Assembly (NCBI RefSeq): GCF_022479115.1
Contig: NZ_CP092497.1
Location: 4,464,001-4,528,000 of the forward strand
Reading direction: 5' to 3'
Source: Amycolatopsis sp. EV170708-02-1
GTDB taxonomy: Bacteria > Actinomycetota > Actinomycetes > Mycobacteriales > Pseudonocardiaceae
DNA: 64,000 nt
The translations under genes and the position numbers were made by a program. Each line of letters opens with the position of its first letter. Positions within the stretch are counted from its first letter, which is position 1. The notes beneath the pieces were generated by a model that had not been told where the DNA came from, ran no database searches, and was given only the letters and a program-made list of their open reading frames with translations. This document shows positions 1 to 64,000 of this stretch, piece by piece.

Positions 1-70
1 CCTTGGATTCGTTTCGTCGGAAATCGCTGAAGACGTCCTGGAGTGCGCTGAGGTCAACATTCTTGTTCAT
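1..70 (-). CDS. N-terminus of a small or unknown protein, cut by the left edge
   Basis: An ATG at 70 on the minus strand opens a frame that runs off the left edge, so only the first 23 residues are visible, beginning MNKNVDLSALQ and ending RRNESK. A good ribosome-binding site, AAGGTGG, lies about 11 bases upstream of the ATG, which is why this is called a gene. The residues are charged and look helical and there is no signal peptide. They resemble the leader of a small peptide or a helical protein start, but no family can be named. It would be transcribed away from the ligase gene at 764, so the gap between them would be a divergent promoter region. Confidence 0.45.
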   Translation of the reverse strand, partial: MNKNVDLSALQDVFSDFRRNESK

Positions 71-763
71 GTGCTCTTCAACCACCTTTGTTGTCGATGG
101 GGAGTGGTTTTTCAACAGTCGCGGCATGATGTGTTGCTCCCTGTCAAGGGCTGGCCGCGAGATTCACGCTATGTCGTGCGGAGGTCTCGACGAGGGGGCG
201 AGCTTGAGGTTGCCCGATTTGGTCGGCGACGCTGCCCGTGTGGACACCTGTCAGACGGGTCCGCACGATCGCGGGCGGCCACGGTTCGCCAGGTCAACCT
301 TGGTGGCTCCGGCCTCGTGGTCAGGATCCCCTGGTACCCCGTGAGTCCTCGCGTGTCACGCGTGCGCACTGCTGGGGTGACATCGTGTACTGATGGCCGA
401 GTTCGCTCGGGTCGAGGCGCAGTCGCTTCATGTGGTCGACTCCTTACGTAATGTGTGCGGGTGCCCGATAGTGCACGTCTCTAGGGAAAATCGGGCACGG
501 CGAGGTGTCCGCGCGATAACGGTGTACGCATCATGCTCCTCGTCGTCTACGGTCCAGATCGACGGTTCGGCAGTTGGGTGCACGGAAAGTGTCGGGTCGA
601 GATAACAGAGGCTTCCCGGTGTTTTAGAACGTGTTTGGCTTTGTCTGCATCATTGGCGTCCGCGGTGTTCCATTGTCGCAATCTGCGGTCAGGGTTCTTG
701 ACGGAATAAATCGCATCATCGGGTTCTGGTTATTTACCGATAAGGCGATGGATGGGAGTTCGC
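71..763. other. Long intergenic region, no convincing gene
   Basis: About 690 bases between a leftward start at 70 and a rightward start at 764. Several short open frames exist on both strands, but none has a plausible ribosome-binding site, recognisable motif or actinomycete codon bias. The last 120 bases before 764 are relatively AT-rich, as expected for a promoter of the ligase operon. Confidence 0.4.
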
Positions 764-2323
764 ATGCTGATTCGCGATGGAAAGGCTCGCGCCGAGTACA
801 CGGATTTCGTGGATCGTCAGATCGATATCACCCGTCGTGTGCACACCGGCGACGAGGATCTTGCGGCCTTGCATGCCGGCAAGCTGGTCCGGACGCTCGT
901 CGCCGCCGCGGATTCCCGGCAGTTCGGGAGCGCGCTCGCGGGATGGCGTGACAAGGAGACCGCCATTCGGGCACTGGCCGACCCGCCGGAGACTTTCGTC
1001 GAGAAGATGCTGGCCGAGCTCGCTGTCCTGAGCCGCGCGGAATTTCGGTCCGGTTCCCGGGATGTGTTCACCCGTCCGATCGGGGAGTTCCTGCACTACT
1101 ACGAGTCCTCGGGAACCACCGGAGACCCAGCGGCCGCGCCGAAGGCATTGGACGACCTGGCCGTGAACACGATCAACATCGGCGAAATGTGGGGTCGGTT
1201 ACTCACGCCGGAGGACTCCGCTTTGGTCCTGATCAACGGTCCCTTCGCGCCGGCCGGGTATCAGTTCGAGAAGGTGATGGAGTACCTCGGCGTACTGTCG
1301 CTCCGGCTGTGGGTGGACAACGTGACTGGCGACTACACCCGGATCCTGCGCTTGGTCCGTGAGCTTTCGATCAGTACCTACGTCGGTGCCCCCTCGCGGC
1401 TGCTCGAGATGCTGCATTTCGCGTATCGGACCGGCGAGCCGGTGCCCCGGTTCCGCCAGTTGCTGCTGATGGCCGAGCAAACCGGTCCCTCATTGCTACG
1501 ACACCTGGAGCGGTTGACCGGGGCGAGGGCTTTTGTCGGCACTTTCGGCTCGTCGGAGACGGGTACGACGGCTGTCACCTGTGAGGAGGGGAGCTTGCAC
1601 CTCCAGGTACAGAGTTATCTGTTCGAGCTGGCCGACGCGCAGGGGATCCGGCGTGTCGGTGAGGGTCCGGACAAGGGCGAGCTGATGGTCACCTGTCTCG
1701 ATCTGCCGGCGCGTCCGCTGCTGCGGTACCAGACCGGAGACCTGGTCGAGGTGAACAGCACCCCCTGCCCGTGTGGCTTGGCGCTTCCGGTGATGCGGAC
1801 GCTGGGCCGCGCTCAGGACGTCATCGGTCGCGCCGGCGGGGGCGTCCGTCAAGAGGACGTGGAAGCCCTGTTGTGGTCCGAGAACAGTGCGGAGGTCGAG
1901 CACTTCACGGTACTCAACTACATGCTCGTGCTTCGTGGTCCCGATGTCGTGTGCCTCCTCACCACCGATCGCGAACCGGATGAGCCCGGTCTCGACGCGG
2001 TACGACGGCGTCTGGCACCCCTGTTCGACGGCCGCACGCTCGCGGTGCGGACGGTTCCCGTGCTGCCGCCGCTGGCCTTTCTCGGCTCATACCTCGGCTG
2101 GAAACTCTCACGGCTGGTCAATTTGGATGACGCCGCGATGATGGACAGGCTTCCCCCACCCATCGCGGAGGTGGTCAGGGATTCGCTCGCCAAAATCGAA
2201 GCCACCTTCCCGGCAGCACTCGGCCTCCCACGATTTCCACCCGGGCCACGACGTCCGGCCGATATGCGCCAGACGTCCCATCAGACAGGAGAAGTCCGAT
2301 CGAATCTCCCGAGTTTGCCATGA
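764..2323 (+). CDS. PaaK-type adenylate-forming ligase (aryl/acyl-CoA ligase family)
   Basis: A 519-residue enzyme of the phenylacetate-CoA ligase branch of the ANL superfamily, expected to activate a carboxylic acid as its adenylate and pass it to a thiol (CoA or a carrier protein). The ATP-binding P-loop ESSGTTGDP lies near residue 115. GSSETG follows about 150 residues later, and RYQTGD with the Cys-rich PCPCG typical of PaaK-type proteins lies near residue 330. The start at 764 is preferred to the ATG at 752 because GGGAG sits five bases before it. Its stop overlaps the next start (ATGA), so it heads an operon with the Cys-rich protein, the P450 and the VOC protein. The synthase downstream has its own ligase domain, so this one probably activates a different acid or supplies a CoA ester. 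Substrate unknown. Confidence 0.85.
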   Translation: MLIRDGKARAEYTDFVDRQIDITRRVHTGDEDLAALHAGKLVRTLVAAADSRQFGSALAGWRDKETAIRALADPPETFVEKMLAELAVLSRAEFRSGSRDVFTRPIGEFLHYYESSGTTGDPAAAPKALDDLAVNTINIGEMWGRLLTPEDSALVLINGPFAPAGYQFEKVMEYLGVLSLRLWVDNVTGDYTRILRLVRELSISTYVGAPSRLLEMLHFAYRTGEPVPRFRQLLLMAEQTGPSLLRHLERLTGARAFVGTFGSSETGTTAVTCEEGSLHLQVQSYLFELADAQGIRRVGEGPDKGELMVTCLDLPARPLLRYQTGDLVEVNSTPCPCGLALPVMRTLGRAQDVIGRAGGGVRQEDVEALLWSENSAEVEHFTVLNYMLVLRGPDVVCLLTTDREPDEPGLDAVRRRLAPLFDGRTLAVRTVPVLPPLAFLGSYLGWKLSRLVNLDDAAMMDRLPPPIAEVVRDSLAKIEATFPAALGLPRFPPGPRRPADMRQTSHQTGEVRSNLPSLP

Positions 2324-2787
2324 CCGAGGCGGAGAAGACCGAGTTCGTCCTCGGCGTGTACTTCAGGACACAGGCGGCGATCGAGAAATACCTTGGGGCA
2401 GAAGGATTGCCCGCATGGACCGATCAGGTGGCCACGATCAACTCCGCGGCGATGCTCAAACGCATCGAGGATCCAGCCGGGCGCGCGCGTGATCTGCTGA
2501 CCGGGTTGGCCAGCATGCTCGATGTCTACGGCTCCGATACGGTCCGGACCGACGAGCCGCGGAGTACGACACTCGCTGTACGCCGGTGCGGCATCTACGA
2601 CTATCGCGAGCGCGCGCAGGCGCAAGGCGTCGAGCTGACGCTGCGGCGCCCGTGTGAATACTGCGTCGACCTGCACCACCGGACGGCGGACAAGCTCGGC
2701 ATCGCGGTGGAACACGAGCTGGGGGAGCGCAGCTGTCACTGGACCGTGCAAGTTCCCGAAGCCGAACCCGAGGAGGACCTTCCGTGA
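2320..2787 (+). CDS. Small Cys-rich protein, possibly ATC-hydrolase-like
   Basis: A 155-residue soluble protein overlapping the ligase gene by four bases. The N-terminal half looks helical. The C-terminal half carries a Cys pattern (RRCGIYDY, then PCEYC, then RSCHW) reminiscent of the L-2-amino-thiazoline-4-carboxylate hydrolase-like family, in which spaced Cys residues sit in the second half. That assignment is tentative, from motif spacing only. Sandwiched between the ligase and the P450 with overlaps on both sides, it is almost certainly co-translated with them and likely acts on the product of the ligase, or binds it. Confidence 0.55.
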   Translation: MTEAEKTEFVLGVYFRTQAAIEKYLGAEGLPAWTDQVATINSAAMLKRIEDPAGRARDLLTGLASMLDVYGSDTVRTDEPRSTTLAVRRCGIYDYRERAQAQGVELTLRRPCEYCVDLHHRTADKLGIAVEHELGERSCHWTVQVPEAEPEEDLP

Positions 2788-3995
2788 TCCCGGCCGTCAC
2801 CTTGCCGCTGCCGTACAGACGCGCCGCCGAATGTCCGTTCGATCCGGATCCCGAGTTCGCCCGGCTCCGCGAGACGCAGCCCGTGTCGCGTGTGTCGATC
2901 AATGGCGGGGACGAGGTCTGGCTGGTCACCCGGTTCGACCACGCACGCCAAGTGCTGGGGGACGCCCGGTTCAGTAGCGAGCTGACTCCGCTCGGGATCG
3001 TGCTCCCGAAGCCGGAGGACCGGACACTGGCCGACGAGGTGCGATCGCAGCAGCCCGGAACGTTCATCGAATGCGATCCACCGGAGCACACTCGGCTGCG
3101 GCGCATGATCGTGGGCGAGTTCACCGAGCAGCGGATGCGTGCTCTGCGCCCGAGGTTCACCGAGATCGTCGAGGAGAGGCTCGACGCGATGGCCGCGGCC
3201 GGGCCACCCGTCGATCTGGTGGCCATGTTCGCCCTCCCCGTGCCGTCGAGGCTCATCTGCGAACTGCTCGGCCTGGACACTGACGGGTTCGACTTCGCCG
3301 CCCTCACCAAGATCATGACCGACGTGATGTCAAGCCTCGAAACGTTGATCCCGGCGAGGGACGCGCTGCGCGCCGGGATGCGAGCCCATGTTCTCGCCGC
3401 CAGGGCTCACCCCGGAGACAACCTGCTGGGAAGGTTGGTGCGCCGGTACGGCCAGGAGGTGACCGACGAGGAACTTGTGGGGATCGGCAACCTGCTGCTT
3501 GTCGCCGGCCACGAGACCACGGCCAACATGCTCGGCATCGGTACTTTGGCCCTCCTGCGTAATCCGTCTCAGCTCGCGCGGCTCCGCGACGATCCGGCGA
3601 TCGTCCAGTCCGCGGTCGACGAGCTGGTTCGGTACGTGTGCATCCCCCATCACGGTGAGATACGCACGGCCACCGCAGACGTGCAGGTCGGAGCCACCAC
3701 GATTCGGCGTGGCGAGCAAGTGCTCGTATCGCTGCCGTCGGCGAATCGTGACCCGGACAGGTTCGCCTCTCCGGACGAGCTGGACTTCGACCGGCCACCA
3801 CGGACTCATCTGGCCTATGGGTACGGTGTCCATCACTGCGTGGGGCTTCCGCTCGCCCGGATGGAGATGCACGTCGCCTTCCCAGCCCTGCTGCGGAGGT
3901 TCCCGTCGCTGAAGTTGGCGGTCGGATTCGACGAGGTGAGCTACCGCCGGTCCAATGTGACCTATGGCGTGCATTCGCTGCCGGTGACCTGGTAG
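2784..3995 (+). CDS. Cytochrome P450 of the biosynthetic cluster
   Basis: A 403-residue bacterial class I P450, cytosolic, expected to hydroxylate or otherwise oxidise a cluster intermediate using electrons from a ferredoxin that is not encoded nearby. The I-helix oxygen-activation motif AGHETT is at about residues 241-246, and the heme loop YGYGVHHCVG places the thiolate ligand at Cys352. The usual Phe of the FGxGxHxCxG loop is replaced by Tyr. The GTG start overlaps the stop of the preceding gene (GTGA), so it is coupled to the ligase pair. Length is normal for actinomycete tailoring P450s. Substrate unknown. Confidence 0.93.
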   Translation: MIPAVTLPLPYRRAAECPFDPDPEFARLRETQPVSRVSINGGDEVWLVTRFDHARQVLGDARFSSELTPLGIVLPKPEDRTLADEVRSQQPGTFIECDPPEHTRLRRMIVGEFTEQRMRALRPRFTEIVEERLDAMAAAGPPVDLVAMFALPVPSRLICELLGLDTDGFDFAALTKIMTDVMSSLETLIPARDALRAGMRAHVLAARAHPGDNLLGRLVRRYGQEVTDEELVGIGNLLLVAGHETTANMLGIGTLALLRNPSQLARLRDDPAIVQSAVDELVRYVCIPHHGEIRTATADVQVGATTIRRGEQVLVSLPSANRDPDRFASPDELDFDRPPRTHLAYGYGVHHCVGLPLARMEMHVAFPALLRRFPSLKLAVGFDEVSYRRSNVTYGVHSLPVTW

Positions 3996-4020
3996 GGACA
4001 GCACCGTGACAGGAGTTGCT

Positions 4021-4368
4021 GTGTCGAACATCGTGAAGATACTGGCGAGGGTTGTCGTAGACGATCTGAACGAGGCGATACCGCTCTATCAAGCGCTTTC
4101 CGGCGCCAAGGCGGCGAAGTTCAGCTACGGGAGCGTCAACTTGGCAAGCGTCGGCCCTTTTCTGCTCCTGGAGGCGGAGGGTGCCGACGGCTACACCGAC
4201 CGGAACGCGACGATCCTCGTGGGTGACCTTGCCCCTGTCCTGCCCGAGATCGAAAGGGCCGGTGGCGAGATCATGGTCGCGCCGGCGGCTGGGCCCAACG
4301 GGGAGCGGATGGTGGCCAGACATCCGGACGGTTCCGTTTTCGAGTACATCGCCATCCCCGACAGCTGA
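4021..4368 (+). CDS. VOC-fold (glyoxalase/dioxygenase superfamily) protein
   Basis: A 115-residue single vicinal-oxygen-chelate domain, with the beta-alpha-beta-beta-beta pattern and a closing HPDGSVFEYI strand typical of the family. A GTG at 4006 would also be in frame. The GTG at 4021 is preferred because ACAGGAG lies five bases before it and the protein then begins at the first beta strand. Single-domain VOC proteins in antibiotic clusters act as drug-binding resistance proteins, isomerases or dioxygenases; nothing here decides between these. It ends the rightward operon that starts at 764 and is followed by a strong hairpin. Confidence 0.75.
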   Translation: MSNIVKILARVVVDDLNEAIPLYQALSGAKAAKFSYGSVNLASVGPFLLLEAEGADGYTDRNATILVGDLAPVLPEIERAGGEIMVAPAAGPNGERMVARHPDGSVFEYIAIPDS

Positions 4369-4403
4369 GCACGATCGGGGGCCGCGACCACCGTTGAGGC
4401 AAA

Positions 4404-4454
4404 CCAGACGACGAAGGACACCACGGGACTCCCGTGGTGTCCTTCGTCGTCTGG
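4404..4454. terminator. Perfect 24-bp hairpin between convergent genes
   Basis: Two perfectly complementary 24-base arms (4404-4427 and 4431-4454) flank a three-base loop ACT. It sits 36 bases after the VOC stop and 13 bases after the lipoprotein stop on the other strand, with a short T-rich tail to the right. This fits a bidirectional terminator separating the two convergent units. Confidence 0.85.
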
Positions 4455-4466
4455 TTGCTGTTTTCT

Positions 4467-5687
4467 CTATCCGGCGAAGCGGATGGAAGCGACCTTCTTG
4501 TCGAAGCCCAGCGGTTCGAGGTCGAGTACGTTTCCGTCGACGAGCTTCACGGTGCCGGTGCAGTTGGCGCCGGTCCAGATCTTGTAGGTTCCAGTGGCCT
4601 GGATCGACGAAACCTGCGCCGGCTGCCGGACGTTGGCGCACCCGGGGCCGGAGATTCCCTGTGAGCCATCGGGCTCGGTGAGGTTCTTGCCGCTGTTGAG
4701 GATGGCGCTGGTCGCGGTCAGGGGCGCCGCCGCGTCCGGTGTGCCGGACGGAGCGCCGGCTGTGGGGGCTTCGCCGAAGAACACCGACCTGATCGCGTTG
4801 TCGAAACCGATGGTGGCGAGGTCGAGCACGTCCTCGGTGATGACCGCCGACTTACCTGTGCAGTTCGGGCCGGACCAGATCTTCAGCGACCCGTTGACGG
4901 CGATCGACGAGGCCACGGCGGCGCGGGGGACACCCTGGCAACCGACAGGAGGGCTCGAAAGGCCTTGCGAAGCGCCGTTGTCGCTGAAGTTGGCGTCGTC
5001 GAAGAGCACCGCACTGGTCGCCGGCTTGACGACTGTCGCGGGTACGGACGCCGCGGGGGCCGACGTGGGCGCCGCGCCCGCGGCACCACCGGCTTTCTGG
5101 CCGTTGGGCTTCATCCCGAACCATGTGCCGCCGACACCCTGGCCGAAGGTGTCTCCGGGCTTCTTGTCCTTGTTGAACAGGTAAGCGGGCCAGCCACCGA
5201 TGGTGACCTGACGAGTGCCATCGTCGCGGGTGACGACGCCGACAGCCGATGCCTTCACACCGGCGACGAAGACGCGGCTACCGGGGCCGACAAGGAGCGG
5301 GGGCCAGGTCACCGCACAGTCGCCGTTGCAAGTCGACTTCGACGGTTTCGCCGAGTCTTTGTCGAACCTGTACACCGTGCGGCCGGCACCGTTGACGACG
5401 ACGGGGTCCAGTTCGCCCGCCTTGCTCGCCTTCAGCTGAATCCACACACGCTTGGCCTGTGGTTCGGCGTCGTCCGACGTACCACTGGGGCCTTTGGCCA
5501 GGTCGCCCTTCGTCAGATCCGCCTTGTTGGACTTCGCGGTGCCGGACAACAGGTTCAGCTCGCCAAGTTGGCCGGTCGAGGTCTGCGGTGCGGCCGGCGG
5601 GGGGCTTGCGGTGGTGCCACATGCCCCCAGCAAGGCGGCGCCGGCGGTCACGAAGGCAGCTAGATACACAGCTTGCTTACGGAACAT
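4467..5687 (-). CDS. Secreted lipoprotein: COG4315 repeats plus two crystallin-like domains
   Basis: A 406-residue lipoprotein. The signal peptide ends in the lipobox LLGAC near residue 22, so the protein should be lipid-anchored outside the membrane. After a Pro/Ser-rich linker comes a region (about 85-205) matching the secreted lipoprotein repeat family PF03640, with a CNGDCAVTWPP motif. Two similar domains of about 80 residues follow, each with paired Cys and a WSGPNCTG or WTGANCTG strand; they resemble beta/gamma-crystallin or peptidase-inhibitor I36 folds. The ATG at 5687 is chosen over an in-frame TTG at 5702 because TTGGAG is correctly spaced before it. It lies inside the biosynthetic cluster but has no obvious biosynthetic role. 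Confidence 0.82.
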   Translation of the reverse strand: MFRKQAVYLAAFVTAGAALLGACGTTASPPPAAPQTSTGQLGELNLLSGTAKSNKADLTKGDLAKGPSGTSDDAEPQAKRVWIQLKASKAGELDPVVVNGAGRTVYRFDKDSAKPSKSTCNGDCAVTWPPLLVGPGSRVFVAGVKASAVGVVTRDDGTRQVTIGGWPAYLFNKDKKPGDTFGQGVGGTWFGMKPNGQKAGGAAGAAPTSAPAASVPATVVKPATSAVLFDDANFSDNGASQGLSSPPVGCQGVPRAAVASSIAVNGSLKIWSGPNCTGKSAVITEDVLDLATIGFDNAIRSVFFGEAPTAGAPSGTPDAAAPLTATSAILNSGKNLTEPDGSQGISGPGCANVRQPAQVSSIQATGTYKIWTGANCTGTVKLVDGNVLDLEPLGFDKKVASIRFAG

Positions 5688-6068
5688 GGGTTTGTTCTCC
5701 AAGGGATCAAATGTGCAGTCGCAGGGACCAGCGGTGCCGCCCTGCTGCGTACATCGACTACACGGATTCGCGCGGGGAAGGGTTCAAAGTGATTTCTCGG
5801 CTCCTCTCCACAGCCTGCATTGAACCCGTTCGTGCTGATCCACAGTGGACACGGTGTCCGTACGGGAAGCTTCGGCTTCCCTCGGGAGCGGGGTTTCCCG
5901 CGAAAGTCGTTCTGGTGTAACGCAAAGTGCATCACTGGTCTACTTATGCGCAGGCGCTTACCCGGATGTAGAGGAGGAAGGCTCACCCGGCGGGTAGAGG
6001 ATTGGCGGATTGCGGGGAAAGCGTCCTTGGCCTTTCGGGCAGTGGTGAGTCTTGTACTGAGACGCCCC
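5688..6068. other. Intergenic region between two leftward genes
   Basis: About 380 bases between the lipoprotein start and the chorismatase stop, both leftward. It should hold the lipoprotein promoter and possibly the chorismatase terminator. No open frame here has a usable start or recognisable motif, and no strong hairpin was seen. Confidence 0.4.
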
Positions 6069-7046
6069 CTACTCCGGGAAAACCACGCCCTCGATCTCGA
6101 CCAGCAGGTCGGCGCGGCAGAGATCGAGATTGAGAAACGCGATGTCGGCGGCGGGGCTGAACGCTTTCGCGCAGATCTCCCGCACGGTGTGAAGGTCCTG
6201 TCGGCGGCGGACGTACACCTTGATGTCGCGCAGGTCTTCGAGTCGCCGGCCCGGACGAAGATCATGGACGGCGAGGTTGCCCGAGCTGAGCAAGTGTTCG
6301 ATGTTGGTCAGGGTCTCGCCGCACTGGTCGGCGATGTGTCCGGGGTGAACGGTTTCGTGTCCTACCACGCTGGCGGTGCCGGACACGTAGATGAACGCGC
6401 CGCGGTTCGGCGACGCGACATACGTGGCGCGTGCGAAACTGGGAGAGGAAGGACCATAACGTTCCGGGTAGCGCCACGCCGGCATCTGGCGGCTGTTCTC
6501 GACGTTGACGCGGCGTACGGAACGACCGGCCAGCAAGCAGAAACCAATGCCGCCGCCAAGCGCGCCGACACCAGTGGCCGCGGGCAGTTGGCTGTCCGTG
6601 AACGCGAACTCGCGGAACGCCTGCGACCTGCCCTGGCAGAAGTCCTGGTAGATCTCGAGGCCCTTGCTGTTCGTACCGTTGATGTTTTCGATGAAGTTCC
6701 ACATCCGGAAGATCCGCTCGTAGCCCAGTGTCCGGGTCAGGCCGAGCGCTGTCGTGTACGCGGCCCGAACCGCCTCCATGCAGTCGTTCCCGTCGTCGAT
6801 TCTGGCCGCGCAGAAGAGGTTCTCGCCATCGTATGCGTGCACGACGCCGTCGAGCGTGCCGTGCTCAACCGGACCGTCGGAGTGCCAGACCTCGGTGAAC
6901 CCGTCGGCGGGGTCAGTCACGGCGTGCACAGTCAGCTCGGGAAAGCCGTGGGCCAGGTGTGGATCGCGGCTGTCGAGACCGTAGGTCACCGCACCCAGCA
7001 CAGTGGAAGTGGCGGCGGAGTCCGGCTGGAATGAAGAGATCAGCAA
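6069..7046 (-). CDS. Chorismatase, Hyg5-like (3-hydroxybenzoate synthase)
   Basis: A chorismate hydrolase of the FkbO/Hyg5/XanB2 family, which removes enolpyruvate from chorismate. Family stretches are clear: FTEVWHS near the start, RMWNFIENIN, LPAATGVG, YGPSSPSFARA, GHETVHPG and the terminal DLLVEIEG. At the two positions reported to separate subtypes it carries Gly (VSGTAS) and Cys (DLCRADLL), as I recall for Hyg5-type 3-hydroxybenzoate formers; FkbO-type diene-diol formers have Ala at both. About 325 residues if it starts at the TTG at 7046, which has GAGAGGG upstream; an upstream start cannot be excluded. It is divergent from the synthase at 7319 and should supply the starter acid. Confidence 0.9.
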   Translation of the reverse strand: MLISSFQPDSAATSTVLGAVTYGLDSRDPHLAHGFPELTVHAVTDPADGFTEVWHSDGPVEHGTLDGVVHAYDGENLFCAARIDDGNDCMEAVRAAYTTALGLTRTLGYERIFRMWNFIENINGTNSKGLEIYQDFCQGRSQAFREFAFTDSQLPAATGVGALGGGIGFCLLAGRSVRRVNVENSRQMPAWRYPERYGPSSPSFARATYVASPNRGAFIYVSGTASVVGHETVHPGHIADQCGETLTNIEHLLSSGNLAVHDLRPGRRLEDLRDIKVYVRRRQDLHTVREICAKAFSPAADIAFLNLDLCRADLLVEIEGVVFPE

Positions 7047-7092
7047 ACCAGGGCACCCTCTCCCGGCTCGACACGTCCGTGGCCGCCGCGTG

Positions 7093-7192
7093 TCGGCTAC
7101 GGGGTTATCGGCTGCAGCGCTCGACTGTGAATCTTGTTGATCAACGGTACACAACGGAGATGAGGTGGTCCGGTTCGTGCACTTGTCGGCTA
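7093..7192. promoter_or_regulatory. Candidate regulatory elements in the chorismatase/PKS divergent promoter
   Basis: The 272 bases between the divergent chorismatase (start 7046) and PKS (start 7319) should hold both promoters. The heptamer TCGGCTA occurs at 7093 and 7186, with variants TCGGCTG at 7108 and TCGACTG at 7121. A perfect 10-base palindrome, GTTGATCAAC, lies at 7136-7145. Repeated heptamers are what SARP regulators bind, and two such regulators are encoded nearby, but the spacing here is irregular (15, 13, 65), so this is only suggestive. Confidence 0.3.
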
Positions 7193-7318
7193 ATCTTCGT
7201 GCACGTTCGGACACGGCCGACGGCTCGTCCGGGCCGCACCGCGCCGCGCTCGACTACCTTGAACCGCCAAGTCGTTTCACATAACCCTCGGGGGACCGAA
7301 AACCTATTGGGGGATCAC

Positions 7319-10300
7319 GTGGTCAACGATGCTCGGATTCGTCCTATCCCCGAGCTGTTGGTGGACAACGCTCGTGTGCAGGGGGACAAGATTGCTTACG
7401 AGGACGACTTCCGAGCGGTCACGTGGAGCGAGCTGGAGGCCAGGACCGCTCGGCTCGCGGCAGGGCTCGGAGCCGGCCGCGGCGATCGAGTAGCCCTCCT
7501 GCTCGGCAACGGTGTGGCGCTGGTGGAGGCTTTGCTGGCGGTGAGCAGGGCGGCAGCGGTAGGCGTGCTTGTCAGTCCACACAGTACGGAAGCGGAATTG
7601 GCGCGTTTGTTCGCCGACTGCGAGCCGAGCTTGGTGGTGGCTGATCGGCAGCGGTTGCCACAAGTGCTGGCGCTCGGTTACGACCGGACGAGGGTCGTCG
7701 TCATCGGGACCGAGCCAGGAGACGACCTCGCCCACGTCGAAGGGGCTGCTACCGACCCGGCGCGGCGACCACTCGACGATCTCGGACTCGATGAGCCCGC
7801 GTGGTTGATCTACACCTCTGGCACCGGTGGCGCACCGAAGGCCGCGATCTCCACACAGCGAGCGGCCCTGTGGTCACCGGTGCACTGCTACGGCCCGGTG
7901 TTGGGACTGTCCGCTCAGGACCGGTTGCTGTGGCCGCTGCCGATGTCCCACAGCTTCGCCCATTCCCTTTGTCTGCTGGGTGTCTTGGTGGCCGGCGCGA
8001 CCGCACGAGTCTGCTCCCGCCGGGATCCGGTGATGGTGGCGAACTTGATCGAGACCTTCGAACCGACCGTGCTCGCCGGCGTGCCCGCGACCTATCGCCA
8101 GCTGCTCGCCACCGGCTTGGCGCAGGCCCCGTCGCTGCGGATTTGCCTGACCGCGGGCGCCCCCAGCGACGCGGCCTTGCGCACGGAGGTCGAAGCGGCG
8201 CTCGGTGCGGCGTTGCACGACTGCTACGGCAGCACCGAAACATGCGGCATGATCGCGGTCGAACCCGCGAACGCGCCGCGCGCGCCCGGAACGAGCGGTC
8301 CGCCGATCCCTGGCGTCGAGATCCGGCTGACCAGCCCCGACGATGAGGTGTGGGTGCGGAGCCCAGGCTTGTTCTCTGGCTACCACAACGCGCCCGAGCG
8401 GACCGCTGAGGTGATGTCGGACGGGTGGTATCGCACCGGAGACCAGGGGCGTGTGGACGAGCACGGCTATCTCACGGTCACCGGGCGGGTGACCGATCGC
8501 ATCGCGCGAGGTGGCCACAAGATCGATCCGGTCGAGGTCGAGCGAGTACTGCTCGGTATACCCGGCGTGCATGACGTGGCGGTTGTGGGACGACCACACC
8601 CGCTCATGGGTGAGGCGCCGGTGGCGTTCGTGGTCCCCGCAGGTGACCCCGTCGATCCGGCAGCGCTGCTCAGTGCCTGCGCGGAGGTCCTTTCTCCGTA
8701 CAAGGTTCCAGAGGAAATCCTGCCCATCCCCGCGATCCCGCGTACGGGATCCGGTAAGCCGAAGCGCCGGGTGCTCCGTGACGCGCTGCGTGAGGCGCGC
8801 TCGGACGTGGCCGAAGAGTTCGCCGCGCTGCCATCCGGGGAACGCCGCGCCAGAGTCCTCCAGCTCGTACTGGACGAAATCGTCGCAGTCATCGGTACTC
8901 TGCCTGATCCGCGAACCTCCTTCGCCGACTTCGGTGTCACGTCGCTGCAGGCGACAACGTTGTGGCAGCGCATCGGCACCAGGACCGGGTTACGGCTGGC
9001 AGCCACCCTGGTATGGGAGCACCCCACCCCGGAAACGCTGGCGGCACACCTCGATGGACTGCTGGACGGCGATACGGCCATCGAGGTCACAGACCGGCCG
9101 GTCCCTCGGAACGATCCCTCGGAAACGGTGGCGATCGTCGGGATCGGCTGCCGGTATCCCGGGGGAGTGAGGTCACCTGAGGAACTGTGGCGGCTGGCGC
9201 GCGACGGCCACGACGCGACCGGCGACTTTCCCGTGGATCGGGGCTGGGACCTGGCTTCGTTGTACGATCCGGACTCCGAGCGGGCCGGGACCAGTTATAC
9301 CCGCCGGGGTGGGTTCTTGGCCGACGTGGCGGACTTCGATCCGTCGTTCTTCGGGATCTCACCGCGTGAAGCACTGGCGATGGACCCCCAGCAGCGACTG
9401 CTCCTGGAGGTCGCGTGGGAAGCTCTTGAGCACTCCGGTGTGGCGCCGTCGTCGCTACGCGATACTGAAACCGGAGTCTTCGTCGGTCTGATGCACGGCG
9501 GCTACGGCGCCCGGGTCGAACTGCCCGAGATGGAGTCGCATCTGGTGCTCGGCTCTGCGGGAAGCGTCGCGTCCGGCAGGATCTCCTACGCGCTCGGGCT
9601 CCGCGGTCCATCGATGACGATCGACACGGCCTGTTCGTCGTCACTGGTGGCTATGCACCTTGCCGCCAAGGCGCTGCGCGCGGGTGAGTGCTCGCTCGCG
9701 CTGGCCGGTGGCGTCACGGTGATGGCCACCCCGCTTTCCTTTACCGCGTTCAGCCAGCAGCGAGCGCTGTCCCCGGACGGCCGGTGCCGCTCGTATGCGG
9801 CGGGCGCCGACGGGACGGGGTGGGCCGAAGGCGCTGGCGTGGTCGTACTGGAACGGTTGGAGGACGCCCGCCGCAACGGCCATCCGGTGCTCGCGGTACT
9901 GCGCGGGTCGGCGGTGAACTCCGACGGCGCGTCCAACGGGCTCACCGCGCCCAGCACCGTGGCACAACAGGAGGTCATCCGCCGCGCACTGTCGGACGCT
10001 CATCTGCACGAGTCCGATGTGGACGTCGTCGAGGGACACGGCACAGCGACCAGGCTCGGTGATCCCGTCGAGGTCACCGCGCTGCTCGCCACCTATGGCC
10101 GGAACCGGGCCGAGAACCGGCCACTGCTGCTCGGGTCGGTCAAGTCGAACCTCGGGCACACCCAGGCCGCCGCGGGAGTGGCAGGACTGATCAAACTCAT
10201 CTGGTCGCTGCGTCACGACGAGCTGCCGAGGTCCCTGTACGCCGAGGAACCCACGCCCTACGTCGACTGGTCGGCCGGCGCTGTACGGCTGGTGGCGGAG

Positions 10301-13300
10301 AACACGCCGTGGCCTAGGGGAGAGCGGCCCCGGCGTGGCGCGGTTTCCTCGTTCGGCATCGGCGGCACCAACGCTCATGTCATCGTCGAGGAACCGCCCG
10401 TACCGGCCTCAGTCCCTCGGCCGCCGGTGAGACTGGCCACGGCGCCGTGGACGATCGGAGGCGCCGATGAGACCGGCTTGCGGGCCAACGCGGCCGGCAT
10501 CGCCGCCGCGTTGGCCGATGAGTCCGTTGTAGACATCGCGTATTCGCTCGCGACGACCAGGTCCGCGCTCAGCCACCGGGCGGCCGTGCTCACCGGGGAC
10601 CGCACGGACATGCTCGCCGGTCTTCGTGACTTGGCTCGTGGCGCCGAGAATCCTCTGGTCCGCAAGGCCGTCGCGCGACACGATCCGAGGCCGGTCTTCC
10701 TGTTCACAGGTCAGGGCGCGCAGCGGCCGGGCATGGGGCGGGAACTGGCTGAGGCCTTCCCGGTTTTCGGTGAGGTGTTCCGGTCTGTGAGCGCGGAGTT
10801 CGGGGCGCACCTCGACGTTCCGCTGGCCGACCTGTCCGCGGACCTGCTGGACCGCACGGACTACACACAGCCCGCCCTGTTCGCGTTCGAAGTGGCGATG
10901 AGCGCGCTGCTCGACACGCAGGGTGTCCGCCCAGGGCACGTCGTCGGCCACTCGGTCGGTGAACTGGCCGCGGCGCACGTCGCGGGCGTGCTGTCCCTGC
11001 CCGACGCGGTCCGGCTGGTCGCGGCGCGAGGCCGGGCGATGGCGGCGATGCGCCCAGGTGTGATGGTCTCGGTGCAAACGACCGAGTCCCACGCGGAACA
11101 GCACCTCGACGACGCTGTGGTCATCGCGGCGGTCAACGGGCCCGGTGCTGTGGTGCTCTCCGGAACCACCGCGGCGGTGAACGCCGCGGTCAACCGGATC
11201 GGGCGACCCCACAAGGTGTTGCGCGGCGGGTACGCGTTCCACTCGCCCCTGCTGGACCCGGTCCTCGACGAGTTCCGAGCCGTCGCCGAGTCCGTCACTT
11301 ACCGCCGACCGGCTGTGCCATTTGTGTCGACGCTGACCGGGCGCCCGGAATCCGACGCGCTCACCGATGCAGGTTACTGGGTGCGCCAAGCCCGTGAGGC
11401 GGCTCGCTTCGCCGACGCGATCGGCTGGCTCGCCCAAGCCGGCTCCACGGATTTCGTCGAAGTGGGGCCTGCCGCCGCCCTCACCGTGCTCGCGGACGGA
11501 GTCGTCGACCCGGCGGCGCACGCGACGTTCGTGCCCTCGTCCCGATCCGCCGGAACCGAGCCGGCCGCCCTGCTCGACGCGCTGGCCACCCTGCACGTCC
11601 ACGGAGTGCCCATCGACTGGCCCGCGGTGTACGCGGGCAGCAACGCCCGTCGCTGCGACCTTCCGACCTATCCGTTCCAGCACCAGCGCTACTGGATACA
11701 TCAGGCGCCCGCGTCCCAGAACCGCGCACCGTTGTTGGGTGAGCCACACCCCGACGCCGACGGCCTGGGAACGCGGCACACCAGCCTGGTGTCGACCGCC
11801 AAGCAGCCCTGGCTCGCCGACCACCGGATCGGCGACGACGTGGTCGTGCCCGCGACCGCCTTCGTGGACATGGCGTTCCAAGCGAGCGGATCGGCCCGTT
11901 TGGACGAGCTGGTCGTCCATCAGCCGCTGTTACTGCCGGAGGCGGGCGAAACGCGAGTCCAGGTCGTCGCGGGCGAGCACGACGAGGACGGTCGCCGCAC
12001 GGTCGCCATCTGGTCGGCTCCGGACGGGGACGACGGTGAGTGGACACGGCACGCCACCGCGACAGTCACCTCCGCGATGTCGTGTGAGCATGAGGAAACT
12101 CCCGGCGCGTGGCCGCCCGCCGGTGCGGAACGGGTACCGATCGACTATGGCGAACTGGCTGGGCGCGGTCACCACTACGGCCCTGCTTTCCGAGCCGTCA
12201 CCGCACTGTGGCGCCTGGGCGACGAGTTGTTCGCCGACGTTGACCTCCCAAGCGGCGAGGCTCAGGAAGTCGCCGCGCATTCCCTCCATCCGTGCCTGCT
12301 CGACGCCGCCCTGCACGCCTCGTTGCTGGCCACGGCCCCGGACGAACAAGCCGCGGTGCGAGTCCCCTTCGCCTTCACCGGCGTCGAACTCCACCGGACC
12401 GACGCGGTAGCGGCGCGCGTGCGGATCACTCGCAACGGCCCGGACGACGTGCGGGTCAGGCTCACCGATCCGGCGGGCAGGCCGGTTTCGACCATCGAGT
12501 CGCTGGTGACGAGACGGCTCGACGGTCGTGCCCACGCCGACGCGCTCGGCGCACGTGCGCTGCACCGTGTCGAGTGGGGTCCCGTCCCGCCTGGACTCGT
12601 TGCGCGTGAACCTGCCGCGACGCCGGGTGAGGTGTTCGACACCCGCACGATCGAGGCGACCGGGACGCCGCCGGAACGCACCAAGCGGTTGGTCGCGGCC
12701 ACACTCGACCGCCTGCAGAAGCCGCACACCGGCCGGCTCGTAGTGGTCACCCACAACGCTACTGGCGCTGATCCAGACCTCGCCGCGGCCGCGGTCTGGG
12801 GAATGGTGGGCAGCGCCCAACAGGAACAACCCGGCAGCATCGTGCTCGTCGATCTGTGCGGCGACCCGGTGTCGGAGGCCGCACTGGGCAGGGCCATCGC
12901 ATCGGGTGCGGCGCAGGTCTCCGTCCGCGGCGGACAGCTCCTGACCCCCAGGCTGGTGCGCGCGCCCATCCCGGACGGCGACCCCATCCCACTGAGCGGC
13001 GACGGAACACTACTGATCACCGGCGGCACTGGCGCACTGGGCAGGACACTCGCGCGCCACCTCGTGTCCGAACGCGGTGCTCGGCACCTGACCTTGGCAA
13101 GCCGCCGCGGTGAACGACCGGACTGGGCGGACGAACTGGCTGCCGAGGTCGTCGTCGTGTCTTGTGACGTGAGCGACCGAGCTGCCGTCGATCGACTCGT
13201 CGCCTCATGTCATCCGCCGCTGACCGCGGTGTTCCATCTCGCGGGTGTGCTGGACGACGGGGTGCTGAGCGCCATGGATCCCAAGCGGTTCGCGGAGGTG

Positions 13301-14854
13301 CTCGCCCCGAAAGCGGATGCCTCCTGGCATCTGCACGAAGCCACAGCGGACCTGGAGCTCTCGGCGTTCGTGCTCTACTCGTCCGCCGCTGGCGTGCTCG
13401 GCAGGCCGGGTCAGTCGAACTACGCGGCGGCGAACAGCTTCCTCGACGCCTTGGCCAGGCACCGGGTCGCCCACGGATTGCCTGCCCGGTCGTTGGCCTG
13501 GGGACTGTGGGCGTCGGACGGCGGCATGGACGGGCGCACTCCGCGGCAGACCGACGGCGTGCTGCCTCTCAGCGAGGCTACCGGCATGGCCGCGTTCGAG
13601 CTGGCGATGCGCACGGATGAACCCGTGCTCGTACCCATTTTGCTGGACGCGCGACCACAGGGCCCTCCACCCGCGATCGTGCGGGATCTGTTCCCGGCCG
13701 CCGCGGAGGCCGAGCCTGCTCCCTGGTCCCACACCCTCGCCGAGGCGCCACCGGAAGAGCGCGTCGCCATGCTCACCGAGCTGCTTCGCACCGAGCTCGC
13801 GGCGGTTCTCGGCTTTCCGGACACGGCTTCGATGCCATCCGACAAGAACTTCACCGACCTCGGATTCGACTCGCTGACGGCGTTGCAGCTGCGTAACCGG
13901 CTCAGCGCGTCGACCGGGCTGCGGCTGAGCCCGACGACCGTGTTCGACCATCCGACGCTGCCGCGGCTGACCGACCACGTTCACGGACTGCTGATGAATT
14001 CCGCGCCTGCCGAGCAGGAGCCTGCGCAGAACCTACGGCCGGCCGCGCTATATCACCGGATCCTGCGAGACCAAGATCCGTTCAAGGCGATGAGTCTGAA
14101 GTACTTGGCCTCGTACGCACTGCCGTCATTCTCCTCCTCGGAACGGTCGCGGCACGCGGTCGCGCCGACGCTGCTCGCCTCGGGAAAGGGCGACCCGGTG
14201 TTGTGTTACCTGCCCAGCTATCTGGCGGTCGGTGACCCCACGCCCACTCATCTGTGCAAGCAGTTCGACGGTAGGCATGACTTCTTCCTCTTGAGCTATC
14301 CGGGGTTCGGCACAGATCGGGCTGTACCGGTGGACGTGGAAACGCTCGTCCGCACGTTCGCCGACTCGGTACGCGCCATCGCGGAGGATCGGCCGATCGT
14401 CCTGGTCGGACATTGCGCGGGCGGTGTGGTGGCACACGCTTTGGCGGCCCACCTCGCCGACACCGGTGTGGCTCCGTCCGGTGTGGTGCTTCTCGAAACC
14501 GACCACGGGGTGACGAACCGCGACGACGCCCGCGCGCTCGCGTTGCTGGCCGCCGAAAGACGTCGCCCAAGCGAGCTCTATGACGATCCGGCGGCGGACG
14601 TGGTGGCGCTCGCGAGTGGTGGTTATTGCAGGATCTTCGACGGCTGGCAGCCCGAGGCGTCGCCCGTGCCGACACTGCTGGTTCGCGGTGGTCCGACGCC
14701 GGAGATGACCGAGGCCGACCCGGCGCGCGACTGGAAGCCGCGCTGGCCGTTGCCACATTCCCCGATCGACGTGCCAGGGCACCACGACACGGTGCTCACC
14801 GACCACGCCGACACCACCGCGGCGGCGATCCGGACCTGGATCGAGCAGCGCTAG
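7319..14854 (+). CDS. Single-module type I PKS: ligase-ACP-KS-AT-DH-KR-ACP-TE
   Basis: A 2,511-residue synthase. Domains by approximate residue: AMP-dependent ligase 1-500 (IYTSGTGGAPK, YRTGD); ACP1 515-580 (Ser541, GVTSL); KS 602-1025 (Cys772 in DTACSSS); AT 1125-1415 (Ser1212 in GHSVGE, and YAFHS, closest to malonyl-type); DH 1470-1735 (His1502, Asp1662); KR 1895-2085 (TGGTGALG, Tyr2035, LDD at 1978, so B-type); ACP2 (Ser2185, LGFDSL); TE 2281-2511. There is no ER. The TE has GHCAGG, giving Cys2366 where Ser is normal, with His2488. The DH motif reads HRIGDDVVVP, with Asp where the HxxxGxxxxP Gly is expected. The loader plus one module implies iterative extension of an aryl acid, probably 3-hydroxybenzoate. 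The GTG at 7319 has a G-rich site just upstream. The stop shares CTAG with the convergent regulator. Confidence 0.93.
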   Translation: MVNDARIRPIPELLVDNARVQGDKIAYEDDFRAVTWSELEARTARLAAGLGAGRGDRVALLLGNGVALVEALLAVSRAAAVGVLVSPHSTEAELARLFADCEPSLVVADRQRLPQVLALGYDRTRVVVIGTEPGDDLAHVEGAATDPARRPLDDLGLDEPAWLIYTSGTGGAPKAAISTQRAALWSPVHCYGPVLGLSAQDRLLWPLPMSHSFAHSLCLLGVLVAGATARVCSRRDPVMVANLIETFEPTVLAGVPATYRQLLATGLAQAPSLRICLTAGAPSDAALRTEVEAALGAALHDCYGSTETCGMIAVEPANAPRAPGTSGPPIPGVEIRLTSPDDEVWVRSPGLFSGYHNAPERTAEVMSDGWYRTGDQGRVDEHGYLTVTGRVTDRIARGGHKIDPVEVERVLLGIPGVHDVAVVGRPHPLMGEAPVAFVVPAGDPVDPAALLSACAEVLSPYKVPEEILPIPAIPRTGSGKPKRRVLRDALREARSDVAEEFAALPSGERRARVLQLVLDEIVAVIGTLPDPRTSFADFGVTSLQATTLWQRIGTRTGLRLAATLVWEHPTPETLAAHLDGLLDGDTAIEVTDRPVPRNDPSETVAIVGIGCRYPGGVRSPEELWRLARDGHDATGDFPVDRGWDLASLYDPDSERAGTSYTRRGGFLADVADFDPSFFGISPREALAMDPQQRLLLEVAWEALEHSGVAPSSLRDTETGVFVGLMHGGYGARVELPEMESHLVLGSAGSVASGRISYALGLRGPSMTIDTACSSSLVAMHLAAKALRAGECSLALAGGVTVMATPLSFTAFSQQRALSPDGRCRSYAAGADGTGWAEGAGVVVLERLEDARRNGHPVLAVLRGSAVNSDGASNGLTAPSTVAQQEVIRRALSDAHLHESDVDVVEGHGTATRLGDPVEVTALLATYGRNRAENRPLLLGSVKSNLGHTQAAAGVAGLIKLIWSLRHDELPRSLYAEEPTPYVDWSAGAVRLVAENTPWPRGERPRRGAVSSFGIGGTNAHVIVEEPPVPASVPRPPVRLATAPWTIGGADETGLRANAAGIAAALADESVVDIAYSLATTRSALSHRAAVLTGDRTDMLAGLRDLARGAENPLVRKAVARHDPRPVFLFTGQGAQRPGMGRELAEAFPVFGEVFRSVSAEFGAHLDVPLADLSADLLDRTDYTQPALFAFEVAMSALLDTQGVRPGHVVGHSVGELAAAHVAGVLSLPDAVRLVAARGRAMAAMRPGVMVSVQTTESHAEQHLDDAVVIAAVNGPGAVVLSGTTAAVNAAVNRIGRPHKVLRGGYAFHSPLLDPVLDEFRAVAESVTYRRPAVPFVSTLTGRPESDALTDAGYWVRQAREAARFADAIGWLAQAGSTDFVEVGPAAALTVLADGVVDPAAHATFVPSSRSAGTEPAALLDALATLHVHGVPIDWPAVYAGSNARRCDLPTYPFQHQRYWIHQAPASQNRAPLLGEPHPDADGLGTRHTSLVSTAKQPWLADHRIGDDVVVPATAFVDMAFQASGSARLDELVVHQPLLLPEAGETRVQVVAGEHDEDGRRTVAIWSAPDGDDGEWTRHATATVTSAMSCEHEETPGAWPPAGAERVPIDYGELAGRGHHYGPAFRAVTALWRLGDELFADVDLPSGEAQEVAAHSLHPCLLDAALHASLLATAPDEQAAVRVPFAFTGVELHRTDAVAARVRITRNGPDDVRVRLTDPAGRPVSTIESLVTRRLDGRAHADALGARALHRVEWGPVPPGLVAREPAATPGEVFDTRTIEATGTPPERTKRLVAATLDRLQKPHTGRLVVVTHNATGADPDLAAAAVWGMVGSAQQEQPGSIVLVDLCGDPVSEAALGRAIASGAAQVSVRGGQLLTPRLVRAPIPDGDPIPLSGDGTLLITGGTGALGRTLARHLVSERGARHLTLASRRGERPDWADELAAEVVVVSCDVSDRAAVDRLVASCHPPLTAVFHLAGVLDDGVLSAMDPKRFAEVLAPKADASWHLHEATADLELSAFVLYSSAAGVLGRPGQSNYAAANSFLDALARHRVAHGLPARSLAWGLWASDGGMDGRTPRQTDGVLPLSEATGMAAFELAMRTDEPVLVPILLDARPQGPPPAIVRDLFPAAAEAEPAPWSHTLAEAPPEERVAMLTELLRTELAAVLGFPDTASMPSDKNFTDLGFDSLTALQLRNRLSASTGLRLSPTTVFDHPTLPRLTDHVHGLLMNSAPAEQEPAQNLRPAALYHRILRDQDPFKAMSLKYLASYALPSFSSSERSRHAVAPTLLASGKGDPVLCYLPSYLAVGDPTPTHLCKQFDGRHDFFLLSYPGFGTDRAVPVDVETLVRTFADSVRAIAEDRPIVLVGHCAGGVVAHALAAHLADTGVAPSGVVLLETDHGVTNRDDARALALLAAERRRPSELYDDPAADVVALASGGYCRIFDGWQPEASPVPTLLVRGGPTPEMTEADPARDWKPRWPLPHSPIDVPGHHDTVLTDHADTTAAAIRTWIEQR

Positions 14855-17730
14855 TCCGAAGCCATGGCGGCGACGAGGTCCGCCGGAATCGCGTACTTCT
14901 CCATGATCCCTGCGGCCAGCCGAGCGAAGCGGTCCGCCTCTTCCAACTGGCCGAGCTCGAGAAGAACCTGCTGGAGAGAGGTGAGCACCCGTACCTCGCC
15001 CAGAGCGTTGCCCAGCTGCTGCGCGACGACCAAGGACTGGTTCAAGTAGACCGCCGCTTCTTCGAGGCTGCCTTGATCGTGCTTGATCCGGCCCAGATCA
15101 CGGAGAACGTGGCTTTCGAGCAGCAGATGTGGTTGTGCCTGGCGCTGATAGACCTGGAGTCCTTCGCGCACGAGCGCCTCCGCCTCAAGCAGCTTTCCCT
15201 GCTTTCGGTAGACCGTCCCCTGCAGGCTCAGAAGCCACACATCGCTGAAGCCGTCACCTTCCTCACGCACGATGGGGAGTGCGCGGGCGCAACATTCGAG
15301 TGCTTTGGCGAATTCGTCCTTGAGGTAGTGGACGTGGGCCGAACCGGCCAGGGCGACCGCCTCGTGCAGTCGAGCGTCGGGGTGCGCGGCACCGGCGTTA
15401 CGCCAGTACTCCCGGCTCGCGGTGAAGCATTCCATCGCCTTGTCGATCCGGCGAGCGTAGTTGTACGCGTGCGCGATGGAACCGATCGACCACATGCGCG
15501 CGTAGTCGTCGCCGCGCCGCTCGGCCGCGACGACGGCGAGTTCCTGCAGTTCGATCCATTCGTCGATGTCCGGGCCGAACCTGAGGTACTCCCATACCGC
15601 GGAAACGATCTTCCAGACGTGTTCGTCGTAGCCGAGTTCGGCGGCGTAACGAACGATGCTGCGCAGAGCGGAGGATTCCGCGATCACCCACTGCGCGGCG
15701 GCCGTGCTGTCGGCGAACTCGACGGGGTCGCAGTCGTCGGGCGGCGGCTCGAGTCGCATCCGCCTCTTGCCCCTGGCGGGTTCGAGCACCCGGTTCGAGT
15801 TGTCCAGGGTATACAGGTACCAGTCGAGCAGGTGACGAGTGGCCGCCGACCGTTGCTCGACCGTCTCGTCCTCTCGAACGAGCTCTTTGGCGTACAGGTG
15901 AATCAGGTCGTGGATTTGATACCTGCCGCGGCCCGACCAGGTGATGAGATGGCTGTTGGCGAGTATGTCCAGCAGCCGGCGCGCTTCCACGACCGAGGTC
16001 CCGTGCAGCGCGGCGGCTGCTCCGGCGCTGATCTCCTCGCCGGGATACAGCCCGAGCCTGCGGAACATCCTTGCCGGTTCCGGTTTGAGTGCCTGGTACG
16101 ACCAGGAGAACACCGGCCGTATCCCCTCGGTGTCCGTACCCTCGGGCGCCAGGGCGCTGAGCCGGTCACCTTCTCTGCTCAGTTCGGCCACGACGTCGCG
16201 GACCCGCAGATCGGTCCGTAGCGCGAGCCGCCGCGCCACGATGCTCAGCGCGAGCGGCAGATGTCCACAGAGGGCCGCGATCCGGTCAAGGTCTTCGGAG
16301 ACTCCGGAAGTACGCGTGTCACCGACACTGCGGGCGAGGAACGTCCTGGACTCAGCCGGGCGCAGCGGCCGGAGGTCGAGGACCTGTGCCCCGTCGTGCA
16401 CGACCAGGCCGTCGAGTCGGTTCCGGCTCGTGATCAGGACGAGGCAAGACGATCCGGGGAGCAGCGGCCGGACCTGCTCGCTGGTCAACGCGTTGTCCAA
16501 GAGCAGAAGCATGCGTTTGCCCGAGAGCATGCTCCGGAACCGGGCACTGAGTTCGGCCAGGCCCTCACCCGGCGTGGTGGCGTAACCGCCGAGATCACCC
16601 AACAGCTTGGCGAGCGCCTGGGTCGGATTGACCGGCGGTTCGTGCGGGTCGAAACCGCGGAGGTTGACGAACAGCTGGCCGTCGGGGAACCGATCCGTGA
16701 GGTCGTGGGCCAGGTGCACGCTCATGGTGGTCTTGCCGACGCCGCCAGGCCCGCTGATGATGCCGATCGCCGGAGCGGCGGGGGAATGGCCCGGCGCTTC
16801 CTGAGTCACGAACTCCCGTAGCTGCGAAAGCTCGATGGTGCGGCCGATGAAGGAGGGGATCGCGGTGGGTAGTTGTGCTGGAACCGACTGGGTACCAGGC
16901 GACTCCGAGCCTGCGAGATCGGCTCGCTGCGGGATGCCGGTCAGCAGCTCCGGGTCACCGTCCGCGATCCTGTCCCGCAGCCGGGTAAGGAATGGACTCG
17001 GGTCGATACCGAGCTCGCGGGCCAGCATGTTCCGCACATCCGCGAAGACCGCCAAGGCGTCCGCCTGCTTGCCGCTGCGGTACAGGGCCTGCATGAGCAA
17101 GCTCTGTGGACGTTCGCGGATGGGGTAGTCGGCGGCCAGCGCGCGGAGTTCGCCGAGCGCGTCGTCGTGCCGTCCTTGGATCAGCAGCGCGGTCGCATGG
17201 TCCTCGATCAGTCCGAATCGCTGTTCCTGCAGACGCTGCCGGGCGCCATCCACGAACGGCCCGGTGGTACCGGCCAGCGGATTCTCGCGCCAGAGACTCA
17301 GCGCGCTCTCGAGTTCCCTGGCAGCGGTCCGTGGATCCGACGCCAGCAACGAATGTCCTGTCGCCAGGTGGGTGGTGAACCGGTCGACGTCGACGTCCAA
17401 CTGTTCCGCGGACAGCCGATAGCCAGGTGACGCCGAACGCAGGCGGCCGGTCAGGGACCGCGAATCACGATGGGGATCCAGAGCCCGGCGGAGTCCGCTG
17501 ATGTAGGTGTAGACGCTGGCGACCGGGTTGCCCGGCGGCGTCTCGCCCCACAGGCCGTCGATGATCTCCTCTAGGGAAACGATCTCTCCCGCTCGCATCG
17601 CGAGCATGGCGAACAGCGTGCGCCGGACAGCCGGCCCAAGGTCGACTTCCCGGACGCCCAGGAACGCCCGTACTGGTCCGAAGAGCTGAACGGACAGCTC
17701 ATTCTCACGATCGCGACTACGTTCCGTCAC
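14851..17730 (-). CDS. SARP-type regulator with NB-ARC and TPR domains (AfsR-like), copy 1
   Basis: A 959-residue cytosolic activator. An OmpR-like winged helix (first about 100 residues) is followed by a bacterial transcriptional activation domain to about 260, then an NB-ARC ATPase (Walker A GGVGKTT near 330, LLLLDNA Walker B, GHLPLAL motif) and C-terminal tetratricopeptide repeats. AfsR/SARP proteins bind heptamer repeats upstream of biosynthetic promoters, and the ATPase-TPR part is thought to gate activity. The GTG start has AGGAG four bases upstream. It converges on the synthase gene with the two stop codons overlapping in CTAG, so transcripts of the two may interfere. It is closely similar throughout to the next gene, indicating tandem duplication. 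Confidence 0.92.
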   Translation of the reverse strand: MTERSRDRENELSVQLFGPVRAFLGVREVDLGPAVRRTLFAMLAMRAGEIVSLEEIIDGLWGETPPGNPVASVYTYISGLRRALDPHRDSRSLTGRLRSASPGYRLSAEQLDVDVDRFTTHLATGHSLLASDPRTAARELESALSLWRENPLAGTTGPFVDGARQRLQEQRFGLIEDHATALLIQGRHDDALGELRALAADYPIRERPQSLLMQALYRSGKQADALAVFADVRNMLARELGIDPSPFLTRLRDRIADGDPELLTGIPQRADLAGSESPGTQSVPAQLPTAIPSFIGRTIELSQLREFVTQEAPGHSPAAPAIGIISGPGGVGKTTMSVHLAHDLTDRFPDGQLFVNLRGFDPHEPPVNPTQALAKLLGDLGGYATTPGEGLAELSARFRSMLSGKRMLLLLDNALTSEQVRPLLPGSSCLVLITSRNRLDGLVVHDGAQVLDLRPLRPAESRTFLARSVGDTRTSGVSEDLDRIAALCGHLPLALSIVARRLALRTDLRVRDVVAELSREGDRLSALAPEGTDTEGIRPVFSWSYQALKPEPARMFRRLGLYPGEEISAGAAAALHGTSVVEARRLLDILANSHLITWSGRGRYQIHDLIHLYAKELVREDETVEQRSAATRHLLDWYLYTLDNSNRVLEPARGKRRMRLEPPPDDCDPVEFADSTAAAQWVIAESSALRSIVRYAAELGYDEHVWKIVSAVWEYLRFGPDIDEWIELQELAVVAAERRGDDYARMWSIGSIAHAYNYARRIDKAMECFTASREYWRNAGAAHPDARLHEAVALAGSAHVHYLKDEFAKALECCARALPIVREEGDGFSDVWLLSLQGTVYRKQGKLLEAEALVREGLQVYQRQAQPHLLLESHVLRDLGRIKHDQGSLEEAAVYLNQSLVVAQQLGNALGEVRVLTSLQQVLLELGQLEEADRFARLAAGIMEKYAIPADLVAAMASD

Positions 17731-17868
17731 GGTGCTCCTGATCCGTCGGTCGTCATGACCTCAGCCGTGCTGCACGCAGCGTTACTCGAATCTGACACTG
17801 AGCGAGGATGCTACTCGACTCATCGTGCGAGTTCAAAACGGGTCAGGGAAGAACTTCCGACGTCTTGT

Positions 17869-20811
17869 TCAGCTCGAACTGACAGCCTTGAGGAGGTCCT
17901 CGGAGATGGAGTTGCGTTCCATGAGGTCCCGGATCCGCCGACGGTGCGTCTCGGCCTCGGCGAGCTGCCCAAGGTCCTGAAGGACGGACTGCAGCGGCTG
18001 CAACATCCGGATTTCCGTCAGTGCGTTGCCCATGTCCTTGGCGATCTTCAGTGCCTGCTGCAAGAAGACCGCGGCTTTTTCCAGCTGTCCGCGGGATTGC
18101 TCGATCAAGCCGAGGTCGAGGAGGATGAAGCTCTCGAGCATCGGCGACCGACGCGGTTGTAGCCTGCACATGCTGAAGGCTTCCTGCAGGTGGCCTTCGG
18201 CCTCAGGGAGCATGCCCAGAACCCGGTAGACCGTTCCGGCAAGGCCCAAGGCCCAGATCTGGCCGGGTGCGTAGCCGTTCTCGCGCAGGGCAGGTAGCGC
18301 CTCGTGGCAGTGCTGCAACGCATGCTGTGGATCACCCGCGTAGAACAGGATATGAGCCGAACCTGTCAGAGCCAGCGCCTGGAGCAGGCCGGTCTTCGGA
18401 TGGCCGACGCCATCGGTACTCCACAGTTTCAGGCTGAGGTCGAAGTACGCCTTGGCTTGGTCGAGACGTTGCAAGTACAGATATGTGTAGCCCAGTTCAC
18501 CGGCCAGCCACAACTTCGCGTGGGAGTCGCCCCGCCGCGTGGCCGTCTCGAACGCGTCTTCCAGCAATTCGGTCCACGTGGGCTCCCTCGGTCCCTTGCG
18601 CTCGTCTTCCCATACGAGGCACAGGGTTTTCCAGACGTGGTCCTCGAAACCGTTCCCGGCGGCGTGGCGCAGTACGGCGCACAGGCTGGGGGATTCGGCG
18701 AGTATCCACTTCCTGGCGGTCGCTTCGTCCGCGAAATCCAGGGGCCGGCAGTCGCCGGGGGGCGGTTCAGGGCGGTGCCGGGTGGCGCTCCTCGCCGGAT
18801 CGACCTGGTTGGTGGCCTTATCGGTGGTGTAGAGATACCAATCCAAGAGGCGTCGTGTCGCGGACGCGTTGTGCTGGGGGCTTTCGTCGCCGTGGACGAG
18901 CTCCTTGGTGTAGAGGTGCAGCAGGTCGTGGATGCGGTACCGGTCACGGCCCGCCCAGCTGATGAGGTGGCTGTTCGCGAGGGTCTCGAGCAACTTCCGC
19001 GTTTCGTGCGGGGCCCCGGAGATGAGCGCTGCGGCGGCACCGGTGCTGATCTCGTCGCTGGGATAGAGCCCCAGATGGCGGAACAGCCGTGCCGGTTCGG
19101 GTTTGAGCGCGTGATAAGACCAGGAAAACGCCGGCCTGATCGCGTCGATGTCGGAGCTCAAGGCGTTGAGGCGGGCACTTTCGTCGCTGAGTTCGGTGAC
19201 CACGTCGCTCAAGCACACCGATGGCCGGTCGGCGATACGACGTGCGACGATGCTCAGCGCGAGAGGGAGATGCCCGCAGAGCGCGGCGATGCGGTCGAGG
19301 TCGTCCGAGGTCTCATCCGTCGGCCCGTCGCCGAGCAGACGCGCCAGGAATGTGCCGGATTCCTCCGGCGGGAGCGGTTCGAGGTCGATGACGTGGGCGC
19401 CGTTGCGGGCGACGAGGCCGTTGAGCTGATTACGGCTGGTGACCAGCACCAGGCACGAAGATCCTGGTAGCAATGGACGGACCTGCTCGCTGTTCAGCGC
19501 GTTGTCCAAGACGACGAGCATCCGTTTGCCTGCCAACGCGCTGCGGAAGTGAGCGCTGAGTTCGGCTTCACTTTGCCCGGGGGTGACCGGGTCCTCGGAC
19601 AGGCCACCGAGCAGTGCCGCGAGCGCTTGAGCGGGGTCCATGGCCGGTTCGTGCGGGTCGAATCCACGCAGGTTGAGGAACAGTTGCCCATCAGGGAACT
19701 GTGCGGTGAGTTCGTGGGCGGCCCTCAACGCGAGGGTGGTTTTCCCGACGCCGGCCGGCCCACTGAGCACTCCGATCGTCGGCAGGTCCGGCGCGCCGGA
19801 CGTGCCGAGCTCGACCACGGCCCGTAGCCGCACCCGGTCGTCCCCGCGGTCGATGAAGTCGGTGATCTCCCGGGGCAGTTGCGCCGGGATCCGCGCGACC
19901 GGCGGGGTCGAGACAGGCGGATCGGTACTCTGTGGTGGCCCGCTCAGTAGTTCGGAGGCACCGGTGGCGACGCGGGCGCGCAGGTGCTGCAGCTGGGTGC
20001 TCGGCTCGATCCCGAGTTCGGCGTCCAGAGTCGACTGGAAGTCGGCGAACACCGCCAGCGCGTCCTCGGTACGCCCGGCTCGGTACAGAGCCTGTATGAG
20101 CAGGCTTCGGGGGTGTTCCCGCAAGGGGTAGTCAGCGACGAGATCGCGCAACTCGTCCAGGACGGCGTCGTGCCGCCCGAGGGTGAGCATCGCCGCGGCA
20201 CGGTCTTCGATCAGATCGAAGCGTTGTTCCAGAAGTCGGAGATGGGTCGCGAGGGCGAACGGCCCGCTCGCCCCGGCGAGCGGGTCGCCGTGCCAGAGCT
20301 CGAGGGCGGCGTCAAACTCGGTGAGAGCGGCGGCGGGGTCGGCGGAGAGAAGGGTACGTCCGGTCTCCAGATGCCTGGCGAGGCACGTCGCATCGACGGT
20401 GATCTCGTCGCCGTCGAGCCGGTAGCCTGGTGACACCGATTCGAGCAGGATGGACGACGAGTGAGGTTGGAGTCCTCGACGGAGTACGTTGATGTAGGCG
20501 TAGATGCTGCTGGAAGGGTTCCCCGGTGGCGAGTCGGCCCACAGACCGTCGATGATTTCGTCGTGAGACACCACGTTTCCGGCGCGGATCGCGAGCATGG
20601 CGAACAAGGTCCGGCTTCGGGCCGCTCCCAAAGGCACCTCGTGATCGCCGACGTGAGCACGCACCGGGCCGAGCAGTTGCACACGTAGTCCGCGTCCGCT
20701 TGTGTCATCCGGCGTGCTGCCGTCGATTCGTGGGAGCCGATCGGCGGGGGCCGTCCCCGATGGTCGCGGACTGTCCTGAGCCAAGGTGCCCTGCGGCGCG
20801 GAGTCGAGCAC
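17869..20811 (-). CDS. SARP-type regulator with NB-ARC and TPR domains (AfsR-like), copy 2
   Basis: A 980-residue paralogue of the preceding regulator, with the same winged helix, activation domain, NB-ARC (Walker A GPAGVGKTTL) and TPR layout, plus an extra 40-residue Pro/Asp-rich N-terminal tail. Identical short blocks such as HEPALDP-like, LPGSSCLVL and CGHLPLALSIVARR occur in both. The GTG start has AAGGA seven bases upstream. It is separated from copy 1 by 138 bases, enough for an independent promoter. It probably controls the biosynthetic cluster together with copy 1, perhaps in a cascade or as a hetero-oligomer; that is inference. Confidence 0.92.
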   Translation of the reverse strand: MLDSAPQGTLAQDSPRPSGTAPADRLPRIDGSTPDDTSGRGLRVQLLGPVRAHVGDHEVPLGAARSRTLFAMLAIRAGNVVSHDEIIDGLWADSPPGNPSSSIYAYINVLRRGLQPHSSSILLESVSPGYRLDGDEITVDATCLARHLETGRTLLSADPAAALTEFDAALELWHGDPLAGASGPFALATHLRLLEQRFDLIEDRAAAMLTLGRHDAVLDELRDLVADYPLREHPRSLLIQALYRAGRTEDALAVFADFQSTLDAELGIEPSTQLQHLRARVATGASELLSGPPQSTDPPVSTPPVARIPAQLPREITDFIDRGDDRVRLRAVVELGTSGAPDLPTIGVLSGPAGVGKTTLALRAAHELTAQFPDGQLFLNLRGFDPHEPAMDPAQALAALLGGLSEDPVTPGQSEAELSAHFRSALAGKRMLVVLDNALNSEQVRPLLPGSSCLVLVTSRNQLNGLVARNGAHVIDLEPLPPEESGTFLARLLGDGPTDETSDDLDRIAALCGHLPLALSIVARRIADRPSVCLSDVVTELSDESARLNALSSDIDAIRPAFSWSYHALKPEPARLFRHLGLYPSDEISTGAAAALISGAPHETRKLLETLANSHLISWAGRDRYRIHDLLHLYTKELVHGDESPQHNASATRRLLDWYLYTTDKATNQVDPARSATRHRPEPPPGDCRPLDFADEATARKWILAESPSLCAVLRHAAGNGFEDHVWKTLCLVWEDERKGPREPTWTELLEDAFETATRRGDSHAKLWLAGELGYTYLYLQRLDQAKAYFDLSLKLWSTDGVGHPKTGLLQALALTGSAHILFYAGDPQHALQHCHEALPALRENGYAPGQIWALGLAGTVYRVLGMLPEAEGHLQEAFSMCRLQPRRSPMLESFILLDLGLIEQSRGQLEKAAVFLQQALKIAKDMGNALTEIRMLQPLQSVLQDLGQLAEAETHRRRIRDLMERNSISEDLLKAVSSS

Positions 20812-20970
20812 GGGTGCGTCCTTTTGTTCGTTGTAGCCTCATCGTGAAGTCGTTTTCGGTACCGCCACTGGTGTGAGCTACGGGAAGAAAGTACAACCCG
20901 GAGTGCACCGGACGGCGATGAAGTTGCCCTATCTGCTTGACTTTTCGGCATACTCGGGCACTCGATGGCG

Positions 20971-22413
20971 TCATCGAGTGTGCGGGGCGCGTGCATGTGT
21001 TATCCGAGTGGTTTCTCGTCGAGCCATGAGGAGACTGGTAATGCTCGCGAGGGTGAACACCACGACCTCGTATCCCAACAGGTAGACGAAGCCGGTCACG
21101 TGGGCTTCGCGAACCAGGTGCGGAACCCCCGCTGAAGACGATCTCCCGGCCAGGTAAAACACCGCGCCGCCCATGGCCAAGCCAAGCGAACCGGCGGCTT
21201 GTTGAGCTGTGGTCAGCAAACCCGACGAGGAACCCGTGGCGTGGGACGGAACCTGAGCCAGCACCTGGGTGAAGGCCGTGGTCGTGAACACTCCGAAACA
21301 CAGTCCGCCCAGTACCATCGGTGCGGCGAGCTCCCATGGCCGCGCGGCGGCGCCACGCGCCACGACGATGACGCCGATCACGAGCATCGAGAGGGCGAGC
21401 AAGCCGGTCACCTTGGCCAGCGCCGCTCGCCCCAGCCGCTCGACGAACCGCACCGACCACCGCGCGCCCGCTCCGGTGGCCGCGGCGAACGGCAGTTGCG
21501 CCAGCCCGGCTACCACCGCGGGATGGCCGAGCCCGCTCTGCAGGTATACCGACAGAAAGAAGAAGAACGGCGGAACCCCCGCGAAGAAGGTGGTCACCAC
21601 TACCAGTCCCGCCCGCAATCCGGGATCGCGCAACAGGGAGAGTTTCAGCAGTGGCTGACCGCCGGCGCGTTCCTTGGACAGCTGGTGCGACACCAACATC
21701 GCCAGGATCACCGGCGCGGCGCAGAGCATCACCACGGTCCACCAGGGCCAACTCGCCGAATGCCCCATCGTCAGCGGATAGACGAGCAGCGCCAGCCCCG
21801 TCATGGCCAAGCCCATGCCGACCGGATCCACGGCCGCTCGTTCACCACGCGCGGACGCGGGCAGAAGACGTATCCCCCAAAGGGCCGCGATGCCGACGGG
21901 CACGTTGATGGCGAACACCAGCCGCCAGTCCAACCCCGGCACTTCCAGGTGGATGAGCAGCCCGCCCAGTACCGGGCCGGTGACCGTGGCGATCCCGATC
22001 GCGGCCCCATACGCGGCGAACAACGGACCCCGCCGCCGCGGTGGAAAGGCGATCTGGATGAGCGAAAGAACCTGAGGCGCCATCAAGCCGGCACCCAGAC
22101 CCTGCAGGACTCTTGCGCTGACGAGCGAACCGACATCAGGCGAGAGCGCACACGCCGCCGATGCGAACGTGAACAGCGCCATGCCGATCGCGTACAGGCG
22201 GCGGTACCCGTACTGATCGCCCAGCCGCCCGGCGGTGATCAGAACACAGGCGAAGGCGAGCGTATAGCTGGACGCCACCAGTTCCGTCGCCCCGGCCGAC
22301 GCCGCGAGGTCCCTTCGGATGGACGGCGACGCGACGTTCACGATCGAGACGTCCAGGAATTGCATGAATGTCGCGCTCACCAGCACCGCCGTGGAGACCG
22401 CGGGTCTGGCCAC
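20971..22413 (-). CDS. MFS exporter of the DHA2 (14-TMS) drug:H+ antiporter family
   Basis: A 480-residue, highly hydrophobic protein predicted to span the membrane about 14 times. Family signatures are the N-terminal FLDVSIVNVASPSI, the motif A loop GRLGDQYGYRR and the motif C region ATVTGPVLGGLL. Such proteins export drugs with proton exchange and usually provide self-resistance for the producer. The GTG start overlaps the TAG stop of the upstream flavoprotein (TAGTGG), so it is the third gene of a leftward operon that begins with the VAO-type oxidase at 24994. The likely substrate is the product of the polyketide cluster. Confidence 0.9.
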   Translation of the reverse strand: MARPAVSTAVLVSATFMQFLDVSIVNVASPSIRRDLAASAGATELVASSYTLAFACVLITAGRLGDQYGYRRLYAIGMALFTFASAACALSPDVGSLVSARVLQGLGAGLMAPQVLSLIQIAFPPRRRGPLFAAYGAAIGIATVTGPVLGGLLIHLEVPGLDWRLVFAINVPVGIAALWGIRLLPASARGERAAVDPVGMGLAMTGLALLVYPLTMGHSASWPWWTVVMLCAAPVILAMLVSHQLSKERAGGQPLLKLSLLRDPGLRAGLVVVTTFFAGVPPFFFFLSVYLQSGLGHPAVVAGLAQLPFAAATGAGARWSVRFVERLGRAALAKVTGLLALSMLVIGVIVVARGAAARPWELAAPMVLGGLCFGVFTTTAFTQVLAQVPSHATGSSSGLLTTAQQAAGSLGLAMGGAVFYLAGRSSSAGVPHLVREAHVTGFVYLLGYEVVVFTLASITSLLMARRETTRITHARAPHTR

Positions 22414-23549
22414 TACAGATCTCCGCCGTGCATGACCGCGTCATGAGCGCGCAGGTAAGCGGCCTTGTCGTGAAAGGACCGAGCCAGGCTGTCGCCGTAT
22501 TGGACCAGTCTCTCGTGGGCCGGACGACGTGTTTCGTAATGTCGGTCAAGCAATCGTGAAAGCTCGAGGTCGTCGCGTGCTTCGGACAGGATGGAGGTCA
22601 GGACGGCAGCGTCTTCCATGCTGTAGCTCATCCCTTGCCCGGTCATCGGATGGCAGGCGAACACGCTGCTTCCCAGCAGTATCACGTTTCCGTGGTGGTA
22701 GGGCTTGCTGGTGTACGCGGAGATGGGTGCCGGTTCGAATTCGGCCGTTTCCAAGTGTCGGAATGCCTCGTCGGCTTCGGGAACGAAGGAATACAGTACA
22801 GGCAAAGAATTGAGGTATTTGCCGGTGTGCGACCTCGCATCCTGATCACGAGGCACGCCGAGGAAGATTCTGGCCGAGTCCGCTGTGACCGGGTAGAAGT
22901 AGGCCAACCAGCCGGTCGAGCCGAAATAGAGGCGATTTCGCAGGTCGGACTCGGAGGACAAGGGGACCGTGGCCATCCGGAGGACATGGTCGTACGTCAG
23001 TGTGTCGAAGTGGGGCCTGACCAGGTCACGCAGCGGCGTGGCGGAACCACTCGAGTCCACAAAGGCACGAGCGGAGATCCGGGCGCCGTTGTGCAGGATG
23101 GCCTCGGTAGCCGTCGCACCCGCCGTGGTGACAGCCGCTATCTTGCTGTCGAAGCGGACATCCACGTTGGGTAGTTCCGCGCATGCTTCGAGAATGGTCC
23201 CGACGGTTTCGACGTAAGGGACGACGAGATAGTGCCCGAGCTCTGTATGCTCGACGAAGTCATAGGGCAGGAGTGACACACCATCGTGATAGAAGTCGAT
23301 CCTGTCCCGCTGCAGCGCTCCTCGGCTCCGCAGCCGATCAAGCAGCCCGTGTTCGGCGAGAAGGCGTATTGCGCGAGGTTTGAGGATGTCCGCGCCACGA
23401 TGGCCCGGGCCGGGATTCGCGTCGACCACGACCACGCGTAGGCCCTTCCTGCCCAGAAGCAGCGCCAGGAACGATCCGCCGACCCCAGCGCCGACGATCA
23501 CGCAGTCAGCCTCGCACGGTGGCGGCATTTCTCGTGAGCCGGCGGTCAT
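22413..23549 (-). CDS. FAD-dependent monooxygenase, PHBH-like family
   Basis: A 378-residue flavoprotein. The N-terminal Rossmann fingerprint VGAGVGGSFLA is at about residues 16-26, and the C-terminal HPMTGQGMSYSMEDA block matches the para-hydroxybenzoate hydroxylase / geranylgeranyl-reductase superfamily. The usual GDAAH (GD) motif before that block reads GSSVF, so the Asp that normally contacts FAD ribityl is missing; this may alter flavin handling. The ATG at 23549 overlaps the stop of the upstream oxidase (ATGA). In a cluster with a hydroxybenzoate starter, ring hydroxylation or polyene epoxidation are both plausible roles. It could also be a reductase of the same fold. Confidence 0.83.
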   Translation of the reverse strand: MTAGSREMPPPCEADCVIVGAGVGGSFLALLLGRKGLRVVVVDANPGPGHRGADILKPRAIRLLAEHGLLDRLRSRGALQRDRIDFYHDGVSLLPYDFVEHTELGHYLVVPYVETVGTILEACAELPNVDVRFDSKIAAVTTAGATATEAILHNGARISARAFVDSSGSATPLRDLVRPHFDTLTYDHVLRMATVPLSSESDLRNRLYFGSTGWLAYFYPVTADSARIFLGVPRDQDARSHTGKYLNSLPVLYSFVPEADEAFRHLETAEFEPAPISAYTSKPYHHGNVILLGSSVFACHPMTGQGMSYSMEDAAVLTSILSEARDDLELSRLLDRHYETRRPAHERLVQYGDSLARSFHDKAAYLRAHDAVMHGGDL

Positions 23550-24994
23550 CGCTCGGCCACCACGTATCTGCCGGGTGCGATGATGCCGTCCGGGTCGCAT
23601 AGCCGCTTCAGCTCGCTCAACGGACCGTCCTGGAAGTCGACCGAGCGGTCGGCGAGTTCCAGTGGTTCCTGATCGATGTTCGACCGGTAGGGAGGAAAGC
23701 CCGCGCGCAGGAAAGACTTTCGCGCTGCTCGGCGCAGGGCGTGCGCACGTTCGATCGACGCCGGTTCGCGGACGAAGGGTATCTGCGTCACCATGTTGGT
23801 CGAGTGCTGGGAGATCACATTGAACTCCAGCATGGCGGCTGTCCGGTGGGCTTCGGACTCGATTCGCATGAGGTCGATCGCTTCGAGCAGGCTTGCCCGG
23901 CGAAGTGGAACTGTGGGCAGGAACATCAGCCAGCCGACGGGTGAGGCGTCCACCTGCGCGCAGTCGTCGACCCGCATGCCCGCCCGCAGCGGGGCACAGC
24001 TGGGTATGCCGTGCGCGAAACGGGCTCGATCGTACAGATCATCGGTTTCCGGTGTACTCGCGGAGTCGATCGCCCGGAACGTTTTCAGTTCGGTGACCGC
24101 GTGAAAAACGGTTCGGATGTCACGCTCGGCGTTCTCGACATCGGGTTGTGACCCGAGCAGGGGCACCTGGACTGTGACCGAGCCGGGGTCGGCGCTTTCC
24201 GGTACGGCCGGTGAACCACCTTCCGGCACAACGAAGATTTCTTTGAGCCGTAACAGGCCATTGGTGGGGATACGTGATCTGCCGACCCTGATCATGGCCT
24301 CGAGCACCGGACCAAGCGCCTTGTCAGCGAAGGTCGCGTGGATCAGCTTGATCGCGTCCGGGCGTGGGATCAAGCTGATGGCCATCGCGGTGACGATGCC
24401 GAGATTCGACTGCACGAAAGCCCGGGTCAGGTCCGGCCCGGCGATGGCGCCGGAGCGCAGGCCGTGCCGATCCAGTCCACCGGTCGTCATGATCTCGCCG
24501 GTACCGAGCACGACCTCAACGCCGAGCAGATCTTCGCTGCGGGCACGGATCGTGCCGTCACCGCGCTCGAGCGTGTTGCCCACGATACTGGCGTCCGCGC
24601 AGCCCGCGGTCACGTTCAGCATCCAGGGCGTCCCTGCGAGCAGTTCACTGAGTTGCCGCTGGGTAACGCCGGGCTCGATCACGGCGTAGCCCTCGTCGAG
24701 ATTGAGTGTGCGAACGATGTTCATTCCGCTCAGGTCGAGTACCGTGCAGTCGTCCACCACCGGTGAGCGGGATCCCATACCCCAGTTGCGCCCGGTACTC
24801 AGCGGGTAGAGCGGTGTCTTCTGTGATCGTGCGGCGAGCACAATCTGCCGGACCGACTCGGTGGTAGTGGGGAAGTGTGTGGTACGGACCGTTCTGGGGC
24901 GATGCTCACCCAGGTCTGGCTCGGCACGATGGGCAGGCTCGCCCACGCCGACATGCTGAACAGGCCTACTGAGAGTCTCTTTGATAGTTGCCAT
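23546..24994 (-). CDS. VAO/PCMH-family FAD-linked oxidase
   Basis: A 482-residue flavoprotein with the PCMH-type FAD-binding domain in its first 230 residues (FPTTTESVRQIV, then the pyrophosphate loop YPLSTGRNWGMGSR, and GVTQRQL). The vanillyl-alcohol-oxidase/4-cresol-dehydrogenase type C-terminal domain follows, ending CDPDGIIAPGRY. Members oxidise phenols, benzylic alcohols or alpha-hydroxy groups, so a phenolic substrate fits the predicted hydroxybenzoate origin of the cluster product. It is the promoter-proximal gene of a leftward three-gene operon with the monooxygenase and the exporter. The ribosome-binding site before the ATG at 24994 is weak. Confidence 0.85.
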   Translation of the reverse strand: MATIKETLSRPVQHVGVGEPAHRAEPDLGEHRPRTVRTTHFPTTTESVRQIVLAARSQKTPLYPLSTGRNWGMGSRSPVVDDCTVLDLSGMNIVRTLNLDEGYAVIEPGVTQRQLSELLAGTPWMLNVTAGCADASIVGNTLERGDGTIRARSEDLLGVEVVLGTGEIMTTGGLDRHGLRSGAIAGPDLTRAFVQSNLGIVTAMAISLIPRPDAIKLIHATFADKALGPVLEAMIRVGRSRIPTNGLLRLKEIFVVPEGGSPAVPESADPGSVTVQVPLLGSQPDVENAERDIRTVFHAVTELKTFRAIDSASTPETDDLYDRARFAHGIPSCAPLRAGMRVDDCAQVDASPVGWLMFLPTVPLRRASLLEAIDLMRIESEAHRTAAMLEFNVISQHSTNMVTQIPFVREPASIERAHALRRAARKSFLRAGFPPYRSNIDQEPLELADRSVDFQDGPLSELKRLCDPDGIIAPGRYVVAER

Positions 24995-25747
24995 CTCTGA
25001 TACTCGATACTCCGGTCGTATGTCAACGAAGATGTCGAAGTGTTAGAGCGATCTCGTGCTGCCGGCACGGCAGACGGGCGTATCGGCGAGGTCGTTCACC
25101 GAGAGAGAATTCGGGGCGGGGAGGGGGAAATCGATGGGCACAGAGTGGAGCATCGCGCTCCACCGCTGGAAGGGGCGGAGCGAGTGTTGCCTTCGACGCA
25201 CAACGTATCTGCCCGTTTTGCTCTGGGGTGGGGAAGTAACCGGCTGATCCGGGAGACTGTTGACGGGAATGTGTCCGGGCGTGAGCCGGTTACCAGTGCC
25301 CAATTGGCCGCCGCGAGTCGGGCCAGAGGGCCTTCGAGGATCTCGCCGAGGTGGACAAGAATTCTTGGCCGGCGGTAAAGAGTGCGCTGTGAAACGTTGG
25401 AACAACAGGCTTCCTGCCCGAAAGTCGTCAGGTTCATTCGTCTTCGGGTACATGTGGCCAAACCGAGTAGCCCGCATTGGTCGCTGGAAACCCTTGAGAC
25501 ATAAGAAGAATAGTGGCGGTCGCTGGACCTGAGCAGCTGATCGTGTCGCCAGATGCCACGCACAGACACGGAACTCGGTGGTATAAGCCTTCGGCAGGCC
25601 CCCAGGCGAAACGCCGCTGACTCCAGAAGCCGGTGGCCAGGAAGCAGCGGCCTGAAGCGATCGCGAAGTTTCCGTACGGAACTTCGTTAACTGAATCGTG
25701 ACAGGCGGAGATGTCGAAGGCAACGGCGGTGCCGGAAGCTTGCCGGC
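24995..25747. other. Intergenic region, divergent promoters, no gene seen
   Basis: About 750 bases between the leftward oxidase operon and the rightward ACT-domain gene. Short frames on both strands have no ribosome-binding sites or motifs. No tRNA or strong hairpin was recognised. It probably marks the right border of the biosynthetic cluster. Confidence 0.4.
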
Positions 25748-26617
25748 ATGAGTGAATCGGAAGTGCGGTCGGAGACCGCCAAGGGCACGCGGACCTCGAT
25801 GAGCCGCGAGTTGACCGAACTTGCCGCTCTGTTCATCGCCGCGGGCGCGGCTCACCTATTCATCAGTGCGATGTCACTCGACCGAGCCGGACCGGCCGTG
25901 CTGTTCGGGCTCGGGCTGCTGTTGATCGCGACCGCCGTATTACGGCGCTGGTGGGCAGACCGTCCGCATTCGCCGCGGATCCACGGCTCGGGGGACGTCC
26001 GTACATCTCGTCAGGGTGATGCCTGGCGGATCCGGGTCACGGTGCGCGACGTACCCGGGGCGCTGGCTGGGGTGACGGCAGCGCTGGCGGCGCATCGGTA
26101 CGACATCGTGGCGATGCAGGTTCTCGCCGTGCCGGACGGTGCGGTCGACGAGTTCTTCCTGCGGACACCGGCGGGTGCGACGGCGGGGGACATCGCCGCG
26201 GTGATCGAGTTGGGTGGCGGCAGGGATGTGCGAGTGGTGCCCGCGGACGTTCACGAGTACGTCGACCTGCCAACCCGGGTTCTGACGATTGCGGCCCAAA
26301 CGGTCGGCCGGCAGGCTAGCTCCACGCAGCTGTTGCAGGCCGTGTTGGGTGATTGTGACGTCACTCGACGCCATGTCAAGGGCAGGTTCCGGGAGCAATT
26401 GCGCGGGGACGGTGTCGTGGGAACCTCCATGAGGTTGGTTGATCCCGAGGGAGGCCTGGTGGTTGTCACTCGACCTTCGCTGCCGTTCACCCCGGTGGAG
26501 TTCGCGAGGGCCAAAGCCGTCCTCGACCTCGAGCGCTCTCTCGGCTGGCATTCAGCCCCCGCGGCGAGCATTGACGGGAGACCGTCCACATGGTGGCGGC
26601 CGGCGGGGGAATCGTGA
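25748..26617 (+). CDS. Membrane-anchored ACT-domain protein
   Basis: A 289-residue protein. Two hydrophobic helices near the N-terminus (about residues 25-45 and 50-70) are followed by RRWW and a soluble part. An ACT fold is recognisable at about 95-165 (VRDVPGALAGVTAAL, then a strand-helix-strand with HRYDIVAMQVL). ACT domains bind amino acids or other small ligands and regulate enzymes or transporters. The C-terminal 110 residues are unassigned. The ATG at 25748 is used; an internal ATG at 25800 would also keep both helices. It is monocistronic, and the DeoR repressor gene converges on it from the right. Confidence 0.65.
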   Translation: MSESEVRSETAKGTRTSMSRELTELAALFIAAGAAHLFISAMSLDRAGPAVLFGLGLLLIATAVLRRWWADRPHSPRIHGSGDVRTSRQGDAWRIRVTVRDVPGALAGVTAALAAHRYDIVAMQVLAVPDGAVDEFFLRTPAGATAGDIAAVIELGGGRDVRVVPADVHEYVDLPTRVLTIAAQTVGRQASSTQLLQAVLGDCDVTRRHVKGRFREQLRGDGVVGTSMRLVDPEGGLVVVTRPSLPFTPVEFARAKAVLDLERSLGWHSAPAASIDGRPSTWWRPAGES

Positions 26618-26681
26618 AGGTGCCTGACCCGGGTGGGGTGCGTCGCTCGATCCACGTCCGGCGGTCTTGCCCGGCGATTCC

Positions 26682-27443
26682 TCAGGCTCGGACGACGCGT
26701 GTGCCCGCGGCTTTGATTTCGGCCGCCGCCTGAGCGTCGATGCCGGTATCCGTGATGAAGGTGTCCACTTCGGACAGATTGCCGAAGCGGGCGAAATAGT
26801 CGTTGCCGACCTTGGTGTGGTCAGCGAGCAAGACAGTGCGGCGTGCCGCGTTGACGGCTGCGCGTTTGACCATCGCTTCGGTGGTGTCCGGCGTGGTCAG
26901 CCCCCGCTGCACGGACACGCCGTTCGTGGCCATGAACGCGACGTCGACGAAGGTCTCCTGCAGCGCGTGCAACGCCCAACTGTCCACCATCGCCATCGTG
27001 CGGCCACGCACCCTGCCGCCGACCAGCATCAGTGTCAGGTTCGGCCGGGTGCTCAACGTCGAGGCGACGATCAGCGAATGGGTCACCACGGTCAGCTCAC
27101 GGTCGGCCGGTAGCACCTCGGCCAGCCGGGCCGTAGTGGTGCCGGCGTCGATCAGGATCGCGCCTTCCGGCGGGACCTCGGCCAGTGCTGCCTTCGCGAT
27201 GCGTTCCTTCTCCGCGGTCATCACACTGTCTTTGGCGGCTAACCCGGGCTCGAAATCCAGTCTCTCGACCGGGATCGCTCCGCCATGCACTCGACGCAGC
27301 AGGCCGTGCCGTTCGAGTGCGGACAGGTCGCGTCGAACCGTCTCGGTGGTGATCTGGAAGTTCGCGGCCAGTGCGGTCACATCGACCCGGCCTTCGTCCC
27401 GGGCCAGGCCAAGGATGACCTGTTGCCGCTCCTCCGCGTACAT
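26682..27443 (-). CDS. DeoR/GlpR-family transcriptional repressor
   Basis: A 253-residue sugar-responsive regulator. The N-terminal winged helix (about 5-58) contains the family signature ITTETVRRDLSALE. The C-terminal DeoRC sensor (about 75-235) has the phosphosugar-binding loop DAGTTT and VTHSL. Members bind sugar phosphates and repress neighbouring carbohydrate operons. It is divergent from the phosphotransferase operon that starts at 28098, which is its obvious target, and its effector is probably a hexitol phosphate or fructose phosphate from that pathway. Confidence 0.9.
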   Translation of the reverse strand: MYAEERQQVILGLARDEGRVDVTALAANFQITTETVRRDLSALERHGLLRRVHGGAIPVERLDFEPGLAAKDSVMTAEKERIAKAALAEVPPEGAILIDAGTTTARLAEVLPADRELTVVTHSLIVASTLSTRPNLTLMLVGGRVRGRTMAMVDSWALHALQETFVDVAFMATNGVSVQRGLTTPDTTEAMVKRAAVNAARRTVLLADHTKVGNDYFARFGNLSEVDTFITDTGIDAQAAAEIKAAGTRVVRA

Positions 27444-28097
27444 GGTTCACCGCCTGCGTTTCCATGAGGTTCTGTGAGTGCGCGTGTGTGCGGCCGGTCA
27501 TGCCGACCAGCCATAGCAATATAAAGGAAGGTGAGTCGCGTGTAAAACGTTGTAAACGCAGGTCCTTGAAGGTCCGGGTTGCTAGGTCGCGAGTGCTGCT
27601 CGCCGGTCTGCCCGGGACAGTCCAGTCGGCTCGATGTGGCGTCGACCCGAGCCTGCGGCCGGATACCGGCCGGACGAACCACGCGAACGCTCGTCGTAAC
27701 ACAACGCGGCGCGCGTACTTCACTGCCTTCGGTCCGCGGTAAACCTCATCTTGCTTCCGATGCGGTCGCCGGGGAGTTCGAGGATGTGGCTTTGTGTTGC
27801 CTGCCGCTGCCAACGATGTTGGAGTGGGCCTGCAATCGCGCTCAGCCCGTAAGTGTGGCCGGTCGCGCCACCCAGCTTCGAGCGTGACCTCCGACTTGAC
27901 GCAGTATGGTCGAAAACCCAGGTCAGTTGACCCTATGCGGGGATTCAGTCACTCGCTGGGATGCTGTGCTGGCGTCAGGTACATAAGGGCACATATTGTT
28001 GTCCGTTGCAGACATCAGGTTAACCATGGGTTGCAAGCGCAGGTGAACGAAGGCAACATCACGCAAACCCAGATTTCCTGATATGAGGTGCGTGCAA
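27444..28097. promoter_or_regulatory. Divergent control region between DeoR repressor and PTS operon
   Basis: About 650 bases with no convincing gene. A 10-base direct repeat, TGTAAAACGT then TGTAAACGCA, lies at 27541-27560, about 100 bases before the repressor start, and is a candidate DeoR operator. The 130 bases before the kinase start are AT-richer than the surroundings and should hold the operon promoter. Neither site is proven. Confidence 0.35.
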
Positions 28098-29032
28098 GTG
28101 ATCGTGACCCTTACGGCGAACCCAAGCGTCGATCGCACGGTCGAGCTGCAACGGCTTGAGCCGGGCAGCCTGCACCGGGCCCTTGGGGTCACGGTCCAAC
28201 CCGGCGGCAAGGGCATCAACGTCGCGCGGGCATTGGTGAGCAATGGGTTCAACGCGCGCGCGGTGGTCCCCGCGGGCGGAACTGAGGGCGACCACCTGAT
28301 CAGCCTGCTCAGGGACCAAAAGATCGACGTGATCCGGATTCGGACCGAAAAGCCGGTCCGCAGCAACATCAGCCTGGTGGAGCCGGACGCGACGGTGACG
28401 AAGGTGAACGAGATCGGCCCGCACCTGTCAAGTGCCGAAGTGAGGGCCTTGACTGAGGTTCTCCTGGCCCAGGTTTCGGACGCCCAGTGGGCTGTACTGG
28501 CGGGTAGCCTGCCTCCGGGTATGGACGCCGAGGTCTACGCAGACCTGGTGGGGCGGCTTGCCGCGACCGGCGTCAAGGTCGCCGTCGACACGAGCGGACG
28601 GGCGCTCCTCGCGTCGGTGAAGGCAGGCCCGGCGCTGGTCAAGCCGAACCTTGACGAGCTTGAAGAGGCAGTGGATCGCCGGCTGGACACGCTCGCCGAC
28701 GTCGTCGATGCCGCTCAGGAACTGCGTTCGCTCGGTGCGGGTGCCGTACTGGCGAGCCTGGGTGGCAGAGGCGCCGTACTGGTCGAAGACGCCGGGACCT
28801 GGTACGCCAACGCCTCGGCCGTGCCCGTCAGTCCGGTCGGGGCTGGTGACGCGATGCTGGCGGGCTTCCTGGCCGCTGGGGGAAGGGCTCCGCGGCGCTG
28901 GCCGAAGGAGTGACCTGGGGCGCCGCCGCGGTGTCGCTTCCAGGCAGCACGATGCCGGGCCCTGGAGACGTGGCGATCCACAAAAGTCAGGTGGATTCGG
29001 ACCCAGACTGGAGCGAAAAGGCGCGCGGCTGA
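28098..29032 (+). pseudogene. PfkB-family phosphofructokinase/tagatose-6-P kinase, C-terminal frameshift
   Basis: A ribokinase-fold sugar-phosphate kinase (FruK/LacC type). The N-terminus TLTANPSVDRT, the substrate motif QPGGKGINVA and the anion-hole/catalytic motif PVGAGDAML are all present. Directly after that motif the frame breaks: as given it stops at 28913 after an unrelated RRWPKE. A reading one base earlier continues GSAALAEGVTWGAAAVSLPG, the expected family C-terminus, to a stop at 29030-29032. One G missing from the five-G run near 28880 would restore a 311-residue protein. The GTG at 28098 is chosen because GAGGTG precedes it and it starts at the family's first strand. It would phosphorylate the ketose phosphate made by the dehydrogenase of this operon. 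Confidence 0.82.
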
Positions 29033-29115
29033 ACGACGTCGGGCACTGTCCGCCCCCCGTCCGCCATCGGTCCATGGCACAGCCCTCCACGATAAACAGT
29101 CAGAAAAGGAAGCCA

Positions 29116-30228
29116 ATGATGTCTACCGCAACGAACTCGGGCACCGAGAGCCCGAAGAAGACTGATCAGCTGAGAGTGACCATCCAGCGTTTCGGCGGTC
29201 AACTCGCCGCGATGGTCATGCCGAATATCGGTGCCTTCATCGCCTGGGGTTTGATCACAGCGCTTTTCATTCCGAGCGGCTGGACGCCGAACGCGCAGAT
29301 CGCGGAACTCGTCGACCCGCTCATCAATTTCCTGCTGCCCGTCCTCATCGGATACACCGGCGGCCGGATGGTGCACGGACGGCGAGGAGCCGTAGTCGGT
29401 GCGGTGGCGACAGTCGGGATCGCGGTCGGTGCGGCGATCCCGATGTTCCTGGGGGCGATGATCGTCGGCCCGCTCACGGGTTACGTGCTCAAGCTGTGGG
29501 ACGACAAGATCGGTAGCAAGGTCGCGGCCGGCTTCAAGATGCTCGTCGACAACTTCAGCGCGGGCATCATCGGTGGCACCATGGCCGTACTGGGCATGCT
29601 CGGTATCGGACCGGTCGTGCAGGGCATCACGAAGGCGCTCGGCAACGGTGTCCAGGGGCTCGTCGACATGCACCTGCTGCCGATCGTTTCGGTGATCGTG
29701 GAACCCGCCAAGGTGTTGTTCCTGAACAACGCGATCAACCACGGAGTACTGAGCCCGCTTGGTGTGGCCTCCGCGCAGGAGAACGGCAAGGCGATCGAGT
29801 TCCTGATCGAACCGAACCCTGGACCGGGTCTGGGCATCCTGCTGGCGCTGATGATCTTCGGCGGTCGTGCCGCGCGCTCCACCGCACCCGGCGCGATCAT
29901 CATCCAGTTCCTCGGTGGAATCCACGAGATCTATTTCCCGTACATTCTGGCTGCTCCGCGACTGATCCTGGCGGCGATCGCCGGTGGTGCCGCCGGAGTG
30001 GCGGTGTTCAGCCTGACTGGAGCCGGCCTCACCGCGACCCCTTCGCCCGGCAGCATCATCGCGGTTCTCGCGGTGACACCGAAGGGCGGCTATGTGGCGG
30101 TGATCGCCGGCGTGGTGGCCGCGACGTTGGTCTCGTTCATCGTGGCCGCAGTCCTGCTCGGGTTCGGTCGCAATGCCCGCAAGGAAGAACGTGAGGCGGC
30201 AGTCGCCGCCGGCGGTCCTGTCGCGTAA
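29116..30228 (+). CDS. PTS mannitol-type EIIC permease subunit
   Basis: A 370-residue membrane protein with the hallmarks of the mannitol (MtlA) EIIC: FGGQLAAMVMPNIGAFIAWG at the first helix, the re-entrant region with FLNNAINHG and the signature GGIHEIYFPY. It carries the sugar across the membrane while EIIB phosphorylates it. Unlike E. coli MtlA, EIIC, EIIB and EIIA are separate genes here, as in many Gram-positive bacteria. The ATG at 29116 has AAAGGAA five bases upstream. Substrate is a hexitol, most likely mannitol, by family and by the neighbouring polyol dehydrogenase. Confidence 0.93.
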   Translation: MMSTATNSGTESPKKTDQLRVTIQRFGGQLAAMVMPNIGAFIAWGLITALFIPSGWTPNAQIAELVDPLINFLLPVLIGYTGGRMVHGRRGAVVGAVATVGIAVGAAIPMFLGAMIVGPLTGYVLKLWDDKIGSKVAAGFKMLVDNFSAGIIGGTMAVLGMLGIGPVVQGITKALGNGVQGLVDMHLLPIVSVIVEPAKVLFLNNAINHGVLSPLGVASAQENGKAIEFLIEPNPGPGLGILLALMIFGGRAARSTAPGAIIIQFLGGIHEIYFPYILAAPRLILAAIAGGAAGVAVFSLTGAGLTATPSPGSIIAVLAVTPKGGYVAVIAGVVAATLVSFIVAAVLLGFGRNARKEEREAAVAAGGPVA

Positions 30229-30264
30229 CCGATCACAGTCGATCGAGGAAAGGCAACTGCGGCT

Positions 30265-30573
30265 ATGAACAGTATCGAAGGCAAAGATGTCACTAAGGTC
30301 ATCATCGCGTGTGACGCGGGTATGGGCAGCAGCGTGATGGTGGCGTCTCAGCTGGCCAAACGATTGAAGCCCTATTCGGTGAAGGTCGAGCACACGCCCG
30401 TCAACGAGATCCCGCGCGACGCCGAGGTGGTCCTGTGCCAGGCCACTTTGGTCGACCGAGCTCGCAAGGCGAACTCCTCGGCCGTGGTACTCGGCTTCCA
30501 GAGCTTCCTCGGTGACCCGGTATTCGACCGCGTCGAGCAGGCCATTCGGGATGGGGGAAGTCTTGTCGACTGA
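30265..30573 (+). CDS. PTS mannitol-type EIIB subunit
   Basis: A 102-residue cytosolic phosphocarrier domain. The phosphorylated Cys lies in IIACDAGMGSS at about residue 16, the characteristic mannitol EIIB loop. It receives phosphate from EIIA and gives it to the incoming sugar bound at EIIC. It begins 36 bases after EIIC and overlaps the start of EIIA by 23 bases, so the three are co-expressed. Confidence 0.92.
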   Translation: MNSIEGKDVTKVIIACDAGMGSSVMVASQLAKRLKPYSVKVEHTPVNEIPRDAEVVLCQATLVDRARKANSSAVVLGFQSFLGDPVFDRVEQAIRDGGSLVD

Positions 30574-31018
30574 TACCTCGATCCTGGTCGCCGACGGGAT
30601 CGTCCTCGGCTGTACCGCCGTGGATCGGCGAGACGCGATCGACCAGGTCGGGCGGCAACTGCAAGCGCTCGGCGCGGTCGAGCCGGAGTACGTGACGGCT
30701 ATGCACCAACGAGAGCGTTCGGTTACGACCTTCCTCGGCGAAGGCGTGGCGATTCCACATGGGACGGACGAGTCCCGCCGGTTCGTCAAGCGGACCGCCC
30801 TGGTGGCGCTGCAGTTTCCGGACGGAGTCGATTGGGGTGGGGCCGATGTCCGTCTTTGTATCGGTATCGCGTCCAAGGGAAACGAGCACGTCGGGATCTT
30901 GGCGGGTCTCGCCGTGGTCCTGCTCGATCCTGGGCAGGCTCGGAAATTACGTGAGGCTCCCGACTCGGACACGATTCTTCGAATGTTGAACCACATGGAT
31001 GAGGAGCTTTCTCGATGA
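30551..31018 (+). CDS. PTS mannitol/fructose-type EIIA subunit
   Basis: A 155-residue EIIA of the mannitol/fructose class. The phosphoryl-accepting His is His70 in GVAIPHGT, preceded by the conserved RERSVTTFLGEG. The ATG at 30551 lies inside the EIIB gene; a TTG at 30563 is an alternative start. It passes phosphate from HPr to EIIB. Its stop overlaps the ATG of the dehydrogenase at 31015 by four bases. Confidence 0.92.
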   Translation: MGEVLSTDTSILVADGIVLGCTAVDRRDAIDQVGRQLQALGAVEPEYVTAMHQRERSVTTFLGEGVAIPHGTDESRRFVKRTALVALQFPDGVDWGGADVRLCIGIASKGNEHVGILAGLAVVLLDPGQARKLREAPDSDTILRMLNHMDEELSR

Positions 31019-32072
31019 AGGTGGCACGTTTCTACGCGCCAGGGGATCTGAGGGTCGAGCACGCCGAGGAGCCGTCGCCTGGCCCGGACGAGATCAAGAT
31101 CAAGGTGCACAACACGTCCACCTGCGGCACGGACCTGAAGATCTTCCGGCACGGACATCATCACATCGACCCGCCCGCGTGATCGGCCACGAGATCGCGG
31201 GGGAGATCGTCGAGATCGGTGACGACATCGCCGGGTGGGAAGCCGGAGACCGGGTCCAGGTCATCGCGGCGATCCCCTGCGGCGACTGTCTGCAGTGCGG
31301 ACGAGGCTTTCAGACCATTTGCCCGAACCAGTTGTCGATGGGCTACCACTTCGACGGTGGGTTCGCCGAGTACATGATCGTGCCCGAACGCGTCCTGCGG
31401 GTCGATGGTGTGAACAGGATCCCGGCCGGGGTCAGCTATGCCGAAGCATCGGTGGCGGAACCACTCGCGTGTGTCCTCAATGGTCAGAACTTCGCGCAGG
31501 TCGGTGCCGGCGACGTCGTCGTGGTCGTCGGCGCCGGGCCGATCGGGTGCCTGCATGTACGGCTGGCGAGGGCGAAGGGCGCGGCCGCGGTGTATCTGGT
31601 GGAGCTCAATCGCGGCCGCCTCGACATGGCGGCTGAACTCGTCAAGCCGGACGCGGCGATCTGTAGCGCCGAGGTCGACCCGATCGAGAAGGTTCTCGAA
31701 TTGACCGGTGGCGTCGGAGCCGATGTCGTCATCACGGCCGCGGCCGCGGGCAGAGCGCAGGAAGACGCGTTGAAGATGGCCTCACGCCGCGGCCGGATCA
31801 GCTTTTTCGGTGGTCTGCCGAAGGACAACCCCATCATCGCGTGTGATTCGAACCTGGTGCACTACCGAGAACTGACCATCTATGGTGCCAACGGATCCAG
31901 CCCTGAGCACAACCGGCAAGCACTCGAACTCATCTCGTCCGGACAGGTTCGCGTGGACGACCTGATCACACACCGATTGCCGCTGTCGGAGGTGTTGCGG
32001 GCGATCGAGATCGTCAGCAGCGGCGAGGCCATCAAGGTGACCATCGAGCCGGGTAAGGCCGACCCCGCCTGA
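31015..32072 (+). pseudogene. Zinc polyol(-phosphate) dehydrogenase, frameshifted near residue 55
   Basis: A medium-chain zinc alcohol dehydrogenase of the sorbitol/galactitol-1-phosphate type. The N-terminal catalytic Cys is in STCGTDLKIF. Downstream are GHEIAGEIVE, the structural zinc cluster CGDCLQCGRGFQTIC and the NAD fingerprint VGAGPIG. From the ATG at 31015 the frame ends at TGA 31180-31182, just before GHE; the rest continues in a frame one base earlier. A single missing base in the GC run at about 31171-31178 explains this, and repair gives 352 residues. The expected role is oxidation of the imported hexitol phosphate to a ketose phosphate, the substrate of the PfkB kinase. Confidence 0.85.
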
Positions 32073-32103
32073 GCGGTGGTGGCTGAAGACGAGGAGATCG
32101 ATA

Positions 32104-33774
32104 GTGCTGGTCGACGAAATGCGCGGAAACCCGGCGAGCCCGGGCGCCGTGGCCGGGCCGGTCGTACGGCTGACGCCACCGCCTGTCCTGCCAGAGCACT
32201 GGGATCCGCAGGCCGCACCGGAAGCGGAACTGATAGTGGCCGCGGAAGCCCTTGGAGCGACGGTCGAGTACTTGGAAGAGCGGGCGGCCTCCGTCAGCGG
32301 TGAGTCGAAGTCCATCCTGGAGACCCAGGCCATGATGGCGACGGACCCTTCGCTGCGGGCTGGGATCGAAACGTCCGTGGAGAACGGCCGTCCCGCCGCG
32401 TGGGCGATCAGAGACGCCTTCAGTAAGCACATCACCGAGCTCACGAACATCGGCGGCTATCTCGGAGAACGGGCAGCGGATCTGATCGACATCCGGGACA
32501 GGGCGATCGCGGCCGCACTGGGTCTCGCGCCGCCAGGTATTCCGGAGACTGATCGGCCCTTCGTGTTGGTAGGCCAGGACATCGCGCCGGCCGACACCGT
32601 TCTGCTCGACCCGGCGAAGGTGCTGGCCATCGTCACAGAAAAGGGCGGACCGACGAGCCACACCGCGATCATCGCCCGAGCCTTGGGTATCCCCGCGGTG
32701 GTCGGTTGTGCCGCTGCAGCGGGATTGGCCGACGGGCAGACGATCGCGGTCGACGGCGCGCGCGGCATTGTCGTCGTCGACCCTCCGGCGGAGTACGTCG
32801 TCCACATCGAAGCGGAAGCGGCGCAGGCGCGGGCGAGGACCGCGTCCTACAGCGGTCCGGGAGCGACCGCGGACGGTCATCCGCTCAAGCTCATGCTGAA
32901 CGTCGGTGGCTCCGGTCTGGCCGCGGCGGAGGCCGCCGCCGATGCCGAGGGCATCGGGCTGTTCCGCACGGAGTTCCTGTTTCTCGACCGTACTGAAGCT
33001 CCAGGTGTCGAGGAACAGCGTGCCGCTTACGGGGAGGTTTTTCGCGACTTCGCCGGCCGACCGGTCGTCATTCGGACGCTTGACGCGGGAGCCGACAAGC
33101 CTCTCCCGTTCGTCAACTCCGACGACGAACCAAACCCGGCTCTCGGTGTCCGCGGCTTTCGTATCGACATGCGCAAGCCCGAATTGCTCTGTGCGCAGCT
33201 GGAGGCGATCAGTCTCGCCGCATCGGAACACGACGCGGACGTACGAGTGATGGCACCGATGATCTCGACGGTGCACGAGGCCATCGCGTTTCGCACGCTG
33301 GCACGGTCGTACGGTATCGACAACGTCGGTGTGATGATCGAGGTCCCGGCGGCGGCGATCAGGGCGAAGGACATCTTGGCCGAGGTCGACTTCGTCAGCA
33401 TCGGTACCAACGATCTCTCGCAATACACGTATGCCGCCGACCGCCTCCTCGGTGATCTGGGCGAATTGCTCGATCCCTGGCAGCCGGCGTTGCTCGGGCT
33501 CGTGGCGACCGTGGCCAGGGCAGGCGAGGAGGCCGGCAAGCCGGTCGGAATCTGTGGCGAGGCCGCCGGGGACCCAGGCCTTGCTCCGGTGTTCGCCGGA
33601 ATGGGCATCACGAGTCTCTCGATGTCGCTTTCCGCTGTTCCGGCAGTTCGCGCCGCCTTGAAGGGCTACACACGTGAGCAGTGTGAGGCCCTCGCGCGCG
33701 AGGTCCTGCTAGCGCCGGATGTGCGAACGTCGCGCAAGATCGGACGGATCGGCCCTTCAGCTCGGCTCGCCTGA
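32104..33774 (+). CDS. ptsI: PTS enzyme I (phosphoenolpyruvate-protein phosphotransferase)
   Basis: A 556-residue general phosphotransferase. The phosphorylated His is His186 in GGPTSHTAIIAR. The PEP-binding TIM barrel carries LFRTEFLF, the GTNDLSQY block and the C-terminal PVGICGEAAGD with the catalytic Cys. It takes phosphate from phosphoenolpyruvate and gives it to HPr. The GTG start has GAGGAG upstream. Its presence with HPr inside a sugar operon makes the uptake system self-sufficient; the genome may hold other copies. Confidence 0.95.
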   Translation: MLVDEMRGNPASPGAVAGPVVRLTPPPVLPEHWDPQAAPEAELIVAAEALGATVEYLEERAASVSGESKSILETQAMMATDPSLRAGIETSVENGRPAAWAIRDAFSKHITELTNIGGYLGERAADLIDIRDRAIAAALGLAPPGIPETDRPFVLVGQDIAPADTVLLDPAKVLAIVTEKGGPTSHTAIIARALGIPAVVGCAAAAGLADGQTIAVDGARGIVVVDPPAEYVVHIEAEAAQARARTASYSGPGATADGHPLKLMLNVGGSGLAAAEAAADAEGIGLFRTEFLFLDRTEAPGVEEQRAAYGEVFRDFAGRPVVIRTLDAGADKPLPFVNSDDEPNPALGVRGFRIDMRKPELLCAQLEAISLAASEHDADVRVMAPMISTVHEAIAFRTLARSYGIDNVGVMIEVPAAAIRAKDILAEVDFVSIGTNDLSQYTYAADRLLGDLGELLDPWQPALLGLVATVARAGEEAGKPVGICGEAAGDPGLAPVFAGMGITSLSMSLSAVPAVRAALKGYTREQCEALAREVLLAPDVRTSRKIGRIGPSARLA

Positions 33775-33818
33775 ATGGCGCCGGCTTCCGTTGTGTTCTC
33801 TGAAGATTGGAATCGTCA

Positions 33819-34091
33819 ATGTCGAGCAGGAATGTGGTAATCGGTTCGTCTGTCGGCCTGCACGCCCGGCCGGCACGACTGCTGGTGGACGCGGTGGCCA
33901 AACAGAGCGTGCGGGTGAGGATCGGCCGGAGCGAGGATCACCTCGTGGACGCTTCCAGCATCCTGGCCGTGATGTCGCTCGGAGTCCGCGGTGGTGAGGA
34001 GATCGTGCTGACAGCTGAAGGAGAAGGCGCGGAGGAGGCGGTGTCAGAACTCGCCGCGTTGCTCGCCCGCGACCTCGATTCGGGCGAGTGA
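33819..34091 (+). CDS. ptsH: HPr phosphocarrier protein
   Basis: A 90-residue carrier with the phosphorylation site His15 in GLHARPA and the second helix DASSILAVMSLG around the Ser46 region. It relays phosphate from enzyme I to EIIA. It starts 44 bases after enzyme I and closes the phosphotransferase operon, with a hairpin 36 bases past its stop. Confidence 0.93.
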   Translation: MSSRNVVIGSSVGLHARPARLLVDAVAKQSVRVRIGRSEDHLVDASSILAVMSLGVRGGEEIVLTAEGEGAEEAVSELAALLARDLDSGE

Positions 34092-34126
34092 CAGAGCCGA
34101 GCCTGCCTGACTTCGGCACCAGACCT

Positions 34127-34165
34127 TCGGTGGGCTGGCCGGTCACTGTCCGACCAGCCCACCGA
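34127..34165 (+). terminator. Hairpin after HPr
   Basis: A 12-bp perfect stem (34127-34138 with 34154-34165), extended by three more pairs after one mismatch, around a seven-base loop. No T-run follows, as is common in actinomycetes. It probably ends or attenuates the PTS transcript before the methyltransferase gene. Confidence 0.65.
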
Positions 34166-34209
34166 TCCAAGAGATCCGTATCCGGCCTAATTCTGAGTAA
34201 AGGAGTTCT

Positions 34210-35492
34210 GTGTCAGGGGAAGTCATCGCGTCGGTCCTTGCCGAGCACGCATGGGTCGGTGCGGTTCGCCGAACGACGTCGGGTGCGTACCTGGTCCGGC
34301 CTTCGGTGGACGCCGTGACCCTCGGTGCCAGGCCTTGGGGCCTGGTCGCCGAGTACTTGCAGAATTGGGCCGATCTGTACGACTGGGCTTTCCGGTCCGC
34401 TGGTCTGGACGATCTCGCCGCCGCGGATGTCGCCGGGCTGACTTCCACTGGAAGGGGCTGCCGGAGCGGGACGTTCGTGAATGGATCGAGTCCACGGTGG
34501 GCACAGTGCTGGAATCCTGGCCGCGGCGAATGCTTGAGTTCGGGTGTGGGACAGGACTTGTTCTTCGGCATTTGCATGGCCATATTGGATGCTACGTCGG
34601 TGCGGATCCGTCCAGGTACGCCGTCGACCAGATCCGTGCGGCGCGGCTACCGCACACCCAGGCGGTTATCGCCGGGGCCCATGGGATCGCTTCGCCACAG
34701 GTCAGACGAGCGATGGCCGAGACCATGGGAGACGGGCGGCCGGACTGTGTGCTGATCAACAATGTCGCGCAATGCTTCCCCGGAACCCAGTACCTCGCGG
34801 CCGTGCTCGGCGGCGCGATCGACGCCGTCGAAGCGGGTGGCCGGGTGATCCTCGGTGATCTGCGGCACCTGGGGCTTCGTGATCGGCATCACCGTTGGCT
34901 CGCGTCCGGTGTGGCACTGGAGCCCACTCGGTTCTCGGGTGAGGAGGAACTGTACGTCGACCCGCTGCTGATCGCGTACCTCGCCGCGACCTCCGGTAGG
35001 CGGGTCAACGTCTCGGTGCGTGCGAAGACCATGAGCGGCGACACCGAGATCACCCGGTACCGGTACGACGTAGTGCTGTTCGTCGATCCAGCCGACGATC
35101 AACCCATCCTCGACGAGGTGTGCTGGGAGGACCTCTCCGGCGATCGACTTGAGGCAGTGACCCTTCTGGTCAAGGCCGACCCTGTCGTGGTCACCGGAAT
35201 ACCCAACATGTTGCTGGACCCATCGTCTGACGGCGTCAGTGCCAACGCGTTGAGTGCCGTGCTCGAAGGAACAGGCCTGGTGGTGGCGGTCGCGCTCGAC
35301 GATCCGACGAGGCTCGAGGTCCGGCCGGCAAACGGCCATGTCCCGCGAATCGAGGCTTTGCCACCACAGGATGAACCACTTGACCGGTTCGTCGCCCGGC
35401 GGCTTCCGGAAGTGCTTCGCGCCTACTTGGCCGAGAGCCTTCCCGGGGTAAGCTTGCCGGAGGTCGTCGTCGATCCAAAGCCAGTCTGGTGA
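34210..35492 (+). pseudogene. Class I SAM-dependent methyltransferase, frameshifted near residue 84
   Basis: A Rossmann-fold methyltransferase of the type often found beside or inside peptide synthetases. The SAM-binding motif LEFGCGTGLVL and the later VLINNVAQCFP and GGRVILGDLRH are clear. The N-terminus begins at GTG 34210 with AAAGGAG upstream and reads in one frame to about 34455. The family region KGLPERDVREW onward is in a frame one base earlier. One missing base in ACTGGAAGG near 34458 explains this and gives 427 residues on repair. Substrate unknown. Its stop lies four bases before the GntR gene, so they are one transcript. Confidence 0.75.
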
Positions 35493-35496
35493 GCCG

Positions 35497-36195
35497 ATGT
35501 CCAAGGTGAGGGCAAACTGCAGGACAGATGTCGCCGATTATCTCGACGACCTGGTGCTCACGAAGTCTCCCGGCGATCAAATCCCTTCCGAGCGCGCCCT
35601 CGTTCACACCCTCGGTGTCTCACGAAACACGGTGCGGGCGGGGACCCAGCAACTCATCGCGGCAGGACGCCTCGTCCGGAGGCACGGGCACGGGGTCTTC
35701 GTCGCCGAGCCGAAGATGATCGTCTACGCGGCCGACAAAAAAGACAGGTTCTTCGGTAGCCGGGGTATCGGCTCTTTTGAGAACTTCCGATCTCCTGTTC
35801 AGGAGAAAAGGGCTGGTGACTTCCTGTCGAAGCTGATCGGCATCGCTCCCGGGGATCCGGTCGTTGAACTCGAGCGCGTTCTGTGCGTCGATGACGCCCC
35901 TATGGCCACGGACAACCTGGTCGTGCCGCGGTCTGTAGGCCGTTGCTCGGCAGGTGTCCGGGCCGCTGCCTGCGGGTGCTTGCTCTGCACTCGAGACTTC
36001 ACGCTCCGTAGTACTAGTGTCGGTACCGAGTTGGCGAATAGCACCTATGCGACCCGACTGCGTGTCGGCATCGGGCACCCGATTCTTCTGGTCGAGCAGA
36101 TCGGCACTCATGTGACCGAGGAAGTCTTGGTGTACCGGCGAACCAGATACCGTGCCGATCGCTTCAGAGTTGTCCTCGCGGGCGGCGAGGGATGA
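35497..36195 (+). CDS. GntR/HutC-family regulator with UTRA domain
   Basis: A 232-residue transcription factor. The N-terminal GntR winged helix (about 8-72) has the signature IPSERALVHTLGVSRNTVR. The C-terminal ligand domain begins around LIGIAPGDPVVELERV, as in UTRA proteins. A stretch in its middle (about 146-180, Cys- and Arg-rich) does not look like the family, which may reflect a pair of compensating frameshifts or divergence. It sits four bases behind the methyltransferase and may regulate that gene or the PTS operon. Confidence 0.75.
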   Translation: MSKVRANCRTDVADYLDDLVLTKSPGDQIPSERALVHTLGVSRNTVRAGTQQLIAAGRLVRRHGHGVFVAEPKMIVYAADKKDRFFGSRGIGSFENFRSPVQEKRAGDFLSKLIGIAPGDPVVELERVLCVDDAPMATDNLVVPRSVGRCSAGVRAAACGCLLCTRDFTLRSTSVGTELANSTYATRLRVGIGHPILLVEQIGTHVTEEVLVYRRTRYRADRFRVVLAGGEG

Positions 36196-36449
36196 GGTCG
36201 AGATGGACCTTCTTGCCGCCCCTCTGATTTCGCCGGTGTCATTGTGCGCTTGGGTGCGGTCGTGCGGATATATGCGCGGAAAATGATGTTCGAAGCTGCA
36301 GCCTTGGCGGACAATTACCTTTTGTCGAGTCATAATGCGGTGGTTGAAAGGGTAAGGCTGATGTGTCGTCGGGGCATGAAAATCGATATCACGAAGATCG
36401 ATTCAGTGCGCGCCGTAGGTTGCGGATAGTTCTTTGACATAATCGCAGC
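36196..36449. promoter_or_regulatory. AT-richer intergenic region before the OmpR-like regulator
   Basis: A 254-base gap with clearly lower GC than its neighbours. TTGACA at 36433-36438 ends only 11 bases before the ATG at 36450; if it is a promoter element, it would give a start inside the coding region. A 61-codon open frame inside the gap has poor codon bias and is not called. Confidence 0.3.
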
Positions 36450-37154
36450 ATGGAACTTGTTCTGGTTTTAGGTGATGGCTCCGGTGCGGAAACCAGGCTC
36501 ACCAGAGCGCTTGAATCGAGCTATCGGATCGATCGCACTGGATCGTTGAGTGAGGCGAAGCTTGCTGTTCTCGGTGGCGAGCATGCCGCCGTGATCCTGG
36601 ATATGGAGGCGGCTAGCCTTGCGAAGACGCTCGCGGCGACAAGGGATCTCCTCGCGTCCAGGTCTATACCGATTCTGGTGCTGACCATTCACCAGAATGA
36701 GCCCGATGTCGTGGCTATTTTTCAGGCAGGTGCGGACGAGTGCCTGCGGCCAACTGTGAGCCGTCCGGAGTTAATCGCCAGGATCGATGCGATGATTCGT
36801 CGGAACGGCGGCTTTCTTTCAGCGAGAGTGGAGGGCTCCGACGAGGTTGACGTCGTTGTCGGTTCCTTGCGGATCAGTCCGACGACAAGGAGGGCGACCT
36901 TGGACGGTCGTCTGCTCGAGCTTTCGAGACGCGAATTCGACCTCTTGCTGACCCTGGCTCGACGTCCAGGCCACGTCTTCGGGCGACTGGATCTCCAAAA
37001 AGCTTTGTGGGGTTCCCACTATTACGGGAAGTTCAGTGTCAACACCTATGCCACCCGGCTTCGCCTGAAGCTGGGCGAGATAGCGGAAAAGCCACGATTT
37101 CTGTATACCGTCTACGGCGTCGGCCTGAAGCTCCATGTCCCGAGTGGCGGCTGA
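36450..37154 (+). CDS. OmpR/PhoB-type response regulator with atypical receiver
   Basis: A 234-residue two-domain protein. The receiver (1-118) keeps an Asp at position 51 (VILDME) but has GDGSG where the acidic pair is expected and LRPTV where the conserved Lys-Pro normally sits, so phosphorylation may be lost or altered. The C-terminal winged helix (about 135-230) is a clear Trans_reg_C domain (SRREFDLLLTLARRPGHVF, then YGVGLKL). No partner kinase is adjacent, so this is an orphan regulator. Its target is unknown. Confidence 0.85.
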   Translation: MELVLVLGDGSGAETRLTRALESSYRIDRTGSLSEAKLAVLGGEHAAVILDMEAASLAKTLAATRDLLASRSIPILVLTIHQNEPDVVAIFQAGADECLRPTVSRPELIARIDAMIRRNGGFLSARVEGSDEVDVVVGSLRISPTTRRATLDGRLLELSRREFDLLLTLARRPGHVFGRLDLQKALWGSHYYGKFSVNTYATRLRLKLGEIAEKPRFLYTVYGVGLKLHVPSGG

Positions 37155-37362
37155 AGCCGGCTTCCGGCCGGCGGCGGAATGGACCACAGCGGCGAGGGGA
37201 GGGCGGTTGCCCGAATGGCGCGTATTCGGCGGTTGGCGGGGCAGGACCCCTTGAGGATCAAGGGGTTGTGGGATGAGCCGAGGTATTCTGAGTCACCCCG
37301 GCCCGCAGGCTACCCCGCCATATGCGGATTCTTGGGCTCTGGCCCTTCAAGAGGAGTTCTGA

Positions 37363-39680
37363 GTGCGTCGATTGATGCTGCCTACGGTCTTCCTTCCGCT
37401 GTTTCTTGGAGCCGTGGGTGTCCAACCTGTGGCGGCGGCGGAGCCCTGGTCGGTGGCTTCGGTACCCGGCGGGTACCGAGTTACGCTCAGCTTGGCTAGC
37501 CCCCTGGATGTGCGTGACGCTCTTCCGGAGCTGGCCATCAACGGTAAGTCGGTGGGCATCGCGCGGGAGTCACCTGACGGGCGCTCGCTGACCGTCGTCA
37601 CCGCCGATCCCGCCGCGGCCAAGCCTGCTTCGGTCCAGCTGGCCTGGAATGGCGAGGTGTCAGACACCAGGAAGGCAACCGCGCCGGATCGGCGCGTGCA
37701 GCCCCGATCAGGCGACCGGGTTCCTGTGGACCCATCGACGCCAGGCCGGTTCACGACCAGCCGGGCCGACTACGACTTCGGAGACAGCGCGGCTACCTTG
37801 CCCGGTCTCGGTGGCCGAGCCGTTGAAAAGCGCGCCGCTGTCTGGGTGCCCTCGGCGCCAGGTCCACGTCCAGTCGTGCTTTTCCTGCACGGACGGCACT
37901 CCGCGTGCTGGAGACCGGCGACGAATACGATCGACAACACCCAGTGGCCATGCGTCCCGGAATTCCAGCCGATCCAGAGCTTCCGCGGCTACGACCAAGC
38001 AGCACAGTCGCTCGCGAGCCACGGCTACGTCGTGGTGTCGATCAGCGCCAACGGGGTCAGTGCGCAAGACAACCCGTATAGCGAGGACGCCGGTGCGACC
38101 GCGCGTGGCCAGCTCGTGCTCGAACATCTCGACCTGTTGGCGAAGGCGAATCGCGGCAACAGGTTGGGCATGAGTCCGCTGCTCCGTGGCAAACTCGACC
38201 TGTCGGACATCGGACTGATGGGACATTCGCGGGGCGGCGAAGGCATGGTCAAGGCCGCGTTGATGAATTCTGGACGTCCGCGTCCCTACGGGATCCGGGC
38301 GGCTTTGCCACTCGCGCCCACCGATTTCGGCCGCGGGACGCTGCCGGGTGTCCCCATGGCGGTTGTCCTGCCCTATTGCGACGGCGACCTGTCCAATCTG
38401 CAGGGGCAGCATTTCTATGACGACACGCGCTACGCCGATGTCGGCGACGCGGTGATGCGGTCGTCGGTGATGGTGCTGGGCGCCAATCACAACTATTTCA
38501 ACACCGAGTGGACGCCCGGTGCCACGGTGGCGCCGGCGAACGATGACTGGCAGAACCAAGACGATCCCACGTGTGGCACGAACTCGCCGACCACCACCCG
38601 GCTCTCGGCGGCGGACCAGTATCAGGTCGGCGTCGACTATATCGTCGGCTTTTTCCGCCTGACGATGGGGAGGGAGACGGCGTTCTCGCCGATGTTCGAC
38701 GGCGGTACGGCGACCGTCGGTGCGGCCACTGTTCTCCAGGTAAGCCAGTCGCCGCGACGTGTGGATGTCGCACCGCTGCAAGGCGCGTCCCCGAATGTCC
38801 ATTCGCCGTTCGGGAATACTGCGCGAGCATGGCCGGACGATCCCCACAGAGTGGCCTGCCTTCGTGTACCGCCTCCACCGCCACCGGGCGCTTCCCGTCG
38901 TTCACCCCGGCCAACTACGGGCGGAACGTGACGGCAACCCCGTTGCTGCATCTGAGCTGGACCTCGCCATCTTCGATGACCATCGATGTCCCCGCTAACC
39001 GGTCCAATATGGCTGGTTACGACGCGCTCACGATGCGTGCCGCGCTCGATGACGTGAGCGCGTCCGCGGATTTGACAGTGACCGTCGTCGACGGGGCGGG
39101 GCGTACCCAATCGACGACTGTATCGAGCTTGAGCGGGGCCCTTGATCCCTTGCCCGGAACCGGAACGACGTTGCTACCCAAGGTCTGGATGCAAACGGTG
39201 AAGTGGCCGGTATCGCAACTGAAGGGGGTGAACACCCGCGATATCCGTCGGATCGTGCTCTCTACCGCGAGTCCGTCGGGCGGTGTGTTTCTTTCAGACG
39301 TGGCGTTCCAGACCTTCGCGGTCGGCAGGGGCGGGCCGAGCAAGCTGCCGCAAGTCTCTCTTGCGGATGGTCGTGCCGCCGAGACGGACGGAACAGTCGC
39401 TGTGACAGTTCAGTCGTCGGAGCGCAGTCTTCGGCCGGTCGTGGTGAACGTGCAGGTGCTTGCCGGAGCCGGTGGTCAGGTCGTGGACGGCGCGTGGCAG
39501 GTGGTCATCCCGGTCGGCCGAGTGAGCGCGCAGGTGCGTATCCCGGTCATCGATGACTCGGTCGTCGCTCCTTCAGTCGAGTCCGTCTACAAGATATTCG
39601 CCGTGGCACCGGTCAACGCCGTGTTGAGTCAGAACCTGGCTCACCTTGCTATTCGCGACGACGAGTCGGCCGGCGCTTGA
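37363..39680 (+). pseudogene. Secreted alpha/beta hydrolase with C-terminal domain, frameshifted near 38.81 kb
   Basis: A signal peptide (MRRLMLPTVFLPLFLG, cleaved after VAAA) leads a large extracellular hydrolase. The oxyanion-region HGRHSACW and the nucleophile elbow GHSRGGEG (Ser289) mark an alpha/beta hydrolase of the lipase/cutinase-like type; paired Cys suggest disulfides. From GTG 37363 (GAGGAG upstream) the frame stops at 38931 after a Pro-rich unrelated tail. A frame one base earlier carries on from about CASMAGRSPQSG through a beta-rich domain to 39680. One missing base at roughly 38810 gives a 772-residue protein. The C-terminal domain looks like a wall- or surface-binding beta sandwich. 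Substrate unknown. Confidence 0.78.
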
Positions 39681-39776
39681 CCGTGCGAAGCACATGGGAC
39701 TTCGCGCTCTCCCGTTTAGACAAGGCACCGTGGTCAGAAGTTTGAACCGATGCCCTCATGGGCTCGTGTGTCTTGC

Positions 39777-40223
39777 ATGTCGAACTTTCCGCCGGATCTG
39801 CCGGTCACGAATACAACACGCACTGTCAGTCGCAGCGAGACGTTCATCTTGGGCGACTGGGCCGGGGCACCGCGCGTCGAAGGCAGCCTGCATTATCGCG
39901 AGAGCGATCCCTATGCGATCACCATGCTGATCGGCATGGGAGACAGCCCTGTCGAGTGGAAGTTCGCACGGGACCTGCTCGCCGAAGGGCTTATCGAACC
40001 TGCCGGCGAAGGAGACGTTCGCATCGTCCCGCCCCAGGATGGCAGGGACGAGGTCACCGTCTTGCTCAGCAGTCCCGACGGGCGAGTCACTTTGCTCTGT
40101 CCGCCAGAGCGGTTGGCCACGTTCCTACGTGAAACGGTCGACATCGTCAGCATCGGTGACGAGTCCGGCTACCTTGCCATCGACGGTGCTTTGGGTGCGT
40201 TGCTGGACGGCGAGTCGCGATAG
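39777..40223 (+). CDS. SsgA-like protein (SALP), sporulation/cell-division family
   Basis: A 148-residue protein of the actinomycete-specific SsgA/SsgB family: YRESDPYAITMLIG, VEWKFARDLLAEGL, then SSPDGRVTLLCP and FLRETVDIV. Family members position septa and guide peptidoglycan remodelling during aerial growth and spore formation. The ATG at 39777 is preferred because it gives the usual family length; an ATG at 39750 is possible. It is about 100 bases behind the hydrolase. The presence of this family supports a spore-forming or mycelial actinomycete. Confidence 0.88.
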   Translation: MSNFPPDLPVTNTTRTVSRSETFILGDWAGAPRVEGSLHYRESDPYAITMLIGMGDSPVEWKFARDLLAEGLIEPAGEGDVRIVPPQDGRDEVTVLLSSPDGRVTLLCPPERLATFLRETVDIVSIGDESGYLAIDGALGALLDGESR

Positions 40224-40583
40224 ACGTCACCGAGTATCGGTGCGATGAGCTCTCGGGGCAGTACGCGGACAGCAGATCCAGAGGGCCGTGGAGGAACGCG
40301 ATCAGGGCAGGGGCGCGGGTCGTCAGCTTCAGGGAGTAGGCGGTCAGCGCCCACCTGGGGGCAGTGGACCTGCCCATAGCAACACGCAACCTCACTGTCA
40401 AGATTCTTGCTGCACACTGCCTTGGTTTCCGCGGAACAGGTGCGGTGTGGTGCACGATTGCTCCGACACGGATGGTATCCAAGTACGTCAGGACTAGTAT
40501 TAGCGCTTGGCGTCCTTGCGTACGCACACAACATATGCTGGGTCGGTGCCCCTCAGTGAGGATCTGGCTTCAGGAGGCGTTCC
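40224..40583. other. Intergenic region, no convincing gene
   Basis: About 360 bases between the SsgA-like gene and the LOG-family gene. A leftward frame crosses it but lacks a ribosome-binding site and recognisable domain. The 100 bases before 40584 are AT-richer and should hold the promoter of the next gene. Confidence 0.35.
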
Positions 40584-41174
40584 GTGAAAAAGCGCATAAC
40601 TGTTTTTTGTGGTTCATCGATGGGTAACGATCCGGAGTACCTTCACCAGGCGGCGGCTGTAGGCAGTCAGCTCGCGCAGCGCGGTTTCGGTGTTGTCTAC
40701 GGCGGCGCGAAGCACGGAATGATGGGTGCGGTGGCCGATGCGGCGCTCGCGGCCGGCGGTGAGGTCATCGGCGTGATACCTCAGCAATTCGTTGGTGGCA
40801 AGGCTACGCACTACGGAATCAGCAAACTCGAAGTCGTCGCTGATATGCAAGCGCGCAAGACGAGGATGGCCCAGCTTTCTCAGGGATTCGTCGTTCTTCC
40901 CGGTGGAGCCGTGACCTTGGAGGACCTTTTCGAGGTGTGGACCTGGGCACACCTGGGCATGCACGCCAAGCCGATCGGCCTGCTGGACGCGAATGGCTAC
41001 TACCGCCTGCTGATGCAGTTCGCCGACCACATGGTGGCCGAGGGGTTTCTTCACCAGCGCAGCCGTGATCGGGTCCACGTCGACGCCGATCCCGGAGCTC
41101 TCCTGGACAAGGTGCTCATGGGTCTCGAGTCTTTCGGATGGGATGAAATGCCGGTGGCCAGCCTCGGTGGTTAG
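40584..41174 (+). CDS. LOG-family protein (cytokinin riboside 5'-monophosphate phosphoribohydrolase-like)
   Basis: A 196-residue Rossmann-like protein of the LOG family, which hydrolyses nucleoside 5'-monophosphates to base and ribose 5-phosphate. It has the N-terminal VFCGSSMG, VYGGAKHGMMG and the substrate Arg-Lys in MQARKTRM. The signature PGGxGTxxE reads PGGAVTLED: the second Gly of the loop is Val, which could reduce activity. The GTG start has AGGAGG upstream. It stands alone on the plus strand. Confidence 0.88.
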   Translation: MKKRITVFCGSSMGNDPEYLHQAAAVGSQLAQRGFGVVYGGAKHGMMGAVADAALAAGGEVIGVIPQQFVGGKATHYGISKLEVVADMQARKTRMAQLSQGFVVLPGGAVTLEDLFEVWTWAHLGMHAKPIGLLDANGYYRLLMQFADHMVAEGFLHQRSRDRVHVDADPGALLDKVLMGLESFGWDEMPVASLGG

Positions 41175-41634
41175 GGGGCTATGTCCCTCGGGTTTGAGTG
41201 AAGCGGTCCTGAACGGGCTGATGTACTCTCGCCTGCTCTCTAACGACGCGGCTCCCACTCGCCGAACTGCCATTGCAGTAAAGCCATGCGTCATTATCGA
41301 CGGTCTGGTCGATCAAGGTGCCAGGTGATCCGGCCAGCGCACGGCATCCAATCGGGCATGCCTGCCAGGCGTCGGTCTAATCTCCTTCTTTGCCCCTGCA
41401 ACATCCACTGGATCCGATTAGAGTTGAAGCCTGTCGTCGTCTTCTCTTGTCGTGCTTGTCGAGTTTTCCGAACGCCCTGTGGTCGGCCACGCGGCCATGA
41501 ACGTCGCCCACTCCGGTATCCAGCCGGCAGGCGCCCCGCGTTGGCAGTCAACGCGTTGCGCCGATGAGGACGCCTCTGCTGGCGATGGGAGCGATCGCCA
41601 GCCTTCGGTGTCGATGATGAATTCTCTGAACTAA
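41175..41634. other. Intergenic region, no gene seen
   Basis: About 460 bases. Short open frames lack start signals and motifs. No tRNA-like cloverleaf or strong hairpin was recognised. Confidence 0.35.
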
Positions 41635-42210
41635 GTGCACTCGGGTTCCCCGACAGCGGCAAGTTGCTGGGAGAACGGAGACTGTCTGGCCGAGTTGTGG
41701 TTGCGGAACGTAACCGCAGTGCCGCTCAACCGTGTGGCTGCGGTGGGGCATATCGTGTCTGTCGTGCCTCATCCCGATAGGCGGGTCGCCGCGCTGATCG
41801 ACGCGAACCCGCACCTGGATACCGACGAGTTGGTCGCGGCGTTCGAGCTCTGCGGCGAGGCTCGTGGCCAGGTACAACCGTACGAAGCCGCCGAGCGGCA
41901 TGCGCACGACCTTGTCGGTGCCTGGCTCGCGCACACGGGCGCGCGGCACTACCGGGGCGATCGCGATCTGCCGTCGCAGAACCACAATTCGCGTGAGGCG
42001 TTCCTGCGCGCGGCTGGAATCGATCGCGGCGTGGTTGACGAGGAGGGACAACCTGAAGCCGTTCTTCCGCTCCAGGTCCTGATCGAACTGCTGGAAGACA
42101 TGACACTCCATCTGGCCACCGCAGACGGCGCACCGCTGGATCGGCATCAGGGCTACGTCCGTCACCGGCTCACGATGGACGCCGCGTATCGCGCCTACCA
42201 TGGTCAGTGA
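41635..42210 (+). CDS. Hypothetical protein upstream of a GNAT acetyltransferase
   Basis: An open frame of 191 residues with good codon bias from about 41750 onward. The confident part starts near VGHIVSVVPHPDRR and is mostly helical and acidic (LDTDELVAAFELCGEAR, LLEDMTLHLATADG). No family is recognised. The start is uncertain: the GTG at 41635 is the longest option, and GTGs near 41720-41752 fit the coding signal better. It overlaps or abuts the acetyltransferase start, so the two genes are probably translated together. Confidence 0.5.
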   Translation: MHSGSPTAASCWENGDCLAELWLRNVTAVPLNRVAAVGHIVSVVPHPDRRVAALIDANPHLDTDELVAAFELCGEARGQVQPYEAAERHAHDLVGAWLAHTGARHYRGDRDLPSQNHNSREAFLRAAGIDRGVVDEEGQPEAVLPLQVLIELLEDMTLHLATADGAPLDRHQGYVRHRLTMDAAYRAYHGQ

Positions 42211-42220
42211 GGTCACGAAC

Positions 42221-42904
42221 ATGATCGGCCAGGACCACGACGCCTCCGATGCCAATGTCCCCGGCGTTAACGGTAAGCACGCCGTTCACGTTCGGCTGAT
42301 TCGACCTGGCGAAGGCGCGGCGGCTGTCGCGGTCGCAGCAGCGGCCGGCGCGCCCGGCACTTTCAGTGGCAGCCCGCTCGAGGCGGCCCTCGATCAGTTC
42401 GGCGGCTACGTCCCCTTTGCCGACCTTCGCGGCGCGCACGGCTGGTGTTTCGGCGCCTTCAGCGACGATCGCCTGGTCGGCGTGGTCTACGCCTGCTCAC
42501 CGGTGAACTTCATCAGGTCGTTCCGCCCGGAGCACCACGCTCACCTCATCCAGACCCTCATTGAGATCGAGATACTTGCCGTCGATGACGGATCTCGCGG
42601 TTGCGGGGCCGGAACAGCCCTGCTGAGCCATGCCGAACAACATTTCCGGGAACTCGGTCTGCAGCTCATCGTCGCCAAGATCGACGCGACGGACAAGCAG
42701 GTCATGCTCTGGTATCGCCACCGCGGCTATACGCTCGCCCGGAACGGCGAGAGCTGCTTCATCAACACGCCAGAGGGTCCTGCGGGCATCAACGCAGGGC
42801 CTGTGGACGGCGAGTGGCGGCTCGCCGCGAAGGCGCCCCACGCTTCCATCGTGCGACGCACGTCCGGTCTCTGGCTCAACCGCGTGGACGGCCAGGCGTC
42901 TTAA
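42221..42904 (+). CDS. GNAT-family N-acetyltransferase
   Basis: A protein of about 227 residues with a single GNAT fold. The acetyl-CoA pyrophosphate-binding motif follows strand 4 as AVDDGSRGCGAGTALL, and the strand-helix LIVAKIDATDKQVMLWYRHRGY closes the fold. The ATG at 42221 has GAGG upstream; an ATG at 42200 is in frame and would overlap the preceding gene by 11 bases. It transfers acetyl groups to an unknown amine or protein. The C-terminal 45 residues are beyond the usual domain. Confidence 0.82.
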   Translation: MIGQDHDASDANVPGVNGKHAVHVRLIRPGEGAAAVAVAAAAGAPGTFSGSPLEAALDQFGGYVPFADLRGAHGWCFGAFSDDRLVGVVYACSPVNFIRSFRPEHHAHLIQTLIEIEILAVDDGSRGCGAGTALLSHAEQHFRELGLQLIVAKIDATDKQVMLWYRHRGYTLARNGESCFINTPEGPAGINAGPVDGEWRLAAKAPHASIVRRTSGLWLNRVDGQAS

Positions 42905-43053
42905 GTCGAGTCATCGGGTCGGGATCTGTGGCAGCAGTGTGAAATGGACGCCCTTCCGGGTAGCCGCATCGTCGGCGGACATCGAAGCGCTGAACTCCGC
43001 ACATGATCGGGTCGCCTGCGGAAAGCGGTGTGGGTCGATGCAGGGACATAAGA

Positions 43054-43473
43054 TCAGCGGTATTCGTCCACGATGAAGGCTTCGAAGGCGGCATCCAAGT
43101 CGAGGAAGTCGCCCTCACTCCCCACAGGAACAAGTCGGTTCGTCGACTCGATGAAATCGGACATCCTGTCCGAGGACATCAGACAGACAAGCCTGGGACC
43201 GGAACCTTCGATCTCGAGAGCGGTGATCTCTCCGCCGACCGGGCTGACGTGGACCACCCCCGCCTTCTCTTGACGACGCATGCCCGCGGTGAGAAATTCG
43301 CGGTCGACAGACCATGCGACCGAGCCGTGGCTAGGGACAGTGAACAGAAACTGGATCGCGAAAGGTGACTCGGCGTCGTAGCGGAGTTCGGCTTCGACGG
43401 CTTCCGGCCGCTCCTGCTCCCGGAGTACCTCCAGCGTGATCTGGCTCCGTACTCGTGTGACGTTCGTGTCCAT
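43054..43473 (-). CDS. SsgA-like protein (SALP), second copy
   Basis: A 139-residue SsgA/SsgB-family protein. Family strands are clear: ELRYDAESPFAIQFLF, VAWSVDREFLTAGM, VHVSPVGGEITALEI and FIESTNRLVPVG, with the Asp-rich end FLDLDAAFEAF. The ATG at 43473 has GAGGA seven bases upstream and gives the family length, so the longer in-frame extension is not used. It is the second member of this sporulation family within 4 kb and is transcribed the opposite way to the first. The two are divergent in sequence, so this is not a recent duplication. Confidence 0.87.
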   Translation of the reverse strand: MDTNVTRVRSQITLEVLREQERPEAVEAELRYDAESPFAIQFLFTVPSHGSVAWSVDREFLTAGMRRQEKAGVVHVSPVGGEITALEIEGSGPRLVCLMSSDRMSDFIESTNRLVPVGSEGDFLDLDAAFEAFIVDEYR

Positions 43474-44282
43474 TGCCGTCCTCATTCCTAGCGCCGTTGG
43501 GGTCTTCACCCAGCACACGTATGGAATCTCGGAGCGGTTCATTACTCTGAGTAGTAGTTGGGGCGTAGTCGTGATCTCAAGCTCGCACGACCACGACGAC
43601 GTCTGCCCGTCGAAGCCGAGCGAATCGCTGACCACCAGCTCGACGTTTCCGACCGCGCCCGACGTTACGACGTCGAGGTTCGCCGCGGGTGGAATCAGGC
43701 CTTGTTCAACGGCTACACGGTGTGCACAGCCAAGATACCGCCCGCCGCGCCGAGCAGAGGCCCGGTCTCGCCGTTGGTCCGACAAGCTACGTGTCCATCG
43801 GCTCGAAAGGATCTCATGAACCGGCCTCGCCGCCACCATCCCCGATGCTGACCACACCGGATCAGCCCTCAACGGCGCGACGCAGGAAGGCCGGGGCCGA
43901 TCTTCGCGTCGCTCGCCGGCGGTTTCCTCGACCCATCAATCGGATGAGCGAGGCTATGACCGTAGTGGGTGCGAGCGGGTCACTACCGTAAGCGTCGGAT
44001 CGTCAACCCCCGCGAATATCGCTGCCCTCGAAAGCGGACTGCCATTGACGACGTAGACGTCTGTGTCTCTCGTGCGGCTTCCGCGCCATCCTCGCCGGTC
44101 TTGAGCTTGAGGCGAGGCTTTCGTGTCGGGAGCTGCGGAATAGGTCCGCGCGATAGCGAGATGGGGACATCATCCGAGGCGGTGTTCACCAAGCACTCGC
44201 GCGGTCGTTGATCACGATAGGGTCATGTCGTCAGTGCCTGGCTTGGGTTGTCGCTGGTCGGCTGTTGGGTGGGGAGAGCTGT
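43474..44282. other. Intergenic region between divergent genes
   Basis: About 810 bases between the leftward SsgA-like gene and the rightward NB-ARC gene. The frame upstream of the SsgA-like start stays open to 43872 and reads protein-like in part, but it has no ribosome-binding site and would make the SALP unusually long. Nothing else is supported. Confidence 0.35.
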
Positions 44283-46289
44283 ATGGTCGTGCCGCAGGAG
44301 GTTCCGCTGGGGCCGCGCGATTTCGTGAACCGGGAGGCAGATCTCGCGCGGATGGAGAGCTTCTGGGCTTCGCGTTCGCCAGGGGTGGCCCAGCTCGGTG
44401 TCTGCACGGGTTTGCCAGGCGTGGGGAAGACAGCCTTCATCCGACGCTGCGTCCAGCGGTTTCGTGACGCCAAAGTGTTTTCCGGTGGCGACCTGCATGT
44501 CGAGTTCGCGTCGGTCGACGGGATCGCGCCTTCGGTCGCGGACGCCCTCGCCTCGTGCCTGCTCGCATTGGGTGTGGCGAAGGACGTGATGCCTTCCACA
44601 GCAGCCGGTCGAGCGAACCATCTGAGAAGTATCACGGCGCGGAAACCGGTGCTGATTGTCCTGGAGGACGTGACCGATGCCGCGCAGGTGCTCCCGTTTG
44701 TGCCCAACGGCGCGGACAGCGCCGTTTGGGTGACGAGCAGCGCTCAGCTGAGTGAACTGCTGGCTGAGGGGGCCGAAGCGATTCGACTCGAGCCCCTTGA
44801 CGACGCCAGCGGGGCGCACCTGGTGATCTCCCTGGTCGGGGCACGGGCTGAGGCTGAACCGGAGGCGGTGGATCGGCTCGTGCAGCTGTGCTCCGGCCTG
44901 CCCGTGGCCTTGAAGGTGGCGGCATCACGGCTCCTGGCCCGGCCCGGGCTGCGGGTGGGGGATCTGGTCGAGGAGATCGAGGGCGGCCGCTCGGGTTTCG
45001 CGGTCGGAGGCAAAGACAAGGTCTCGGCCGTTTTCGCCGTGGCGTATGACGCGTTGGATTCGGTGTCCGCCCGGATCTATCGGTTGCTCGGGATGTTCGC
45101 CGCCCGTGATCTGACGCTGGATACTCTCGCGAGACTTGTCGACGTTCGCGGGGACGCGTTGAACACCGCGGTGGAGACCTTGATCGAATCCGGATTGCTG
45201 AACGAGGACTCAGGAAACCGGTTCTCTCTGCACGCCATGGTGCGACGACACGCCCGCCAGCTGGCCCTGACCGAGGACGGCGCCGAAGAATGTGAGGCGG
45301 CGGTGCGGCGAGTGGTCATTCATCTGCTGGCCACCGCGGCCTTCGCGGACCTTGCCGTGCTGGGCCCTCGCCGCTACAGGGTCGATCCGGGCACGGTGAC
45401 CGGCCGGTCGAAGTCGCCGTTTCTCGGTGATGCAGCGAAGGAGGCGGCACTGGCCTGGCTTGATCGTGAACGGGCGAATCTGCTGGCGGTCCAACGTGCA
45501 GCTGCGGACCTCGAAATGCACGAAGAGTCGTGGAGGTTGGCTGAAGCCCTGTCCGCCTTGTACGTCACCCGACGCTATCTAGTCGATTGGACTGAGTCGA
45601 GCGACCTTGGTGCGACCTCTGCCCGCATCGCTGGGAACGTGCGAGCCGAGGCGCGGCTTCGCAGCTTCGTGTCTCGCGCATGGACCGACCTCGGCGACCT
45701 CGGCCGGGCGCGCGAAGAGCTCGACCGAGCAGTGACCTTGGCGGAAGAGACGACGGACACGCGGTTGATCGCCTCGGTGTGGGAGATGCTGGGCAGATAC
45801 CGCGACCACACCGACCCGGATAACGCCGCGGAGGCATATCGGCGTGCGATTGCCTTGTTCTCACAAGAATCGGACAGCCGAGGTGTCGCCTTCACGTCCT
45901 TTTTCCTAGGAAGCTCCCAGCGCCAGGCCGGCCTGGACGAGCATGCCGAAGACATCCTGCGGAACGCACTGGAGCAGATCCGCGAAGTCGGTGATGCGCG
46001 CATGCTCGGAAGGTGCCTCACCGAGCTCGGGAATGTCCTGCGAGCCAGGGGACGAACAGAGGAGGCGTATCAGGTGCTGGATGAGGCGATCGAGACCCTG
46101 GGCCGCGACGGCCAGCCATACTATGAGGCGATCGCACGGGAGAGCCTACTTCCCCTTCTCGAGGCCGACGGCGATCGAAGGCGATCTTGCTTGCGGGCCT
46201 TGGTAGACGTTCACCAGCGTCTGGGCAGCGGGCGTGCCGACGAATTCAGTGAGCTGCTTCGCCGACGTCAAGACTCCACCTCAGAGTGA
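44283..46289 (+). CDS. NB-ARC ATPase with TPR repeats (no DNA-binding domain)
   Basis: A 668-residue STAND-type protein. After a short leader (VPLGPRDFVNREADL) comes an NB-ARC domain with Walker A GLPGVGKTAF near residue 43, Walker B VLIVLEDV and a degenerate GLPVALK motif, then a winged-helix-like segment ending in the MHD-like HAMVRRHARQ and about six TPR-like helical pairs. It resembles the ATPase half of the SARP regulators in this window but lacks their DNA-binding and activation domains. The ATG at 44283 has GGGGAGAG upstream and is preferred over an earlier GTG. STAND proteins sense ligands and oligomerise; roles range from regulation to defence. Its last 44 bases overlap the convergent gene. 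Confidence 0.85.
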   Translation: MVVPQEVPLGPRDFVNREADLARMESFWASRSPGVAQLGVCTGLPGVGKTAFIRRCVQRFRDAKVFSGGDLHVEFASVDGIAPSVADALASCLLALGVAKDVMPSTAAGRANHLRSITARKPVLIVLEDVTDAAQVLPFVPNGADSAVWVTSSAQLSELLAEGAEAIRLEPLDDASGAHLVISLVGARAEAEPEAVDRLVQLCSGLPVALKVAASRLLARPGLRVGDLVEEIEGGRSGFAVGGKDKVSAVFAVAYDALDSVSARIYRLLGMFAARDLTLDTLARLVDVRGDALNTAVETLIESGLLNEDSGNRFSLHAMVRRHARQLALTEDGAEECEAAVRRVVIHLLATAAFADLAVLGPRRYRVDPGTVTGRSKSPFLGDAAKEAALAWLDRERANLLAVQRAAADLEMHEESWRLAEALSALYVTRRYLVDWTESSDLGATSARIAGNVRAEARLRSFVSRAWTDLGDLGRAREELDRAVTLAEETTDTRLIASVWEMLGRYRDHTDPDNAAEAYRRAIALFSQESDSRGVAFTSFFLGSSQRQAGLDEHAEDILRNALEQIREVGDARMLGRCLTELGNVLRARGRTEEAYQVLDEAIETLGRDGQPYYEAIARESLLPLLEADGDRRRSCLRALVDVHQRLGSGRADEFSELLRRRQDSTSE

Positions 46290-47754
46290 CGGACGTCGAT
46301 CGTGGACCCGCTTGGACAACCATCTGGCGTTCGCGGAGGTCACCGGAAAGCCAGCAGCAGTAGACGGCGGAGCCCGCGGAAGAGACCCATCGTCGACTGT
46401 CGGCCATGTCGAGCTGAACAACCCCGCCGCCGCGCACCGCGGCGAGACCTCCCTGTGCTGTCGCTGTAATCGCCACCCGGGCACCCGGGTTGGCTGCCAA
46501 AGCGGAGGCAGTCCACAGCCGGGCTTCGGACACGTCGAGGGGCCGGTCTGTCACGATCACGGCAGCCCGCTCGAGGATTTTCACGTCAGGTTCGGCCTCG
46601 TCGGCCACCAGGTGGGTCTCCCTGCCGGCCCTATCCGGCCGAACTGCCGCCGGATACCGGGTCAGATGCAGGACGCCGTCCTCGATCGCCACTGTGTCGA
46701 CCACGTACGACATGACCGGCCTAAGACAAGGCTCCGGGAGGGGAAACCTGCGCGGCGATGATGAAGCCGAGGGTGCTGTGAGGTTGAGTTTCCGGTAGAT
46801 CAGGTTGCGGAGGTTGTCATCCGCCTCTGCCGTCTGGGCGAACACACGATCGGTGATCGGGTCGAACCGGCCTGGCCGGTGATCGCGCCGACAGTGATCC
46901 AGTTGCTCTCGCAGCGGCGTGGTCCCATCGAGTTCTGTCGCTTCACGCAACAACTCGGCAGGAGGGGTACCCGCGACTATCTCCGCCGAAGAACCGGCAT
47001 GGAGGATCGGCTTGTCGAGGGCGGCGGCGAACAAGCCGAGAGATCCATGATCTGCGATCACTTGATCCGCGGCTACCAGGGCGGCTTGCCATCCGGAGTC
47101 CGGCGGCAGCAAGAGCAGGCCGGCATCCAACGCGGAGGAGAACCACCACGAAATCTGGGCCCGACCGTAGTAGGACCACACATTCGGGTGAAGGGCGACG
47201 ACCACTTGGTACAGGTCAGCCGGTAGTTCTGCCAGCAACCGTGACGGCAGGGATTGCCACCGGCCCAGCAGCGAATCCGGCCTCCAGGTCGAGGCCAGCA
47301 CGACCAACGTACGGTCGTTGGTTCCGAACGTCTCCCGATATCTGTCTCGTAAGCCTTGGCTTGCCAGCAACCGCGCCAAGGTGGGGTCGCCCACGACCTC
47401 CGTTCGCCCTTCGCTGGCCGGACAAACCGCAGACAGCTGCCGTTGTTGTTCTGGGTGGGAGAGAACCACGGTCGCACCGCCCGCGCGCAGAACCGCATCT
47501 GGCGGGAGCCCGGCCAGCCGGGTCCCCTCGCCGTTGCTGTCGGGCACGTACTTGTTGAATCCCAGCCCATGCGGAAGCACCACGGTATGTTTCGTGACGT
47601 TCTGGAAATCGATGTTCTCACTCGCGGAGAGAACTAGATCGTAGGCGACCTGCTTATCACGGACTGCTTGCCAGGGCACCAGTCTGACTCCGGCTTGGCG
47701 AAGCACGTCCTCCACGCCGTCGCTGAACGCTGACGTGCCGTTGACCGTGAACAA
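46246..47754 (-). CDS. Glycosyltransferase-like protein of a Streptomyces 'initiation factor 2'-annotated family
   Basis: At least 502 residues. Motifs such as LVLSASENIDF, VVLPHGLGFNKY, VVLSHPEQQ and the UDP-glycosyltransferase/CDP-glycerol transferase-like HPNVWSYYG and ADQVIADHGSLGLFAAALDKP indicate a two-Rossmann GT-B-like protein. Actinomycete relatives are often annotated 'translation initiation factor 2', without basis in function. The family N-terminus continues in the same frame upstream of the TTG at 47754 (RTVLAVARTLTSAYRLLEAW) back to the 7-bp repeat tract, but no usable start lies in this frame. The ATG at 47947 or 47963 would reach it only with a different repeat number. It overlaps the NB-ARC gene by 44 bases at the 3' ends. 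Confidence 0.72.
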   Translation of the reverse strand: MFTVNGTSAFSDGVEDVLRQAGVRLVPWQAVRDKQVAYDLVLSASENIDFQNVTKHTVVLPHGLGFNKYVPDSNGEGTRLAGLPPDAVLRAGGATVVLSHPEQQRQLSAVCPASEGRTEVVGDPTLARLLASQGLRDRYRETFGTNDRTLVVLASTWRPDSLLGRWQSLPSRLLAELPADLYQVVVALHPNVWSYYGRAQISWWFSSALDAGLLLLPPDSGWQAALVAADQVIADHGSLGLFAAALDKPILHAGSSAEIVAGTPPAELLREATELDGTTPLREQLDHCRRDHRPGRFDPITDRVFAQTAEADDNLRNLIYRKLNLTAPSASSSPRRFPLPEPCLRPVMSYVVDTVAIEDGVLHLTRYPAAVRPDRAGRETHLVADEAEPDVKILERAAVIVTDRPLDVSEARLWTASALAANPGARVAITATAQGGLAAVRGGGVVQLDMADSRRWVSSAGSAVYCCWLSGDLRERQMVVQAGPRSTSVTLRWSLDVGEAAH

Positions 47755-47870
47755 CAGCCTGACGCGAAAGTCGTCCCGGAACAGCGTCCATGCCTCGAGC
47801 AGGCGATACGCCGAGGTCAGAGTTCGGGCGACGGCGAGAACAGTGCGATCACAGTGAAAAGTTCTCCAGC

Positions 47871-47940
47871 GGCTCCCGGCTCCCGGCTCCCGGCTCCCGG
47901 CTCCCGGCTCCCGGCTCCCGGCTCCCGGCTCCCGGCTCCC
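47871..47940. repeat. Ten exact tandem copies of a 7-bp unit (GGCTCCC)
   Basis: Ten uninterrupted identical heptamers, 70 bases, lie at the 5' end of the leftward glycosyltransferase-like gene. On the coding strand the unit is GGGAGCC, which in any frame encodes a repeating Arg-Glu-Pro-Gly-Ala-Gly-Ser. Since 7 is not a multiple of 3, each gain or loss of a unit changes the reading frame of whatever is translated through it. Long perfect tracts of this kind mutate by slipped-strand mispairing. Confidence 0.95.
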
Positions 47941-47963
47941 GGGCCATTGTCTGATTGTAGCAT
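47941..47963 (-). promoter_or_regulatory. Possible -10 box and leaderless start before the repeat tract
   Basis: On the minus strand TACAAT (47959 down to 47954) is a near-consensus -10 element. An ATG begins seven bases downstream at 47947, where transcription would be expected to start, so a leaderless mRNA is possible. A second ATG at 47963 lies upstream. No good -35 element was found at the usual distance. Confidence 0.4.
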
Positions 47964-48239
47964 TTCGATTACCCAGAGTTTCGAATGCCTGGGTGTTGCT
48001 CCGTTCTGATCGCTGTCGGCCATCGGGAGCATAGCCACAGGTGATCAGGTCTTGGGTGGGCGTGGAAGTGATTTCGGCCCCTCTGCGGCGGCGTACGTAG
48101 CTCTGGTGTGGTCGATCCTGACAGCCCAGTGGCCGTCTACCCAGGTGCGGGCAGGGCGGGCGCGGCGTGCCGAACGGGCGGAACAGCAGATAACCGATCG
48201 CACCGGGTGCTGGTCTCTTCGGTTGGCCACAGGTCTATC

Positions 48240-48810
48240 TCAGCCCTTCGAGGGGCGGCACAGGACCTTCTGTTCGGACGGCGCGTTCCAGCTGGCGAGG
48301 AGGCGTAGTCGGTCGGCGGTCGGGGATCCCGCGGCCGCGGTGTAGGCCACGAGGAGCCGGGCGGGGTCTCCGGGCAGGACGCAGGTTTCGTGGGCGAGGT
48401 CCAGTTCACCGACGATCGGGTGGACGATCGTCTTGCTTCCGTGGGTCTTGTCCTGCAGGGGATGCTTTGCCCAGAGCCGTGCGAAGTCCTTGCTGCGCAT
48501 GGTGAGTTCGCCGATCAGGGCCGCCAGTCGTGGGTCGTTCGGGTACTGCCCGGCTTCGAGGCGGAGGAAGGCCACGGTTTCGGCGGCGACGCCCTCCCAG
48601 TCCTGGTAGAACTCGCGGACGCCCGGGTAGCCGAAGGTGTGGCGGGTGACGTTGCGGTAGACGGGATCCATGGTGCTGAATCCGTAGAGGGCGTCGGCGA
48701 GGTCGTTCCAGGCGAGGAGGTCCGTGCGGCGGCCGATGACACAGGCCGGCACGCCCTCCATCATGTCCACCAAGCGGCGCAGCCCCGGCCTGATGGTCCG
48801 GCCGGGTTCG
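48240..48810 (-). pseudogene. XRE-family regulator remnant (MmyB-like ligand domain only)
   Basis: The open frame encodes about 190 residues that match the C-terminal MmyB-like domain of XRE-type regulators: GRTIRPGLRRLVDMM, then DLLAWNDLADALYG and the ending LRLLASWNAPSEQK. The N-terminal helix-turn-helix of about 80 residues is missing. Upstream of about 48810 the sequence turns directly into an aldo/keto reductase gene on the other strand. Such regulators are commonly divergent from the reductase they control, so a deletion seems to have removed both 5' ends and the shared promoter. It is unlikely to be functional. Confidence 0.75.
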
Positions 48811-48814
48811 TCCC

Positions 48815-49279
48815 GCGTCGGCGGCCAACGATCTGGGTCTGCTGATCTTCTCCCCGCTGAGCGGCGGCGTGCTGACCGGCAAGTACCGTCCCGACGCCAC
48901 GCCGGAGTCGGGAACGCGGCTCGGGCACCCGGCCTATGGCGCGGTGTTCGGTGGCAAGACCCGCGAGGAACGGACCTGGGAGATCTTGTCGGTGGTGCGG
49001 GACATCGCGGCGCGCCGGGGGATCACTCCGGCCCAGGTCGCGCTGGCCTGGACCGCGGCCAGGCCAGGTGTGTCGTCCGTCCTGCTGGGGGCGCGCACAC
49101 TGGAACAGCTGAAGGGAAACCTCGCGGCGGTCGAGGTCACGCTGACCGAGGACGAGACACGACAGCTGGACCTGATCAGCGAGCCGCGGATCGACTACCC
49201 GTATGGGCCGATGGCCCAGGCGCTGCGCAGCCGTCCGCTCGCCGAGGTACCGCTGACCATGCCGATCGCGAAGAAGTAG
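48815..49279 (+). pseudogene. Aldo/keto reductase remnant (C-terminal half)
   Basis: The frame from about 48815 encodes some 150 residues of an NADPH-dependent aldo/keto reductase: GLLIFSPLSGGVLTGKYR, then QVALAWTAARPGVSSVLLGAR and EQLKGNLAAVEVTL. These are the last strands of the TIM barrel with the cofactor-binding site. The N-terminal part with the catalytic Asp-Tyr-Lys-His residues is absent, and the sequence just upstream is the truncated regulator on the opposite strand. No ribosome-binding site is left. This is a deletion scar. Confidence 0.78.
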
Positions 49280-49387
49280 TCCGGCGATAGCGCTCGGCCG
49301 TCGGTGACTCGTCGTTCACCGTCGCCGATCGCCCAGCACCGTCCTTCACGGTTGGTTCGTTTTCGTGCCTTTCGGCTGGTGTCGGTG

Positions 49388-49434
49388 ACAGCCGGCGGTG
49401 GGCGAGCATCGGATGCTTGCCCACCGCCGGCTGT
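49388..49434. terminator. Strong hairpin between reductase remnant and sulfur operon
   Basis: A 16-bp perfect stem (49388-49403 with 49419-49434), continued by an inner AGCAT/ATGCT stem closed by a three-base loop. It lies between converging units, nine bases before the last stop codon of the leftward sulfur operon, and probably terminates it. Confidence 0.85.
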
Positions 49435-49442
49435 GAAGAGGC

Positions 49443-50366
49443 TCAGGCCGGTTGTGGTGTGGTGGCGACGAGGTCGTTGAGCCACGGCAGTACGGCGGTC
49501 CTCGGGTCGACGGATTTGGGCAGCAGGCCGTTGGCGGAGAGCAGGTCGGCTGCCTTGTGTTGTTCGGCGAGGAACTTGTCGGTGACGGGGCCGAGGCCGA
49601 ACGGCCGGTTGCGCAGTGCGTGCTCCCATCCGTCCACTTCGGACTCGGTGGTGGCGAAGTAGCGGGCGGCTTCGCGGGGATTGGCGGTGATCCAGGCGTC
49701 GGACTCTCGCAGGGATTGGATGATGGCGGTCAGTTCGTCGCGGTGTTGTTCGGCGAAGTCGCGGCGGGTGAACCAGAGCGACGGGTGGCTGAACAGTCCT
49801 TCGGTTTCGATCAGTGTGCGTACGTCGGTTGTGTGCTCGACCGTGCTGAGCGCGGGGTAGGCGCCGACCCAGGCGTCGAGTTCGCCGGACAGGAAGGCGG
49901 CCGGGCCGTCGTGTACGGAGGTGTTGACGGGTTCGATGTCCGACCAGGTCAGTCCGGCGCGGTGGAGGGCGAACAGGGCCAGGGTGGTCTGCCAGGAGCC
50001 GTGTGCGATGCCGACGCGGCGGCCGCGCAGGTCGGCGACCGATGAGATGGGGGAGTCGGCCTTCACGACGAGTCTGCCGTTCTCGACGCGTGGCCCGGAG
50101 ATTCCGACGTAGACCAGGTCGTGGCCGTGTGCGAGCCCGGTGACGGGTGGGGTGAAGCCGGTGCCGATGAAGTCGTAGCCGCCGTCCTCGAACAGCCAGT
50201 CCGAGTGGAGGGTGGGCAGCGCGGTCTTCGGGTCGACGGGTGGTTTGGCGGGCAGGGTGCGGAGGTCCACCCATTCGATGTCGGGCAGCCGCTGTTCGAG
50301 GATGCCTCGGTGCCGGAGGACGAACAGTGAGTTGTTGTTGGGGAAGTAGCCGACGCGGACGGTCAT
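49443..50366 (-). CDS. Periplasmic-binding-protein-fold protein without signal peptide
   Basis: A 307-residue protein of the SsuA/NMT1 solute-binding fold: VRVGYFPNNNSLFVLRH at the first strand, SSVADLRGRRVGIAHGSW at the hinge and FLSGELDAWVGAYPAL. It starts directly with the first strand at the ATG 50366 and has no signal peptide or lipobox, so it should stay in the cytosol. That is how the desulfinase DszB, also of this fold, works, so an enzymatic or ligand-shuttling role is possible. No Cys equivalent to the DszB nucleophile is present. It is the last gene of the eight-gene operon, 11 bases after the aldolase. Confidence 0.78.
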   Translation of the reverse strand: MTVRVGYFPNNNSLFVLRHRGILEQRLPDIEWVDLRTLPAKPPVDPKTALPTLHSDWLFEDGGYDFIGTGFTPPVTGLAHGHDLVYVGISGPRVENGRLVVKADSPISSVADLRGRRVGIAHGSWQTTLALFALHRAGLTWSDIEPVNTSVHDGPAAFLSGELDAWVGAYPALSTVEHTTDVRTLIETEGLFSHPSLWFTRRDFAEQHRDELTAIIQSLRESDAWITANPREAARYFATTESEVDGWEHALRNRPFGLGPVTDKFLAEQHKAADLLSANGLLPKSVDPRTAVLPWLNDLVATTPQPA

Positions 50367-50377
50367 GGTGTTTGCTT

Positions 50378-51085
50378 TCAGTTCGAGGGGATCAGGCCGA
50401 GGCGGCGGGCTTCGTCGGCCAGGCCGGTGCGGCTCCATTGGGCGACGAGGTTGGTCGGGTCGAATTCGACGGAACCGCCGAGTCCTTCGGCGATGGCCTG
50501 GAATTGGGCGCCTTCTTCGAGCAGCACGATGAACTTGGCGGTCTCGAGCAGGCCGTCGCGCCCGATCACGTTGACGCCGCCGTTCGCTTCGAAGATGGCA
50601 GCCAAGTGCGGGTCGGTCTTGAGCCGGTCGAGGATGAACTCGCTGGCCGGTGTGCTGCGGTCGATATGCGGCGGGATCTCCCGTGACAGGGTGAGCCGCT
50701 GTGAGGCGGCGTACCGGATGGGCAGTGTGCGGTGGGTTTGGGCCCAGCCGCCGAGCCACGGGGTGTGGATGTGCACGACGGTGGTGATTTCTGGGTGGTC
50801 GCGGAAGACCTTGCTGTAGCCGCCGATGAAGCCCGCCCGGCCGGTGCCGGACAGGACGGTGCCGTCGAAGGTGGCCACCACCGGTTCGACGGTGCGGTCG
50901 TCGGACCACGGGCCCGGTTCGTTGAGTCCGATCGCGATCTCTTCGCCCGGCACGCGCTCGACGAAGTTCACGGTCCCGTTGGCCGACGTGGTGCCGGTCT
51001 CGCGGAACACGCGAAAGGCCTTTTCCGCGTCCTGCCGGGCTTGTTCGGCGAATTCGGTGATGGTGGCGCTGAGTGTGCTGGTCAT
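50378..51085 (-). CDS. Class II aldolase/adducin-family protein
   Basis: A 235-residue protein with the class II aldolase/adducin fold. NGTVNFVER is the typical phosphate or carboxylate loop region, and VVHIHTPWLGGWA supplies the zinc-binding His pair. Members cleave phosphorylated or carboxylated hydroxyketones, or act as dehydratases (MtnB type). In this operon it may act on the carbon skeleton left after sulfur removal; that is inference. It lies 14 bases after the SsuD-type monooxygenase. Confidence 0.83.
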   Translation of the reverse strand: MTSTLSATITEFAEQARQDAEKAFRVFRETGTTSANGTVNFVERVPGEEIAIGLNEPGPWSDDRTVEPVVATFDGTVLSGTGRAGFIGGYSKVFRDHPEITTVVHIHTPWLGGWAQTHRTLPIRYAASQRLTLSREIPPHIDRSTPASEFILDRLKTDPHLAAIFEANGGVNVIGRDGLLETAKFIVLLEEGAQFQAIAEGLGGSVEFDPTNLVAQWSRTGLADEARRLGLIPSN

Positions 51086-51099
51086 TTTATCTCCTGTCG

Positions 51100-52266
51100 T
51101 CAGGCGGTCAGAGCCGGGTGGACGGCGGCGGGTTTGGTGAACCGGGAACGGCCGAGCAGGGGGAGGACTTCCTCGCCGACGCGATAGGCCTCCTCCAGAT
51201 GCGGATTGCCGGCGAGGATGAACGCGTCGACACCGAGGTCGAGGAGCTGGTCGAGGCGTTCGGCGACCTGCTCGTAGCTGCCGACGAGCCCGAAGGCCGG
51301 CCCGCCGCGCAGCAGGGAGAATCCGGCCCACACGTTCGGCTGTACCTCGACGTCGCGGTAACCGCGGATGGTCTCCGGCACCCAGCCCTTGATGCGGCCG
51401 GCACCGACGGAGTCGCCTTGTGCCTGGCGATTGGCGATCGCCGGGTCGACGTGGCGCCAGCCTTTCTCGATCTCTGTCCATGCCGCTTCTTCGGTGTGCC
51501 GGGCGAGGATGTCGATGCGTACCGCGAACTTCGGGGTGCGGCCGAGTTCGGCGGCGTGTTCGCGGACGCCGTCGAACTTCCGCTTGAGGTCGTCGAAGGG
51601 TTCCAGCCACGACAGGTAGTAGTCGGTGTGCAGTGCGGCGGCGTTCACCGCGGCGGCGGACGAACCGGAGAAGTAGATCTCCGGGAAGGGTTCACCGGCG
51701 AGCTGGTCCGGCAGCCGGGCGCCTTCGGTGCGGAAGAACCGGCCCTCGAAGTCGTACGGTTCGCCTCGCCACACTCCTTTGAGGACCTGGAGGAACTCCG
51801 AGGTGCGGGCGTAGCGGTCGTCGTGGGCGACCTTGTCACCCCACCACAGCTGCGCCGGCCCGCCGCCGCCGGAGATGATGTTGTAGACCAGCCTGCCGCC
51901 CGTCGCTCGTTGCAGGCTCGCCGACATCCGCGCGGCCTGCAGCGGATGCAGGAAACCGGGCTGGAACGCGACCATGAACCGGTAGGTGCTGGTCTCCCTG
52001 GCGAGCGCGGCCGACAACGCCCACGGGTCCTCGGTGCCAGGGAACGAGGGCAACAGCCCACCGAGGAACCCGGCGGCCTCCGACGCTTTCGCCACGGCCG
52101 CGGCATGGTCGATGTAGGAGTACCCGTCGGGCTCGCCGCCACGGACGGCGGGTGCGATGTTGCCGGGGCCCAGTCCGCCCCAGTCTCCGCGGTTGCGGAC
52201 TTTCGGAGTGCGCAGCGAAGCGTGGTCGCCGCCCATGCCGATGCGCCAGTAGACGTCCACGGTCAT
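51100..52266 (-). CDS. FMNH2-dependent alkanesulfonate monooxygenase-like (SsuD family)
   Basis: A 388-residue bacterial-luciferase-like TIM barrel. The order of motifs follows SsuD closely: FMVAFQPGFLHPLQAARMSA, GGRLVYNIISGG, EFLQVLKGVW, PEIYFSGSS, PNVWAGFSLLRGG and PHLEEAYRVGEEVLPLL. SsuD uses reduced FMN and oxygen to cut the C-S bond of sulfonates, releasing sulfite and an aldehyde. No flavin reductase is in this operon, so it must come from elsewhere. The ATG at 52266 overlaps the stop of the next monooxygenase (ATGA). Confidence 0.9.
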   Translation of the reverse strand: MTVDVYWRIGMGGDHASLRTPKVRNRGDWGGLGPGNIAPAVRGGEPDGYSYIDHAAAVAKASEAAGFLGGLLPSFPGTEDPWALSAALARETSTYRFMVAFQPGFLHPLQAARMSASLQRATGGRLVYNIISGGGGPAQLWWGDKVAHDDRYARTSEFLQVLKGVWRGEPYDFEGRFFRTEGARLPDQLAGEPFPEIYFSGSSAAAVNAAALHTDYYLSWLEPFDDLKRKFDGVREHAAELGRTPKFAVRIDILARHTEEAAWTEIEKGWRHVDPAIANRQAQGDSVGAGRIKGWVPETIRGYRDVEVQPNVWAGFSLLRGGPAFGLVGSYEQVAERLDQLLDLGVDAFILAGNPHLEEAYRVGEEVLPLLGRSRFTKPAAVHPALTA

Positions 52267-53303
52267 GCGCTCGCTCCTGTCAGGGTGCGGCCCGCCGGAT
52301 CGGCGAGGTGGAGCAGGTGCTCGCCCGCCCGGTGGATCTCTTCGATGCTCGGATGTCCACTGAGGACGAAGGTGGTGATGCCGGATCGCTCGTAGGCGGC
52401 AAGTCGTTCCGCCACTTGGTCGTAGCTGCCGACCAGCCCGACCGGGACGCGGTGTCCGATGTGGTCGAAGCCGTCGAACCGGAGATCGTCGATGAACCTG
52501 GCCAGGACCTCGGGTTCTGTCGCGGACGGGTCGGTTTCCCGCCACAGCCGCAGCAGCCGTGCTCGTGCCTCGTCTTCGTCCTCTCGCGCGATCACCGGCA
52601 GCACGAGCCCGGCCCCGACCGCGCGGTCGCGGGCCGTGGCCGCGTCGCGCAGGGCAGCGACCTGGGCAGCGAGGCTGTTTGTGGATTCGGTGAACAGATG
52701 TACGTCGCCGTGCTCGGCGGACAGAGCGATGGCCTCGGGTGATGTGCCGGTCAGGTGGACGGTGGGGAAGGGATGTCCGTCGACGGCTTCGTCGAATCCG
52801 CCCGCCACGACGTCGAAATACGTGCCGTCGTGGTGGAACTCGCCGCCGTCGAACCCACCACGGAGCGCGCCCCGGCCGGACCACACGCCTCGGGCGACAG
52901 TGAGGAATTCGGCCGCCCGCTCATAGCGAGCGGTGCCGGTCACCCGGTCGCCGCGTTGCCGCGCGTCCTGCGTGGTGGTGTCCACGTGCAGTAGCCAGTC
53001 GAGCCGGTCCGCGCCGAGGCGCTGGAGGGTCAGCGACAGCTTCGCCGCGTACACCGGTGTGCCGAACGCCGGATGGAACTCGACGATGACCCGGGAATGC
53101 CGGGTGTGCCGCAGGGCTCCGCCCGCGACGATCCAGGATTCCTCGCCGTCCGGGTCGTATGGCGCCACGACACCGTCCAGGCCGGCCAGTTCGGCCGCGT
53201 CGATCACTTGGTGGAGGTGCTCGAATCCGTTGCGCTGCCAGCGGGCCGGATCCGCCCGGCGGCCGTCGCCGCGCAGCGGTAGTTCCCAGAGAAAGCGGGT
53301 CAT
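52263..53303 (-). CDS. Second LLM-class flavin monooxygenase (SsuD-like)
   Basis: A 346-residue luciferase-like monooxygenase, shorter and more divergent than its neighbour but sharing the SsuD landmarks: RVIVEFHPAFGTPVYAAKLS, DWLLHVDTT, PTVHLTGTSPEAI, GLVGSYDQVAERL and FVLSGHPSIEEIHRAGEHLL. Together with the neighbour and the desulfinase it forms a plausible stepwise desulfurisation set, one monooxygenase oxidising the sulfur and another cleaving the C-S bond. Both ends overlap adjacent genes by four bases. Confidence 0.87.
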   Translation of the reverse strand: MTRFLWELPLRGDGRRADPARWQRNGFEHLHQVIDAAELAGLDGVVAPYDPDGEESWIVAGGALRHTRHSRVIVEFHPAFGTPVYAAKLSLTLQRLGADRLDWLLHVDTTTQDARQRGDRVTGTARYERAAEFLTVARGVWSGRGALRGGFDGGEFHHDGTYFDVVAGGFDEAVDGHPFPTVHLTGTSPEAIALSAEHGDVHLFTESTNSLAAQVAALRDAATARDRAVGAGLVLPVIAREDEDEARARLLRLWRETDPSATEPEVLARFIDDLRFDGFDHIGHRVPVGLVGSYDQVAERLAAYERSGITTFVLSGHPSIEEIHRAGEHLLHLADPAGRTLTGASA

Positions 53304-54319
53304 GACAGCTGCCTCCTCGCCTGCTCGAGCGGTTCGTGCGCCACCCACGAATCGAGGTCGAAGTCGGTGGCGAGGAAGCCGTGGCTGTAGAGGAACTGCT
53401 TCTGCACACCGAGGAGTTCGATGCGTTCGGCCGACAGTGTCGGGTGCAGGCCGAGGTGGAAATCGTCGCCGTAGGCCGAGGTCACACCCTCGGGGCCGGA
53501 GAAGGTCTCACGAGCCAGCACGGTACGTACCTCGTCCAGGTGGTCCACCGCCCAATCGGCGGCGCGCAGGCTCGCGGCGAGGAAGCCGACGACCAGATCC
53601 GGCCGGCTTTCGAGTAAGTCGGCGTGGACGGTGATCGGGCGCGGAGTGCCGTTGTTGACCCGGCCCCGCCGATCGGTTCCGGTGTCGAGGTCGACCGCCA
53701 CCTGGAGTTCGTGCTGCCGCGCGGTTTCCGCGGCCCGCGCACCCTTGACGTAGATCGCGTCGACCTCACCGGCCAGCAGCTCCGTCACGCCCCAGGTAGT
53801 ACGGCGTGAGACCGTGTCCCGCACTTCGGGTGTGCGGTTGACGTCGAGCTCGACCACGGTCACGTCGGCCAGGGTCAGCCCGGCCAGGCGCAGCGCGTTG
53901 GCGAAGCCGTGCAATGCCATGGCTCGCGGGAAACTGCGCGCCTGGTCGGCGGCCCACGCGGGGACGCCGATCCGCTTTCCCGCGAGCCCGGCCGGACCGG
54001 TGACAGGGGAGTCGGGGCCGACGAGGATCGCTTGGGCCTCGTCGATCCACGTCAGCCCGATCAGCCTGGTCGGCGAACCGGCCGCGCGGGCGGCGAGGGC
54101 CGGGACGTTGCCACCCTCCCGGATCAGCCCGCGCAGGCGGTGATCGAAGTGGTGGACGGCGATGTCGGGGCCGGCGTCCTGCAACACTTCGAGGGGAAGC
54201 CCGTGCGCACCGGCGTTGTCGGCGAGCCAGCCGAGGCTGTGCGCGAGGCCGCTCGCCGTCGGCACGGGGCAACGGGTGTACCAGAGGGTGTCGATGGCGG
54301 GTTCATGGGTGACGGTCAT
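53300..54319 (-). CDS. DszB-like sulfinate desulfinase (binding-protein fold)
   Basis: A 339-residue cytosolic protein of the periplasmic-binding fold. Its start matches 2'-hydroxybiphenyl-2-sulfinate desulfinase (DszB): TLWYTRCPVPTA aligns with the DszB segment carrying the catalytic Cys27, giving Cys17 here. VHHFDH provides the catalytic His (56/57), and IREGGNVP matches the DszB RFGGEIP segment that holds the catalytic Arg, here Arg67. GPDSPVTGPAGLAGKRIGVPA and EVDAIYVKGA are also family-like. It would release sulfite from an aromatic or alkyl sulfinate. The GGAG at its start lies inside the ATPase gene; the two overlap by 17 bases. The real substrate is unknown. Confidence 0.82.
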   Translation of the reverse strand: MTVTHEPAIDTLWYTRCPVPTASGLAHSLGWLADNAGAHGLPLEVLQDAGPDIAVHHFDHRLRGLIREGGNVPALAARAAGSPTRLIGLTWIDEAQAILVGPDSPVTGPAGLAGKRIGVPAWAADQARSFPRAMALHGFANALRLAGLTLADVTVVELDVNRTPEVRDTVSRRTTWGVTELLAGEVDAIYVKGARAAETARQHELQVAVDLDTGTDRRGRVNNGTPRPITVHADLLESRPDLVVGFLAASLRAADWAVDHLDEVRTVLARETFSGPEGVTSAYGDDFHLGLHPTLSAERIELLGVQKQFLYSHGFLATDFDLDSWVAHEPLEQARRQLS

Positions 54320-55052
54320 GGAGCTCCTCCTGGGATTTCGGGGCGCCGCCGACACCAAGGTCGGCGAGGAAGGTGGCGCGGTAGCCGAGTGCGGCGGGAT
54401 CGGTGCGGTCGCGGGGGTGCGGAAGATCGACCGGCTCGTCGCGGCTGAACCGTCCGTTGTGGAGGACCAGCACGCGGTCGGCCAGCCGGATGGCCTCGTC
54501 GACGTCGTGGGTGACCAGCAGCACCGCGGGCCGGTGGCGTGCCACGAGATCACCGACGAGGTCTTGCATCCGCAGCCGGGTCAGCGCGTCGAGCGCGGCG
54601 AACGGCTCGTCGAGCAGCAGCAGTTCCGGCTCCCGGACCAAAGCCCTGGCCAGCGCGACCCGTTGCGCTTCACCGCCGGAGAGGGTGGCGGGCCACGCGC
54701 GGTGTTTGCCGGCGAGGCCGACCTCGGCGAGCGCGCGCCGGCCGTTGTCCGTGGTCGCCCGGCCGCGCTTCTGCCCGATGACCACATTGGACAGTACTCG
54801 TTTCGACGGGACCAGCCGTGGTTCCTGGTAGACCACGGTCCGTTGCCTCGGCACGAGGACGTTGCCGGCGTCGGGTCGTTCCAGGCCGAGCAACAGGCGC
54901 AGCAACGTGGTCTTGCCGGTACCGCTGGGGCCGAGCAGGACGACGAATTCGCCGCGGTGCACGTCGAGGTCGATCCCGTCGAGGATCACCTTGTCGCCGA
55001 AGGACTTGCGTACGCCGGACAGTGACACGGCGAGCTCGGTGGTGGTCGTCAT
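54303..55052 (-). CDS. ABC transporter ATPase, SsuB/TauB family
   Basis: A 249-residue nucleotide-binding subunit. Walker A GPSGTGKTT is near residue 42, the ABC signature is LSGGEAQRVALARAL, Walker B is LLLLDEPFAALD and the switch His is in THDVDEA. It powers the importer formed by the permease and lipoprotein encoded just upstream, of the nitrate/sulfonate/taurine class. The ATG at 55052 overlaps the permease stop (ATGA) and is chosen over upstream in-frame starts that have no family sequence. Confidence 0.93.
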   Translation of the reverse strand: MTTTTELAVSLSGVRKSFGDKVILDGIDLDVHRGEFVVLLGPSGTGKTTLLRLLLGLERPDAGNVLVPRQRTVVYQEPRLVPSKRVLSNVVIGQKRGRATTDNGRRALAEVGLAGKHRAWPATLSGGEAQRVALARALVREPELLLLDEPFAALDALTRLRMQDLVGDLVARHRPAVLLVTHDVDEAIRLADRVLVLHNGRFSRDEPVDLPHPRDRTDPAALGYRATFLADLGVGGAPKSQEELHDRHP

Positions 55053-55894
55053 CGGGCCGCCACCCCCGCTCGCCACGGCATGGAGAACCGTTCGAGTACC
55101 CGCACGGCGGCGTCGAACAGCAGGCCCAGCACGGCATAGAGGACCACGCACAGCACCATGTAGTCGGTGCGGTTGTACTCCTGCGCCAGGCTGACGAGAT
55201 AGCCGATGCCTTCACGGGTTCCGACCTGTTCGGCGGCGATGAGGCCGGTGATGCTGATGGACAGGCAGATCCGCAGCGCCATCAGTACCGCGGGCAGCGC
55301 CGAGGGCAGGATCGCGCCGAACACCAGCCGTGGCCCGCGCAGGCCGAAGCTGCGCGCCGCCTCCAGCATCTTGCGGTCGACGTTCCGGACGCCGAGGTAG
55401 GTGTAGGCGTACATCGGCGCGACCGTCGCGGTCGCGATCAGCAGCACCTTGAACTGTTCGTCGATGCCGAACCACGAGATGAACAACGGGACCAGCGCCA
55501 GGAACGGGATCGCGCGGTTGATCTGCATGGTCGCGTCGATCAGTTCCTCGCCGAGCGCGGACAACCCGGACAAGACCCCGAACACCAACCCTGCCGCGAC
55601 CCCGAGGAGAACACCCGCGGCGACCCGCTGGAACGAGGCGAGAGCGAAGTCCACGAGCTGACCGGTCTGGTACAGCTCGGCGAACGCGGTCCACACCTTC
55701 GGCGGTCCGGGCAGCACCTCGGGAGAGATCGCGCCGGTCGCCGAACCGATCCACCATGCCGTCACGAGCAGCAGGGGAACCGAGAACCGCAACGGAATCG
55801 ACAGCCAACGCGACCGTTCGCGGTTGCCACGGTGATCCGGGCGGACGAGGTCGATCGGCTCCGCACGGGACGGCGTGCTCACGACCGCGGTCAT
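55049..55894 (-). CDS. ABC transporter permease, SsuC/TauC family
   Basis: A 281-residue inner-membrane protein with about six helices and the BPD_transp_1 EAA loop (KMLEAARSFGLRGPRLVFGAILPSALPAVL). It forms the import channel for an organosulfur compound with the neighbouring ATPase. It overlaps its neighbours by four bases on each side. Confidence 0.93.
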   Translation of the reverse strand: MTAVVSTPSRAEPIDLVRPDHRGNRERSRWLSIPLRFSVPLLLVTAWWIGSATGAISPEVLPGPPKVWTAFAELYQTGQLVDFALASFQRVAAGVLLGVAAGLVFGVLSGLSALGEELIDATMQINRAIPFLALVPLFISWFGIDEQFKVLLIATATVAPMYAYTYLGVRNVDRKMLEAARSFGLRGPRLVFGAILPSALPAVLMALRICLSISITGLIAAEQVGTREGIGYLVSLAQEYNRTDYMVLCVVLYAVLGLLFDAAVRVLERFSMPWRAGVAAR

Positions 55895-56934
55895 TTGCCA
55901 CTCGCCTTGTGCTGGGCGAGCTTGCCGGGCAGGTCGTAGAACACGTCCGCCGAGGTGATCTCGCGCAGGGTGACACGGTGCTGGAAGAACAGGCCCGCCA
56001 CGGAATCGAGGTCCTCCGCGTCCTGGGGCGTCGGATAGCGCGGCACAGCGGCCTCCGCACCGAGAGCGAGCGCGCGATCCAGCCTGGCTCCCGACAGGGC
56101 ACGCGGGCCCGCCTTCTCGAAGACGTTCTCGAAGGCGGCAGGATCCGTGCGCTGCTGTTTCGTCAGTTCCTGCAGGGTTTCCAGGTACTTGGCGGCGACA
56201 TCGGGTCGCTCCTCGAGCACCGCTGTCCGGAACGCGACGATGGTGTTGTCGACCGACCCGATGCTTTCCTCGGTGGCGATCTCCACCGCTCCCTTGGCCT
56301 TCGCCTCCTGGTAGGGCTCGTTGAACGAGGCCCACGCGTCCACTTTCCCGGTGGCGAAGGCGGAGGTGGCGTCGGCCTGCTGCAGCGGTACCCGCTCGAC
56401 CCGATCGGCCGGGATTCCGGCCTGTGCCAGTGCTTTGAGCGTGATGTACTCGCCCTTTCCGGCCGGGTTGACCGCGATCCGTTTGCCCACCAGGTCCGGC
56501 ACCGATCTGATGCCGGATGCCGGAGAGGCCAGAATCCCGTTGCGGTCCTTGCCGACCGGGTCGGCGACCGCGATGATCCGCACGCCGACGTCCTTGGACA
56601 AGGCCCCGACCACGGGGCTGTAGGCGCCACCGGAGACGTCGAGCCTGCCGGTGTTGAACAACTTCAAGTTGGAGCTGAAGCCCGGTGTGCTCTCCACCCA
56701 CTCGACTCGGGCGCCCAACGGGGCGAGGGCTTTGTCGAAGGTCCCGTCTCGCTTCCCTACCGCGAGCGGGCCGGCGTTACCGGGGTCGGTGACCTTGAGG
56801 ACGAAGGAGGCGTCGCCGGCCACACCCGCGTCGGCACCCGTGCCGCAGCCCGCGGCGGTCAGCGCGAGGAGAGACGCCATCGCGAGCGTGAATCCGGCGA
56901 GGCCGGGTGTGCTGGACAGAGGTGTGCGGGGCAT
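55891..56934 (-). CDS. ABC transporter substrate-binding lipoprotein, SsuA family
   Basis: A 347-residue exported lipoprotein. The signal peptide ends at a lipobox LTAAGC near residue 30. The mature part has the NMT1/SsuA fold (SVPDLVGKRIAVNPAGKGEYI, VDAWASFNEPYQ, SIGSVDNTIVAFRTAVL). It captures the substrate outside the membrane for the SsuBC-type channel. It is the first gene of the leftward eight-gene operon, with the promoter in the 183 bases shared with the divergent IclR gene. Confidence 0.92.
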   Translation of the reverse strand: MPRTPLSSTPGLAGFTLAMASLLALTAAGCGTGADAGVAGDASFVLKVTDPGNAGPLAVGKRDGTFDKALAPLGARVEWVESTPGFSSNLKLFNTGRLDVSGGAYSPVVGALSKDVGVRIIAVADPVGKDRNGILASPASGIRSVPDLVGKRIAVNPAGKGEYITLKALAQAGIPADRVERVPLQQADATSAFATGKVDAWASFNEPYQEAKAKGAVEIATEESIGSVDNTIVAFRTAVLEERPDVAAKYLETLQELTKQQRTDPAAFENVFEKAGPRALSGARLDRALALGAEAAVPRYPTPQDAEDLDSVAGLFFQHRVTLREITSADVFYDLPGKLAQHKASGK

Positions 56935-57031
56935 GGAGGTAACTCCTGAAGGGGGTCCGGCTCAGCGGCTCGGTCAAGACGTCCGGACCATAACCACGCG
57001 ATTCCCAGCGGAGCCACCAGTTCCACGGACT

Positions 57032-57043
57032 GGAAAGACTTCC
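57032..57043. promoter_or_regulatory. Candidate IclR operator, short palindrome
   Basis: GGAA-AGAC-TTCC is a perfect short palindrome of the TGGAAA/TTTCC type used by IclR proteins, about 100 bases before the sulfur-operon start and 75 before the regulator start. Confidence 0.4.
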
Positions 57044-57080
57044 GCCTTATCGCGTCTTCGGTGCACCCTGGCCGAGGGAG

Positions 57081-57099
57081 CTTTCCGATATCCGGAAAG
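57081..57099. promoter_or_regulatory. Candidate IclR operator, 7-bp inverted repeat
   Basis: CTTTCCG and CGGAAAG form a perfect inverted repeat around a five-base centre ATATC, 19 bases before the IclR start codon. Its half-site matches that of the palindrome at 57032-57043, suggesting one regulator binds both and controls the two divergent promoters. Confidence 0.55.
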
Positions 57100-57117
57100 C
57101 GCGGTACGGTTTTGCCC

Positions 57118-57870
57118 GTGGCACGAAGTGGTGATGGCGGAGTCCAGACCGTGGCGAGGGCGCTGGCCGTCCTCGGCTGTTTCCGCACCGGCGAGGAGCA
57201 AGGCATCTCCGAACTGGCCCGCGGAGTCGGCCTGCCGGTGAGCACGACGCACCGGCTGGTCACGGCTCTGGTGGACGCCGGATTTCTGGAGAAGAACCCT
57301 GAATCCGGTCGCTACCGCATCGGTGGCGCGCTCGCGGAATACGGCCAGATCGCCTACCGGCAGCACAAGGTCTACCTTGTCGAGCCCCACCTGGAGCAGC
57401 TCGCGACCACCACCGGTGCCTCCGCGTCGGTCGCGATCCGCCACGGCAACGACGCGGTGCTGCTCGGCACCAGCCGCTGGCGCGAGGCCGAGGGCCACCG
57501 CCTCCAGGGCCTCCGCCTCCCGCTGCACGCGAGCGCGCTGGGCCGCGCGCTGCTGGCGTGGTCCGCCCCCTCGGACGACGAACTCGCCCGGCTCCCGTTC
57601 ACCGACGCCACCGACCGGGCCCCGGCCGATCCCGCCGAACTGGCCAAGGAACTCGCGCTCACCAGGGAACGGGGATGGGCGTTCAACGACGAGGAACTGG
57701 CCGAAGGCTTCCGCACCATCGGCATCCCGGTACTCGATCGCGACGGCCGGCCCAGATTCGCGTTGGGACTGCGCGGCACCACCGAACTCATGATCCCCGA
57801 ACGCGTCCCCTTCTTCGTCGACCTGGCCAAGATCACCGCCGCCGAGATCGGGGGCGTCCTGCTTCCCTGA
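57118..57870 (+). CDS. IclR-family transcriptional regulator
   Basis: A 250-residue regulator. The N-terminal winged helix (about 8-68) contains GISELARGVGLPVSTTHRLV. The IclR effector domain follows (GASASVAIRHGND, LPLHASALGRALLAW, ERGWAFNDEEL). It is divergent from the organosulfur operon and probably represses it until an organosulfur substrate or a low-sulfate signal appears. The GTG at 57118 starts two codons before the conserved region; a longer in-frame start at 57061 would run through the inverted repeat and is less likely. Confidence 0.88.
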   Translation: MARSGDGGVQTVARALAVLGCFRTGEEQGISELARGVGLPVSTTHRLVTALVDAGFLEKNPESGRYRIGGALAEYGQIAYRQHKVYLVEPHLEQLATTTGASASVAIRHGNDAVLLGTSRWREAEGHRLQGLRLPLHASALGRALLAWSAPSDDELARLPFTDATDRAPADPAELAKELALTRERGWAFNDEELAEGFRTIGIPVLDRDGRPRFALGLRGTTELMIPERVPFFVDLAKITAAEIGGVLLP

Positions 57871-57900
57871 CCGCTCGGGTGCGGCTGCTCGCGTCGTCGA

Positions 57901-58470
57901 TCACCTCGAACCCGTGGCGAGCATCCCGTCGATGGTGTACGAGACCAAACGTGCGGCCTGTTCGTCCGACGAGTGCTCTCGTGTCCAAGCCCCGGCGTTC
58001 ATCAAGGCGAACAGGTCCGCCCCCGTCACGCCCTGTCGGACCACTTGCGCGGCGACCGCGCGATCGACCAGTCGCTCGCCGATATCCGACATACGCTCAC
58101 ACGACGCGTGCAGTTCCGAGGCGTCGTCGTCGACGCCGTCCGCCAACATGCCCGCGAGCCCGCGATACGTGGCCGCGTGCTCGACGACCAAAGCCGCCCA
58201 GTGGCGCAAAGCCGCCTCCGGCGGCTGATCGCACAAGGCGTTCCCGGCGGCGAACAGCGCCTCGTTCCGGTCACGCAGCACCGCGCCGACCAGGGCGCGG
58301 CGGGTCGGGAAATGACCGTACAGCGTGCCGATCGCGACTCCGGCACGCCTTGCGACGCTCTCCAGTGGTGCGCCCGTGCCCTGCTCGCGGAACACGGTGT
58401 CCGCCTCCGCGAGCAGACGATCGCGGTTACGGAGCGCGTCGGCCCGCGGACGCCTTCCCGTAGAACTCAC
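57901..58470 (-). CDS. TetR-family repressor
   Basis: A 189-residue regulator with a TetR helix-turn-helix at about 12-55 (APLESVARRAGVAIGTLYGHFPTRRALV) and a C-terminal ligand domain of the type paired with oxidoreductases (SDEQAARLVSYTIDGML). The GTG start has GGAGG five bases upstream. It is divergent from the NmrA-like reductase, with two operator-like repeats in the 73 bases between them. It ends 30 bases from the convergent IclR gene. Confidence 0.9.
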   Translation of the reverse strand: MSSTGRRPRADALRNRDRLLAEADTVFREQGTGAPLESVARRAGVAIGTLYGHFPTRRALVGAVLRDRNEALFAAGNALCDQPPEAALRHWAALVVEHAATYRGLAGMLADGVDDDASELHASCERMSDIGERLVDRAVAAQVVRQGVTGADLFALMNAGAWTREHSSDEQAARLVSYTIDGMLATGSR

Positions 58471-58487
58471 TCTTGCCTCCCCGTTAT

Positions 58488-58527
58488 GTCGAGGTACCCT
58501 CGACTTAATTACTCGAGGAACCCTCAG
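58488..58527. promoter_or_regulatory. Two TetR operator-like repeats
   Basis: GTCGAGG-TAC-CCTCGAC (58488-58504) is a perfect inverted repeat. A second, imperfect copy, TCGAGG-AA-CCCTCAG, follows at about 58513-58526, so the centres are about two helical turns apart. They lie between the divergent TetR and reductase starts and are the likely binding sites of the TetR protein. Confidence 0.65.
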
Positions 58528-58543
58528 TTTAATGGAGATCGTG

Positions 58544-59428
58544 ATGATCCTGATCACCGGCGCCTCCGGGAGTATCGGCCGCCACCTCGTCCAACGTCTG
58601 CGCGGACGGGAGATCACCGCTTTCGTGCGCGATCCGGCAACCGGTGCCGAGCTCGGCTGCCCCTACGTCGTCGGCGATTTCGACGATCCGGAGTCGGTCG
58701 CGGCGGCGGTGAGGGGAGTGGATCGGGTGTTCCTGAACGCGGGTGGCGCTCAGCCCGTCGAGGGGGAACAGCCGATGATCCGTCAGCAGTGTGGGCTGAT
58801 CGACGCCGCGGCCGAGGCCGGGGTCGCGCACATCGTGAAGGTGTCGGTCTGGCACGCGCGCGCGGGCGCCAGGTTGGCCGAGGGCGCGCATTGGGTCATC
58901 GAGGAGCACCTGAAGGCGTCCGGGCTCGGCTGGAATATCCTGCAGCCGAGCGGATTCATGCAGAACTTCCGCACCGGTGCCGGGGTCTTCACCGAAGACG
59001 GCCACATTCTGGGCGCGTACGGCGAGAGTCGAGTGTCCTATGTGGATTGCGTGGATATCGCCGCATGCGCCGCCGCTTTGCTGACGGAGGGCGCGCGGCC
59101 CGGCGAGACCTACGTCCTCACCGGCCCGGAAGCCCTCACACACGCGGAGATCGCGGCGAAGCTGTCCGCCGTGGCTGGCCGGAATATCCGCTACGTCGAT
59201 CTGTCTCCGCGCGCCTTCGCGGCCAAGCTCGACGCCGCCGGTTTGCCCGCACGGTTCGCTCAGGATGTCGCGGAGTTGTTCGCGGAGGTCGCCGGCGGCA
59301 GACTTGCCGAGACCACGACCGCGGTCACCGACCTCACCGGCCGTCCAGCCCGGACATTCGACGCCTTCCTTCGCGACAACGCCGGGACGATCCGCGACTC
59401 CTGGTCCAGCGGGACTGGTCCCCGATGA
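58544..59428 (+). CDS. NmrA-like NAD(P)-binding atypical SDR
   Basis: A 294-residue Rossmann protein of the NmrA/atypical SDR family. The fingerprint MILITGASGSIGRHL is at the N-terminus, GDFDDPESV marks the adenine-binding loop, and LQPSGFMQNF is typical of the NmrA group. Members act as NADP-sensing regulators or as quinone/isoflavone-type reductases. The ATG at 58544 has GGAG eight bases upstream; an in-frame ATG at 58532 is possible. Control by the divergent TetR protein is likely. Confidence 0.87.
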   Translation: MILITGASGSIGRHLVQRLRGREITAFVRDPATGAELGCPYVVGDFDDPESVAAAVRGVDRVFLNAGGAQPVEGEQPMIRQQCGLIDAAAEAGVAHIVKVSVWHARAGARLAEGAHWVIEEHLKASGLGWNILQPSGFMQNFRTGAGVFTEDGHILGAYGESRVSYVDCVDIAACAAALLTEGARPGETYVLTGPEALTHAEIAAKLSAVAGRNIRYVDLSPRAFAAKLDAAGLPARFAQDVAELFAEVAGGRLAETTTAVTDLTGRPARTFDAFLRDNAGTIRDSWSSGTGPR

Positions 59429-59447
59429 CGCTGTCTAGAGTCTCTGG

Positions 59448-60134
59448 GTGCTGCGCCTCAGTCGCCTGTTTCCGGCCGTTGCCGTTGTGCTGATGCTGGC
59501 CGCCTGTGGCTCGCAGAGGGAGCTGCCGTCCGTTCCCGTCGTGATGGATGAGTACATCGGCTCGACGTCGGTGAAGAACGACCGGTTCACCGGAGGCACG
59601 AGCGAGGAGCGGCTGACGTTTCTCCGGGCGAACTACAGGCTCGAGCTCCTCGATACCCTCCTGCTGAGCGCGTACCGGTGCGGCGACGGCAAACCTCGTG
59701 GTCCGCTGCCGTCGGACAGGTGCGACCTGAACGACGCTGTCCGGCGGGCGCTCGGGGCCGATGGTGGCGCGCCGTACGCGCGATCTCTGCTCGTCAAACG
59801 CGGACGCGGCACTCTCGAGCTCCTCACGCTCTACCTCGCACCCGGTTCCGGGAAAGCCGTCGACCGGACGGGACGCGGTTACGCCAATCTGGAGGACTTC
59901 CGCGCCAACAACGACCTGCTCGAACCCGAGGACCTGGTACTGATTTCCGCTGATCTCACCGGCGTCCCCGGCGGCCCCTCGGTCGTCGTCACCGGGCACA
60001 CCCCACCCACCTTTCCGTGGTGGCTGCTCGGCTCATTCGCTGCGGCGGCTGTCGCGATCACCATGGTGGCCGTTCTGATCCGGCGGCGAGTAAAAGCACG
60101 CTACGACCGCATACTCGGGCCTGGGGCCGTCTGA
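59448..60134 (+). CDS. Membrane-anchored hypothetical lipoprotein
   Basis: A 228-residue protein of unknown function. The N-terminal signal ends in the lipobox LMLAAC near residue 20. One C-terminal transmembrane helix (about 192-215, WWLLGSFAAAAVAITMVAV) is followed by a positively charged tail (RRRVKARY). The external part between them has two Cys (SAYRCGDG and SDRCDLND) that may form a disulfide. No family recognised. It starts at a GTG 20 bases after the reductase stop and may be co-transcribed. Confidence 0.65.
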   Translation: MLRLSRLFPAVAVVLMLAACGSQRELPSVPVVMDEYIGSTSVKNDRFTGGTSEERLTFLRANYRLELLDTLLLSAYRCGDGKPRGPLPSDRCDLNDAVRRALGADGGAPYARSLLVKRGRGTLELLTLYLAPGSGKAVDRTGRGYANLEDFRANNDLLEPEDLVLISADLTGVPGGPSVVVTGHTPPTFPWWLLGSFAAAAVAITMVAVLIRRRVKARYDRILGPGAV

Positions 60135-60194
60135 TCAGCCGGCTCCTGGTCGGACGTCATCGCCCCGCGACCGGTGCGAGGTTGTTGACGACGC

Positions 60195-60494
60195 TCACTG
60201 GTCCGGATCGATGGTGGTGAATGTCTCCAGTTTGCGGTCCGCCAGCAGCTCGATTGCTTCGCCCAGGACCCGGGTCCGGAATGCCTCCGTTGCTCGGTGG
60301 TCTTCGTATCCCGAGGGGTCGGTGTAGTGCTCGTAGAGGACGATCGTGTCGGGGTCGCTGGTGCTGACCTGGGCCTGGAAGTGGAGCGTTTTCGGCTCGC
60401 CGCGGTTGCCCGGGGTCATTTCCTCCAGGACGCGTATCACCTTGTCCCGCGCTCCTGGTTTGGCCTTCCAGGTCGCGATCACGACATGTCCCAT
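60195..60494 (-). CDS. ABM-family (antibiotic biosynthesis monooxygenase-like) protein
   Basis: A 99-residue single ABM ferredoxin-like domain (VVIATWKAKPGARDKVIRVLEEM, then VLYEHYTDPSGYEDH). Members are cofactor-free monooxygenases of quinols or small degradation enzymes. It is the last gene of the diiron-monooxygenase operon, 22 bases after the uL22-DUF59 fusion, and may act on a phenolic or quinone product. A degradative monooxygenase role is inferred only from the fold and context. Confidence 0.82.
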   Translation of the reverse strand: MGHVVIATWKAKPGARDKVIRVLEEMTPGNRGEPKTLHFQAQVSTSDPDTIVLYEHYTDPSGYEDHRATEAFRTRVLGEAIELLADRKLETFTTIDPDQ

Positions 60495-60516
60495 GGGTGT
60501 TCCCTTTCGCGAGTGT

Positions 60517-61251
60517 TCAGATGGTGAAGCCGATGGCGCGCAATTGCTCGCGGCCTTCGGGCGTGATCTCCGCCGGCGTCCATGACGGCGTCCATTCCCA
60601 GTCGATGCGGAAGTCGTCGACGGGCGGTGTGGGGCCTTCCAGGAGTTCTTTGCGGATCTGGTCTTCCATGACACCGGTCAGCGGGCAGGCCGCGGAGGTG
60701 AGCGTCATGGTGAGGACCGCGGTGGTGTTCTCCACGGACACGCCGCGGACGAATCCGAGGTCGACGATGTTGATCCCCAGGTCCGGATCGATGACGTCCA
60801 TGAGCCTGTCGCGCAGCTCGGGGACCAGGGGGTGCGCCGGGTCTCCAGCCTGTGCTGGTGGCGCCGCGGGCGCATGGGGGGCGGGGGTCGATCGCGCGAT
60901 CTCGTAAAGGCCGGAGGGAGTGAGCTCGATCGAGACGTTGCTGGTGACGCTCGTGATCCAGTCGGCCTTGCCGTGTGCCTTGCGGCGCACGCGGACGATG
61001 TTCTCGCCTTCCTCGATCCTGCCTGAGGTGACCCGCAGCGTGCCCGGGTCGAGCCCGGCGGCGGAGGCGTCGGCGACCGCCCGGTCCAGTACTCGTGCCA
61101 GTGGTTCGCAGGTACGGCCAGGTCCGTGGCGCAGCTTGGCGACCGCGTTCACGAGGTCGTGGCCGAGGATCTTGTCGAGTGCTTCGCGTGCGTTGTCGTG
61201 GTCGACGCGGACTTGGTTCTCGTGCACGTCGAGTGTCGTCAAGGTGGACAT
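60517..61251 (-). CDS. uL22-like domain fused to DUF59/MIP18 domain
   Basis: A 244-residue two-domain protein. Residues about 15-112 resemble ribosomal protein uL22: LARVLDRAVADA matches the uL22 helix before its beta hairpin, TLRVTSGRIEEG aligns with LKVTKIFVDEG, RKAHGKAD with RAKGRAD, and TSNVSIEL with the last strand. After a Pro/Ala linker (122-139), residues 140-244 form a DUF59/MIP18/PaaD-like domain (DPDLGINIVDLGFV, Cys189 in SAACP, WTPAEITPEGREQL), a family that helps load iron or iron-sulfur centres. The start at 61251 has GGAGG at a usable distance, better than the adjacent ATG at 61254. It follows the ferredoxin reductase in the diiron monooxygenase operon and probably aids cofactor assembly there. 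Confidence 0.82.
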   Translation of the reverse strand: MSTLTTLDVHENQVRVDHDNAREALDKILGHDLVNAVAKLRHGPGRTCEPLARVLDRAVADASAAGLDPGTLRVTSGRIEEGENIVRVRRKAHGKADWITSVTSNVSIELTPSGLYEIARSTPAPHAPAAPPAQAGDPAHPLVPELRDRLMDVIDPDLGINIVDLGFVRGVSVENTTAVLTMTLTSAACPLTGVMEDQIRKELLEGPTPPVDDFRIDWEWTPSWTPAEITPEGREQLRAIGFTI

Positions 61252-61274
61252 CATGCCTCCACGCGGGCTGGTGG

Positions 61275-62489
61275 CTATCGCCGCGCCAGCCGGTTCAAGG
61301 GGGTGGCTTCGTCCTGCAACTGTTCCGCGCTCACGGTGTGGTCCGTGAACAGCATCCGGCGGACAGCGAGAACGTCCTTGGGGCGGTTCAGGGAGATGAC
61401 GCGGGTGATGCGTCCGTCCCGGAGAGAGAAGGCGGAGAACGACAGATCATCGAGGGAGCCCCGGAGGACCATGTCGTCGTCGGGCTTGGCCCGGCCCACT
61501 TGCTGGATGCTGTGGTCGTATTGGTCGGACCAGAACCAGTGCGCCTCGGCGAAGGGCGCGTCCAATCCGAGCATGTTCTTCGCGGCCGACGCGCCGTGCC
61601 GGATCGCCGAGTCGTGGTGTTCGACGCGCAGGTGCTCTTTGTAGAAGGGATGGAACGTGGATGCCACGTCGCCCGCGGCGAAAACATCGCGGGCGCTGGT
61701 CCGGGAGAATTGATCGGTGACGATGCCGCCCTTGACCTCGATGCCCGCGGAGTGGGCCAGCTCGACATTGGGCTGGGAACCCGCGCCGACCAGGACGAGG
61801 TCCGCTTCGATCCGGCCGTGGTCCGTTCGGGCGACCACGGTCGTGGGAGTCTCGTCGATTCTCTGCACGACGACACCGGCCACGACGTGCACGCCCGCGG
61901 CCCGGTGCACGTCGGTCATCACACCACCGATCACCGGGCCCAGCGCGGCCTGCATCAGCGTCTCGGTGCGCTCGAGCACTGTGACCCGTTTGCCCATCGA
62001 CACCGCGGTCGAGGCCGCCTCGCAGCCGATGAATCCGCCACCCAGGATCGCGACCCGGTCGGCGGCGGCGATCCGGGTCCGCGCCTCCTGTGCGTCGGCG
62101 ATGGAGCGCAACGTCTGGATGCGGTCGCTGTCGACGTGGGGCAGTGTCCGTGCCCGGACGCCGGTGGCGATCAGCAGCTTGTCGTAGGACAGCTGTTCGG
62201 CAGTGGAAAGGTCGATCGTCTTCGCCGTGGTGTCCAGGGATTCGGCGCGAGTCCGGAGCAGGACCGTGACGTCGTGCTCGGCGTACCAGTCGGCCGATTT
62301 GACCAGGGTCGCGGTTCCGTCCGTCTCCGGGGAGAGGAACCGCTTCGACAGCGGGGGGCGCTCATACGGCAGCGCCACGTCGTCGCTGACGATGCAGACT
62401 TCGCCCTCGAAGCCGTTGGCGCGGAGGGTGGCCGCTGCCGAAGCGGCGGCCACCCCTCCGCCGACGATGACGTGGCGCTGCCTGCTCAT
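61275..62489 (-). CDS. FAD-dependent ferredoxin reductase of the diiron monooxygenase
   Basis: A 404-residue pyridine-nucleotide:ferredoxin oxidoreductase. The FAD fingerprint VGGGVAAASAA is at the N-terminus, the NAD fingerprint LGGGFIGCEAAS is near residue 150, and FAAGDVAS marks the second FAD contact. It passes electrons from NAD(P)H to the Rieske ferredoxin. TmoF of toluene-4-monooxygenase is an unrelated ferredoxin-fused reductase, so this operon uses an oxygenase-coupled NADH reductase of the BphA4 type instead. The ATG overlaps the ferredoxin stop. Confidence 0.92.
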   Translation of the reverse strand: MSRQRHVIVGGGVAAASAAATLRANGFEGEVCIVSDDVALPYERPPLSKRFLSPETDGTATLVKSADWYAEHDVTVLLRTRAESLDTTAKTIDLSTAEQLSYDKLLIATGVRARTLPHVDSDRIQTLRSIADAQEARTRIAAADRVAILGGGFIGCEAASTAVSMGKRVTVLERTETLMQAALGPVIGGVMTDVHRAAGVHVVAGVVVQRIDETPTTVVARTDHGRIEADLVLVGAGSQPNVELAHSAGIEVKGGIVTDQFSRTSARDVFAAGDVASTFHPFYKEHLRVEHHDSAIRHGASAAKNMLGLDAPFAEAHWFWSDQYDHSIQQVGRAKPDDDMVLRGSLDDLSFSAFSLRDGRITRVISLNRPKDVLAVRRMLFTDHTVSAEQLQDEATPLNRLARR

Positions 62490-62818
62490 GAGCCGACGTC
62501 CACTCGGATCACGCCGTCGTCGCCGACCTCGCACGGGTAGCCGTTGAGGCAGGAGTCGTCCGGATTGATGCCCTTGCCGCTCGCCGCGTCGAACGTCCAC
62601 ATGTGCCGCAGGCAGGTGAGCGTTTCGCCGTCGAAGTCGCCCTCGTCGAGCACCCACGCCTGGTGGGGGCACCGGTTCTGATAGGCCTTGACGTCGCCGT
62701 CGACGTTGATGAGCAGAACTTTCACCCCGTCGACCTCGACGGGAACCATGTCGCCTTCCCAGAGCTCATCGAGGTGAATCGTCTTTCGCCATTGCGTGGT
62801 CGCGCTCGCGGAGGTCAT
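62486..62818 (-). CDS. Rieske ferredoxin (TmoC-like)
   Basis: A 110-residue Rieske [2Fe-2S] protein. The cluster ligands are Cys50-Pro-His52 and Cys69-Leu-Arg-His72, with the usual Gln after the first pair (CPHQ). It carries electrons from the reductase to the diiron hydroxylase. It overlaps the beta-subunit gene and the reductase gene by four bases each. Confidence 0.94.
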   Translation of the reverse strand: MTSASATTQWRKTIHLDELWEGDMVPVEVDGVKVLLINVDGDVKAYQNRCPHQAWVLDEGDFDGETLTCLRHMWTFDAASGKGINPDDSCLNGYPCEVGDDGVIRVDVGS

Positions 62819-63855
62819 GCCGATGCCCTGTTCGTGTCCCGCAGGATCGAGTCGGTGAACGCCTCCCGGGCGGCACGAGCGCCGGCGGCCACCTCCACGC
62901 TCGGGCGACCGGACTCGGGAAGCGTCTCGAGGATCCGGCCGAGCCCGGCGGCGGCATCGTCGGCGATGGGTGCCCATTTGCCGATCCATTTGTCGATCGC
63001 GGCGGCCGATTCGGCTCGCCGGCCGATCGCGAAGGTGGCGACCGCCTTGCTCCACCGGTTGCGACGCTGGTTGTCGGCGTCCAGGAAGCTCTGCAGCAGC
63101 CAGCCGAGATTGTCGCCGTTGGTGAGGGCGATCTCGCCGAACTGCCGGGTGAGCACGTCGTCCAGGGTCGGCAGCAGGACCAGGTTCAGCGCGGTGAACG
63201 CCTCGCCCCAGTCGTAGGTGATCAGCGCGGACTCCACTGCCTTGCGGGTCGCCTGCCACGCCGGGTGCTGCTCCCAGTGCCGGCGCTCCTGGGCGGTGCC
63301 GATGCCGGCGTCCGGGTGCGCGACCTGGAGCTCGCGGGTCCGGTAGGCCACCGTGGTCACTCGCCGCAGGAAGTCTGCGGTGGCCAGGCCGGCGGGGTTG
63401 GTGATGTAGGAGGTCGGTGCCAGGTAGCCGAGGTAGGCCTCGATCTGCTGGAACCCGTGGATCGCGTACCGCGACGGGGTGTACAGCGTGGCGAGTGTCT
63501 CGATCCAGCCGCGGCTGAATTTCGTGTCGGCGCCGAGTTGTGCGTATTCCTCGAGCACGCCGTGGATCTTCGACTCGGACTCGGCTTGTGCGTTCACGTA
63601 CATCCGGTAGGTCAGGCTGTCGGGCTCGCGGAATTGCTCCCAGTCGTCGGCCTGCAGCGGGGACTGGTCACGGTAGGTCAGGAACCACAGATTCGCCGCC
63701 GAGGAAGGGTTTTGCTCGAAGGGGGCGTTGCGGTTCTCGCGGGTGGTCCAGTTCTGGCCGTGTGTGACGATCTCGTATTCGCTGGGCATCTTGCGCACGT
63801 CGCCGAAGGCGCTGAACGTGCGGCGTGCCCGAGGGCGGTTGGTGTGGTCGCTCAT
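62815..63855 (-). CDS. Diiron monooxygenase hydroxylase beta subunit (TmoE-like)
   Basis: A 346-residue structural subunit of a soluble diiron monooxygenase. The match to TmoE is good through PSEYEIVTHG, SPLQADDWEQFREPDSLTY, YAIHGFQQIEAYLG and ITYDWGEAFTALNLVL. It pairs with an alpha subunit that must lie to the right of the window. The family oxidises toluene, benzene, alkenes or isoprene. It overlaps the upstream effector gene by four bases (ATGA). Confidence 0.93.
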   Translation of the reverse strand: MSDHTNRPRARRTFSAFGDVRKMPSEYEIVTHGQNWTTRENRNAPFEQNPSSAANLWFLTYRDQSPLQADDWEQFREPDSLTYRMYVNAQAESESKIHGVLEEYAQLGADTKFSRGWIETLATLYTPSRYAIHGFQQIEAYLGYLAPTSYITNPAGLATADFLRRVTTVAYRTRELQVAHPDAGIGTAQERRHWEQHPAWQATRKAVESALITYDWGEAFTALNLVLLPTLDDVLTRQFGEIALTNGDNLGWLLQSFLDADNQRRNRWSKAVATFAIGRRAESAAAIDKWIGKWAPIADDAAAGLGRILETLPESGRPSVEVAAGARAAREAFTDSILRDTNRASA

Positions 63856-64000
63856 CGGACGAGCTCTCCTTCCGGAGCGTCGCGCTTGATCTTTTCCCAG
63901 ACGATGTCGTCGCTGGTGGTGATGACGCGTCCGACGAAGGACGACATCATCGTCTGGAAGGAGCGGATCTCGTAGTCGGCTCCCAAATAGGCCCGGAGCG
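63852..64000 (-). CDS. Effector (coupling) protein of the diiron monooxygenase, C-terminus only
   Basis: The last 49 residues of a gene that enters from the right edge. The visible part, from LGADYEIRSFQ through SFVGRVITTSDDIVWEKI, matches the C-terminal half of TmoD/MmoB-type effector proteins (compare TmoD, whose C-terminus has the same LG-(x)n-SFAG pattern). These small cofactor-free proteins bind the hydroxylase and couple electron transfer to oxygen activation. The gene order effector, beta, Rieske, reductase differs from tmoABCDEF. Confidence 0.75.
   Translation of the reverse strand, partial: LRAYLGADYEIRSFQTMMSSFVGRVITTSDDIVWEKIKRDAPEGELVR

Follow-up and report, generated by a model that had tools for sequence, protein, structure and literature searches.

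DUF59 proteins are described as bringing Fe-S assembly factors and their clients together; Mtb SufT, for example, uses one DUF59 cysteine to bind SufS, SufU, aconitase and SufR and is reported as unlikely to bind iron or an Fe-S cluster itself (PMC9045647). For 761 SufT homologues, a published catalogue records added U-type scaffold, Rieske ferredoxin, CysE, PaaJ/acetyltransferase, P-loop NTPase, DUF1858 and PqqD modules (PMC4982691); the part of that catalogue cited here names no L22 module and describes the commonest N-terminal motif as being without known homology. Among diiron enzymes, PaaABCE is reported to depend on the DUF59 protein PaaD, which is indispensable in vivo and not required in vitro (PMC4498308). 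Some diiron monooxygenases likewise require helpers specific to their operon, for instance MmoG (PMC7994243); MmoG and MimG are described as GroEL-like helpers of sMMO and MimABCD, respectively (PMC7994243, PMC7176365).

Here we describe a gene that joins a uL22 domain, otherwise a ribosomal protein, to a DUF59 domain in the operon of a diiron monooxygenase of Amycolatopsis sp. EV170708-02-1. It lies in a stretch of 64,000 nucleotides (the window) whose relevant features are given in Table 1. A ribosomal fold has been recruited to this type of operon, at first as the neighbour of a DUF59 gene with which it was later fused in a single event, and the resulting family is real and conserved; by analogy with PaaD and SufT, it most likely works as a maturation factor with a new recognition head. 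A sequence-only reading of the window had given the gene as 60517..61251, which is the same reading frame without its first codon: the frame ends at 61254, and the earlier boundary fell on the second Met because the frame opens with ATGATG. Single residues (Cys48, Cys189 and so on) are numbered here from the second Met, and Pfam and PDB domain ranges from the first.

Table 1. Features of the monooxygenase operon within the window (positions of the window, all on the minus strand).
Feature	Position	Strand	Remarks
uL22-DUF59 fusion gene, 245 aa	60517..61254	-	ATGATG start, second Met at 61251
uL22 domain, residues 12-112 of 245	60919..61221	-	Hairpin tip RVRRKAHGKADWI
DUF59/SufT-like domain with Cys189, Pfam match to residues 147-208 of 245	60517..60816	-	Similarity extends to the C-terminus
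ABM-family small protein, last gene of the operon	60195..60494	-	Pfam PF03992; matched at this position in 12 of the 13 named loci
FAD-dependent ferredoxin reductase, HcaD-like	61275..62489	-	Under the cut-off of the HcaD model
Rieske [2Fe-2S] ferredoxin, TmoC-like	62486..62818	-	PF00355
Hydroxylase beta subunit, TmoE-like	62815..63855	-	PF02332, E 1.2e-64
Effector, MmoB/DmpM type	63852..64000	-	3' part only; runs beyond the window

Both domains that had been proposed by eye were recovered. Pfam model PF00237 (Ribosomal_L22) matched residues 12-111 over profile positions 3-103 of 104 (E 2.9e-17, 63.2 bits, cut-off 28) and PF01883 (FeS_assembly_P) matched residues 147-208 (E 1.8e-14, 54.2 bits, cut-off 23.5), while a PDB sequence search aligned residues 13-109 with the uL22 chain 6dzi_T (E 1.5e-10) and residues 134-245 with 5ird_A (E 2.1e-32). 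The motif RKAHGKAD, earlier compared with its bacterial counterpart, sits at the tip of the hairpin in the most conserved stretch of the domain, and Cys189 is the same residue in all 48 aligned rows. An N-terminal fold unlike uL22, the outcome that would have told against the earlier proposal, did not occur: the N-terminal domain has the uL22 fold, and both domains are real. The predicted structure of the whole fusion had a pTM of 0.50, with the relative placement of the two domains uncertain, and pLDDT fell below 50 at residues 187-190, around Cys189. Chance likeness of the N-terminal domain to uL22 was ruled out by the Pfam, PDB sequence, fold and family evidence. A gene-call or sequencing artefact was ruled out as well, as all 13 named loci (from Nocardia, Arthrobacter, Amycolatopsis, Streptomyces, Rhodococcus, Pseudonocardia and two MAGs) have these domains at the equivalent operon position, encoded as one gene in 12 of them and as two in L016.

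The window stops inside the operon, and its full order is taken from L018, a genome stretch extending past the window's end, in which genes outside the window are named by their match to an annotated R. koreensis plasmid copy. The operon context noted earlier (Rieske ferredoxin, reductase and hydroxylase subunits) is thus correct and continues beyond the window: in transcription order, a DJ-1/PfpI gene, two SnoaL/NTF2 genes and the hydroxylase alpha (508 aa) and gamma genes lie upstream of the MmoB/DmpM effector, which is followed by beta, the Rieske ferredoxin, the FAD reductase, uL22-DUF59 and ABM. Since alpha, beta, gamma, effector, Rieske and reductase are all present, this is a toluene-monooxygenase-like set, and the annotation of the R. 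koreensis copy names toluene monooxygenase parts. The operon shares its alpha, beta, gamma, effector, Rieske and reductase genes with the Tmo set (TmoABCDEF) but adds the DJ-1/PfpI, two SnoaL, uL22-DUF59 and ABM genes; Tmo operons are not known to carry uL22 or DUF59. Gene order was the same in 13 of 13 named loci, with the ABM gene lacking a match in one (L007). Besides the DJ-1/PfpI-type gene that opens the operon, a second, divergent one lies upstream (L018:10970-12955), as it does in 11 of the 13 named loci. Downstream of the operon on the R. koreensis plasmid NZ_CP070611.1 (L062:13111-15994) come glyA, for serine hydroxymethyltransferase, and a gene for succinate-semialdehyde dehydrogenase, which may hint at the pathway.

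The tie to TmoE-like genes that the sequence-only reading had suggested holds for close relatives of the enzyme. An alpha search of the genus (80 genomes) gave seven copies at 74% identity or more in six genomes, and the seven fusion places of the genus fell in the same six genomes; in one of them alpha and the fusion are on two contigs, the sequence being interrupted between alpha and gamma. Among 249 genomes sampled from the family, 11 copies were found at 76% identity or more, and uL22 accompanied all 11. Together these represent 16 different operons with an alpha of at least 74% identity, and the uL22 gene was present in 16/16; within this count the first copy of G963, G941 and G1010 were assigned from coordinates alone, G994 and G1010 are near-copies, and a decayed operon without an alpha match (L156) and one with a broken alpha (L155) were left out. 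Conversely, no uL22/DUF59 match was found at E 1e-3 or 1e-2 beside alpha relatives of 58% identity or less at any of 18 places (L051-L059, L146-L154), a set that leaves aside G968 and three of the five genus copies at 27-28%, which are also below 60%. Loci L005-L017 and L062 were found via the fusion and therefore do not test the linkage from the alpha side. With 16/16 close operons carrying uL22 and 18/18 distant ones lacking it, the gene marks, as judged from these samples, a single monooxygenase clade and not the diiron monooxygenases as a whole. As some related monooxygenases lack it, uL22-DUF59 is not a general requirement. Within the loci inspected, which leave aside the context of most database clusters, it was not seen away from the monooxygenase clade, and the wide occurrence without a diiron monooxygenase that would have spoken against the tie was not encountered. 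L146, an alpha relative without uL22, has the DJ-1 and SnoaL genes and stands among the split rows of the alpha tree with weak support (83/31); loss of uL22 there, rather than its never having been present, is therefore conceivable. Of the two decayed copies, L156 retains remnants of uL22-DUF59, beta, Rieske and reductase (beta and reductase broken), and L155 has no uL22.

In four operons, those of P. dioxanivorans (L016), G441:C23 (L050), G919 (L144) and G879 (L145), uL22 and DUF59 are separate genes, and in L145 the DUF59 gene lies ~10 kb from the operon on the opposite strand. The five separate uL22 proteins scanned all scored as Ribosomal_L22 (51 to 63 bits). On an alpha tree of 36 rows, the 20 fused operons form a single clade (100/99) and the four split ones fall outside it, which suggests that uL22 and DUF59 were fused once, after recruitment, provided that the root lies among operons without uL22. 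The uL22 domain might be a passenger without a role of its own, joined to DUF59 by chance; in favour of this, L050 holds, besides its split pair, a degenerate fused copy whose hairpin is worn (L050:6528-7316, minus strand; PF00237 21.9 bits, under the cut-off). We regard such hitch-hiking as very improbable, given that an unfused uL22 gene stands behind the reductase in the outer lineages, that 14 columns are invariant over 26 uL22 rows, split and fused, and that dN/dS of the uL22 part was below 1 (0.13-0.50) in 8/8 pairs computed, which have loci in common. The L050 operon also has two ABM matches. A search with a split uL22 as query returned six database proteins, including one reductase-type match and one short piece without a Pfam match. 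The split uL22 P0121 (L050:7988-8401), which a public source lists as '50S ribosomal protein L22', is very likely not ribosomal.

The genome's own uL22 is rplV (C1:8381542-8381844), flanked by L2-like and L16-like reading frames as judged by eye, and the uL22 of the fusion is an extra copy that is not within the ribosomal operon. A general uL22 duplication in actinobacteria was rejected within the genomes sampled: 57 of 60 relatives had a Ribosomal_L22 match and three had two, the second copy being the fusion every time, and 196 of 198 phylum genomes had a match and two had two (the own genome and G092). The G092 copies (C2:54099-54407 and C62:1128-1433) have similar scores (131.5 and 129.6 bits), perhaps because rplV is doubled there or the assembly is mixed.

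Compared to 21 actinobacterial rplV domains, the uL22 domains of 66 relatives (including the L156 remnant and the degenerate second L050 copy) have lost nine of 17 conserved basic positions, among them R98, R100, K101 and R102, partly lost one and kept seven, these positions having been picked by conservation and not by rRNA contact. The rplV stretch RIRKRTSH is replaced by WI and mostly uncharged residues. Mean net charge is 2.6 (-2 to 7) in the operon domains vs 8.4 (7 to 11) in rplV, and median pI is 9.1, still basic, vs 10.8; the domain of the window protein itself has a net charge of 0 and a pI of 7.2. New invariant residues, C48, R90 and W98, are identical in 66/66 relatives and found in 0/21 rplV. 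HMM scores of family members come from the family's own profile and are not independent evidence. The operon domain nonetheless shares with rplV its fold, its length and some tip residues (R15, R87, A92, G94, A96, I99 and T103 are retained), whereas on a uL22 tree, built from few columns, 33 operon uL22 parts stand apart from the 21 rplV (100/100). The best uL22 matches of the PDB search include mycobacterial chains; an origin from actinobacterial rplV is suggested by these ranks and not by the uL22 tree, which holds no rplV of other phyla.

These properties bear on whether the fusion acts on the ribosome. In a specialised ribosome, the uL22 head would replace uL22 in some particles and place DUF59 at the tunnel exit, passing metal onto nascent monooxygenase chains. 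The shared fold, length and rplV-like residues, the seven kept basic positions and the still basic median pI speak for such a role, yet the loss of nine of 17 basic positions and of most of the excess charge (all of it in the window's own domain), and the normal rplV kept by all three carriers examined, make it improbable. We give barely more credit to the broader version, in which the fusion would stand in for uL22 in a subset of ribosomes or merely dock at the tunnel exit, so that DUF59 would meet nascent subunits and load metal during translation. What survives of the idea of a recruited translation-type fold is a uL22 fold encoded away from the ribosomal operon, combined with DUF59 and associated with a single type of diiron monooxygenase; the proposed action on nascent chains is not upheld. 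Autoregulation is common among ribosomal proteins, and a positive patch is left at the hairpin tip (RVRRKAHGK), by which the uL22 domain might bind the operon mRNA and couple expression to Fe-S status via DUF59; the reduced charge of the domain and an AraC-type regulator upstream of the operon in the annotated R. koreensis copy leave this a poor candidate.

In the DUF59 part, D155 and P156 (the DP motif) and C189 are invariant in the 48 aligned rows. Compared to SufT (the SUF-operon DUF59; Rv1466 in Mtb), the fusion has the same domain and conserved cysteine, and its DUF59 is 55% identical to that of its own genome's SUF operon (29% to another DUF59 match there). However, 18 operon DUF59 rows, fused and split, form a clade apart from 22 SUF-type rows (100/99) and belong to monooxygenase operons, where they are fused to uL22 or accompany it. 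Of the SUF-type rows, the own genome's copy (genes named by eye) and a Tsukamurella copy lie within a SUF operon, and the remaining rows are labelled SUF by default. The distant DUF59 of L145 groups with the operon clade and not with the SUF-type rows. PaaD resembles the fusion in being a DUF59 helper whose gene lies in the operon of a diiron monooxygenase, the phenylacetyl-CoA epoxidase PaaABCE. Operon and diiron enzyme are different, no uL22 part is described for PaaD in the portion of the report cited above, and the fusion scored below the PaaD equivalog models (NF041868, 70.3 of 180 bits; TIGR02159, 48.9 of 108.15 bits) and is closer to its own genome's SUF-operon DUF59. MmoG and MimG, by the accounts cited above, are likewise operon-specific maturation factors of diiron monooxygenases, but belong to the GroEL-like class and presumably serve another step, protein folding. 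L063 and L064 (NZ_LR134447.1 and NZ_LR134464.1), called Tsukamurella plasmids 5 and 22, may be mislabelled chromosome pieces because they carry a SUF operon and S10-type ribosomal genes.

Gene position bears on a further reading, in which the protein stays in the working monooxygenase complex as a structural or electron-transfer partner (e.g. by holding the reductase or the Rieske protein against the hydroxylase), with DUF59 as no more than a scaffold. In the operons inspected the uL22 gene follows the reductase gene, starting between a 4-nt overlap and 44 nt after its stop in the 16 of 24 loci with an identified start (the annotated R. koreensis copy has the 4-nt overlap; in the eight loci where no start was found, the match probably began before the start codon), and the hairpin is as strongly conserved as a lasting interface would be. 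We nevertheless consider such an accessory subunit unlikely: DUF59 is separately encoded in four operons and distant in one of these, the protein is absent from related operons, and retention of Cys189 and the DP motif points to a role in assembly over scaffolding.

We infer instead that uL22-DUF59 is probably a helper for metal loading of the monooxygenase and not a ribosome part. More specifically, we see about an even chance that it is an adaptor dedicated to the maturation of a single clade of six-component, toluene-monooxygenase-like diiron monooxygenases. DUF59 would act as an arm of SufT type, its conserved cysteine making contact with the SUF iron-sulfur machinery of the cell, and the uL22-fold domain, a ribosomal-protein copy minus about half of its conserved basic positions, would be the client-recognition head. 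The rebuilt hairpin (R87 to I99) together with Cys48 is a candidate docking surface on a monooxygenase component, and docking would let the Rieske ferredoxin and/or the diiron hydroxylase receive metal. The Rieske [2Fe-2S] protein would be the natural client of a DUF59 domain and the diiron site the one paralleled by PaaD; sequence cannot decide between them. The adaptor reading is backed by the domains and fold, the conserved gene order, the enzyme-side linkage and the single fusion; by a DUF59 of the same clade ~10 kb off where it is not adjacent (L145); and by the invariance of C48, R90 and W98, the dN/dS values and the precedents of PaaD, Mtb SufT and MmoG. The reported unlikelihood of Mtb SufT binding iron or a cluster counts against it. 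If the role is as proposed, a universal ribosomal protein fold has turned metalloenzyme helper, first as its own gene and then as a fusion; the protein would be an unrecognised part, perhaps required when these diiron monooxygenases are expressed in foreign hosts, and a clean system for studying how DUF59 proteins choose clients.

A database search with the fusion returned 1823 matches, and both domains were present in 119 of the 120 matches listed; the pairing is therefore beyond chance. Genome samples gave one member, that of the own genome, both among 396 phylum genomes (E up to 1e-40, six candidates scored per genome) and among 345 class genomes (E up to 1e-40, eight candidates scored per genome), and one of 72,556 plasmid records covers most of the fusion protein. 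A title and abstract search of the open-licence literature found no paper on the uL22-DUF59 pairing or its operon, while JGI names the architecture 'metal-sulfur cluster biosynthetic enzyme/ribosomal protein L22'; the architecture is thus already visible in databases, and its biology seems undescribed. Elsewhere in the window, at 53300-57870, a sulfonate/nitrate-type ABC transporter set adjoining an IclR-type regulator was recognised by eye.
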